Assembly (NCBI GenBank): GCA_018063105.1
Contig: JAGOQX010000008.1
Location: 1-38,744, forward strand
Direction of reading: 5' to 3'
DNA length: 38,744 bases
DNA from: Patescibacteria group bacterium
GTDB taxonomy: Bacteria > Patescibacteriota > Patescibacteriia > 2-12-FULL-60-25
Under the pieces are notes generated by a model. The model saw nothing but the letters and a program-made list of their open reading frames with translations, was not told the origin of the DNA and searched no databases. The first letter of the stretch is position 1, and every line of letters starts with the position of its first letter. A program made the position numbers and the translations under genes. Positions 1 to 38,744 of the stretch are shown here, one piece after another.

Positions 1-223
1 CTGCTGTGTCTTGGACCAATGCATTTTGTGCCATGAATGGTCCTTGTTGCGTGAGGACACTTACCGTTCGCAGCATGACGTCATAGGTACCTCCGGTCAT
101 CAGAATGGCGGCAAAAAAAGCTAATGGCCAGAACTGTTTATGCACCCATGCGGTACGAAGGGCATCTTGAATAACGGTTCGGTACAAAGGGGCATGTGAA
201 GATTGACGTGATGTGCGAATCAT
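1..223 (-). CDS. Integral membrane protein, N-terminal fragment cut by window edge
   Basis: Reading the minus strand from the ATG at 221-223 gives 74 open codons running off the window. The start is MIRTSRQSSHAPLYRTVIQD, then a tryptophan-rich stretch (AWVHKQFWPLAFFAAILMTGG) that looks like the first membrane segment. The layout 'A-W-x-H-K-x-F-W-hydrophobic-GG-Y' resembles a family of uncharacterised multi-spanning proteins that I recall from Patescibacteria, but I cannot name it. A TATACT -10 box ends 8 nt before the ATG, so the transcript would have almost no leader. Function unknown. Confidence 0.6.
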   Translation of the reverse strand, partial: MIRTSRQSSHAPLYRTVIQDALRTAWVHKQFWPLAFFAAILMTGGTYDVMLRTVSVLTQQGPFMAQNALVQDTA

Positions 224-242
224 ATAGGGAAAGTATATCACA

Positions 243-275
243 AAAAATCACCGGTTGTGTGTGCCGGTGATTTTT
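243..275 (-). terminator. Rho-independent terminator after ftsH
   Basis: Perfect 12-base arms (AAAAATCACCGG at 243-254 and its complement at 264-275) flank a 9-nt loop. On the minus strand the hairpin is followed by a T run, 16 nt after the ftsH stop. It also separates ftsH from the next minus-strand gene, whose -10 region starts just beyond. Confidence 0.85.
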
Positions 276-290
276 ATTTGTCGTGTGATT

Positions 291-2135
291 CTATGCTGTC
301 TTCTGCACGTTTTTTAGATTGGCTGCAGGGAGACCGATAGCCTTGTAGAAGTCGTCACGTTCGAGCGTTTCTTTCTCGAGAAGTTCAGTAACGATTCGAT
401 CCATCGCCTCACGATTTTCTGTGATGAGTTTTTCCGCTGTAGCCAATCCCTTTGAGATGATCGCATCGATTTCTTCATCGATCAACGTTGATTTCACCTC
501 TGAATAATCGCGGTTTTCGTGGATTTCACGACCGAGGAAAATCATGTCTTCTTGTTCGCCGTAGGTGCGTGGCCCAAGTTTGTCGCTCATGCCCCATTGC
601 GTGACCATGCTGCGAGCAATGCGTGTTGCATTCTTCATGTCGTTTGATGCGCCGGTCGTGATTTCTCCAAAGATCACTTTTTCAGCCGCATATCCACCCA
701 TGGCCATCGCGATATCTTCCGTGTATTCCGTTCGTGAGCGAGTTGTTCGATCCTCAATTGGCATGCGCAAGGTGTATCCAGCTGCGCGACCACGAGAGAT
801 GATGGAGACTTTTTGCACTGGATCCATGTGCGGTGAAAGATGAGACACGAGCGCGTGCCCAGCTTCGTGATATGCCGTGATTTTCCGCTCATCTGGATTC
901 ATCAAATGGCTCTTGCGTTCAGGACCAAGAAGAACCTTTTCAATGGAATCCAGAATCATCTGCATCGGAATGCTTGTGAGGTTCTTTCGTGCGGCAAAGA
1001 TTGCGGCTTCATTCATCAGGTTTTGCAAGTCAGCTCCGGAGAATCCTGGAGTTCGTTCTGCAATCTGTCTGAATGAAACGTCTGCATCAAGTGGCTTATT
1101 GCCAGCATGGATTTTGAGGATTGCTTCGCGGTCGTTAATGTCTGGCGGATCAAGCGTAACGCGACGATCAAAGCGACCTGGGCGGAGCAAGGCTGGATCA
1201 AGTACATCTGGTCGGTTTGTTGCGGCCATCACGATGACCCCTGCATTTGGTTCAAAACCGTCCATCTCGACGAGAATTTGGTTCAATGTTTGTTCACGTT
1301 CATCATGTGAACCGCCGAGTCCAGAGCCACGCTGACGACCGACGGCGTCAATTTCATCGATGAAGATGATGCATGGCGCACCCTTTTTCGCCTTGGCGAA
1401 TAAATCGCGAACACGGGAAGCGCCGACACCGACGAACATTTCGACGAACTCGGAACCGCTCATGTGGAAGAATGGAACATCGGCTTCACCGGCAACAGCG
1501 CGAGCAAGCAAGGTCTTTCCAGTTCCAGGTGAACCCATCAAGAGAACGCCCTTTGGAATCTTTGCGCCAAGGACGATGAATTTTTGTGGTTGTTTCAAGA
1601 ACTCGACAATCTCCGTCAGTTCTTCTTTTGCTTCTTTCACACCGGCAACGTTTGCGAACGTCACTTTGTCCTTTGCGTCTTTCTGCAATTCACGTGCGCC
1701 AGATTGGCCAAATGTCATGGCTTTGTTATTTTGACCTTGAACCTGTTTCAAGAAAAACCACATCACCGCAATCACGAGGATGAAGGGAAGGACGTTCGGA
1801 ATGATGATGCCGAGCCAGTACGCGAAGCCAGTTCCGTCCTTGATTTCAATCGGAAGTGAGCGAAGTTTTTCTGCGTCAACGCCATAGTTCTTCAGCGTTG
1901 ATGTGAGTCCATCGCCAGACTCTTTCATCGTCTCAACCTTGGTTCCGTCCATTTTGGTGGACTCGATTTGGGATCCCTGGACAACAATCGACTTAATCTG
2001 CCCATCTTGGATAGATTTCGCCAACGTAGAAATGTCCATTTTGCTGGTAGAATCGACATTCACAAATGCCAGCGCAACGCCCACTAATACGAGCGAACCG
2101 GCGAAAATAAGGATATTTTTAACAGTGGAGTTCAT
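291..2135 (-). CDS. ftsH: ATP-dependent zinc metalloprotease FtsH
   Basis: 614 residues, a normal FtsH length. Order: TM1 (about 8-24), extracytoplasmic domain, TM2 (about 107-128), AAA+ ATPase, then M41 peptidase. The Walker A motif is GSPGTGKT at 201-208 (most family members have GPPGTGKT), Walker B is [11 protein letters not shown] from 256, and the second region of homology ends in RPGRFDRR near 318-325. The zinc site is HEAGH at 423-427 and the likely third ligand is D499 in [10 protein letters not shown]. FtsH is a membrane-anchored hexamer that degrades misfolded membrane proteins and short-lived regulators. It is monocistronic: own promoter upstream and a terminator 16 nt downstream. 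No Shine-Dalgarno sequence is seen before the ATG. Confidence 0.98.
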
Positions 2136-2154
2136 AGGAATGGTTGTACTTGGC

Positions 2155-2183
2155 AGAGTATCCGAGCCAGCGGTCTTTGTCGA
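2155..2183 (-). promoter_or_regulatory. Promoter of ftsH
   Basis: On the minus strand: TCGACA (2178-2183), 17-bp spacer, TACTCT (2155-2160). The predicted transcript start is about 13 nt before the ATG. It lies back to back with the promoter of the MazF-like gene. Confidence 0.6.
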
Positions 2184-2212
2184 GGGTTTGGCTGAAATCT
2201 AGAGATTTGATA

Positions 2213-2247
2213 TTGACGGACGAGTATTTTTATGGCAGCGGTATAAA
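2213..2247 (+). promoter_or_regulatory. Promoter/regulatory motif of the MazF-like gene
   Basis: TTGACG at 2213-2218, then ATGGCAGCGGTATA at 2232-2245, the last bases of which form the -10 box TATAAA (2242-2247). The spacing between the TTGACG and TATAAA boxes is 23 bp, long for sigma-70. The same TTGAC-N14-ATGGCAGCGGTATA arrangement recurs at 5426-5458. The -10 ends 6 nt before the ATG, so the mRNA should be leaderless. Confidence 0.55.
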
Positions 2248-2253
2248 GAGGGT

Positions 2254-2673
2254 ATGGAAAAAGATTTTTTTGGTTGGCATACGAAGAAGGCTCAAATTGA
2301 GTCGTCCTATCATTCGCCATATTTTTATGAACGCGAAATTTGGTGGTGTTCGATTGGTTTGAACGTTGGAACGGAAGAGGATGGAAAACGTGATCAGTTT
2401 CATCGGCCAGTGATTGTGTTTCGTAAATTCAATAAAGATTTATTATGGGGTTTGCCTATGTCATCTCATACGAAGCGGTCGAATCACTATTTTCCGTTTC
2501 TGTTTCGTGGAAAAGAACGGTCGATTTTGCTTTCGCAGATTCGTGTATTAAGTGCGAAAAGATTGGTAAACCGAATGGGTAAGATGGAGGGGATGGATTT
2601 TCGGCGACTAGACGAAATGTTTTCTGCATTATTAAAACAAACAGACCCCCTTCGGGGCCTGCGGGGGCTATGA
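2254..2673 (+). CDS. PemK/MazF-family toxin-like endoribonuclease
   Basis: 139 residues. EREIWWCSIGLNVG (about 26-39), the RPVIVFRKFN strand (51-60), a GLPMSSHTK strand and LLSQIRVLSAKRL near 92-104 match the small-barrel PemK/MazF fold. The Arg of RPV and the Ser/Gln of LSQIR lie where the RNA-cleaving residues of the family sit. Family members cut mRNA and are usually paired with a small antitoxin gene immediately upstream. Here none is present: ftsH is divergent 118 bp away and the transcript seems leaderless. It may be a solitary member with a regulatory role. The last ten codons (TDPLRGLRGL) come from a GC-rich palindromic tract (2645-2670) unlike the rest of the gene and may be a late 3' extension. 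Confidence 0.8.
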   Translation: MEKDFFGWHTKKAQIESSYHSPYFYEREIWWCSIGLNVGTEEDGKRDQFHRPVIVFRKFNKDLLWGLPMSSHTKRSNHYFPFLFRGKERSILLSQIRVLSAKRLVNRMGKMEGMDFRRLDEMFSALLKQTDPLRGLRGL

Positions 2674-2752
2674 GAGCCGTTGTAATCTTAATTATAATGA
2701 ATTTTAATCAAATGTCAATACGAAAGTTGAACGAGGTATGCTACCGATTTTT

Positions 2753-3271
2753 TTATCGGGTTCTTTCATTGATGGTGGATTCCTCCGCTTGTTTTTTTGG
2801 CCAAAAGCTTCCAAGTATAACGTAATAAAATGATCTTTTTATTATTGTAAAAATTAATATTAATAGTCCTCCGGCTATTGCTGAATAAAGTATTGCGGTG
2901 ATTGTATTTCCTGTGATCACATTTTCCGAAGTGACCTTATACATGGGTGTAAACCCAGTGAAGGGCATTCCATTTTCTTTAAAGTCATTTTTGAATCCAC
3001 AGATTAAAGATGCTTCTTTAGATCGATCTAGAAATTCATTCTCACTCGTAAGATCACTAGGCGTGATTAGGATCCTCGCATCATTCCATGCTAGGAAGTT
3101 TTTGTTTGTTTTGTCACCGCAGTAGAGACGATAATCATTGTTGATTTTTGCTGAGTATTTTGAAAAAATAAAGAAACAAATAATTAATATGCCAACAATT
3201 AGTGTGGACCCATAGATCAACTGAAACAATCGATACCAGCTTTTGTTAGTGAGATCAATAATTGTTTTCAT
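2753..3271 (-). CDS. Two-TM membrane protein of unknown function
   Basis: 172 residues. A first membrane helix (about 17-37) and a second (about 122-145) flank an extracytoplasmic domain of about 85 residues with two cysteines (in YCGDK and ICGFK) that could form a disulfide. A short basic cytoplasmic tail follows. Its ATG overlaps the stop of the upstream 66-residue gene by 4 bp (ATGA), so the two are translationally coupled. It is more AT-rich than its neighbours. I do not recognise the family. The 2674-2752 stretch downstream holds no clear terminator, only a weak 5-bp hairpin around the stop. Confidence 0.7.
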   Translation of the reverse strand: MKTIIDLTNKSWYRLFQLIYGSTLIVGILIICFFIFSKYSAKINNDYRLYCGDKTNKNFLAWNDARILITPSDLTSENEFLDRSKEASLICGFKNDFKENGMPFTGFTPMYKVTSENVITGNTITAILYSAIAGGLLILIFTIIKRSFYYVILGSFWPKKQAEESTINERTR

Positions 3272-3468
3272 ATGGATTTTATTTCTACTATAAATCCATC
3301 ATCGTGATATTCTTTGGCAATATTATCAATTCTCTTTAGTGCATCCTTCTCTTCAACGCAAGAATAGTCGTCATCAATATTTGTGATTTTTGTTCCTTCG
3401 AACACCACGGCTTTTAAGTACCATTTACCGTCTGGGTATTGAGAATGGGACACTACAATCTTTTTCAT
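3268..3468 (-). CDS. Small unknown protein, 66 aa
   Basis: MKKIVVSHSQYPDGKWYLKA... a short alpha/beta protein without membrane segments; one cysteine; ends in IVEIKSI. It has its own strong promoter (TTGTGG-17-TATACT) whose -10 ends 8 nt before the ATG, so it is nearly leaderless. It overlaps the following two-TM gene by 4 bp. No family recognised; the coupling suggests the two products act together. Confidence 0.65.
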   Translation of the reverse strand: MKKIVVSHSQYPDGKWYLKAVVFEGTKITNIDDDYSCVEEKDALKRIDNIAKEYHDDGFIVEIKSI

Positions 3469-3476
3469 ATGAATGA

Positions 3477-3505
3477 AGTATATTTCTTTTTGGTTGAATC
3501 CACAA
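3477..3505 (-). promoter_or_regulatory. Promoter of the 66-aa/172-aa gene pair
   Basis: Minus strand: TTGTGG (3500-3505), 17-bp spacer, TATACT (3477-3482), then 8 nt to the ATG. Confidence 0.65.
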
Positions 3506-3544
3506 AAAAATAAGGTTTGTTGGGATGAACGAGTGTGTAATTCA

Positions 3545-3570
3545 AAACCCCGACCATCAGGCCGGGGTTT
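3545..3570 (-). terminator. Rho-independent terminator after rpsA
   Basis: AAACCCCG (3545-3552) pairs with CGGGGTTT (3563-3570). On the minus strand the hairpin ends in a short T-rich tail, 12 nt after the S1 stop codon. Confidence 0.8.
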
Positions 3571-3582
3571 CTGCTTTGGCTT

Positions 3583-4710
3583 TTACGCCGCAACTTCTTC
3601 CTTCTTTTCGTCTTTGTTCTTTCGCAAGGAAAGGCCAAGGCGATGATTTTCTGGATCGATGGTCACGATGCGGAAGTCGAATTCGTCTCCGACGCGCGCG
3701 ATTTCGTTGACGTCCTTCACCGGCTTGCTCGAGAGCTCGCTGATGTGGGCCAACCCGTGAATATCTGGGTCAAGTTCCACGAACAACCCGAATGGATTGA
3801 TCTTGAGAACACGACCGCGGACCATGTCGTTGACCTTGAAGCGGCTGGCGACGTTCTTCCAAGGATCGTCGACGAGTTTCTTCATGGACAAGAAGATCTT
3901 TGAACCTTCGATGTTGATGATTTCAGCGCGAACGTGATCGCCGACCTTCAAGACATCGCGAGGGTGATCAATGCGTTGCCAAGCAATTTCTGAAATGTGG
4001 ACTAAACCTTCCAAGTTGACGTCGAAGCGAACGAACGCGCCGAAGTCTGTGACAGCTGTGACATCTCCTTCGACCGTGCTTCCAACCTGGTATTTGGACA
4101 ACACGCTCTCTTGTTTGGTTTCCCAAACAGCTTTTTCAGAGACGATCAGCTTTTCGCCTTCTTCGTTGACATCAAGGACTTTGACGTCCAAGGCGGTTCC
4201 AACTAACGTTTTCAACTTTTCCAAAATGCGAGCTTTTTCTCCGCCAGCAACACGTGGATAGTTTTCCGGTGAAAGCTGCGACACTGGCAAAAAGCCAGCG
4301 ACACCTTCCAAGCGAATGATCAACCCACCCTTGTTTGCCTCGAGAACTTTGACAGGAACCACGACAGCGCTCGTGAATAATTCCTTGAGCTTCTCCCAAG
4401 ACTTCTTGCGATCAGCACCCTTCAATGAGAGTTCAAGTTCGCCGAATTCGTTGTCGTTGTCGATGACGGTGGCTTCGATTTCGTCGCCAACGGTCAAGTG
4501 CAAGTTTGCGTCCAATTCTGGTCCGCGGACAATACCAATGGTCATCCCACCGATATCCATGCGCACCTCATTGCGACCAACTGCGATGACAGCACCCTTC
4601 ACCGTGTCGCCCTTCTTCGGGAACGTGGTGTAGGTTTCCTCACTCAACAACTTCTCCAACTCCGTCTCAGCGCCCTTCGCTGTAACTTTCTTTGTAATTG
4701 ATGTAGACAT
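3583..4710 (-). CDS. rpsA: 30S ribosomal protein S1, four S1 domains
   Basis: 375 residues with four OB-fold S1 repeats at about 34-99, 115-192, 208-277 and 293-364. Repeat 3 (GDVTAVTDFGAFVRFD...GLVHISEI) and repeat 4 (GRVLKINPFGLFVELD...GLAHISELS) carry the canonical RNA-binding signature; repeats 1 and 2 are more divergent, as expected for the ribosome-docking end. E. coli S1 has six repeats; four is typical of Gram-positive and reduced genomes. The protein recruits mRNA to the 30S subunit. The C-terminus is a short Lys/Glu-rich tail. Monocistronic, with its own promoter, a leader of about 110 nt and a terminator. Confidence 0.95.
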   Translation of the reverse strand: MSTSITKKVTAKGAETELEKLLSEETYTTFPKKGDTVKGAVIAVGRNEVRMDIGGMTIGIVRGPELDANLHLTVGDEIEATVIDNDNEFGELELSLKGADRKKSWEKLKELFTSAVVVPVKVLEANKGGLIIRLEGVAGFLPVSQLSPENYPRVAGGEKARILEKLKTLVGTALDVKVLDVNEEGEKLIVSEKAVWETKQESVLSKYQVGSTVEGDVTAVTDFGAFVRFDVNLEGLVHISEIAWQRIDHPRDVLKVGDHVRAEIINIEGSKIFLSMKKLVDDPWKNVASRFKVNDMVRGRVLKINPFGLFVELDPDIHGLAHISELSSKPVKDVNEIARVGDEFDFRIVTIDPENHRLGLSLRKNKDEKKEEVAA

Positions 4711-4825
4711 AAAACCTGTTATTTAACCTTCCCTGATCAAAATCGTCTTGAAATAAGCCGACCAGACGGAAAGTGCTGAATCGCCTCTAAAAGAGGACGA
4801 AATCCAACGAGAATAATGTGGAACG
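4711..4825 (-). promoter_or_regulatory. Long 5' leader of the S1 mRNA
   Basis: About 110 nt separate the predicted transcript start (near 4819) from the S1 ATG, in a window where most leaders are under 15 nt. It contains a small hairpin (CCTCT 4784-4788 / AGAGG 4792-4796) and no Shine-Dalgarno sequence close to the ATG. S1 autoregulation through its own leader is established in E. coli; applying it here is inference. Confidence 0.4.
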
Positions 4826-4854
4826 ACTATACCGGAATCACGGTTTTTTGGCAA
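4826..4854 (-). promoter_or_regulatory. Promoter of rpsA
   Basis: Minus strand: TTGCCA (4849-4854), 17-bp spacer ending in CCGG, TATAGT (4826-4831). A near-consensus sigma-70 promoter. Confidence 0.75.
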
Positions 4855-4895
4855 GTGTTGGGGGTTTTCTGGGGGATTTTGGTGGGGTGAGGGGG

Positions 4896-4924
4896 TTGAC
4901 GGAATCGTGTTTTTGTGCTAAATT
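4896..4924 (+). promoter_or_regulatory. Promoter of the 107-aa orphan gene
   Basis: TTGACG (4896-4901), exactly 17 bp, TAAATT (4919-4924). The transcript would have a leader of about 70 nt before the ATG at 5000. Confidence 0.6.
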
Positions 4925-4999
4925 AACAAGTCGAAATCGCCCAAAGCGATGTGACCGTTTTGTGCCCGGAAGGCCATAACGTGATGAGTAGGAGCGCGT

Positions 5000-5323
5000 A
5001 TGCATATTGACCTCCGGAAGATTCGTGAGAAAAGCCGGTCCGCCTCGCGTGACGAGGATAGGAGGCGAAAGGCCTTCATCCTCCAGGGGATCGTTCCCGT
5101 GATCGAAGCCGCAGCTGAGAGGGGTGAGTACTTCGCCGCCATCATGGTGCTTCGGCATCCGAAGGATGGTCCGGAAATCCATCAGAATGACGACGGTAGC
5201 GATCTCAAGGGGGTCGCTGCCGAGGTCTTCACCTACTGCGTCGCCATGGAGCTGGATCCCTGGGTCAGCCCGATCCACGACGCACACGTCAGCGCCCGCT
5301 ACAGCATCGTCGTCCACTGGTAG
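5000..5323 (+). CDS. Unknown 107-aa protein, GC-rich codon use
   Basis: The ATG at 5000 is preceded by a clear Shine-Dalgarno sequence (AGGAG, 6 nt spacing), unusual in this window. The product MHIDLRKIREKSRSASRDED... is basic at the N-terminus, then has a helical segment (GIVPVIEAAAERGEYFAAIMVL) and a histidine-containing C-terminus (SPIHDAHVSARYSIVVHW). No family recognised. Codon choice is markedly G/C-ending compared with flanking genes and resembles the 16-20 kb cluster. It has its own promoter and a large compound terminator. Overlapping minus-strand reading frames (4838-5359) were judged shadows, because the plus-strand gene has promoter, SD and terminator in order. Confidence 0.7.
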   Translation: MHIDLRKIREKSRSASRDEDRRRKAFILQGIVPVIEAAAERGEYFAAIMVLRHPKDGPEIHQNDDGSDLKGVAAEVFTYCVAMELDPWVSPIHDAHVSARYSIVVHW

Positions 5324-5343
5324 TGTTGTCCGCCCATCCGGCG

Positions 5344-5405
5344 ACAGAAGGCCCGTCACAATCCGTGACGATCTCGCCCTCTGTCGTCACGGATGGGCTT
5401 TCTGT
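5344..5405 (+). terminator. Compound hairpin terminator
   Basis: ATCCGTGACG (5361-5370) pairs with CGTCACGGAT (5385-5394), and outer arms ACAGAA/TTCTGT (5344-5349, 5400-5405) with GCCC/GGGC extend it around a bulge. It starts 20 nt after the stop of the 107-aa gene. The T tract is short. Confidence 0.6.
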
Positions 5406-5425
5406 TTGAGCTCAAGATTTCGATG

Positions 5426-5460
5426 TTGACAATCTATCCATTCCATGGCAGCGGTATAGT
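5426..5460 (+). promoter_or_regulatory. Second copy of the TTGAC-N14-ATGGCAGCGGTATA motif
   Basis: TTGACA (5426-5431), ATGGCAGCGGTATA (5445-5458) and -10 TATAGT (5455-5460). Box spacing is 23 bp, identical to the copy upstream of the MazF-like gene at 2213-2247. It lies directly upstream of the first NYN gene. Confidence 0.5.
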
Positions 5461-5466
5461 ATGGGT

Positions 5467-5978
5467 TCACGAAATACGATAGACCGAAATAATTTGCGTT
5501 TATTGATAGTCAAAATGTATATTTGAGCATAAAGGAGTTAGGCTGGAGGATAAATTATCGAAAATTTAGAAGATATCTTTTTGAGAAATACGGTGTAACG
5601 AGTGCATTTTTGTTTATCGGATACGTCGAAAAAAATACGAGTTTATACAAGGAACTCGAGAATGCAGGTTTTATTTGTATATTCAAACCGACCTTAACGT
5701 GGAAAGACGGAACGACAAAAGGAAACTGTGACGCGGAGCTCTTGCTTCATACAATGATCGAATACCCGAATTTTCAAAAGGCAATTATCGTGAACGGCGA
5801 TGGAGATTTTTTCTGTCTCGTGAAGCATCTTATCGTGAAGAACAAGTTTGAAGCTTTATTTATTCCAAATAAACGCAAATTTTCAGCTCTCTTAAAAGAT
5901 TTCCGCGTTCGCCCATTTCTACGTTTTATGAACGATTTGTCGGACAAGATATCAGATAAAAAAGAAAAGGCCCCATAA
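5467..5978 (+). CDS. NYN-domain (DUF88-like) RNase-like protein, 5' end frameshifted; probable pseudogene
   Basis: From 5493 the frame reads FAFIDSQNVYLS..., colinear with the intact paralog at 6834-7367 (FAFIDGQNLFMG...). It continues through KGNCDAELL and VNGDGDFFCLV, so the NYN acidic residues (Asp of FIDSQN, Asp of NCDAE, both Asp of GDGD) are all encoded. However, a TAA at 5490 precedes FAFID in this frame, and the upstream residues matching the paralog's N-terminus lie in the neighbouring frame. One missing T in the TTTG at 5493-5496 would explain it. There is also no ATG where the paralog has one: by alignment the start would be near 5467 (TCA). The longest ordinary reading starts at TTG 5523 and lacks the first catalytic Asp. 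Either a recent pseudogene or a sequence error. NYN proteins are PIN-like, metal-dependent RNases. Confidence 0.65.
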
Positions 5979-6108
5979 GGACGGAACCTTGTCGGGTTAT
6001 CTTCTCCATTCGTGATATCTATAAGATAATAGAGGAAGAATGGTTTTGTTTTAATATCTTATCTCGGGTTCTTGCTCTGTTACATTTGATGAGCGTATCT
6101 CCAAACGC
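5979..6108. other. Intergenic stretch between NYN-like gene and 160-aa gene
   Basis: No reading frame. An 8-bp perfect inverted repeat ATAAGATA (6021-6028) / TATCTTAT (6055-6062) encloses a T-rich loop. It could be a weak terminator or an operator; nothing else is seen. Confidence 0.3.
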
Positions 6109-6138
6109 TTGCGTTTCCTGTCACGTCTGTTATATAAT
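6109..6138 (+). promoter_or_regulatory. Promoter of the 160-aa gene
   Basis: TTGCGT (6109-6114), 18 bp, TATAAT (6133-6138). The leader to the ATG at 6172 is about 27 nt. Confidence 0.6.
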
Positions 6139-6171
6139 ATGTTCATAATTCATTAATTATTTTAATTTTTT

Positions 6172-6654
6172 ATGCCTAATCCAGAGGTATTTATAAGTGA
6201 CCGTCAGTCAATTGATGAGCAGAAACGTAGTCACAAACTTTCTGCTGAAGAAGTAGCCGGAGTGGGGGGGGCTGGTGAGCGTCGAGAGCAAAGAGATGAG
6301 CTTTACGTGGCACTCGAAGCAAAGGTAAGAGAGGCGCTTCCAAACGAAGAAATTACGATCGACGATGGTGAGCATGATGCTGCTTGGGCTAGTGCGCATG
6401 GAGTTGCCTTTGTTTTACAGCACGGAAAATTCAATGGATTATATCATACACAAAGAATCGGGGTATGGCCATATAGTGAGGAGCAAGATGCGCATTATAA
6501 GAGAGCGTCATCAAAGCCACTCATTATGGAAGTTAATGGAAAAAAATACTGGGTGCAATTTGAAGGCGAGCAGTTAGCTGGAAATGAACTTGGGGATGCC
6601 GTGATCAATGGGCTAAAATCCCTTGGAGGAAAAGAAGTCGAAATTGACCGGTAA
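6172..6654 (+). CDS. Unknown soluble protein, 160 aa
   Basis: MPNPEVFISDRQSIDEQKRS... The first 50 residues are polar and helical (KLSAEEVAGVGGAGERREQRDEL). The remainder looks like a compact alpha/beta domain (GVAFVLQHGKFNGLYHTQRIGVWPYSEEQDAHYKRA, KYWVQFEGEQLAG). No membrane segment, no cysteine, no recognised motif. It has its own promoter and terminator, so it is a single-gene unit between the two NYN genes. The G7 run at 6266-6272 is a possible frameshift hot spot, but the frame stays open across it. Confidence 0.65.
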   Translation: MPNPEVFISDRQSIDEQKRSHKLSAEEVAGVGGAGERREQRDELYVALEAKVREALPNEEITIDDGEHDAAWASAHGVAFVLQHGKFNGLYHTQRIGVWPYSEEQDAHYKRASSKPLIMEVNGKKYWVQFEGEQLAGNELGDAVINGLKSLGGKEVEIDR

Positions 6655-6708
6655 TACTCCATTTTTCTTTCGTCTTCTGCAAAATTGAACTGTAGAAAAA
6701 AATAATTG

Positions 6709-6732
6709 ACCATCGGATTCGTGTCGGGTGGT
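6709..6732 (+). terminator. Terminator after the 160-aa gene
   Basis: ACCATC (6709-6714) pairs with GGTGGT (6727-6732, one G-T pair) and is followed by two T-rich runs. Confidence 0.65.
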
Positions 6733-6752
6733 TTTTTATTTTTTTTGTGTTA

Positions 6753-6781
6753 TTGGCATAAACCTTTTGAGTTTCTATGCT
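6753..6781 (+). promoter_or_regulatory. Promoter of the second NYN gene
   Basis: TTGGCA (6753-6758), 17 bp, TATGCT (6776-6781). The leader would be about 46 nt to the preferred ATG at 6834. Confidence 0.6.
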
Positions 6782-6833
6782 GTTAACGTGTGGAGTATTG
6801 GGTTCTATATCAAATATGATGATATGCGAGTCT

Positions 6834-7367
6834 ATGGAAAAGCAGATCGTGGGTCACAATTTTGCATTTATAGATGGACAAAATTTGTTTATGGGTACCG
6901 CGAAACGAGAGAAAGATCCATGGAGAATCGATCTTGCGAGATTTCGCATTTATCTCGAACAAAAGTATCAGGTTGCTAAAGCATACTGTTTTTTAGGGTA
7001 TGTGCAGAAAATGAATCAAGAATTGTATGAAGAAATACATGGTGCCGGCTTCGTACTTATATTTCGAGAGCATAATCCTGCCATGATGGGGAAGAAGAAG
7101 GGGAACGTTGATTCTGACATCATTTTTCAGATCATGAAAAAAATGTATAAAAAAGAAGAATTCGAAAAGATCGTTCTCGTTTCAGGAGACGGAGATTATA
7201 AACTTGTGGTCGATTTCTTGATTGAAGAAAATAGATTCGCAAAAATCCTATTTCCTGATCGGAGCAGGGCATCCTCTTTGTATAAAAAAATAGGTGCCGC
7301 GTATTTCGATGCTTTGGATGCGGTCGACGTTCGACGTAAAATTGAACAAATGAAAAGGGCTCCTTAG
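6834..7367 (+). CDS. NYN-domain (DUF88/LabA-like) RNase-like protein
   Basis: 177 residues from ATG 6834, chosen because the domain begins ten residues later; ATGs at 6816/6819 in the same frame are possible. FAFIDGQNLF carries the first acidic residue (D14), GNVDSDI the second pair (D93, D95), and SGDGDYKLVVDFL the third (D119, D121): the full NYN/PIN-like acidic set. The family comprises Mg2+-dependent ribonucleases acting on structured or antisense RNA in known members; the target here is unknown. Paralog of the damaged gene at 5467-5978; both end in a Lys-rich tail closing with Ala-Pro. The last codons and stop form the left arm of the terminator. Confidence 0.85.
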   Translation: MEKQIVGHNFAFIDGQNLFMGTAKREKDPWRIDLARFRIYLEQKYQVAKAYCFLGYVQKMNQELYEEIHGAGFVLIFREHNPAMMGKKKGNVDSDIIFQIMKKMYKKEEFEKIVLVSGDGDYKLVVDFLIEENRFAKILFPDRSRASSLYKKIGAAYFDALDAVDVRRKIEQMKRAP

Positions 7368-7390
7368 GCAGTTAACCGTTCGGAGCCCTT
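7355..7390 (+). terminator. Terminator overlapping the end of the NYN gene
   Basis: AAGGGCTCC (7355-7363, codons for the last residues) pairs perfectly with GGAGCCCTT (7382-7390). The stop codon TAG is inside the loop. Only a short T-containing tail follows. Confidence 0.75.
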
Positions 7391-7465
7391 CTCGTCGTGA
7401 TGGAAATATAATATCAAATTGCCTCAAAATGTCAATGGCCCCTACAAAACAAACTCATAACGCGG

Positions 7466-7471
7466 TACAAT
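7466..7471 (+). promoter_or_regulatory. -10 box of a leaderless transcript
   Basis: TACAAT, six bases, then ATG at 7478. No good -35 box at 17 bp. Same -10/N6/ATG layout as at 2242 and 30407. Confidence 0.5.
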
Positions 7472-7477
7472 GCTGGT

Positions 7478-8146
7478 ATGTTCGACAATTTCTTTTTGCC
7501 CCTTAAAGAAAAAGCACGTGTGATTGATTTTTTGGTTGATCAGTTGGTATATGCGGATCCGAAACATCAGGAGGCTGCGCAGGGGATGATTTCTGCGTAT
7601 CAGGATGGCCAACATATTTCTACGGACAAGCTTGCGGACTTTGCGCGCAAGTTCGCGATCTCGGTTTGGCCGGCACGCGAAGCTTTGAAATTATATTTCG
7701 TTGAACATCCAGCGGAGGAGTGGTCGGCTTTGAATTTGACGGTTCGTCCTTCGACGGCGCATTTGTTGGAACGAGCTCGTCGCGCGTCAAAAACAAAAAC
7801 CGTTGATGAGGTGTTGGCGCATGCGGAGTCAGAAGTGGCATTGCAAGAAGGGGAGCGGATTGAGATTGCGGAGGTGCGGAAACACGTGTGGCATGATCAG
7901 TGGAGGAAACATGGAACGGAGTTGAAAGAGCAGAAATCGCAGGCGGAGTTGGAGTTGAAAAAATATCTGGGTCAGCTCAAAGCGTTACGTGATCTTGCGA
8001 TTGATTTATCCGGGAGTTTGCAAGATGATTTATTCTCCAAAATCGTGCACTTGGAAGATTCGATTTTTTTCGAGGGAAACAAAATTCCTCCTGAAATAAT
8101 CCAGGAGGAGATTGCCTATTACACCGAGCAGAAAGAGTTGGGCTAG
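7478..8146 (+). CDS. Unknown helical protein with coiled coil, 222 aa
   Basis: MFDNFFLPLKEKARVIDFLV... Almost entirely alpha-helical. Residues about 100-175 are rich in Glu/Lys/Gln heptads (EVRKHVWHDQWRKHGTELKE and onward), suggesting a coiled coil. No signal peptide or membrane segment, so cytoplasmic. No family recognised. It is probably expressed from a leaderless mRNA. It converges with the surface protein at 8165 with an 18-bp gap and no obvious terminator between them. Confidence 0.7.
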   Translation: MFDNFFLPLKEKARVIDFLVDQLVYADPKHQEAAQGMISAYQDGQHISTDKLADFARKFAISVWPAREALKLYFVEHPAEEWSALNLTVRPSTAHLLERARRASKTKTVDEVLAHAESEVALQEGERIEIAEVRKHVWHDQWRKHGTELKEQKSQAELELKKYLGQLKALRDLAIDLSGSLQDDLFSKIVHLEDSIFFEGNKIPPEIIQEEIAYYTEQKELG

Positions 8147-8164
8147 GTGGGATAGTTGGTGCTT

Positions 8165-10642
8165 TTATTTTTTGTTGATCGTTTTGTATCCCGTCCAAAG
8201 TGCGTATCCTTTTTTGTCGATAATTTTCGCGCCGTATGAGACCGTGTTGCGATTGGTATATGGACCACCCGTATAGCTACAGGTGTTCGTGTTCGTACAG
8301 GTTTTGACGAGCGTTGCATTCACCAAGATATCAATCCGGTCGATGCCATCCTGATCATTTGCTGTTGCGGTAAACGTGATCTTTTTGGATTTTGAATATC
8401 CGTTGTCTGCGTCGCTCGTGACGCGGATGTTGCCCGGAAGATCTGTTGGGAATGATGGAGAGATGACTGTTGTCGTTGAATCGTTTGTGATCACGTAGTT
8501 CTTTGTTTGTGACCAGAACGTTTGGTTCTGACCGTTCGTGATCAATGCTGAAACATTCGCGTATGTGATTCCAGCGTAGCTTGTGTTCACTTGGTACGTG
8601 CAGTTCTGATTGCCATACGCGAGGCCAAAGTTACAGGTGTTGACGATGGCGTTGTTCACGAAGATTTCGATGCGTTTGATCCCGTTTGGATCCCATGCGC
8701 CAACGTTGAATGTGACCGGTTGCGATTGTGTTACCTGTGTTGTTTCCGGTGTCGACCAAATCCATGACGAGCCAGTACCGGAGTAGTTCGTGTTGGTGCC
8801 TTGGTAGTAGGTTCCGTTATCAGCAATCGTCAGTGTGCGAACATCGCTCCAGGCTGTTTTTCCGTAGACGTCCGTTGCTCGTGCGTTGAGTGAAACGATT
8901 GTTCCGACCGCGAAGTCTGTTCCGTAGATTGTCGCATCACATCCTTGGGTGCCGTAGGCGTTGTTCAATGTACATGTGCGGCGGAGTGATCCGTTCGCAT
9001 AGACGTCGATTTGTCGTAAGCCTTGTGATGCGTTTGCTTGGACGCGAAGGGTAGCTGAGTTTCCGCGAAGAAGTGTTGAACCTGATGGGTCAACGGAATT
9101 CCAAACGGAGATGTCTCCGGTCGCTGGTACGGTATCTTTATAGTAAAAGATTGCATCAATATACGTTTTTACCTGCTGCGTTGATGTCCACGTAATTTGG
9201 TTATTGCCGTTGGTGACACGTGCGGTCAAGGCTATGTTTGCATTGTAGCCGTAGTCACTTCCATAGATTGTCGCTGTACAGGTTTGGTTGCCCCAAGTCA
9301 CGCCGTAGTCGCATGTGCGTCGGAGTGATCCATTCGCATATATTTCAATGCGTTTGATGCCATCCTGGCTCCATGCACCAACGTTGAAATTGATCGTTTG
9401 ATCATGGCGAATCGCTGTTTGGTATGAATCGGTCCATGCCCATGCGGAGATACCGTTCGTGATGGTAGCTCCGGTATTGGAGTTTGAAGTGCCGTATCCA
9501 TCCTCAGTGATTTTGACAAGTTTTGCCGTTAACGGGCTTGTTGGGGAAGCTGAGTGATAGACATCTGAAACTGCTCCGCCCATCAAGAATGTGCCGTTTA
9601 AATTTCCAGCAATGGTCAAAAAGAAATCTTGTGTTGTTCCGAGATCTTGGAATGTTGAGCCGTCAAAACGATACAGGTGCTTGCTCATGGAGTCTGATCC
9701 ATTTCCAACGAACATCCAGGATGTTCCGTTCCAGCCAGCGATCAAGCTGTTCCATGTATTCATGTTGCTTGGGATTGCGGATGTGACATCTTTTACGTTG
9801 ACGCCATCATACGTGTACATTCGCTTTGTGTTGTTTTGTGTATCAACGCCACCAAAGATTGCGGTATTCCCGCTTGATGCCATGAGTTGGACGTTTGTGA
9901 TGCGGCTGAATTGATTCGTGATTTCGGTTGAAACACCGTAGCTTGTATAGTTCCAGAATCGCGTCACACCGTTCGTATCACGAGAGCTGACGAGCCAGCC
10001 CGTTGAGATTGGCGCGGCAGATACTGGCATGTAGAAATAGGAATCGGATGGTGCCACGTGGCGCATGCTGTAATAGATATCTGATTGGAAATTCGAGTTT
10101 GCAGAGAGGAACGTGTTGATCTGGTTTTGTGCAGAGTTCCAAAAAATCACTTGGCCCTTTGTTGTGACAATGGCCCACATACCGCTTTTTCCTGTGATCG
10201 AAGTAACGCCGGTTGCGTAATCAAGATACGGGCGAATCTGCCAGGTGATGTTTGTGTAGTTCCCGTTGTAGCTTACAACCTCGATGGAGTTATTTTTCAA
10301 TGTGACGTTTTTCAAAAAGAGAACGGTCTGTCCATCGCTGACAATGTCATCGACGCGAGAGAGCCCAGCCATTCGGACTTCTTTTGTGATGTCGGCCAAG
10401 ATTCCGCCATCCGTGCGCCAAACGTGTCCGCCAGTATATAAATCCTGTCCATCGGTGAAATACCAATAGGATTCACCGCGAGCAACGGCCCAAATAGGGC
10501 GATTTGCGCGTTCTGCAACTTTGGCAGAAAGATCAGCCCAATTCCAAGGACCGGTTGAGGCATTAGCTTGAAGCGCGCCAGGTATAGCAACGGATACGAT
10601 GGCCAAACCGACGAGAAGGCTGCGGGTGAGGGATTTGATCAT
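8165..10642 (-). CDS. Secreted multi-domain protein with four Ig-like repeats
   Basis: 825 residues. Signal peptide with hydrophobic core (about 8-26) and probable cleavage near ANA-S. Residues about 35-385 consist of repeating short strand units (WAVARGESYWYFTDGQDLYT, WAIVTTKGQVIFWNS, AIFGGVDTQNNTKRMYTYDG), consistent with a beta-propeller. Four Ig-like modules follow at about 400-495, 505-605, 625-720 and 735-820. Each has a GI-x-RI-(E/D)-I-x-x-N-x-x-(L/I) strand and a pair of cysteines (for example RRTCDYGVTWGNQTC) that should form a disulfide. No sortase motif or C-terminal anchor, so probably released or held non-covalently at the surface. Likely role in adhesion or surface structure (inference). 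The -10 box TATTCT lies 14 nt before the ATG. Confidence 0.85.
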   Translation of the reverse strand: MIKSLTRSLLVGLAIVSVAIPGALQANASTGPWNWADLSAKVAERANRPIWAVARGESYWYFTDGQDLYTGGHVWRTDGGILADITKEVRMAGLSRVDDIVSDGQTVLFLKNVTLKNNSIEVVSYNGNYTNITWQIRPYLDYATGVTSITGKSGMWAIVTTKGQVIFWNSAQNQINTFLSANSNFQSDIYYSMRHVAPSDSYFYMPVSAAPISTGWLVSSRDTNGVTRFWNYTSYGVSTEITNQFSRITNVQLMASSGNTAIFGGVDTQNNTKRMYTYDGVNVKDVTSAIPSNMNTWNSLIAGWNGTSWMFVGNGSDSMSKHLYRFDGSTFQDLGTTQDFFLTIAGNLNGTFLMGGAVSDVYHSASPTSPLTAKLVKITEDGYGTSNSNTGATITNGISAWAWTDSYQTAIRHDQTINFNVGAWSQDGIKRIEIYANGSLRRTCDYGVTWGNQTCTATIYGSDYGYNANIALTARVTNGNNQITWTSTQQVKTYIDAIFYYKDTVPATGDISVWNSVDPSGSTLLRGNSATLRVQANASQGLRQIDVYANGSLRRTCTLNNAYGTQGCDATIYGTDFAVGTIVSLNARATDVYGKTAWSDVRTLTIADNGTYYQGTNTNYSGTGSSWIWSTPETTQVTQSQPVTFNVGAWDPNGIKRIEIFVNNAIVNTCNFGLAYGNQNCTYQVNTSYAGITYANVSALITNGQNQTFWSQTKNYVITNDSTTTVISPSFPTDLPGNIRVTSDADNGYSKSKKITFTATANDQDGIDRIDILVNATLVKTCTNTNTCSYTGGPYTNRNTVSYGAKIIDKKGYALWTGYKTINKK

Positions 10643-10764
10643 ATATAAATTTGTTTAGAATAAGGCAAAATACTGACACGTCAATATTGAAAGTGCGAGC
10701 ATTGATAACGTAAAATAAACGTAGCAATAATTGGCTAGGTTGTCAATGAATATGGAAAAGAAAA

Positions 10765-10787
10765 GCCGCTCTTGTTGAGAGAGCGGC
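10765..10787 (-). terminator. Terminator after the 222-aa Cys-containing membrane protein gene
   Basis: GCCGCTCT (10765-10772) and AGAGCGGC (10780-10787). On the minus strand it is followed by TTTTCTTTTCC. It lies 14 nt after the stop at 10801. Confidence 0.85.
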
Positions 10788-10800
10788 GGGAGGTCGCGAA

Positions 10801-11469
10801 TTATTGACCGGCTGGACAAACGGGGTCAGTCATCCAAGCAAGCGCTTCTCGTCTCCCGTTTATGCAAGCATGGTAGGTTGAGCCAATCGGATGAGCCGCA
10901 TAATCACTTGCAGTGACCCAAATCTTGTCCGATCGTCTGTACCGATCGGTATGCGCTTCGCCTAGGATGAGGTAGCTCAGCAATGATGAGTTTGTTGCGA
11001 CGCATGCATCAGGGGGGATTTCAGCAACGCCTGCATTGATTTGTTTTTGGACCTTATGACATTCTACGCCTTTGCTGGTTTGAAAGCATTCGGGCATGGT
11101 TTGGACGCAGGCCCAGTATCGATCAACGACTTTGAGCTCTATCACGCTTCGCTCGCGCGATTTTTTCTGATGTACGCTTTCAGCGTGGCCGGCTATAGAC
11201 ACCATCATCGAAAATAAGCTGAAGAACGCTAGGAGGCCCAAGAGCAAGGCTTTCGAGTCGTTCGAGAGGCTATCGAACTTTTTTCGAGGGGAAAATGATC
11301 GGATAGCGCGCAGAACGAGAATCAGTTTGTGAGTCGGACGACTAATCATGAGCTTCTGATCACGATACGGTGGAGTGCCGTGCGAGGTAGATTTCGGAGG
11401 ATCACCGTATGCTTGCTCGAGGCGTTCGAAGAATGAAGGCTTAGTAGATTTTGATGACGCTGTGATCAT
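10801..11469 (-). CDS. Single-TM protein with Cys-rich exterior, unknown
   Basis: 222 residues from the ATG at 11467-11469. I prefer this to the upstream frame extension to 11574, because GAAGGGACG (an SD-like sequence) precedes it and the promoter lies within the extension. A polar cytoplasmic part of about 65 residues is followed by a membrane helix (KALLLGLLAFFSLFSMMVSIAG, about 73-94). The exterior domain has six cysteines (WACVQ, PECFQ, VECHK, DACVA, HACIN, PVCPA), plausibly three disulfides. No family recognised. It has its own promoter and terminator. The promoter is a close copy of the rnpB promoter. Confidence 0.7.
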   Translation of the reverse strand: MITASSKSTKPSFFERLEQAYGDPPKSTSHGTPPYRDQKLMISRPTHKLILVLRAIRSFSPRKKFDSLSNDSKALLLGLLAFFSLFSMMVSIAGHAESVHQKKSRERSVIELKVVDRYWACVQTMPECFQTSKGVECHKVQKQINAGVAEIPPDACVATNSSLLSYLILGEAHTDRYRRSDKIWVTASDYAAHPIGSTYHACINGRREALAWMTDPVCPAGQ

Positions 11470-11515
11470 GGCACGTCCCTTCGTTGAGAGTTGTGATGGT
11501 ACGATGATCGATTGC

Positions 11516-11544
11516 AACCTAGCGGTTTTTGGTGGTTTTGTCAA
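11516..11544 (-). promoter_or_regulatory. Promoter of the Cys-containing membrane protein gene
   Basis: Minus strand: TTGACA (11539-11544), 17 bp, TAGGTT (11516-11521). The spacer (AAACCACCAAAAACCGC) matches the rnpB promoter spacer at 15 of 17 positions. Confidence 0.7.
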
Positions 11545-11578
11545 TGGTAGGGGAGGAAGAAGCACTACCTGCATTTCA

Positions 11579-11703
11579 AACTCTCCCAGCCCTCTCTTTA
11601 TCCAAAGCGGGGGATTGTTTTAGATTTTTTTTGAATCAGGAATTTGAAAGAAAGAAGTAGAGAAAAGCCTCCTCTTTAGAAAAGAGGAGGTTGGAGGAGT
11701 TAT
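11579..11703. repeat. Left repeat cassette (two inverted units)
   Basis: Unit 1 (11579-11616, minus orientation): a CCCCCGCTTT-type palindrome followed by CTGGGAGAGTT. Unit 2 (11668-11703, plus orientation): CCTCCTCTTT (11668-11677), AGA loop, AAAGAGGAGG (11681-11690), then TTGGAGGAGTTAT. The 51-bp spacer between them is AT-rich. The arrangement is like a REPIN (two REP units head to head). Confidence 0.7.
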
Positions 11704-11711
11704 GAGATGAG

Positions 11712-11749
11712 ATAAGCCTCTAATAATCCCTCCTGTCTCAAGAGGGAGA
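11712..11749 (-). repeat. Degenerate third repeat unit
   Basis: Minus orientation: a TCCCTC/GAGGGA palindrome with the same TTGAGACA-type loop as the unit at 12184-12206, followed by ATTATTAGAGGCTTAT in place of TTGGAGGAGTTAT. It lies between the left cassette and the DUF559 promoter. Confidence 0.5.
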
Positions 11750-11799
11750 TATGAAAGGAACATGACGAGAATATGAATGAGATATAATGCAGAAATGAT

Positions 11800-12174
11800 A
11801 TGAGGTTGCAGAATATATCAAAACTCAAGGACCGACGAAAAGAACTGCGCAAGAACCAGACGGATTCGGAACAGCTTTTATGGAGTCGCCTAAGAAATAA
11901 ACAGATCAATGAGTTGAAGTTCTTCAGGCAGTTTAGCATTGGTTTTTATATTCTCGATTTTTATTGTCCGACTATAAGACTCGCCATTGAACTGGACGGT
12001 TCGCAACATATGGAAAACAAGCAGAAAGAATATGATGATGAACGCACGAAATTTTTAGAAGCAAATAGAATTCGTGTGCTTCGATTTTGGAGTAATGATG
12101 TGATACGAAATTTGCAGGGAGTGATGGAGAGAGTATTGGAGGAGGTTGAAAGAATGCAGGCGGAGGGGTTATAA
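11800..12174 (+). CDS. DUF559 (Vsr-like) endonuclease-domain protein
   Basis: 124 residues. The pattern RRKELRKNQTDSEQLLW..LRN, LKFFRQFSIGFYILDFYCP, LAIELDGSQH and RIRVLRFWSNDV matches DUF559, a PD-(D/E)xK-fold family related to very-short-patch repair nucleases. The catalytic set would be the Asp of LDFYCP, the Glu of IELDGSQH and nearby residues. The in-vivo substrate is unknown. TATAAT at 11783-11788 gives a start about 5 nt before the ATG. The stop codon TAA (12172-12174) comes from the ATAACTCC end of the right cassette, so gene and repeat are physically fused. Confidence 0.85.
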   Translation: MRLQNISKLKDRRKELRKNQTDSEQLLWSRLRNKQINELKFFRQFSIGFYILDFYCPTIRLAIELDGSQHMENKQKEYDDERTKFLEANRIRVLRFWSNDVIRNLQGVMERVLEEVERMQAEGL

Positions 12175-12291
12175 CTCCTCCAACCTCCTCTTGTCTCAAG
12201 AGGAGGATTATCCTTATTTCTTTATCTCAAATTGAAATTCAAAAATAAAAACAAACCCCCGCTTTAGAAAAGAGGGGGCTGGGGGAGTTAT
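12171..12291. repeat. Right repeat cassette (two inverted units)
   Basis: Unit 4 (12171-12206, minus orientation): ATAACTCCTCCAA then a perfect 10-bp-stem palindrome at 12184-12206. Unit 5 (12256-12291, plus orientation): CCCCCGCTTT (12256-12265), AGA, AAAGAGGGGG, then CTGGGGGAGTTAT. Unit 4 contains the DUF559 stop codon; unit 5 contains the stop codon (minus strand, 12288-12290) of the glycosyltransferase gene. Confidence 0.7.
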
Positions 12292-13385
12292 GAAATGGAT
12301 GGTCTCTGGTATTTCTTGAATTGATCGTGCAACGTCTTCGCTGTTGTTTCCCAGTTCATCGGTGTTTTATTTATTTTCCCGTTCTCCATCCCCACCGCGT
12401 GTCTCATCGCTTCCACCCAATGCTGCGGTTTTGCCGGGTTCGCAAATATTGTTCCCTCCGGTGCTGTTTCTGGTAGCGCTCCTGTGGTCGAAGCTACTCT
12501 CGGTGTTCCGTACATCGCGGCTTCATGCAGTGGTAAGCCGTATCCTTCATACCACGACGGATACGCAAAAGCTGACGCGAATCGATACAGTGTTGCAAGG
12601 TCTTTGTCCGTCGGATGAACGGCGATGTGAATCCATTCTGCGTGTTGTCGTGTTGGATGGCGTTCCGGCGTTCCGACGATGATGAGTTGGAGGTCCTGGA
12701 AGCTTTTTTCTTGTCGCAATCGTTCTACGGCGTCGATCACCGTATGCACATTTTTTCTTGGATCGTTTAGCCCCATTGAAAGAACGTATCGAGCGGGGAG
12801 TGAGGTTGGTCGTGTTTGCTCTGTTTGCAGATCTTGTGTGATTGTCTGTCCCATCTGGATGACATGAATTCGATTCTCCGGAATATTCAGAAGTTGTACT
12901 GCATCACGTTTCGTTGTCTCGGAAACAGAAAAAAGCGTTGTCGCGTTTTGAATCAGCTTTCGTGCATGAACGGCGCGATGCCAGAGTCTACTTTTCAATG
13001 AGAACCAACGCGGTTCAATGAGAAAGGAGAGGTCGTGAAGGAGAAGTGAATACGGGCGATTGATGCGTCCGATGAAGCCGAGATTGGGAAAAAAGATTGC
13101 ATCAATTGTGTGTCCTCGTTGTTCAGCTGCGTGCGTCATTGAGACGAGATTGAGAAACGAGAGTGCACTCCAGAGCTTATTTGGAATGCGAAGATGAAGA
13201 TGTGTGACGTTTGAAAAAGTGGTGAGTCGTGATGGGAGTTGGAGTTGTGTATGACCTGTCGTGATGCAAAGGAGTTTGTCGTTAGGATATGTCTCGGCGT
13301 AGGCGCATAAGATTTCTAACGTGACGCGCGGAATACCGCCGTGGGGCGGGTTTAGGAGCGGGCGCGCGTCAACGAGGATGGTCAT
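12288..13385 (-). CDS. GT4-family glycosyltransferase
   Basis: 365 residues, GT-B fold. The N-terminal acceptor half starts MTILVDARPLLNPPHGGIPR (the 'DARPL...GGIPR' opening of GT4 mannosyl/rhamnosyl-type enzymes). The nucleotide-sugar half has YVLSMGLNDPRKNVHTVIDA (200-219), LQLIIVGTPE, and the E-x7-E motif at E280/E288 in WYEGYGLPLHEAA, followed by GTPRVASTTGALPE. It transfers a sugar from an NDP donor during surface polysaccharide synthesis; the specific sugar cannot be told. Last gene of a three-gene operon; its ATG overlaps the upstream stop (ATGA). Its stop codon lies inside a repeat unit of the DUF559 element, so the original C-terminus may have been a few residues different. Confidence 0.9.
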   Translation of the reverse strand: MTILVDARPLLNPPHGGIPRVTLEILCAYAETYPNDKLLCITTGHTQLQLPSRLTTFSNVTHLHLRIPNKLWSALSFLNLVSMTHAAEQRGHTIDAIFFPNLGFIGRINRPYSLLLHDLSFLIEPRWFSLKSRLWHRAVHARKLIQNATTLFSVSETTKRDAVQLLNIPENRIHVIQMGQTITQDLQTEQTRPTSLPARYVLSMGLNDPRKNVHTVIDAVERLRQEKSFQDLQLIIVGTPERHPTRQHAEWIHIAVHPTDKDLATLYRFASAFAYPSWYEGYGLPLHEAAMYGTPRVASTTGALPETAPEGTIFANPAKPQHWVEAMRHAVGMENGKINKTPMNWETTAKTLHDQFKKYQRPSIS

Positions 13386-14488
13386 GCGAGATGTGTTTGG
13401 AGAAATGAGGTGAACTCACGGATGAATCGTTGTTTGGAAAATTTTTCTGCATGAGTGCGAATGCGGGCAGAGTCGTATTTCTGCGGAGAGAATCGTGTGA
13501 CGGCATCAACGATATCTTCAACGCGTTGATTTGCTAGATGCGCGCCACTCATTCCTGGGATCACGGTTTCTGCTGCGCCACCTTTGCAATACGCGATCAC
13601 TGGTTTTCCAGCTGCCATGGCTTCAACGGCCGTGATGCCAAAATCCTCGATCTGCGGATACAAATATGCGATGGCATTTTTGTATAACTCATTTTTTTCT
13701 TGTTCCGTCACATGTCCAAGAAATGTTGTATTTGGACTTGCTATAGAGCGCAATCGCTTGAGTTCCGGTCCAACACCAAAGATTTTTAGTGGAAGATTGA
13801 GGCGTTCAAAGGCTTGAACAATCAGATCAAACCGTTTGTACTTCACCAATCGTCCGCCTGCGAGCCAATAGGTTCCTGGTGATTCAGACAGGGGAACGCG
13901 CTCCACGTCTACGGGCGGATGAATGACCGTTGCTTCTCGTCCGTAGAAATGTTTGATTCGTTTTTTGCTCGTCAGGCTGTTTGTCACGATTACGTCCGGT
14001 CGTTCTGCAGCTAATCGATCCCACGTGCGCAGACGATGCAGAAGCGAGGGGAGCATGGCGCGCATGATCCATGGATGTGGTGCGTCATGGAGATAGCCAA
14101 ATCGTTCCTGCCAGAGGAATCGTGTTGGGGTGTGGCAATAACAGATGTGCGTTGTGTCCGGTGAAACGATCACGCCTTTGGCAAATGAGCTTGAAGAGGA
14201 AATCACGACGTCGAATTCTGAGAGATCAAGCTGCTCAACGGCACGCGGCATGAGTGGCATGTACCATTGATAGAGCGGAATGGAAAAGGGGAGGGTATTT
14301 AAAAAAGATGTCCGAATTTCCGATCCCCGAAATGGTCGTTCTGTCTTACGTTTGTCGTGCAATAACACGTACGTCGGCGCAGACGGAAACATTTCCTGTA
14401 AACAGGCTAACACGCGTTCTGCTCCACCATCTTGAACGAGATAGTCGTGCACAAGCGCGATCTTGTGTGACGCAAACAGGTCCTCCAT
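13382..14488 (-). CDS. GT4-family glycosyltransferase (WbaZ/mannosyltransferase-like)
   Basis: 368 residues. Opening KIALVHDYLVQDGGAERVL, CYCHTPTRFLW (116-126), VIHPPVDVE, YWLAGGRLVKYKRFDL (207-222), IFGVGPELKRL and E-x7-E at E281/E289 in IEDFGITAVEAMAAGKPVIAY are the classic GT4 set; the CHTPTRFLW segment is typical of mannosyltransferases of the WbaZ type. Cytoplasmic enzyme of surface glycan assembly. It follows the sugar-phosphate transferase by 44 bp and overlaps the next GT by 4 bp. A TACACT -10 box ends 7 nt before the ATG, so it may also be expressed from an internal leaderless transcript. Confidence 0.9.
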   Translation of the reverse strand: MEDLFASHKIALVHDYLVQDGGAERVLACLQEMFPSAPTYVLLHDKRKTERPFRGSEIRTSFLNTLPFSIPLYQWYMPLMPRAVEQLDLSEFDVVISSSSSFAKGVIVSPDTTHICYCHTPTRFLWQERFGYLHDAPHPWIMRAMLPSLLHRLRTWDRLAAERPDVIVTNSLTSKKRIKHFYGREATVIHPPVDVERVPLSESPGTYWLAGGRLVKYKRFDLIVQAFERLNLPLKIFGVGPELKRLRSIASPNTTFLGHVTEQEKNELYKNAIAYLYPQIEDFGITAVEAMAAGKPVIAYCKGGAAETVIPGMSGAHLANQRVEDIVDAVTRFSPQKYDSARIRTHAEKFSKQRFIREFTSFLQTHLA

Positions 14489-14495
14489 GCGTTCA

Positions 14496-14524
14496 AGTGT
14501 AGAGAACGGTCATGGATTTGTCGG
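14496..14524 (-). promoter_or_regulatory. Possible internal promoter before the GT4 gene
   Basis: Minus strand: CCGACA (14519-14524), 17 bp, TACACT (14496-14501), 7 nt, ATG. Confidence 0.45.
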
Positions 14525-14532
14525 GAGGTTTG

Positions 14533-15963
14533 TCAATATGCGCCTTTGCGTTGCAGAACGACGAACGGTGTTTTGAGCAAGATATACAGATCTAACATTG
14601 GCGACCAGTTCTCGATGTACCAAGTATCAAGGCGAGCTTCATCTTCAAACTCAAGATCACTGCGGCCGGAGATTTGTGCCATGCCCGTGATACCTGGGCG
14701 GATGGCGAGGACGCGGAGGTGGTGGGATTCGTATTGCGCGACTTCGCGAGGCTGATGTGGTCGTGGCCCAACGAGCGACATGTCGCCGCGAAGGACATTC
14801 CAAAATTGCGGGAGTTCATCCAGTGACCAGCGGCGCAGGAAAGAACCAACCGGGGTGATGCGTGGGTCGTTTGCAATTTTGTACACCGCGCCGCTTTTGA
14901 TGCTTTTTTCTTTAATCAACTCTTTTTCAAGTGCCATGTTCTTTTGTGAATCACCAAATTGCTTGCCGATGGAGAGCTTGCGCCACATGGTCCGAAGTTT
15001 CAGGACGGTAAATAAGCTGCCTCGTTCGCCGACGCGTTCGTTATGAAAGATCACTGGAAAACCGTCTTCAATGGCTAGGGCGATGATGGCGATGAGGAGA
15101 ATGGGGGAGACGATGATGAGGCAGAATGACGAGATGATGATGTCGAATGCTCGCTTCGTAATACTTCCCCAGCCATCGAGCGGTGTTCGTTTCACTTCGA
15201 TAATTGGAACGCCAGCGTCAGTTGAAACTTTGATGTTGGTAAACTTCGCGGCGAATAAATCCGCAAGATATCTGAATGTTAAATGCTGTTCTTCGGCAAA
15301 CGAGATGAGTTCGAGGGCTTGTGATTTTTTGAGATCTGGATCAGCAAGCAGGATCCCTTCGATCTTGTCCTGTTCTTTTAATTTGAGTAACGCTTTTCGT
15401 GTCTTCTCATTCCATCCTTCAAATCGAGAAACAATGGTGATGCCATGAATCGGTTGATCGTGATAGGCCTGTTCCAGGGTATCTGCTGCTTCTGATGTGC
15501 CGACGATAGCGAACAACCGATGGCCGATGCGAGCTCGGAGAAGGGCGTGACGGATGACACGGAGAACGAGTCGTCCGAGCCAGACATACAAGATGGAGAG
15601 CGCAAGAACAGCTAAGACGATGAAGCGGGATGCTGGAATTTCACGACGAAAAAATACGGATGCAATGACAACCATTGTTCCGGTGCTGCATGCGATGATG
15701 AGTCGTCCAAGTTCATTCCATGCGCGACGAGGTGTTGTGGTGTATAGGCCGGCAAGAGCAAAAATGAGAATCCAGACGCCCACGAAAAAAGCGGCACGCG
15801 TGAGATATTCTGCAAAGTTGAGATTTTGTAAAATCGGTAAGACCTCTGTGACGAATCGGGAATAGCGCAAAACATATGCAGAAATAGCTGCCATGAATAG
15901 CGCGCAGATATCGAGCGGCAAGAGAAGCGCGGTGAAGGTTAAATCAAGACGACGAAAACGCAT
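14533..15963 (-). CDS. Polyprenyl-phosphate sugar-1-phosphate transferase (WcaJ/CpsE type)
   Basis: 476 residues. Four to five N-terminal membrane helices (about 9-31, 57-74, 87-104, 112-135), a Rossmann-like central domain (RLFAIVGTSEAADTL from 149), then the bacterial sugar transferase domain from about 268. The latter has KRAFDIIISSFCLIIVSPIL (reentrant helix), VIFHNERVGERGSLFTVLKLRTM, NDPRITPVGSFLRRWSLDELPQFWNVLRGDMSLVGPRP and the IRPGITGMAQISGRSDLEF end. It transfers a hexose-1-phosphate from an NDP sugar to undecaprenyl phosphate, the first membrane step of exopolysaccharide or glycan synthesis. First gene of the operon with the two GT4 enzymes. TACAAT ends 7 nt before the ATG. Confidence 0.95.
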   Translation of the reverse strand: MRFRRLDLTFTALLLPLDICALFMAAISAYVLRYSRFVTEVLPILQNLNFAEYLTRAAFFVGVWILIFALAGLYTTTPRRAWNELGRLIIACSTGTMVVIASVFFRREIPASRFIVLAVLALSILYVWLGRLVLRVIRHALLRARIGHRLFAIVGTSEAADTLEQAYHDQPIHGITIVSRFEGWNEKTRKALLKLKEQDKIEGILLADPDLKKSQALELISFAEEQHLTFRYLADLFAAKFTNIKVSTDAGVPIIEVKRTPLDGWGSITKRAFDIIISSFCLIIVSPILLIAIIALAIEDGFPVIFHNERVGERGSLFTVLKLRTMWRKLSIGKQFGDSQKNMALEKELIKEKSIKSGAVYKIANDPRITPVGSFLRRWSLDELPQFWNVLRGDMSLVGPRPHQPREVAQYESHHLRVLAIRPGITGMAQISGRSDLEFEDEARLDTWYIENWSPMLDLYILLKTPFVVLQRKGAY

Positions 15964-15970
15964 GAAGTTG

Positions 15971-15976
15971 ATTGTA
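15971..15976 (-). promoter_or_regulatory. -10 box of the glycan operon
   Basis: Minus strand TACAAT followed by 7 nt and the ATG of the sugar transferase. No clear -35 box. It lies 35 bp from the terminator of the preceding unit. Confidence 0.45.
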
Positions 15977-16010
15977 GGATAGCATGAAATGCAGGTACTC
16001 GAATAGAAAA

Positions 16011-16036
16011 ATCCCCGTCTGCGTTCAGACGGGGAT
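16011..16036 (-). terminator. Terminator of the GC-rich cluster
   Basis: ATCCCCGTCTG (16011-16021) and CAGACGGGGAT (16026-16036) with a 4-nt loop; followed by TTTTTC on the minus strand. It lies 4 nt after the 681-aa gene's stop. Confidence 0.9.
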
Positions 16037-16040
16037 GGTG

Positions 16041-18086
16041 TCAGCGAGGATGAGATTTGTAATACGTATGGCGAACGCGCATGTAGTTGGTGAGTGCACG
16101 CGTTCGTTGCGGGTCGCCCTCATGAAGCCATTGAAAGATCGAGGCTTCGGAATGTCGGAGAAGGATCGCTTTCGCTTCGAGTGGAGGAACGAACAGTGTC
16201 GCTGCCAGAGCGTACAGACCGTGCGCCTGTTCTGGCTTCCAGCTGTCCTGCCAGCGTGCCAGTGGCTTGGTTTTGCACTTCTTGGTCGGTCGACGACGAT
16301 GACGATACTCGACCTTTCGGAGCTCGATGTCACAAGAGAGAACCAGTTTTGTCCATAGCTCCGCCCCTACCAACGTCTTCAGGTCAGCGAGGTGCTGATT
16401 TTTCGTGTTGGGCGAGCTTGAGATCTCCGAGATGAGCTTGATGATTTCGACTCGAAACTCAACACACTCGAAGATCTCTACGGCATCGGATGGTTTCATG
16501 TGTAGTGCAAGATGCAGGAGATGCACGTGATACGATGTGGGACTTTTCAGCTCACGAACGAATGCATCTCGAACGTGCGCTGAAGGAACCAGGTGCGCGA
16601 ACTCGATGACGAACCCTTGATCTGGAATTACGAGGCGGTGCTGAATGAGACGCGCGATACCGGCACGTGAACAGTAGCCGGATTGTAGCAACTTCTGGAC
16701 GGCCGTTTCCTGAACGGTCTTTTCCATACGTGCAATGCCATCGGCAAGCTGCTCTGGGAGGAGCGATTCCTCGGCAAGGACTCGCTGGAACTGCTCGATG
16801 TCAATCGAATGCCAATCGATCGACGATGCGAGTCGTTGCTTTAGATCCGCTTTTCGTTGAGCACTTCGTGGTCCGGTTGGTTCCGAGGTGGTCACCGCTC
16901 TGCCGGTCGCATATTCGAGCGCAAGCTCTGGGCTGTTGATGACGTCTTCGGGTCGGACATAGATGAAAAGCTCTTGTTGCTCATGCAGGCCCATCTTTGG
17001 CGAGAGCTTACGCGTCGAAGGAATGCGTTGTTGAACAAGCTCTGTGAGCAGGGCAAGTTCGACATCAGAGAGCGGCTTCATTCGTGAGATGATCCGTGCA
17101 ACCGTTCGCTCCGTTACCTCTTCGTCAGAACTCTGATTCAGGATCTGGATGGCTTTTGCGTAGTTCCGCGCATCCAGGTAGTCATTCGTTTCCGAAATGA
17201 GACATGCAAGAAGGATCTGCGTTGGAACAAAGCCGGCACAGATTGATGAGAAGTTCTTGAACGTCCCAACGGGGAGCTTGCTCATCAGCGTCTTCAGCTT
17301 GGAGAACAGAGAGACTTCCAAAGCTGTTTGGTGCAACCGTGGCAACGCAGATCGGAGATCTTTGTAGATCAGTGCACCAACCTGGAGAGTATGATCCAGC
17401 TCCCTGACTGGAACGTGAATCGACAGCGTTGCAGCATGGAGAGCGAGCGTATTGATCCAGTCCGCATCGACCAGAGGGATACCGGCTCGAATGCCGTCAT
17501 TTTCGCCGGTACGCAAGATGTTCTGTTCGATGATTGCATGTGCTAGAGCCAGCACTTCTTGACGATGTTCCTTCGCACGTTTGATGAGTGGCGCGAAGAA
17601 TTGAGCAACCGGCACTCGCCATTGCTCTGCAACGGACATTGGAGATTTGTGAGATGTTGCACGTAGTTGCTCCATTCGGGGAATGATCACGTCCGAGATG
17701 AACGCATTCGCTGCATGTACGTGCGACTTGTAGACAAGCATCATTCCCATGTTGATCAGATGTCCGACAACGTGAGAGAGCTCATTGATATTTGATTCGG
17801 TCGAAAGTGACACGTTGCGCTTCTTTGAAGCTTTCTCTGAATCCTGTTCCATCGATTGACCCGATGATTGCTCAAGAATCATCCAGAGGCCGTGACCCAC
17901 GATGACGTCATACGGAATATCGCTCCACACGGCAGTGCCAATCATGGAGATTTTTGTGGGAGATGACTTCGAAAGAAGCGCGGCCATGAATTTCGCGAAT
18001 GGCGTCTGATACCGATCGTTGAGCGCAGCATCGGCATCGCTTGATCGCGGGATATGGATCAGTGCGTGAGATGTAGCCTGTTGCAT
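16041..18086 (-). CDS. Unknown 681-aa helical protein
   Basis: MQQATSHALIHIPRSSDADA... Preceded by a strong SD (AGGAG, 6 nt before ATG). Predominantly alpha-helical with repeated short helices and no membrane segment or signal peptide. A Ser/Lys-rich low-complexity stretch lies near 74-95. The C-terminal 80 residues are basic (YRHRRRPTKKCKTKPLARWQ), which could bind nucleic acid (inference). No catalytic motif recognised. The helical-repeat look could suit a scaffold. It follows the 296-aa gene but a strong terminator lies between them, so it is either reached by readthrough or has an unseen promoter. Codon use is G/C-ending, like its upstream neighbours. Confidence 0.75.
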   Translation of the reverse strand: MQQATSHALIHIPRSSDADAALNDRYQTPFAKFMAALLSKSSPTKISMIGTAVWSDIPYDVIVGHGLWMILEQSSGQSMEQDSEKASKKRNVSLSTESNINELSHVVGHLINMGMMLVYKSHVHAANAFISDVIIPRMEQLRATSHKSPMSVAEQWRVPVAQFFAPLIKRAKEHRQEVLALAHAIIEQNILRTGENDGIRAGIPLVDADWINTLALHAATLSIHVPVRELDHTLQVGALIYKDLRSALPRLHQTALEVSLFSKLKTLMSKLPVGTFKNFSSICAGFVPTQILLACLISETNDYLDARNYAKAIQILNQSSDEEVTERTVARIISRMKPLSDVELALLTELVQQRIPSTRKLSPKMGLHEQQELFIYVRPEDVINSPELALEYATGRAVTTSEPTGPRSAQRKADLKQRLASSIDWHSIDIEQFQRVLAEESLLPEQLADGIARMEKTVQETAVQKLLQSGYCSRAGIARLIQHRLVIPDQGFVIEFAHLVPSAHVRDAFVRELKSPTSYHVHLLHLALHMKPSDAVEIFECVEFRVEIIKLISEISSSPNTKNQHLADLKTLVGAELWTKLVLSCDIELRKVEYRHRRRPTKKCKTKPLARWQDSWKPEQAHGLYALAATLFVPPLEAKAILLRHSEASIFQWLHEGDPQRTRALTNYMRVRHTYYKSHPR

Positions 18087-18169
18087 ACAGATCTCCTGGT
18101 TAGATTGTGAATGAGCCCAAAAGAAATCAGAGAATCTCTTTTCGGATCACTACAAGTATGGAAAGAAAG

Positions 18170-18207
18170 CGGCCCTGCCAACACGAGTGAACGTATTGGC
18201 AGGGCCG
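18170..18207 (-). terminator. Terminator between the 296-aa and 681-aa genes
   Basis: Perfect 12-bp arms: CGGCCCTGCCAA (18170-18181) and TTGGCAGGGCCG (18196-18207). The minus-strand tail is CTTTCTTTCC, so it may be only partly efficient. Confidence 0.75.
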
Positions 18208-18218
18208 AGGGAGAATGG

Positions 18219-19109
18219 TTAGCCGAGATCCAGATCCGGTTCTGGTTCCTTGTCCGGCTTCGAATCCGAATCCTCTTCGGCCAAAGCTCCTTTTTCGTGA
18301 TGAACGATCTGACGGTGACCCTCGGCAGATGAGTCTTCGTCCGCGATCTCGATCTCGGGAGGTGCGGTCATATGAGCTGCAGCGCTGAGCTCTTCCGGAT
18401 TGATGAAGCGATCCCTGGACGTCACGATCACGTCTTCGAGCTCGGCGAGGCAGTCCTCGGGTTCCAGACCCACGTCATAGAAGAGGTGGAGAGGAATATC
18501 CGCGAGGTTTTTCGGAGCAGTGGCTTCCCGCCAGATCCCATAGAGTACGTGCTCTTGGAATGAGGCGTCGCCGATTCTGAGGTCTAGGATTTCCCTATAC
18601 GAGGGGTGATCCTTCAGTTTCTGAGCCAGCGTGTACAGATGTGCCGATCGGTGCGCCGTGAACAGCGCTGTTCGTTCGAAGTGCTCGTGACTGAGCTCGT
18701 CCTGTAGCTTTTCCGGAATCGTTCCCTCGGCTTCATTCAAGAGAAACGCATGAATCACATTGATACTTGCGGCCATAGCAACGGCTGAAGCGAGTTCACC
18801 GCGTCCACCGAGGAGTTCGGCTTGACGGTCTGGCGTCAGATACTCGTTTAGCATCCGTTGCGCCTGTTCGGGAGTGCCACACGCATCCAGTACCTCTTCC
18901 AGCGCGTCGGCTGCAGCGCGTCGGCTGAGACCTAGCTCGTCATCCCCGTGCTGCAGCGCGACGAGCGCCACATCGGGGTTCTCACGAATGGCGAGGTAGG
19001 AAGATGACTCTTTGCCATGCTTGAGAAAGTCGAGCAGGACCTCTCCAGCCTGCTTCGGTTCTTCCGAACGAAGTCGAGAAAGGATGATGCTCATAGTCTG
19101 ATCCCTCAT
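18219..19109 (-). CDS. Unknown 296-aa helical protein with acidic tail
   Basis: MRDQTMSIILSRLRSEEPKQ... Helical throughout the first 225 residues; the last 50 are strongly acidic and repetitive (EEDSDSKPDKEPEPDLDLG end). No signal peptide or membrane segment. Starts in the ATGA overlap with the 181-aa gene, so translation is coupled; a second in-frame ATG six codons later is also possible. No family recognised. Overall composition (Ala, Glu, Leu) and GC-rich codons match its operon partners. Confidence 0.75.
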   Translation of the reverse strand: MRDQTMSIILSRLRSEEPKQAGEVLLDFLKHGKESSSYLAIRENPDVALVALQHGDDELGLSRRAAADALEEVLDACGTPEQAQRMLNEYLTPDRQAELLGGRGELASAVAMAASINVIHAFLLNEAEGTIPEKLQDELSHEHFERTALFTAHRSAHLYTLAQKLKDHPSYREILDLRIGDASFQEHVLYGIWREATAPKNLADIPLHLFYDVGLEPEDCLAELEDVIVTSRDRFINPEELSAAAHMTAPPEIEIADEDSSAEGHRQIVHHEKGALAEEDSDSKPDKEPEPDLDLG

Positions 19110-19651
19110 GCGTCCTCCATCACGAGGCTGCCATCAGCCTCATCAGATTCTCCATCAGTACCATCAACCGGATCCTCGATCGGAGTGCGTCCGCGTGTGC
19201 ACCCCGGGGGGTAGTACAGGAATTCGCACAGGTCCGAATCGGACTGTGCCTCGAGGAGTAGAAGTGCGACCTTGATGTACAGTCTGCGCCCGCCTCGGGT
19301 CGTGAGGAGCATGGCGAGGAACTGTGCAGCCGGGTGTCCGGGGATCGTAGCCAAGGGAAGGCGATCCGTTTGCTGGAGCCTCTGCAGCGTGACTTCGAGG
19401 TTGCGCCCCTTCATTCCACGCAGTTGAAGTGCAGACGCTGGGTACATGACGCCGACGCATACGGAGAAGATCGCCGCGCAGTCAGAGGCCTTGATCAGGC
19501 TCAGGCTTTGCGGATTCGTGAGGAGCATGTTGGCCCAGGCCCTTGCCCCTTCGTCTCTCGTGTCGACGGTGATCGGTGCTCCATCATCGTTCGTACTCGT
19601 TCTTCGGAACGTCGCAAACGCAGCCGCAAACTCAACGATCTGTTTCACCAT
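19106..19651 (-). CDS. Unknown 181-aa protein in J-domain operon
   Basis: MVKQIVEFAAAFATFRRTST... Two-part: a helical N-terminal domain of about 140 residues (including SLSLIKASDCAAIFSVCVGV and AAQFLAMLLTTRGGRRLYIK) and an acidic C-terminal tail (DPVDGTDGESDEADG). Starts 8 bp after the J-domain gene's stop and overlaps the next gene by 4 bp. No family recognised. The shared acidic-tail design of this and the following protein suggests they act in one complex (inference). Confidence 0.7.
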   Translation of the reverse strand: MVKQIVEFAAAFATFRRTSTNDDGAPITVDTRDEGARAWANMLLTNPQSLSLIKASDCAAIFSVCVGVMYPASALQLRGMKGRNLEVTLQRLQQTDRLPLATIPGHPAAQFLAMLLTTRGGRRLYIKVALLLLEAQSDSDLCEFLYYPPGCTRGRTPIEDPVDGTDGESDEADGSLVMEDA

Positions 19652-19659
19652 GGTGTTGT

Positions 19660-20226
19660 TCAGCCTTTCTGATCAGTGGGTTGGTGTGTTTCCGTGAAGT
19701 GAATCAGCAGATTCCCTGGGTGCGCATCTTTTTTTCCGGGATTCCCGAGAAAATGAATGGTGCACCAGGGGGTTTCGAACGCATTCGGTGGAATACTGAT
19801 GATGAGTTCGGTTGTGGATTCGTTCGTTCCGTTTGTTTGGGCAATCGGAAGCTTGATCGTGGTCGCGCCGCCTTCTCGCAGAACTTCTTCTGGAACATCC
19901 ACGAACAGGCACAGATCTGTTCCCGGTTTGGGGGCGCCTGGTGCCGTTGGGATGTTCTGTCTCATGATTCGGCGTCCTGCCGAATGACGAAGGAAAAGGT
20001 CGGCTACGGACTGAATCGGGCGAAATCCGAGATCGTACTTTCGTCGCTTTTCCGGGTCAGACAGAACTTTGTACGCCTCACACGCCTCTTTGAAGTGCGA
20101 GGTGTGATCCGCGTTGTTCTTATTGCGATCCGGGTGCGTATTTCGAGCAATATTCCGAAAAGCGGCCTTGATTTCCTCAGGCGTTGCCGTTAGGGCGATA
20201 CCGAGGACGTCGTACAGCGTTCTCAA
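19660..20226 (-). CDS. J-domain (DnaJ/CbpA-like) co-chaperone, short form
   Basis: 188 residues from a TTG start that is fixed by a perfect AGGAGG five bases upstream. The J domain fills residues 1-70, with HPD at 31-33 (NTHPDRNKNN) and the helix III/IV end ACEAYKVLSDPEKRRKYDLG. A linker (about 70-100) lacks the Gly/Phe region and zinc finger of true DnaJ. The remainder (PGTDLCLFVDVPEEVLREGG...ELIISIPPNAFET) looks like a single substrate-binding beta domain of DnaJ C-terminal type. J proteins stimulate DnaK ATPase. First gene of the GC-rich operon, directly downstream of rnpB. Its client may be one of the unknown operon products (inference). Confidence 0.85.
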   Translation of the reverse strand: MRTLYDVLGIALTATPEEIKAAFRNIARNTHPDRNKNNADHTSHFKEACEAYKVLSDPEKRRKYDLGFRPIQSVADLFLRHSAGRRIMRQNIPTAPGAPKPGTDLCLFVDVPEEVLREGGATTIKLPIAQTNGTNESTTELIISIPPNAFETPWCTIHFLGNPGKKDAHPGNLLIHFTETHQPTDQKG

Positions 20227-20267
20227 TCGTTCCTCCTAGGTTATATTGGGGTCAAGGTACGTTTTCT

Positions 20268-20296
20268 TGATTAGCACAGGTTTGTTGGTTTGTCAA
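20268..20296 (-). promoter_or_regulatory. Promoter of the J-domain operon
   Basis: Minus strand: TTGACA (20291-20296), 17 bp ending in TGTGC, TAATCA (20268-20273). The -35 sits immediately after the rnpB terminator. Confidence 0.5.
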
Positions 20297-20299
20297 TTC

Positions 20300-20325
20300 A
20301 AAACCCCCGAAAGATCGGGGGTTTT
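20300..20325 (-). terminator. Terminator of rnpB
   Basis: AAAACCCCCGA (20300-20310) and TCGGGGGTTTT (20315-20325), 4-nt loop; T-rich on the minus strand. Confidence 0.9.
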
Positions 20326-20763
20326 GATGCCAGGGCTAACGATAAGCCGAATTTTGTTCCCCGGGTATTACGCCGGTTCGATGATCATCTATCTGGGCCT
20401 TGATTTGCATCAAAGCTCGAGCGAGCTACCAGTTCCTTGGCATTGCTGCCGCAGATCTTGCTCTTGCGCTAGAGAGGGTTTACCACGAACGCGTGTTACC
20501 ACGCGCCGAGAATAGTGGCAGAGATTGCTCCGATGTTCATCGGAGATGACCACGTCTATTCACTTTTCACCTTTCCCCCGTAAAATCTCTTGCGAGATCA
20601 CGGGGTAGTATTGTCTCTGTGGCACTTTCCCTAGGTTTGTCCGCCTAAGGCGGACTATATCCTGGCCGTCGTTAACGGCTCTCATGACATTGGTTTTGAC
20701 ACCAACAAGTGTTCGGACTTTCCTCCCCGACTTGGTCGGGGCGATCATCTGTGTAACCCAAGC
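20326..20763 (-). ncRNA. rnpB: RNase P RNA
   Basis: The minus strand contains the universal GAGGAAAGTCC element (20715-20725) near the 5' end and the matching CRV element AATTCGGCTTAT near the 3' end (about 20341-20352), which together form helix P4. Between them are GC-rich hairpins such as GTCCGCC/GGCGGAC and CTCCGATG/CATCGGAG. Length about 438 nt fits a bacterial class A RNA. It is the catalytic RNA that matures tRNA 5' ends. The 5' end is placed 7 nt after the -10 box; the 3' end just before the terminator stem. Confidence 0.95.
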
Positions 20764-20769
20764 AGCGGA

Positions 20770-20798
20770 ATCTTAGCAGTTTTTGGTGCTTTTGTCAA
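20770..20798 (-). promoter_or_regulatory. Promoter of rnpB
   Basis: Minus strand: TTGACA (20793-20798), 17 bp, TAAGAT (20770-20775). Spacer AAAGCACCAAAAACTGC nearly repeats that of the promoter at 11516-11544. It overlaps the divergent cyclase promoter. Confidence 0.8.
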
Positions 20799-20818
20799 CC
20801 AGTCTTGCGTGCTATTAT
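20790..20818 (+). promoter_or_regulatory. Promoter of the cyclase gene
   Basis: TTTTGT (20790-20795), 17 bp, TATTAT (20813-20818). The -35 box overlaps the rnpB -35 on the other strand, so the two promoters cannot be occupied at once. Confidence 0.5.
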
Positions 20819-20841
20819 TCACGCAAATACTTGTCCAAAAT

Positions 20842-22845
20842 ATGAACATTTCACAACGCGCGTGGCAGCCAATGATTGTAGGGGGTGGCGTTGGAGTGCT
20901 CATTGCAATTGGGTTTCTTTCTGGCATCTTGAATTCTTGGAGTAGCCGAGCGACTGATCGATTGTTTTTACCGCATACATCGGACCCTCGAATTGTTGTT
21001 GTTGCAATTGATGATACGTCGATTAATCAGATCGGTCGGTGGCCATGGTCGCGAACGGTTCATGCGGAATTGATCAAAAAGATTCATGGCGCTGGTGCAA
21101 AGGTTATTGGGTATGACGTGAACTTTCCAGAAGTCTCATCCGATCAAGATGATCATGCGCTTGCTGATGCGCTCAAGGGTGCAGGAAATGTCGTGTTGCC
21201 AATTGAGCTTCAGATTGGATTGAAGCAGGGGGTCAACGTGTATGATCCAAAACAGATTCTTGCACCGATCTCATTGTTGAGCTCTGCCGCGGTTTCAACC
21301 GGCTTTGTAAACGAGCTCCCGGATCCAGATGGTGTTGTTCGTCGTGTTCCGTTGACCGTGACCTCAGCAAAGTCTGAAGAGTATCCAGACTCGCTCCCAT
21401 CGTTCGTTTTAGAGATTGCACGGTATGGCGGTTTTGATGATCGAATAGCGGAGGCTCCGGTCAATAGAGCAAAACGGAATTCATTGATCATCAACTATCC
21501 GGGTGCACCTCGTCAGATATTTGCAACGCTGTCAGCTGTAGACATCCTTCGTGATCGAGTGAGTCTTGATCGTCTTCGCGGAGCCATTGTTTTTGTTGGC
21601 GCTACAGCAAATGATCTACATGATAATGCACTTGTCCCAACATCAAACGGCGTCCCGATGTCCGGCGTTGAAATTCATGCATCAACATTAGATACACTCC
21701 TGAGCCGTCGTTGGCTTCGGGAAGTTCCGGAGTTGCCGTTCGCATTTGTACTCATTGTTCTCAGTTTGATTGTTGCCTTCATTACATCTCACGTTCGTGC
21801 CAGATGGAGTGTCCTCCTCATCGGTCTTTCCTGGTTTGCGATGATTGTCAGCGGCTTCATTTTGTTTGATCGAGGCTGGATCATGGATCTCATCTGGCCG
21901 ACATTTGTCCTCGTCTTCGTCTCCGCTGCCGTGACTCTTGAACGTCGTGTGACGGCTGATCGTGAACGTCGAGAATTGAAAGCCGCTTTTTCACGGTACG
22001 TTTCGCCATCCGTCGTTGATTCTGTGATGAAAAATCCGGACAAACTCAAACTTGGAGGTGATCGAAAACGCATGACAGTTTTGTTTTCTGACATCCGTGG
22101 ATTTACGACAATTTCAGAAGGGCTCTCACCGGAAAAACTCGTTGAGATTTTGAACCGCTATCTTGATCGCATGACCTCGATTGTCTTTGAGCATGATGGT
22201 GTCTTGGACAAGTACATCGGTGACGCGGTGATGGCATTTTGGAATGCGCCACTTGATCAACCAGATCATGCGTTACGAGCCGTGAAGACAGCGTTAACAA
22301 TGAGTGAGGCACTGGCGAAGATGAACGCAGAAAATGCGTTTGATGGTCATGAGCTTCATATCGGCCTTGGCGTGAACACGGGTGACATGGTTGTTGGAAA
22401 CGTTGGGGGAGAGACGCGATTTGATTACACGGTCATCGGCGACAACGTGAATTTGGGATCACGCCTAGAAAGTCTTACGAAAGAATATGGCGTTCAAATC
22501 ATCATCACTGAAGCTACGCTGGGTGAATTGAAGAAGCAGGTGCTTACGCGACGACTTGATAAGGTTGCAGTGAAAGGGAAGAAGGAACCGGTCGTCATTT
22601 ATGAAGTGATGGAGTTAATGGAAACGGCTTCGCCAAAACGAAAGAAGTTTGCAAAGGAGTTTGAGGCCGCGCTTGATCTCTATTTTTCCCGTCAGTTCAA
22701 AGAGGCTGTTCAAGCATGTGATCTATTGTTGAAGACAACACCTGATGATGGGGCAACGAAAACGCTCCTTGAGCGTGCTCAACATTTTATGAAATCGCCT
22801 CCAGAAGAGGGATGGGTGGGAACGTGGGTGTATACGAAGAAGTAG
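20842..22845 (+). CDS. CHASE2-domain class III adenylate/guanylate cyclase
   Basis: 667 residues from ATG 20842, chosen because the predicted transcript start is near 20825. One TM (about 10-31), extracytoplasmic CHASE2 sensor (about 34-294, with IVVVAIDDTSINQIGRWPWSR and IVFVGATA), three TMs (about 299-365), then the cyclase domain. Metal-binding Asp residues are D417 (FSDIRGFT) and D461 (YIGDAVMAFWN); base-recognising Lys/Asp are K457 (LDKYIGD) and D528 (FDYTVIGD); transition-state Asn/Arg are N537 and R541 (VNLGSRLE). The Lys/Asp pair favours ATP, hence cAMP. A C-terminal helical region of about 90 residues follows. Converges with trpS, 5 bp apart, no terminator. Confidence 0.93.
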   Translation: MNISQRAWQPMIVGGGVGVLIAIGFLSGILNSWSSRATDRLFLPHTSDPRIVVVAIDDTSINQIGRWPWSRTVHAELIKKIHGAGAKVIGYDVNFPEVSSDQDDHALADALKGAGNVVLPIELQIGLKQGVNVYDPKQILAPISLLSSAAVSTGFVNELPDPDGVVRRVPLTVTSAKSEEYPDSLPSFVLEIARYGGFDDRIAEAPVNRAKRNSLIINYPGAPRQIFATLSAVDILRDRVSLDRLRGAIVFVGATANDLHDNALVPTSNGVPMSGVEIHASTLDTLLSRRWLREVPELPFAFVLIVLSLIVAFITSHVRARWSVLLIGLSWFAMIVSGFILFDRGWIMDLIWPTFVLVFVSAAVTLERRVTADRERRELKAAFSRYVSPSVVDSVMKNPDKLKLGGDRKRMTVLFSDIRGFTTISEGLSPEKLVEILNRYLDRMTSIVFEHDGVLDKYIGDAVMAFWNAPLDQPDHALRAVKTALTMSEALAKMNAENAFDGHELHIGLGVNTGDMVVGNVGGETRFDYTVIGDNVNLGSRLESLTKEYGVQIIITEATLGELKKQVLTRRLDKVAVKGKKEPVVIYEVMELMETASPKRKKFAKEFEAALDLYFSRQFKEAVQACDLLLKTTPDDGATKTLLERAQHFMKSPPEEGWVGTWVYTKK

Positions 22846-22850
22846 ACGTG

Positions 22851-23840
22851 TTATCGACCAAGGCCAACTTTTTCTCTAACCTGTTTGATCTTTTCAGCTG
22901 CAAGCCCTCGCGCCTTATCGCGCCCGCGATCCAAGATCTTGCTGAGCTCAGCAGGATCATCTTGAAATAATCGAAGTTTCTTTTGAATCGGTTCCAGCAT
23001 GGTCACGACGGCTTCTGCAAGAGCTTTTTTGAAATCCGCGTAGCCTTTATTTGCATATTCATCTTCAATATCTTTCATGCTTCGTCCTGTTGCATGGTGA
23101 AAAATAGTGAGCAGGTTTGAAATTGCCGGTCGCTCAATGGCATCATACGCAATTCCTGTTCCTGAGTCTGTGACCGCTTTTGAGATTTTCTTTCGAATGA
23201 CGTCAGGTGAATCCGAAAGCGCAATGTAGCTATTCGCAGAGAGCGCACTCTTCGACATTTTTGCCGTTGGTTCGTCCAAGGCCATGATACGTGCACCAAC
23301 TTTTTGAATGAGCGGTTGTGGAATCACAAACGTTTCTCCGAATTGGGTGTTGAATCGTCGTCCAACAAGTCGTGTCAGTTCAAGGTGTTGTACCTGATCC
23401 TCGCCAACCGGCACAACGCTGGTGTCATAGAGCAAGATGTCAGCCGCCATTAATGCGGGATAGGTGAAGAGTCCAACGCCAACGTTCTCGCCACGTTTGA
23501 TTGATTTGTCTTTGAATTGCGTCATTCGTTCCAGCTCAGAGACTTTGATAATCGTGCTCAAAATCCATCCAAGCTCTGCATGCTCTGGAACTTCGCTTTG
23601 CACGAAGATGTCGCAACGCGCAGGATCAACGCCAGCTGCAAGGTATGTTGCGGCAACGTTCAGAATGTTTTGACGAAGGATTTTCGGATCCTGCGGAACG
23701 GTGATCGCATGCAAATCAACGACGCAGAAGAGACATCGATACCGATGCTGAATCTCAACCCACTGTTTCAGCGCGCCAATGTAGTTTCCAATGTGAAGAT
23801 TGTTCGTCGGCTGAACGCCGGAGAAGAGGAGGTCTGGCAT
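22851..23840 (-). CDS. trpS: Tryptophan-tRNA ligase
   Basis: 329 residues, the usual bacterial length. Class I signature HIGN at 16-19 (HIGH-like) and KMSKS at 194-198; GEDQVQHLELTR (146-157) and DLHAIT (42-47) are typical TrpRS active-site segments. Charges tRNA-Trp with tryptophan in the cytoplasm. Starts MPDLLFSGVQPTNNLHIGNY, so the N-terminus is placed where the Rossmann fold begins. Divergent from the gene at 23906. Confidence 0.97.
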   Translation of the reverse strand: MPDLLFSGVQPTNNLHIGNYIGALKQWVEIQHRYRCLFCVVDLHAITVPQDPKILRQNILNVAATYLAAGVDPARCDIFVQSEVPEHAELGWILSTIIKVSELERMTQFKDKSIKRGENVGVGLFTYPALMAADILLYDTSVVPVGEDQVQHLELTRLVGRRFNTQFGETFVIPQPLIQKVGARIMALDEPTAKMSKSALSANSYIALSDSPDVIRKKISKAVTDSGTGIAYDAIERPAISNLLTIFHHATGRSMKDIEDEYANKGYADFKKALAEAVVTMLEPIQKKLRLFQDDPAELSKILDRGRDKARGLAAEKIKQVREKVGLGR

Positions 23841-23865
23841 ATATCGTCCATAGCATGCCTGTCGT

Positions 23866-23871
23866 GCTATA
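23866..23871 (+). promoter_or_regulatory. -10 box of the 256-aa membrane-anchored protein gene
   Basis: TGCTATACT: an extended -10 with TATACT at 23866-23871. Predicted start near 23878, which excludes the upstream ATG at 23855 and supports the ATG at 23906. Confidence 0.45.
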
Positions 23872-23905
23872 CTTGCGTCAATTACTCGCTCTTCATTTAT
23901 TTTTT

Positions 23906-24676
23906 ATGGCCACGAACACATCGTCAAAGCAAAAGAATCAAACGCTTTTGCTTGTTATTCTCTTGTTGCTCCTTACGGCTGGAGGAATGTTTATCTTGTA
24001 TCTGAAAATGAACGGCGATCTTGCGTACTCAGCGGAGAATACCTCAATGCTTTCAAGACGGGTTGAGCAGCTGGAGACTAAATTGGAAAAAATGAATAAT
24101 GTTGTAGCGCAACCGTCTATTCTTGCGGTCGGGGCACCTACTACAGGTTTATCAACAATCAAGATTGAAAATTCAAAGATCGGTTTGTCATTTAGTGTTC
24201 CGGCCCAATGGGGAGCGGGTGAATTTACTGAGGACAAGTCAATGTGTTACGACAATAGCGGTAAATTAACATCAAATTGTTTGGGTTCTCAGTTCCATTT
24301 GAAAATGACTAAAATGAGTATTTGTGGTTCGACAAAGGATTTCACGGTTCCTCGTGGTGCCTATTATTGTGATGAACGGGGAGCTATTCTTGAAAAGAAT
24401 GGCTCCTTTGAGAAAACGGAACCTTTTACGGCTGGCGCAGAAGCTTTACGGCCAACAAAGGTGTATGTCGTGAATGGTGGAAAAGTACTCTTATTCTCTG
24501 GCGAGGCCGTAACGCAAATGGATGAAAATGGAATGAGAAATCTTCCAAAGACGTTTGCGCTCGTCAGCCTTAAGGGAAAATTCTATCAAACGGCATGGAT
24601 CGATTTCGGAACGAATGCGACAGATACGATTGAGACGATCATCAAATCATTTCAAATCACACAGCCGACTGAATAG
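23906..24676 (+). CDS. Membrane-anchored extracytoplasmic protein, unknown
   Basis: 256 residues from ATG 23906. A Lys-containing N-terminus, a TM helix (TLLLVILLLLLTAGGMFILYL, about 13-33), a coiled coil (SMLSRRVEQLETKLEKMNN, about 47-66) and an exterior domain with four cysteines (SMCYDN, SNCLGS, SICGST, YYCDER). The exterior part begins NSKIGLSFSVPAQWGAG, a pattern seen in small exported proteins that resemble PsbP/photolyase-like surface domains, but I would not assign a family. Own promoter, bidirectional terminator downstream. Confidence 0.75.
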   Translation: MATNTSSKQKNQTLLLVILLLLLTAGGMFILYLKMNGDLAYSAENTSMLSRRVEQLETKLEKMNNVVAQPSILAVGAPTTGLSTIKIENSKIGLSFSVPAQWGAGEFTEDKSMCYDNSGKLTSNCLGSQFHLKMTKMSICGSTKDFTVPRGAYYCDERGAILEKNGSFEKTEPFTAGAEALRPTKVYVVNGGKVLLFSGEAVTQMDENGMRNLPKTFALVSLKGKFYQTAWIDFGTNATDTIETIIKSFQITQPTE

Positions 24677-24682
24677 TGAAAC

Positions 24683-24716
24683 AAAAAAACACCCCGCAAA
24701 AGCGGGGTTGTTTTTT
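24683..24716. terminator. Bidirectional terminator
   Basis: ACCCCGC (24691-24697) pairs with GCGGGGT (24702-24708) with an AAAA loop, flanked by A and T runs on each side. It serves the membrane protein (+) and RNase J (-); it overlaps the RNase J stop. Confidence 0.85.
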
Positions 24717-26805
24717 AGACCTCTACGATGATTGAAAGAATCATCGGGCGGCGTTGGATTTTGTGGTAGAGGAATTCGCCGAGGTCTTCGCGGATCTTTT
24801 CTTTGAGATATGTTCCGTTTGCGTTTGATCGTGGATCTTGATCTTTGAGCGTGAGGGCAATGCGTTTGCGGGCCTGGAGAATCAAGTCGTTTTGGTCTTT
24901 CATGTAGATGAACCCGCGTGAAATGAAATCTGGCATCTGCATGAGCTGTCCCGTCTTTTCACTCACGATGGCGATGACGACGACGATACCGTCTCCGGCG
25001 AGTTCTTGGCGGTCGCGCAGCACGATGTGATTCGTGTCGCCAACGCCTAAGCCATCAACGAAAACATAGTCTGTCGGAACTTTTGTATTCGTAATCTGTC
25101 CATTGCCTTGGCGATCAAATTCCATGATCTGACCGTTGTCTGCAATAAAGATGTTGTCTTTTGGAAAGCCTTTTTCTTCTGCGATCTTGGCGTGTTCGCA
25201 CAAGAAGGAGTAGTGACCTTCGATCGGAATCAAGTATTTTGGTTTCACCATTTCATGCATTTCAACAAGATCTTCTTGTTTTGCATGACCACCAGCGTGA
25301 ACGTCCATCATCTTGTAATGAATAACCTCTGCACCTTCACGATACAGCGTGTCTTTCACGCGTTGCACGGAGCGTTCGTTTCCAGGAATGACGGATGAGG
25401 AGAATACAACCGTGTCGCCCGGCTCAATTTCAATGAATGGATGTTCGCGGTTTGCGATGCGCATCAATACAGCGCGTTCTTCACCTTGTGCGCCGGTACA
25501 AACGATCGCAACTTTTTCGCGTGGATAGCTGTTAATCTGCTTCGTTTCAATCAGTGTTCCTTTCTGTACCTTCATGTACCCAAGCTCTTGAGCGATTTGG
25601 ATGTTCGAGCGCATGGAGAACCCCTCGACAGCAACTTTGCGGCCTTGGCGTTCACAAGCAAGAATGATCTGTTGAATACGCGCGATCATTGAAGCAAACG
25701 TACCGATAATGACACGGCCTTTTGCATTTGCAATGATTTCGTCGATGTTATGTTGAATGTCAATTTCCGGTAATTGTTTGCCCGGTTGTGAGGCATTCGT
25801 AGAATCGATCATGAGCGCAAGCACGTTGCGTTCACCCAGTTTTTTGATTTTTTCAGTTTCTTGAATGGACTGTGCACCTGGTTCGGAATCCAGTTTGAAG
25901 TCTCCGGTATGCACGACGATACCGCACGGGGTATTCACGATCACGCCCATGGAAGATGGGACGGAGTGGGCGACACCAAAGAATTCAACGCTGAATGAAC
26001 CGAGCTTCAGAACATCATGCGCTTTGATGACGTGTAAGTTCAGCGGGGGAACGTCGCGATGATCATCTTGGCGCTTTTTGATAATTGCACAGGTCAAGTC
26101 TGTCGAGAAAATTGGCGGATTGCCTAAACGAGGAATCAAATGGGGGATACCACCGATGTGATCAAAGTGGGCATGAGTGATGATGACGCCGCGAATGTTT
26201 CGCTCCTTGCCTTTTAAGCAGGAGACATTTGGAATGATGTAGTCGACGCCAGGCATGTCTTCATCCGGAAACTGCAAACCCATATCAATGAGGATGATGT
26301 CGTTGCCATATTCGATCATGGTCATGTTGCGACCGATTTCTTCATTTCCGCCTAAAACGGAAATACGCAACCGTTGATCAGTTGTGGCTTGAAGGGCGTC
26401 GGTATCACTTCCGGTTTTGAGATATGGTTTGTGCTTGTAGGTGTTCATGCGAGCAGGGCGTGAAAATGCGCCACCTCCACCTGCGGAGGAGCGACCGCCT
26501 TTGCGTTTGCCGCCTGGGCCACCGTGGCCTCCTGCATGTGGAGCGTGTCCGTGTGCTGGGGCTGGTTTGCGCGTAGCAAAAAATGGCTTCGTGCCTTCTT
26601 CTCGGGCTAAGCCTTCTTTAATACTGAGGGGTTCTTTCTTCCCGTTTTTTGCAACAGCCTTCGCGATAATCGATGAGGTTGGTGCAATTTGCTCACGTGA
26701 GCTTCCCGGCTTGGTAAATGTTTTTCCAGGCTTTGGGGATGGTTTCCAGTTGCCTCGAGGGTGAACGTTTCCTTGAGGGGATGGATATTTTTGGATTGGA
26801 TCCAT
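24715..26805 (-). CDS. rnj: Ribonuclease J with long basic N-terminal extension
   Basis: 696 residues; RNase J proteins are usually about 555. The extra about 143 N-terminal residues are low-complexity, basic and rich in Pro, Gly, His and Lys (for example HGHAPHAGGHGGPGGKRKGG near 85-104), probably disordered RNA-binding or interaction sequence. The catalytic part begins RLRISVLGGNEEIGRNMTMI. The metallo-beta-lactamase motif is HAHFDH at 211-216, later HTGDFKLD and the beta-CASP signatures follow, and the C-terminus carries the RNase J helper domain (ENGQ-like IADNGQIMEFDR, then GLGVGD). It is a 5'-3' exo- and endoribonuclease in mRNA decay and rRNA processing. Monocistronic. Confidence 0.95.
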   Translation of the reverse strand: MDPIQKYPSPQGNVHPRGNWKPSPKPGKTFTKPGSSREQIAPTSSIIAKAVAKNGKKEPLSIKEGLAREEGTKPFFATRKPAPAHGHAPHAGGHGGPGGKRKGGRSSAGGGGAFSRPARMNTYKHKPYLKTGSDTDALQATTDQRLRISVLGGNEEIGRNMTMIEYGNDIILIDMGLQFPDEDMPGVDYIIPNVSCLKGKERNIRGVIITHAHFDHIGGIPHLIPRLGNPPIFSTDLTCAIIKKRQDDHRDVPPLNLHVIKAHDVLKLGSFSVEFFGVAHSVPSSMGVIVNTPCGIVVHTGDFKLDSEPGAQSIQETEKIKKLGERNVLALMIDSTNASQPGKQLPEIDIQHNIDEIIANAKGRVIIGTFASMIARIQQIILACERQGRKVAVEGFSMRSNIQIAQELGYMKVQKGTLIETKQINSYPREKVAIVCTGAQGEERAVLMRIANREHPFIEIEPGDTVVFSSSVIPGNERSVQRVKDTLYREGAEVIHYKMMDVHAGGHAKQEDLVEMHEMVKPKYLIPIEGHYSFLCEHAKIAEEKGFPKDNIFIADNGQIMEFDRQGNGQITNTKVPTDYVFVDGLGVGDTNHIVLRDRQELAGDGIVVVIAIVSEKTGQLMQMPDFISRGFIYMKDQNDLILQARKRIALTLKDQDPRSNANGTYLKEKIREDLGEFLYHKIQRRPMILSIIVEV

Positions 26806-27069
26806 AACAAACAGATGGTAATAAACGTAAATAATATAAGGTGTATCTATTCACTTTTTGCCAATAACGACAGAAAATATGACATTTTTTGGAAAAAAGC
26901 GAATAGACACTCGATTTGATAATTTGGTAATTCCCGTTGCATAGATGGCGCTTTTCCTGGGTTTCAGCCAATCAATAGCAATTTGTCGCTTTGTACAGTT
27001 CTACAGTGCAAAACTACGCAACGGGCGGTTCAAACAACGGCACACTCAAGGCAGGTCACTAACGAATCG
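26806..27069. other. Untranslated region between RNase J and the small RNA, with 8-bp inverted repeat
   Basis: No reading frame of note. CCCGTTGC (26933-26940) and GCAACGGG (27018-27025) are perfect complements enclosing 77 nt, which hold further short pairs (GGC...GCC at 26948-26970). The stretch could be the RNase J leader, or a second folded RNA. RNase J transcripts with regulatory leaders are known in other bacteria; that link is inference. Confidence 0.35.
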
Positions 27070-27277
27070 AAAATCCTGAAAATTGATTATTGAGGGATTT
27101 TTATTCTGCGGAAGCGTCTTGAATTGATCTGGAAAACTATCGTTTCCTCAAACGGGACAATGAATGTCTCCGCGAAGATTTTGGTTTTAGATCTAACGTG
27201 TAGGCCAAATGGCCTCTTTCACGACCGTCGGAATTGGCCTAATCTTAGGCAAATCTGCGACGAATGTGAACTGACTT
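27070..27277 (-). ncRNA. Candidate structured small RNA, about 208 nt
   Basis: A near-consensus minus-strand promoter (TTGACG-17-TATTCT) is followed by about 200 nt without a coding frame and then a hairpin ending in TTTT (AAAATCC 27070-27076 / GGATTTT 27095-27101). Within it, minus-strand hairpins are visible: GCCTAA/TTAGGC, AGGCCA/TGGCCT, GGAGACA/TGTCCC and GGAAAC/GTTTTCC. The last two are nested in an outer GCGGAG/CTTCCGC stem, giving a branched fold. I see none of the signatures of tmRNA, 4.5S/SRP RNA or classical 6S RNA. It points toward the RNase J gene. Confidence 0.5.
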
Positions 27278-27283
27278 GTTCAT

Positions 27284-27312
27284 AGAATAGCACGGAATGG
27301 ATGTGTCGTCAA
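27284..27312 (-). promoter_or_regulatory. Promoter of the candidate small RNA
   Basis: Minus strand: TTGACG (27307-27312), 17 bp ending CCGTGC, TATTCT (27284-27289). Confidence 0.6.
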
Positions 27313-27385
27313 TGTTCTGGGTTGAACGGCCAGCGCACAGTTGATAACATAGGGGTGTAAATTATTGGATATTATTCTTGATAAT

Positions 27386-28036
27386 ATGAATATGGAAACT
27401 CCACCAAAGGCGGGACCGGATACGAAACAGACAAGAGAAGATGAAGAGGATGCGTTAGATTTGTTACACCGTTGGCCAACACAGAACGAGCCTTTAGATC
27501 CGGTTTTGCTAGTAAACCCAGAAGGTGCGTTTCAAGGTGTTGAAATGGGTATTGAAAACCTCGAACGTCCAAATACAGATGTAGAGGATCGAATCGTTGA
27601 AAGACTCCGGCTTCGACGTCTCCAAGAGGAGGAATCAAGGATTGCTCCTGAACGAATCGAGGAACTGCAAGGTTTGATTGACCAAGGAGTTGATGTTGTT
27701 GCTGCTGGGGTACCAGAAGTGAGTCCGGATCAGAATTTAACGGGTAGAAATAGGACCGTTGCTTTGAATCGGAGAGATATGGAGACATTTGGCGCTGTGA
27801 TTGGAGGGGAGCAGGCTGGCTTGGCGACAAGAGGCGAGGTTGTTCGAGGCGGAGAGATGCCTGCAGGAATGACGACAGAGTTATCGGGAAGCGGCGGATC
27901 TACGATGAGTGTTCAGGGCATCGAGGGCGTTGGGGAAACGGATGTTCAACCGGCAATGTTTAATCTTGCAGAGTTACAACGACAGGATGAGGAGCGCCAG
28001 CGTCGTGCAGGAGGGAATCGAACAAATGCAGCGTAA
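27386..28036 (+). CDS. Unknown acidic, probably disordered protein
   Basis: 216 residues from ATG 27386 (ATG 27392 is equally possible; a TATTAT -10 at 27370-27375 excludes starts further upstream). MNMETPPKAGPDTKQTREDE... Rich in Glu, Asp, Arg, Gly and Gln with no cysteine or membrane segment; the central part has short helices (DRIVERLRLRRLQEEESRIA, RIEELQGLIDQGVDVVAAGV). The C-terminal half is Gly/Thr/Ser-rich (GGEMPAGMTTELSGSGGSTM). No family recognised. The terminator after it is shared with the convergent tRNA-Leu gene. Confidence 0.6.
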   Translation: MNMETPPKAGPDTKQTREDEEDALDLLHRWPTQNEPLDPVLLVNPEGAFQGVEMGIENLERPNTDVEDRIVERLRLRRLQEEESRIAPERIEELQGLIDQGVDVVAAGVPEVSPDQNLTGRNRTVALNRRDMETFGAVIGGEQAGLATRGEVVRGGEMPAGMTTELSGSGGSTMSVQGIEGVGETDVQPAMFNLAELQRQDEERQRRAGGNRTNAA

Positions 28037-28038
28037 CA

Positions 28039-28066
28039 AAAAGCCTCGCGATTCTGCGAGGCTTTT
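28039..28066. terminator. Bidirectional terminator between unknown gene and tRNA-Leu
   Basis: AAAAGCCTCGC (28039-28049) and GCGAGGCTTTT (28056-28066), 6-nt loop. Confidence 0.9.
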
Positions 28067-28070
28067 GTAT

Positions 28071-28157
28071 TGGTGGGCGAGGAGAGACTCGAACTCTCAC
28101 AATCTTGCGATCGCTAGCACCTGAAGCTAGTGCGTCTACCAATTTCGCCACTCGCCC
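28071..28157 (-). tRNA. tRNA-Leu (anticodon CAG)
   Basis: The minus strand starts GGGCGAGTGGCGAAATTGG and folds with acceptor stem GGGCGAG/CTCGCCC, the anticodon loop CTTCAGGTG (CAG), a class II long variable arm (GCGATCGCAAGATTGT) and the T arm GAGAGTTCGAGTCTCTC. The terminal CCA is encoded. Length 87 nt, normal for tRNA-Leu. Confidence 0.96.
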
Positions 28158-28216
28158 GAGTGGATTGCGTGTTGATGATGCCTGGTTCGGCTAACAGTTG
28201 TCAATCCGCGCTGTGC

Positions 28217-30115
28217 TTATTTTAATCTCCAGCCCGTTGATCGATACCACGTGAATAATCCGGCAAACCGATTTGCTGGGGTGACGATCGTGAGCTGTGA
28301 ATCCGGAACGGTGATGGGTGAATTGATGAGATATTGGTGTGTTGGTCGAATGAGAAAGATGGCTGGATTTGTTTCTTGCAACTTGGCTTCTATTGCTCTT
28401 CGAGCCGTTTGAATGGCGTCGTCTGATGTTGCTGTGTTGATGACGTCGAGCGCATCATCTGTGGAGCGATCAATGTATCCAGAAATATTTAATCCACGGT
28501 CAATCGCTTGGCTGCTAGACCAGAATGGGAAGAGGTTTTGGTTTGGACCGAGATAGATGTTCAAGAGGGTGATCTGTGTTTTTCGATCGTGTGTTGCCTT
28601 TCGAATCAGCTCATCTTTAGGTAATGCCTCGATGGTAACGCGTGCTCCAATAACGGACCACTGACGCTTGAGGACGTCTGCAATAGCTAATAGGTCTGGA
28701 TCAGATGGGACGCTGATGGTGAGCGTTAATTCTGTTGAACTGCTTGTTGCAATCGGTGGAAGGTTCGAGGTCGCGTCGCTATCTGATGTTGTCTTTTTGT
28801 TTTTGTTCGTGGACGGCGTTGGTTTTGGTGACCAAATGCGGATGTTGCCGTTTTGAGGCAGGACCCAGCCCGCGTCCGTCAGAAGCTGGCGAGCTGCATC
28901 AAGATCAATGGTGGAAGAAGATGTTCCAAATGGAAGCGGACTATTCACGATCGTTCCTTGGCCTGAAAGGGCTGCAAGAATATCCTCGCGACGGACAGAG
29001 AGGGCTAGCGCGTGACGAACCGATGCATTTGAAAGTGTCGCGTCTTTGAGATTTAAGAAGGCGAGTGTTTCTTCTGGAAGGTCTAAGTTTACAGCGTGAA
29101 ACCGTGAAGAATTTAGGCCGGTATTTTCATTGGTACGTGGAATAAACGCAATCGCATCAACGAGATCGCCTTTGAATGCATCAAGCGCTTCCTGTTGGCT
29201 AATAAAAAATTGGAACGTTATGGTTTTGAAATACGGTTTGTCGCCATAATATTGATCGTACTGTTCGAGTGTATACGATCGAATGGTTCCCAGCGTGTCA
29301 CGAGAAAATGATTTGATGCGATACGGTCCAGAGCCGATCGGTTTAATGTTGAGATCTGAAAGTCGCGCATTTGCCAATGGAATGTTCTGCCAGGCATGCG
29401 CAGGCAAAATTCCCACGGTGAGCGTGTTGAGAAAAAACGGATCCGGGCGATTCAGTGTAAATGTAACGGTTGAGTCATCTGGAATGGCTACAGCAACATT
29501 TTGAAATGTGCTGAGGAGCGTGCTTTTTCGTTCAGGTTGTTGGATGCTTTCAATGGTGAACCGAACATCCTCTGGTGTGATGAGTTGTCCATCATGAAAA
29601 CGAGCATCTTTGCGGAGATGGACGGTGAGTGTTTTTTTGTCATCAGACCATGTGTATGACTCTGCAAGGTCCGGAACAGCGGTGAGTCCTGAAAAACGAA
29701 ATAATCCTGAATACACAAGATGCACGAGGTCTTGATCAACGTCATCGTTGGCAACGATATCAAGTGGATTGATGAATTTTGGTTGCCCGACCAGCGCTTC
29801 CGTAAACGTACCTCCGATCACTGGTACGGTAATCAGTCGTGACTTGATGATGAGGCTGCCGGCAAGAAGAAGAGAACTTATGCCGATCAGTAGGGCAACT
29901 AAAAAGAGGCGTCGTTCAGTCAGGCTTAAGACGCGAAAGAGATATCGAAGTTGGCGCCAGCGTGGAACGGGGGCAGGTGTTGTCACAGAAAGAACAAGCG
30001 CGTGATCATGTGATGCTTCGGGCGCTTGTTCTGCTTGGGCGTCAGTTGAGGGCAACCAAAAGAAAATCCGGCGGATGGTGCCGCGAAGACGCTCGACAAA
30101 CGAGGACTGCGGCAT
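28217..30115 (-). CDS. ABC-transporter substrate-binding protein, family 5 (Dpp/Opp type), membrane-anchored
   Basis: 632 residues. Unusual long cytoplasmic N-terminus (about 72 residues), then a TM helix (LFLVALLIGISSLLLAGSLI, about 71-90) in place of a signal peptide. From about 103 the family-5 fold: GTFTEALVGQPKFINPLD, YSGLFRF...PDLAESYTWSDDKKTLTVHLRKDARFHDGQLITPEDVRFT, then GSGPYRI. An insertion at about 430-460 is Ser/Thr/Lys-rich and of low complexity. Family members bind oligopeptides or similar ligands; no permease or ATPase is nearby, so it may work with distant partners or as a stand-alone surface receptor. It follows secG by 6 bp, implying one transcript. Confidence 0.88.
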   Translation of the reverse strand: MPQSSFVERLRGTIRRIFFWLPSTDAQAEQAPEASHDHALVLSVTTPAPVPRWRQLRYLFRVLSLTERRLFLVALLIGISSLLLAGSLIIKSRLITVPVIGGTFTEALVGQPKFINPLDIVANDDVDQDLVHLVYSGLFRFSGLTAVPDLAESYTWSDDKKTLTVHLRKDARFHDGQLITPEDVRFTIESIQQPERKSTLLSTFQNVAVAIPDDSTVTFTLNRPDPFFLNTLTVGILPAHAWQNIPLANARLSDLNIKPIGSGPYRIKSFSRDTLGTIRSYTLEQYDQYYGDKPYFKTITFQFFISQQEALDAFKGDLVDAIAFIPRTNENTGLNSSRFHAVNLDLPEETLAFLNLKDATLSNASVRHALALSVRREDILAALSGQGTIVNSPLPFGTSSSTIDLDAARQLLTDAGWVLPQNGNIRIWSPKPTPSTNKNKKTTSDSDATSNLPPIATSSSTELTLTISVPSDPDLLAIADVLKRQWSVIGARVTIEALPKDELIRKATHDRKTQITLLNIYLGPNQNLFPFWSSSQAIDRGLNISGYIDRSTDDALDVINTATSDDAIQTARRAIEAKLQETNPAIFLIRPTHQYLINSPITVPDSQLTIVTPANRFAGLFTWYRSTGWRLK

Positions 30116-30121
30116 GGGATG

Positions 30122-30343
30122 TTATTTTAAGAGTACGTTCAAGATCGCGGTCAAGAAAAAGAGGACGGAGAGTCCGATGCTTGCGTAAAAGAGGGCTTTT
30201 TCAATGCCACGTTTTGTGCGAAAAACCTCGCCCGCACCACCAAAAGCTGAACCAAGCCCAGTTCCGCGTTGTTGGAGAAGGATTGTGGTCACAAGAAGGA
30301 CCGACAGGATGATCTGAATGATAGAAAGCAAAAGACTACGCAT
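30122..30343 (-). CDS. secG: Preprotein translocase subunit SecG
   Basis: 73 residues from ATG 30343 (the longer frame upstream runs into the divergent gene's promoter). Two TM helices (about 4-23 and 51-72) separated by the signature LLQQRGTGLGSAFGGAGEVFRTKRG (about 22-46), which is diagnostic for SecG. It is an accessory subunit of SecYEG that aids protein export. First gene of the unit with the substrate-binding protein. Confidence 0.95.
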   Translation of the reverse strand: MRSLLLSIIQIILSVLLVTTILLQQRGTGLGSAFGGAGEVFRTKRGIEKALFYASIGLSVLFFLTAILNVLLK

Positions 30344-30352
30344 ATGCCAACC

Positions 30353-30381
30353 AGCGTACGTTTTCTGCGCCATTTCGTCAA
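30353..30381 (-). promoter_or_regulatory. Promoter of secG
   Basis: Minus strand: TTGACG (30376-30381), 17 bp, TACGCT (30353-30358), 9 nt to ATG. Confidence 0.6.
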
Positions 30382-30406
30382 CCCGCACGTCTTCGTCCGC
30401 CTGTGC

Positions 30407-30412
30407 TACAAT
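30407..30412 (+). promoter_or_regulatory. -10 box of the DsbA-like gene, leaderless layout
   Basis: TGTGCTACAAT: extended -10 with TACAAT at 30407-30412, then six bases and the ATG at 30419. Confidence 0.5.
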
Positions 30413-30418
30413 TTGGTC

Positions 30419-31183
30419 ATGAATCCAAAGACTAGGCCTTGGTACAAGCGACCGATGATGCTTCTGTTGAGCGTATTGGTCCTTTTGATCAGCGTTTGGT
30501 TGGTGTGGTTTGTGATGCAGATCATCCAAAACGTTTCTTTGATTCGTGCCGGGAAGCCGACATCCATGGAGCAGCGGCAACGGAAGCAATTGGAGGCGAG
30601 TATAACTAGCCAGATGGCGAATACAAAGGTTTCAAGTGCAGATCTGGCTCGAATGGAGGAAGGTGCGTATCCGGTCTATGGAAATCCAAAAGCGCCTTTT
30701 CATCTTGTCGTCTTTATTGATTACGAATGTCCGTATAGCAAGCAGGTTGCGCCAGTACTGCGAGATGTCATGCGAACTCATGCAGATGACCTCTATGTTG
30801 TTGTCCGTGATTTTCCGATCACAGAAATCCATCCAGATGCGGAGCGGTCCGCGATAGCTGCGAATTGTGTGTTTGCCCTCGGAGGTCGTGAAGCATACTG
30901 GAACTATTTTGATCGACTGTTTGTGACGCAGGGGTCGCACGGCGCTGCACAGTTACGTTCCCTCGCATTGCAATCCGGTATCACAGACATCCAATTTGAT
31001 CGGTGTGCTTCAGATGCCACAAGATTGCAGCAGGCGCAGCGTTCATTTCAGGAGGGGTTGAATGTGGGCGTTGCTGGGACGCCAACCTTTTTTATCAACG
31101 GGTACAGGATTCAAGGAGCTATGGACGCTACAGCGTTTGACATTGCAATAGACCAAGCGCGTCAAAAATCAGCGAAGCCATAA
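30419..31183 (+). CDS. DsbA-family thiol protein with CPYS active site, membrane-anchored
   Basis: 254 residues from ATG 30419, the start set by the -10/N6/ATG layout. A TM helix (about 13-35), then a thioredoxin-fold DsbA-type domain: GNPKAPFHLVVFIDYECPYSKQ with the active site CPYS at 104-107, RDFPITEIHPDAERSA, and the cis-Pro loop GTPTFFINGYRIQG (220-233). The usual second cysteine (CPYC) is replaced by Ser, so a normal two-Cys oxidation cycle is not possible through this motif alone; C150 and C196 are further cysteines. CxxS proteins in other systems act as isomerase-like or trapping enzymes. It sits 3 bp before a 20-cysteine exported protein, its probable client. Confidence 0.88.
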   Translation: MNPKTRPWYKRPMMLLLSVLVLLISVWLVWFVMQIIQNVSLIRAGKPTSMEQRQRKQLEASITSQMANTKVSSADLARMEEGAYPVYGNPKAPFHLVVFIDYECPYSKQVAPVLRDVMRTHADDLYVVVRDFPITEIHPDAERSAIAANCVFALGGREAYWNYFDRLFVTQGSHGAAQLRSLALQSGITDIQFDRCASDATRLQQAQRSFQEGLNVGVAGTPTFFINGYRIQGAMDATAFDIAIDQARQKSAKP

Positions 31184-31186
31184 TCT

Positions 31187-32296
31187 ATGATTCATGTTTC
31201 ACGATCTCGGAGAGGTGCTGCTGTTATCGGGTGTGTTTTGTCTCTGATAAGCATCATCCACGTTTCGACGCCGACGGCTCTTGCAGAAAACTGTCAGAAA
31301 GGACCTAGGGGATGTTGTATTGGCGATATTGCTCCTGGCGAAACAAATGCAAAGGGTGAACTAACAGGAAAAATTCAAAAAGAAGTGTGCGCAGATGGAG
31401 CTGAAATTGTCTATGCAGATTGTTGGTGTGAGGTGGGTGATGCGGTGGTGAAGCTGACGTCAGGATCAACGTATGGTGTGTGTACGACTGAATGTGAGAA
31501 TCGAAAAGGGAAGGTTGCTCATCAGGGCATCGGTCTGTATCCAAATATCAAATCCAGTGCAGATCCGGTTGAATCTCCTCAATCTCCTGAGAACACGATG
31601 TGTTTTACGCGGGAGCAGTGTCAGAAGGCCTCGGGAAACAAGACGTCATTTGTTGCTGAGTCGGCGTGTCCTGGCGGAATGGGTCGGTGTTTAACTCCGG
31701 AAACTCCCATCGCACTTTCAAATCCGTTGTTTGGTTCCACAACGTCCGGTAGTTTGAGAGATTATATCCAGAAGATGTTTCAATACGGATTATCCATCGT
31801 TGCGATTACTGCCGCAGTAATGTTGATATGGGGAGGGTTTAAATACATCATCGGTTCTTCGGCGGGAGATATCTCATCATCAAAACAAACCATTCAAGAT
31901 GCGCTGATCGGTTTGGTATTGGTATTTGTTTCCGTGACATTGTTGCGAACATTGAATCCGGCGACCGTTGGATATGGGCAATTGAATGTGTATCTTGCAA
32001 ACAAAGAAGCGGTCTCAGCTCCCATGTTTTGTACGGGATATAAGGCAGCGCCTGGAAAGTCATTGCAGTTTGCTAAGGCTCCACCTGCTTCAGAAAAAAT
32101 TGATGTGAAAAAACTTCAGTATGAAATTGCTCCCGACAAGACGGTCTGCGGAAAATCATATCTCTCAAAGGGCCTGACGGAGGACAGTTGCCTTGGAACG
32201 TTTTGTGAAGATCCTGCAAAAAAGTGCTTAGCTTGTCCGAGTGGGTTGGTTTGTAGCGGCGGTGGCCCAACGGCAGAATGCCCGTTAGCAGAGTGA
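31187..32296 (+). CDS. Cys-rich exported protein with pilin-like (VirB2/TrbC-type) double TM segment
   Basis: 369 residues. Signal peptide (1-33, cleavage near ALA-EN). Cysteines: 12 in the N-terminal exterior part (36-168), none in the membrane part, 8 in the C-terminal part after 281. Two closely spaced TM helices, about 195-222 and 236-255 (MFQYGLSIVAITAAVMLIWG; IQDALIGLVLVFVSVTLLRT), are the layout of the VirB2/TrbC pilin-like proteins common in Patescibacteria. Here the hairpin is embedded between two Cys-rich domains. The odd size compared with a pilin (about 100 aa) argues against a simple pilus subunit. Co-transcribed with the CPYS thiol protein upstream. Exact function unknown. Confidence 0.75.
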   Translation: MIHVSRSRRGAAVIGCVLSLISIIHVSTPTALAENCQKGPRGCCIGDIAPGETNAKGELTGKIQKEVCADGAEIVYADCWCEVGDAVVKLTSGSTYGVCTTECENRKGKVAHQGIGLYPNIKSSADPVESPQSPENTMCFTREQCQKASGNKTSFVAESACPGGMGRCLTPETPIALSNPLFGSTTSGSLRDYIQKMFQYGLSIVAITAAVMLIWGGFKYIIGSSAGDISSSKQTIQDALIGLVLVFVSVTLLRTLNPATVGYGQLNVYLANKEAVSAPMFCTGYKAAPGKSLQFAKAPPASEKIDVKKLQYEIAPDKTVCGKSYLSKGLTEDSCLGTFCEDPAKKCLACPSGLVCSGGGPTAECPLAE

Positions 32297-32324
32297 ATAA
32301 CTACGGAAGATCCTGGTTTAGGAC

Positions 32325-32353
32325 TTGCCAGGCTTTTTGAATCATGGTAGTCT
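32325..32353 (+). promoter_or_regulatory. Promoter of uvrA
   Basis: TTGCCA (32325-32330), 17 bp, TAGTCT (32348-32353), 13 nt to the ATG at 32367. I see no LexA-type palindrome here. Confidence 0.55.
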
Positions 32354-32366
32354 CGGCGGCAACAAC

Positions 32367-35252
32367 ATGTCTGCACAGAACACTATTTCCATCCGCGGCG
32401 CTCGCGTTCATAACCTCAAAAATGTCTCCATTGACTTGCCAAAAAACAAGTTGATTGTGATGACGGGTCTCTCAGGTTCCGGTAAGTCTTCTCTTGCATT
32501 TGATACGATCCATGCAGAAGGTCAGCGACGATACATGGAGAGCATGTCATCGTATGCGCGCCAATTTTTGGAGCTTCAGGATAAGCCAGACATCGATGAG
32601 ATCACGGGTCTTTCGCCGACCGTTGCGATTGATCAAAAATCATCATCCCACAATCCACGTTCAACCGTTGGAACGATTACCGAGGTCTACGATTTTTTTC
32701 GTTTGGTCTATTCTCGTGCCGGTCGTGCGCATTGTGTGAAGTGTGGAAAAGCGGTGCGTGAACAGTCTCCACGTGAAATTGCGGAACGTATTTTGCAGAT
32801 GTCGAAAAAGCAGAATTTGATCTTGTTAGCGCCGATGGTTCGTGAACAAAAAGGGGAGCACAAGATCGTGTTGCAGGCTGCGCAGAACGCCGGGTATCAC
32901 GAAGTTCGATATGACGGAACATTGGTTGATATCGATGAATTGTTGCATGCTCGACTCGACAAGACATCCGCACACACGCTTGAAGTGGTCATCACAAAGT
33001 TAGAAGAAAAATCCAGCATCGTGATTGAAGCGTTGTTGGAAGTGTTGAAGCAGGCGTTGGACTTAGGAAATGGACTAGTCACAGTCGTTGACTCAGATAC
33101 GGCAGATGAAACGTTGTTTTCGCAGAATTTATTCTGTGCGGATTGTAACGTCTCTTTGCCGCCAATCGAGCCACGTCTCTTCTCGTTCAACTCACCTCAT
33201 GGCGCGTGTCCTGCGTGTACTGGGTTGGGAACGAAGCTTGTCCTTGAACCGGATTTAGTGATTCCAAACAAACGCCTCACGATTGCACAAGGTGCCATTA
33301 AGCCGTGGACCCGTATTGCTGGAAATCAAACGTCCTACATGAAGTTGATTGAGGTGGTTGGTACAGCAAAAGGATTTTCGATTAACGAAGAGGTCGGCAA
33401 GCTCTCGAAAGAAGCGTTGCGTGTCATTTTTGATGGAACGGGTGATACGATCTATACCGTTGAAAATAAGTCGCAAACGTTTGGTGGAATTTTGGCGATG
33501 TTGGAAGAAAAGTATCGCCAGACAGATTCAGAATACGTGCAAAAGGAAATTGAAGGGTACATGCGCGTGTTGATCTGCCCGGAATGTAACGGTCGCCGGT
33601 TGCGCAAAGAAGCGTTGCTCGTGACGGTTGCCGGAAAGGGGATCGCGGATTTGGTTGAGCTCCCGTTGGACAAATGTTTCGCGTTTTTTGATTCACTCGG
33701 TAAAGGTCCAACAAAGGCCAAGCCATCAAAGATCGTGAAGTTAAAGTTAGACGAAAAGCCTGATGCGTTTGGATTCACGCAGCGCGAACGGTTAGTCGTT
33801 GACCAGATCTCTCATGAGGTGAAACGTCGCTTGAGTAACTTGCTCGACGTTGGTTTGGGATATCTCACCTTGGATCGAAGTTTTATGTCGCTCTCTGGTG
33901 GTGAATCGCAGCGCGTTCGTTTGGCTGCGCAGTTGGGTTCTGAGCTCTCTGGTGTCATCTATATTTTGGATGAGCCGTCCATTGGGTTACATCAGCGCGA
34001 CAATGACAAGCTGATCGGAACGATGAAACGACTTCGTGATTTGGGCAACACGGTCATTGTCGTTGAACATGATGAGGCAGTGATGGAAGCTGCGGATTAC
34101 GTGGTTGATATTGGTCCTGGTGCTGGCGAATATGGTGGGGAAATTGTTGCCCAGGGAACGTTGGCAGAGGTGAAACGCAACAAAGAATCATTGACCGGTG
34201 CGTATCTTCTTGGAAAGAAACAGATTGAAATTCCAAAGACGCGACGCAAGGGAAACGGAAAATTTGTGACGGTTCGCGGAGCAACGGAATTCAATTTGAA
34301 GAACGTTGATTTGAAGATGCCACTTGGCAAATTCGTCTGTATCACCGGTGTGTCTGGTTCCGGAAAATCAACGCTCGTGTTGGATATTTTAGGTCGTGCA
34401 TTGTCCGCACATTTCTACGGCTCGAAGGATGTTCCAGGTAAGCACAAACGTATCGATGGCATGGAATATCTCGACAAAATTGTGACGGTTGATCAATCGC
34501 CAATCGGTCGAACGCCACGTTCCAATCCGGCGACGTATACGGGTGTCTTTACCGCGATCCGTGATCTGTTCACCGAGATTCCAGAAGCGAAAATGCGTGG
34601 ATACGATGCGGGAAAATTCTCGTTCAATGTGAAGGGTGGAGGTCGTTGCGAGAGCTGTGCCGGTGAAGGGTATATTCAAATCGAGATGCAGTTTTTGCCA
34701 GATGTGTACGTTGAGTGTACGGAGTGTCGAGGCAAGCGCTACAACAAAGAAGCATTGGAAATCCACTGGCGCGGAAAGACAATCGCGGATATTTTGGATA
34801 TGACCGTGGAAGAAGGCCGACGATTCTTCGTTGACCAGCCGTTGATTTACGAGAAGCTTTCTATCTTGCACGAGGTTGGGTTGGGCTATGTTCGTCTTGG
34901 TCAGCCAGCAACAACATTGTCTGGTGGTGAGGCACAGCGCGTAAAACTTTCAACGGAATTGTCTCGTCGTGCAACGGGAAAGACCTTGTATATTTTGGAT
35001 GAACCGACAACGGGTTTGCACTTTGATGACATCAAGCGCCTCTTGGTTGTGTTGCAGGCGTTAGTCGACAAGGGGAACACGGTTCTCGTCATTGAACATA
35101 ATTTAGATGTTGTGAAATCCGCGGATTGGGTTGTTGATATGGGGCCAGAAGGTGGTCTCTATGGTGGTGAAATTTTAGTCGAAGGCACACCTGAAGAGGT
35201 CGCAAAGCACAAGAAGAGTTTGACGGCGAAATACCTCAAGAATATCCTATAG
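32367..35252 (+). CDS. uvrA: Excinuclease ABC subunit A
   Basis: 961 residues from ATG 32367 (an in-frame TTG at 32325 lies inside the promoter). Two ABC-ATPase halves: Walker A GLSGSGKSS (34-42) and GVSGSGKST, signature LSGGESQRVRLAAQLGS and LSGGEAQRVKLSTELS, Walker B YILDEPSIGLHQRD and YILDEPTTGLHFDD. Zinc sites: C257/C260/C281/C284 (CADC...CPAC) and CESC...CTEC in the second half. The first half also has a CVKC pair (123/126). It finds bulky DNA lesions and loads UvrB in nucleotide excision repair. Length and motifs are complete. The next gene begins 3 bp after it. Confidence 0.98.
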   Translation: MSAQNTISIRGARVHNLKNVSIDLPKNKLIVMTGLSGSGKSSLAFDTIHAEGQRRYMESMSSYARQFLELQDKPDIDEITGLSPTVAIDQKSSSHNPRSTVGTITEVYDFFRLVYSRAGRAHCVKCGKAVREQSPREIAERILQMSKKQNLILLAPMVREQKGEHKIVLQAAQNAGYHEVRYDGTLVDIDELLHARLDKTSAHTLEVVITKLEEKSSIVIEALLEVLKQALDLGNGLVTVVDSDTADETLFSQNLFCADCNVSLPPIEPRLFSFNSPHGACPACTGLGTKLVLEPDLVIPNKRLTIAQGAIKPWTRIAGNQTSYMKLIEVVGTAKGFSINEEVGKLSKEALRVIFDGTGDTIYTVENKSQTFGGILAMLEEKYRQTDSEYVQKEIEGYMRVLICPECNGRRLRKEALLVTVAGKGIADLVELPLDKCFAFFDSLGKGPTKAKPSKIVKLKLDEKPDAFGFTQRERLVVDQISHEVKRRLSNLLDVGLGYLTLDRSFMSLSGGESQRVRLAAQLGSELSGVIYILDEPSIGLHQRDNDKLIGTMKRLRDLGNTVIVVEHDEAVMEAADYVVDIGPGAGEYGGEIVAQGTLAEVKRNKESLTGAYLLGKKQIEIPKTRRKGNGKFVTVRGATEFNLKNVDLKMPLGKFVCITGVSGSGKSTLVLDILGRALSAHFYGSKDVPGKHKRIDGMEYLDKIVTVDQSPIGRTPRSNPATYTGVFTAIRDLFTEIPEAKMRGYDAGKFSFNVKGGGRCESCAGEGYIQIEMQFLPDVYVECTECRGKRYNKEALEIHWRGKTIADILDMTVEEGRRFFVDQPLIYEKLSILHEVGLGYVRLGQPATTLSGGEAQRVKLSTELSRRATGKTLYILDEPTTGLHFDDIKRLLVVLQALVDKGNTVLVIEHNLDVVKSADWVVDMGPEGGLYGGEILVEGTPEEVAKHKKSLTAKYLKNIL

Positions 35253-35255
35253 GGC

Positions 35256-36122
35256 ATGAACAGAATATTTTTTGCCTTGCTCGTTATGTGCAGTAGTTTT
35301 GGAATGGTGTTTGCTGCGCAAGCAGCTTCGGTCGATCCGTCGTATTCACGTGTGGTGATTGATAAGACATCGCTCCATGCGGATGGGATTGATAACGCGC
35401 AAATCATCGTGACGGTGAAGGATACGAACTTAATGGCGGTGCCTGAGGCAACTGTGAACGTCGTGTCATCGCGTGGGGTATTGGACGAGATTCGGACGGA
35501 TTCATCAAAAACGGATAGTTTAGGTAAAGCGTATTTTCGTGTCTTCTCTCTCAAAGATGGGAATGCAACGTTCATCGCTACGGCGAATGGTGTGACGCTT
35601 CAAACATCTGTGACGGTCGCCTTCAGCCAAGGGCTTTCATTTCCCTTGCATGATGGTGATTTGATTAAGATTCCAGACGATAACAACGCTTCAACATTGA
35701 GCGACACGGCGGTCTATTATTACGCGAAGAACGGAAAGCGCTATGTGTTTCCAAATGAAAAGGTGTTCTACACGTGGTACCCAAATTTCAATAAGGTGCA
35801 GGTTCTCCCAATCGATCAAATGTCCCTGATCCCGATCGGTGGAAATGTGACGTACCACCCTGGAACAAAGATGGTGAAGTTTCAAACAGATGTGAAGACG
35901 TACATGGTCACAAAGGGCGGTGTGCTTCGTTGGGCAAAGACTGAGGACGTAGCGCGCGGTTGGTTTGGCACATCTTGGAACCAGCAGGTTGATGATATCT
36001 CAGAATCTTTTTACGTGAATTACAAGTTCGGTGAGCCAGTCGTCAGTTCGCTGGATCTCTCCTTGCCGGTCATTAACGGAACGGTGTCAACGATCGATGA
36101 TGATAAAGGATTGAGCCAATAA
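35256..36122 (+). CDS. Secreted Ig-like (Big_1/invasin-type) protein
   Basis: 288 residues. Signal peptide 1-24 (cleavage near AQA-AS). Residues about 27-123 form a bacterial Ig-like fold of the Big_1 type (SVDPSYSRVVIDKTSLHADG, DNAQIIVTVKDTNL, GKAYFRVFSLKDGNATFIAT). The C-terminal part carries a repeat-like module rich in aromatic residues (AVYYYAKNGKRYVFPNEKVF, TYHPGTKMVKFQTDVKTYMV, GGVLRWAKTEDVA), a pattern I recall from many Patescibacteria exported proteins but cannot name. No membrane anchor. Probably surface attachment or structure (inference). It follows uvrA by 3 bp, apparently riding on its transcript without functional link. Confidence 0.8.
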   Translation: MNRIFFALLVMCSSFGMVFAAQAASVDPSYSRVVIDKTSLHADGIDNAQIIVTVKDTNLMAVPEATVNVVSSRGVLDEIRTDSSKTDSLGKAYFRVFSLKDGNATFIATANGVTLQTSVTVAFSQGLSFPLHDGDLIKIPDDNNASTLSDTAVYYYAKNGKRYVFPNEKVFYTWYPNFNKVQVLPIDQMSLIPIGGNVTYHPGTKMVKFQTDVKTYMVTKGGVLRWAKTEDVARGWFGTSWNQQVDDISESFYVNYKFGEPVVSSLDLSLPVINGTVSTIDDDKGLSQ

Positions 36123-36123
36123 C

Positions 36124-36160
36124 AAAACACCCCGCCTCTCGAGAGAAGCGGGGTGTTTTT
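36124..36160. terminator. Bidirectional terminator
   Basis: AAAACACCCCGC (36124-36135) and GCGGGGTGTTTT (36148-36159); the loop contains CTCTCGAGAG, itself self-complementary. It serves the Ig-like gene (+) and the 2H-phosphoesterase-like gene (-). Confidence 0.9.
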
Positions 36161-36165
36161 TGTGC

Positions 36166-37020
36166 TTATTTTTTTTCGCTCGCGATCATCGCTGCACGAA
36201 TACTTGCCATTTGTTTTCCATACGTCCTTCCTAGACCTTTTACGTTACCTGATAAGATCATTTGTGTAATTTCTGCTGCGGACCCTGAGGGAGTTTTTCC
36301 TTCCTTCTCATAGATATGTAGGTTTTCAAGTAGCTGATCTTCATTGTATTCTTTTGGTGTTTCTGGTGTTATTTCCGTTTTTGGTTTTTCCACCGATTTT
36401 TGCTTCTCTTGGCCATCGATTTCGCCGTAGCTTAGTGCGGTTGAGTCAAGATATTCTGAAAAGCTAGGATCAGCTTTTTTAGGAACTGGAGCTAAAACAT
36501 CTTTTTGCTTCCCTTTTGGTCCTTGCTCGGTACCAATGATCTGCATGTGAATGTCACCACCTTCAAATCCTAGTGTAACATGAAAATCTTTTCTTTTAAG
36601 GCCGTGTTTTTCACGAAATTCATTTAATGAGGGGATATCCAACGCAATAAATGATGTTTTTTTTGCTTTATCCGATTCGCGCATCCCAGGCATCGTTGCG
36701 CCATCAATGTATCCAATGCCCATGGTAGAAATACCTTCGCCGCGTTGTATTGCCTCACTAATACTTTGTAATTCGTTCAGCTCGTCTTCTGTCAGGCTTT
36801 TGATGAATTCATTTTCTGCTGGTCCAATAATCGTAATATGAAATCCATCTGGCCGTTGTTGCATTTTTGTGCCCAGCTGCTCATTCAAGGAATTCAGGAT
36901 TGGAGTAGCGTCAAGGTGGGCTTCGATTTCAAGTGTGCTTCGTGAACGTAACCATTCCGGGCTAAATTTTTGTACTTCTTTAGCTGTAATTTGGTTTTCG
37001 GCTTGGATATCTAAACCCAT
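36166..37020 (-). CDS. 2H-phosphoesterase-like protein with unknown C-terminal extension
   Basis: 284 residues. Two H-x-T-hydrophobic motifs, HITI (61-64, in DGFHITIIGPAE) and HVTL (147-150, in KDFHVTLGFEGGDIH), define the 2H phosphoesterase active site; spacing (86 residues) and flanking sequence recall the RNA-repair-associated 'Swiss Army Knife' 2H group. Such enzymes open 2',3'-cyclic phosphates in RNA. The C-terminal 115 residues are a Pro/Lys-rich linker (200-225) and a helical end (YNEDQLLENLHIYEKEGKTP). No RNA ligase or kinase gene is seen nearby. AT-rich compared with the left neighbours; expressed from an upstream TATTAT box. Confidence 0.7.
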   Translation of the reverse strand: MGLDIQAENQITAKEVQKFSPEWLRSRSTLEIEAHLDATPILNSLNEQLGTKMQQRPDGFHITIIGPAENEFIKSLTEDELNELQSISEAIQRGEGISTMGIGYIDGATMPGMRESDKAKKTSFIALDIPSLNEFREKHGLKRKDFHVTLGFEGGDIHMQIIGTEQGPKGKQKDVLAPVPKKADPSFSEYLDSTALSYGEIDGQEKQKSVEKPKTEITPETPKEYNEDQLLENLHIYEKEGKTPSGSAAEITQMILSGNVKGLGRTYGKQMASIRAAMIASEKK

Positions 37021-37099
37021 AAAAATATGTAAATAATAAGTGTTTTTATAGCTTCTGTTACTAATGCTAACATGGTAAGTGCTTGCATGCTAGAGCTTA

Positions 37100-37128
37100 T
37101 TGCTTTGTATTAGTACATTCATTAAACT
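37100..37128 (+). promoter_or_regulatory. Promoter of the 110-aa gene
   Basis: TTGCTT (37100-37105), 17 bp, TAAACT (37123-37128). Confidence 0.5.
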
Positions 37129-37160
37129 TGTAAGGAGGTTTATTTTGTTAAAAATTTGAA

Positions 37161-37493
37161 TTGAATAAATCTGGTTCAGTAGAAGAGAATGGTGTATTCG
37201 TTGAATCATTTCGCGCAGCTCACCCTGAATACAAAATTCAATTCCAACTCGTGCGAGGCACCGTGATAGTACCAACTGTAGATAGCCCAAAACGCCCGAC
37301 AACAAAATTGTTTATGGCAATGGGACCTGGTGTGGATGAAAAGATGACCATGTACACCATTGCTCCGGGACGCGACATGCCACGTCATCCAAACCCAGGT
37401 CAGCACACAGATAAGGAGGGGAAGGTAAATGAAGAAATATTTAAACAATCATCGGACGCATGGTTTGATACGGTGATGTTGACGGGAAAATAG
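37161..37493 (+). CDS. Small unknown protein with disturbed start region
   Basis: 110 residues if started at the TTG of 37161 (MNKSGSVEENGVFVESFRAA...). The core looks like a compact alpha/beta domain (YKIQFQLVRGTVIVPTVDSP, KLFMAMGPGVDEKMTMYTIA). No family recognised. A perfect AAGGAGG (37132-37138) lies 22 nt upstream, too far for this start; a TTG at 37145 has ideal SD spacing but its frame closes after four codons. Removing one A from the A run at 37150-37154 would join that TTG to this frame and add five residues. So the true start is unclear, or the gene carries a one-base insertion or sequence error. Confidence 0.55.
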   Translation: MNKSGSVEENGVFVESFRAAHPEYKIQFQLVRGTVIVPTVDSPKRPTTKLFMAMGPGVDEKMTMYTIAPGRDMPRHPNPGQHTDKEGKVNEEIFKQSSDAWFDTVMLTGK

Positions 37494-37515
37494 TGAGGAT
37501 GCCTAGTTGCAACTT

Positions 37516-37539
37516 AAAAGCCCCTTTGTAGGGGTTTTT
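37516..37539. terminator. Terminator between the 110-aa gene and the coiled-coil gene
   Basis: CCCCT (37521-37525) and AGGGG (37530-37534) with an A run before and T run after; short stem, usable in both directions. Confidence 0.7.
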
Positions 37540-37550
37540 AATTGTAGTAT

Positions 37551-38744
37551 CTATTCAGAAAGAGACAGGTCTGGAGGCGAAGCGCCGCGTTGAAGCGAGT
37601 CACGCAATATTGCATGCGATGTATTAATTCCTTTTTTTTCAAGAACATTCTTTACATAAAACAATGTTGAAGAATCTGGTCTAAAGTGTCCTGATCCGTT
37701 GTTAATCTCCACAAGATTCCAAGAACCGTCATCTTGTTTATCAAAGGCTAATTCTCCGCCGCCATAGATGTTCTCTCCTTGGGCAAGCTCTGAATGAGCT
37801 GCTCGGCCAGTTACGGCAACACCGCGCAGTTTTTCTTCATCAGTCAGAATTGTTCCATCTGCTTTAACAACATAGATAAATTTAATCCTATTTTGCTCGA
37901 TGATTCGGGTCGTTCGACGTGCAAACTTACCCCACTCCTGTTCGCCGCCCATGGCTTGTTTGTAGTATTGAACGAGCTGCTTCATGTTTTCTTTTATTCG
38001 TTCATCAAACTCGCTAGCTATTTGACGTTTTTGTTGTGGATTTTTTTCAGCTTCAATAACGCGTGTTTTTTCTATTCGTAGTTCGGATATTGCATCTGTT
38101 GTTTTTTGAATGTGAGGTAAGCTGATAGGCAAGGATTTTATTCTTTTTTGAATAACTGAACGAGCTGCAACTGCATCTTCTGGCAACGTATGCAGTTGAT
38201 CTTCTAGTGGTAGCAACTGCAATTCGCGTGACAAGCCTTCGAGGGTAGCGACTTGTTTTTGAAGCTCTGATCGATGTCGTGTGTTTGTAGGAGATGCTTC
38301 TGTTTGTAGACTGAGTTGAGCGAGTTCCGAGCGTAGCGTTGGGAGGAGTAGTAGAACCTCAGCACGCTGAATATTGATTTTTAAGATGTCGCTTTCAAGA
38401 TTCTCCAAGCGACTTGAAAAAACTTCTGTTTTGGCAATACCATCTTCTGTTTTTTTGAGTGGATCTAGTACTTGCGCTTCTCGATAGAAACGATCCTGGG
38501 TTGCAAGATAGTTTTTAAGATCTTCAGCACGACGGAATCGTTCAGGGTGATCGTAATTACGACCACGACGAAGGTCAGTTTCTTTGATTTTTCCTTTTTT
38601 ATTTTTCTGTAGTTCTGTATTTTCTACTTCTGCATTTACTTCTTGAATTGCATCCAGTAAGAAATGATCTAGATCGAGTGCGATTCCTTCTGGGCGTGCG
38701 TAATAGCCAAGTTGTTTTCTTTCAGCCTGGCGTAGTTGTTCATC
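37551..38744 (-). CDS. Coiled-coil protein with unknown C-terminal domain, 5' end outside window
   Basis: The minus frame is open from the window edge to the stop at 37551 (397 residues seen). A start at TTG 38408 is possible, but the frame continues upstream without a stop and with the same composition (DEQLRQAERKQLGYYARPEG at the edge), so the gene is larger. Residues about 100-260 of the fragment are helical with many Glu/Lys/Gln. The last 130 form a compact domain (KFIYVVKADGTILTDEEKLR, HSELAQGENIYGGGELAFDK) with a conserved-looking VEINNGSGHFRPDSSTL near the end, possibly an active site. I do not recognise the family. No membrane segment. Confidence 0.75.
   Translation of the reverse strand, partial: DEQLRQAERKQLGYYARPEGIALDLDHFLLDAIQEVNAEVENTELQKNKKGKIKETDLRRGRNYDHPERFRRAEDLKNYLATQDRFYREAQVLDPLKKTEDGIAKTEVFSSRLENLESDILKINIQRAEVLLLLPTLRSELAQLSLQTEASPTNTRHRSELQKQVATLEGLSRELQLLPLEDQLHTLPEDAVAARSVIQKRIKSLPISLPHIQKTTDAISELRIEKTRVIEAEKNPQQKRQIASEFDERIKENMKQLVQYYKQAMGGEQEWGKFARRTTRIIEQNRIKFIYVVKADGTILTDEEKLRGVAVTGRAAHSELAQGENIYGGGELAFDKQDDGSWNLVEINNGSGHFRPDSSTLFYVKNVLEKKGINTSHAILRDSLQRGASPPDLSLSE

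Follow-up and report, generated by a model that had tools for sequence, protein, structure and literature searches.

A conserved leader hairpin ahead of rnj in Candidatus Uhrbacteria, a possible sensor for autoregulation of RNase J

Patescibacteria have tiny genomes with few known regulators. The window (the whole stretch of 38,744 nucleotides analysed here) comes from a draft genome of about 0.96 Mb, the genomes of its relatives being all 0.7–1.6 Mb, and it contains a stretch of 559 bp (26806–27364) in which there is no gene. What does this gap encode? An initial annotation, which gave its length correctly as about 560 bp, had seen on the minus strand a promoter, nested hairpins and a terminator, and had proposed a new small RNA.

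The gene rnj, coding for RNase J, one of the principal enzymes of RNA decay, lies directly downstream of the gap (Table 1), and transcription from the promoter would continue into it. The closest named RNase J genes are those of Candidatus Uhrbacteria (Patescibacteria). On the other side of the gap lies a divergent gene (27365–28036, plus strand; 223 aa, no Pfam match), which has this gap in common with the rnj promoter. It is followed by a tRNA-Leu (CAG) gene at 28071–28157 on the minus strand, upstream of rnj; in certain relatives and in other families, too, rnj is preceded by leucine-tRNA-like sequences (loci L052, L073 and L087 are examples), and the gene order is apparently old. Elsewhere in the window, a class A RNase P RNA (20328–20760, minus strand) adjoins a gene for a CHASE2-adenylate/guanylate cyclase (20809–22845, plus strand), and in several relatives (loci L010–L012) a protein recognised by eye as cyclase-like was found near rnj and a tryptophan/tyrosine-type tRNA synthetase.

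Table 1. Features of the rnj locus, in coordinates of the window
Feature	Position	Strand	Description
Promoter of rnj	27284..27312	minus	-35 TTGACG 27312-27307, 17-bp spacer, extended -10 TG.TATTCT 27289-27284
5' leader of rnj mRNA	26806..27277	minus	start point estimated ~7 nt past the -10 box
Conserved 5'-terminal hairpin, type I	27217..27270	minus	UUCAC / 2x2 loop / UCGUCG / loop C-H opposite Y / GAUU / GCCUA apical stem
Second strong hairpin in leader	26842..26910	minus	z -7.2 on rnj strand vs -4.3 on the opposite strand
rnj, RNase J, 696 aa	24715-26805	minus	Pfam RNase_J_b_CASP 1.9e-47, RNase_J_C 1.1e-27

When the DNA of the whole gap was searched against relatives, six matches were obtained, all of them within 27217–27299, a stretch made up of the -10 region and a 54-nt hairpin. 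The true conserved unit is 27270–27217 on the minus strand, about 54 nt. It forms the imperfect hairpin UUCAC-AU-UCGUCG-CA-GAUU-U-GCCUA(AGAU)UAGGC-C-AAUU-C-CGACGG-UC-GUGAA, and the length of the apical stem varies among copies. The structured character claimed for the region was confirmed: compared with shuffled sequences, the 216 nt following the promoter on the minus strand folded with a z of -3.6 and the hairpin alone with a z of -4.35. The particular fold that had been drawn, a GCGGAG/CTTCCGC stem enclosing two smaller stems, was absent from the minimum-energy and centroid folds and lies outside the part shared with relatives.

A covariance model, R1, was built from seven hairpins with no use of gene context and run over a family sample of 41 genomes of Candidatus Uhrbacteria, in which 38 rnj genes were found. 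It returned 19 sense-strand copies at E <= 1.1e-3, 12 of them new. All 19 preceded rnj and were oriented like it, ending 84–410 nt before its start codon, and the 12 new copies lay 84–222 nt upstream of the gene. In the alignment of these 19 type I sequences, double changes were observed in 15 of the 20 pairs, and the covariation score was 0.312 against 0.154 in shuffles, none of 500 shuffles reaching the observed value; 89.7% of the cells were paired, and sliding of the partners reduced this to 28–46%. In addition, an unpaired C16 and an unpaired Y46 were each conserved in 18 of 18 sequences and a G18.U45 pair in 16 of 18. These near-invariant positions suggest specific recognition of the internal loop, as if it were read by a protein.

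In most of the remaining genomes, the equivalent place was occupied by a second sequence type (type II), AACGYUUUUCGC...CGAAAGUCGUGA. Its model, R2, gave 11 matches in the family at E <= 1e-5; since 10 of these were training sequences, the run mainly shows that there is a single copy per genome. All nine pairs of the type II apical stem had double changes. Between the two types, the pairs of the middle stem (stem 2) alternate between CG/GC and UA/UA, and both types retain GUCGUGA as the flanking 3' strand. Type I-like hairpins were found by inspection in four more genomes, and in four divergent genomes (G024, G010, G033 and G014) promoter and hairpin were in place but sequence similarity was small. 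A leader hairpin was thus present at 38 of 38 family rnj genes, sequence-related in 34 (both types) and by position only in 4.

The promoter of the window, TTGACG-17-TATTCT, scored 9/12 with an extended TG in a promoter scan; the scan found four promoter-like sites where 1.8 were expected, so this one is weak on its own evidence. It is backed by conservation, and the 17-bp spacing given in the initial annotation holds in relatives. Upstream sequence was sufficient for 36 leaders, and every one had a promoter of at least 9/12 at the equivalent place; the spacer was 17 bp in 35, and the median distance from promoter to first paired base was 12 nt, while 6.5% of random windows matched the same criterion. 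Because the type II hairpins were located partly with the help of the promoter, they were excluded from the independent count, which is 17 of 17 leaders found by the gene-blind R1, all with the promoter at a fixed distance. In the window, the hairpin starts about 13 nt past the -10 box and the transcription start is estimated to lie near 27277; given the short fixed distance, the transcript would open with the hairpin, whose start is estimated at about +1 to +7. A conserved RNA structure is found between the promoter and the start codon of a nuclease gene, and, judging from the sequences, wherever the hairpin was found in the family the RNase J mRNA begins with it.

We are highly confident that the hairpin is a cis-acting element of the rnj mRNA and not a free small RNA, and we infer that one transcript spans both hairpin and gene. 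A stand-alone small RNA, or one released from the leader, would agree with the promoter, with the structured region and with the unusually long leader of the window genome, where 410 nt separate the aligned hairpin end from the ATG (84–262 nt in relatives). Such an RNA would need its own terminator before the next gene, and none was found. The T-ended hairpin proposed for this role (AAAAATCC..GGATTTT) combines a loop of 18 nt with a stem rich in A/T and appeared in neither terminator scan; between the conserved hairpin and rnj, no terminator passed the scanner or a separate scan of the leader. Conservation is moreover limited to 54 nt, the hairpin is always upstream of rnj, and leader length in relatives goes down to 84 nt. 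A free-standing small RNA was rejected on these grounds (terminator, conservation, context), and we regard it as very improbable. What stands of the proposal is an uncatalogued structured RNA; the covariance model from relatives bore it out as regards covariation, but every family copy it found was upstream of rnj.

No second conserved element was found in the leaders; the remainder is sometimes structured, in ways not common to the relatives. With neither its length nor its remainder conserved, the leader shows no common downstream mechanism. The second strong hairpin of the window, with 17 contiguous pairs, lies about 40–100 nt ahead of the start codon of rnj and is possibly another element of the leader or a small repeat that has been inserted. 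Transcription attenuation was also considered and rejected, as the window leader has no terminator and only 3 of 18 leaders had a marginal one.

Outside the family, no hairpin linked to rnj was found in 287 genomes of the phylum (R1 and R2) or 240 genomes of the class (R2). Weak R1 matches in the phylum (E 5e-4 to 0.044) were treated as background, since in the loci examined RNase J was absent beside them. Similarly, among 76 named rnj loci, matches were confined to the Uhrbacteria-like L101–L117 (16 of the 18 closest), with none in the 58 more distant loci, and a promoter-hairpin unit of this kind was absent from 25 inspected rnj leaders of other families. The order has no further families in the genome collection; among the Patescibacteria sampled, the hairpin is, by these sequence searches, restricted to one family, Candidatus Uhrbacteria. 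An Rfam scan, at curated and at relaxed thresholds, gave no known family and chance matches only (window and type II leader). RF00040 did not match 26700–27500 even at E <= 10, and a phage collection was searched with no match. Among the open-licence papers searched, we found none linking Uhrbacteria to RNA motifs and none describing a conserved RNA element that belongs to RNase J. As an RNA family the hairpin is new; its functional kind, the cis element in the 5' UTR of a nuclease mRNA, is known.

What the hairpin does can be approached by analogy with other nuclease genes. It probably adjusts the amount of RNase J, and we give an even chance, or slightly better, to autoregulation by RNase J itself. 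Transcription would begin a few bases before the hairpin and yield an mRNA with the hairpin at its extreme 5' end, then the variable leader and then the coding sequence. In a feedback loop of this kind the hairpin would be the sensor. Its conserved internal loops would be recognised by unoccupied RNase J, acting by itself or helped by partners, for instance RNase Y or RNase III; enzyme in excess would attack or destabilise the rnj mRNA, and enzyme occupied with other RNAs would spare it. Both RNase J as the acting factor and repression as the outcome are our inference. RNase J, RNase Y and RNase III are present in the family, and no RNase E/G was found in the 41 family genomes. The family RNase J carries a basic, G/P/S-rich N-terminal extension (about 130–150 aa in the window) ahead of the metallo-beta-lactamase domain, which may be an RNA-binding arm. 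It measures 92–180 aa in the family and 18–91 aa in sampled hairpin-less families of the class, which as one clade contrast is only suggestive. The fuller reading, in which a new Uhrbacteria-specific RNA family serves as RNase J sensor in rnj autoregulation and is possibly read by this N-terminus, is tentative and falls a little short of an even chance. Against the feedback reading, another factor could bind the hairpin, the hairpin is unlike the rne element, the leaders show no shared downstream mechanism, and the four divergent genomes keep only the position and a hairpin. We know of no organism of the family in pure culture.

The main rival is a passive one, in which the hairpin would shield the mRNA from attack at its 5' end, that is, pyrophosphate removal followed by a 5' exonuclease, RNase J included, and so keep expression steady. 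Hairpins at 5' ends stabilise mRNAs in B. subtilis and E. coli (review PMC3997798), and a start at about +1 to +7 in a family with RNases J and Y and no RNase E/G would suit such a role. For shielding any hairpin would suffice, yet conservation here extends to the letters of the internal loop and to the 3' strand GUCGUGA, and only one gene carries the element; we consider this explanation rather unlikely. Conserved unpaired residues set in stems would fit any specific ligand, and the leader might instead be read by a ribosomal protein, another RNA-binding protein, a small molecule or an antisense RNA; this seems distinctly unlikely, as no riboswitch or r-protein leader of Rfam matched and autoregulation is common for nuclease genes (PMC3997798).

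A palindrome directly past the -10 box could also be a DNA operator, a CIRCE-like inverted repeat bound by a repressor. Its internal loops are asymmetric, however, its apical stem varies in length, and the two conserved wobble pairs fit an RNA on the sense strand only. Outside these two wobbles, G.U and A.C cells were equally rare (9 vs 11), which makes the strand test a modest one. We find an operator hardly credible, and return to RNase J acting on its own leader.

Self-regulation through leaders is common among nuclease genes, as in rne, pnp and rnc of E. coli (review PMC3997798; PMC10989929), and the stem-loop in the rne 5' UTR is the feedback sensor according to Diwa 2000 and Schuck 2009, as cited in PMC10989929. 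The rne element of E. coli and relatives, rne5 (RF00040), is like the rnj hairpin a conserved hairpin, and it lies in the leader of a gene whose product is a main mRNA-decay nuclease; it differs in nuclease family (RNase E, not RNase J) and in sequence and structure, while the Uhrbacteria hairpin is at the extreme 5' end and restricted to Uhrbacteria. In H. pylori, the enzyme is of the same family, and rnj is under negative feedback in which the 5' UTR is implicated, although the available part of that paper describes no conserved RNA element and the likeness is one of description only (PMC5874925). The rny gene of B. subtilis, likewise for a decay nuclease, controls its own mRNA through leader cleavages and trimming by RNase J1, but there the cleavages are spread along the leader and the early reading frame, and most of the leader is dispensable (PMC10303841).

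Hairpins that stabilise mRNAs from their very 5' end share the position of the rnj hairpin and differ from it in that its conservation is sequence-specific and strictly tied to one gene. To our knowledge, no cis-regulatory RNA has been described for the mRNA-decay enzymes of Patescibacteria. A suspected small RNA has thus resolved, once relatives were examined, into the leader of an mRNA, and the rnj hairpin offers a small, testable element for the sensing of RNase J levels. Should the feedback reading be true, the hairpin would be, as far as we could find, the first conserved RNA element defined for RNase J feedback, and its fixed place in the rnj leader would show that control of this kind over a nuclease evolved again, on a different enzyme.
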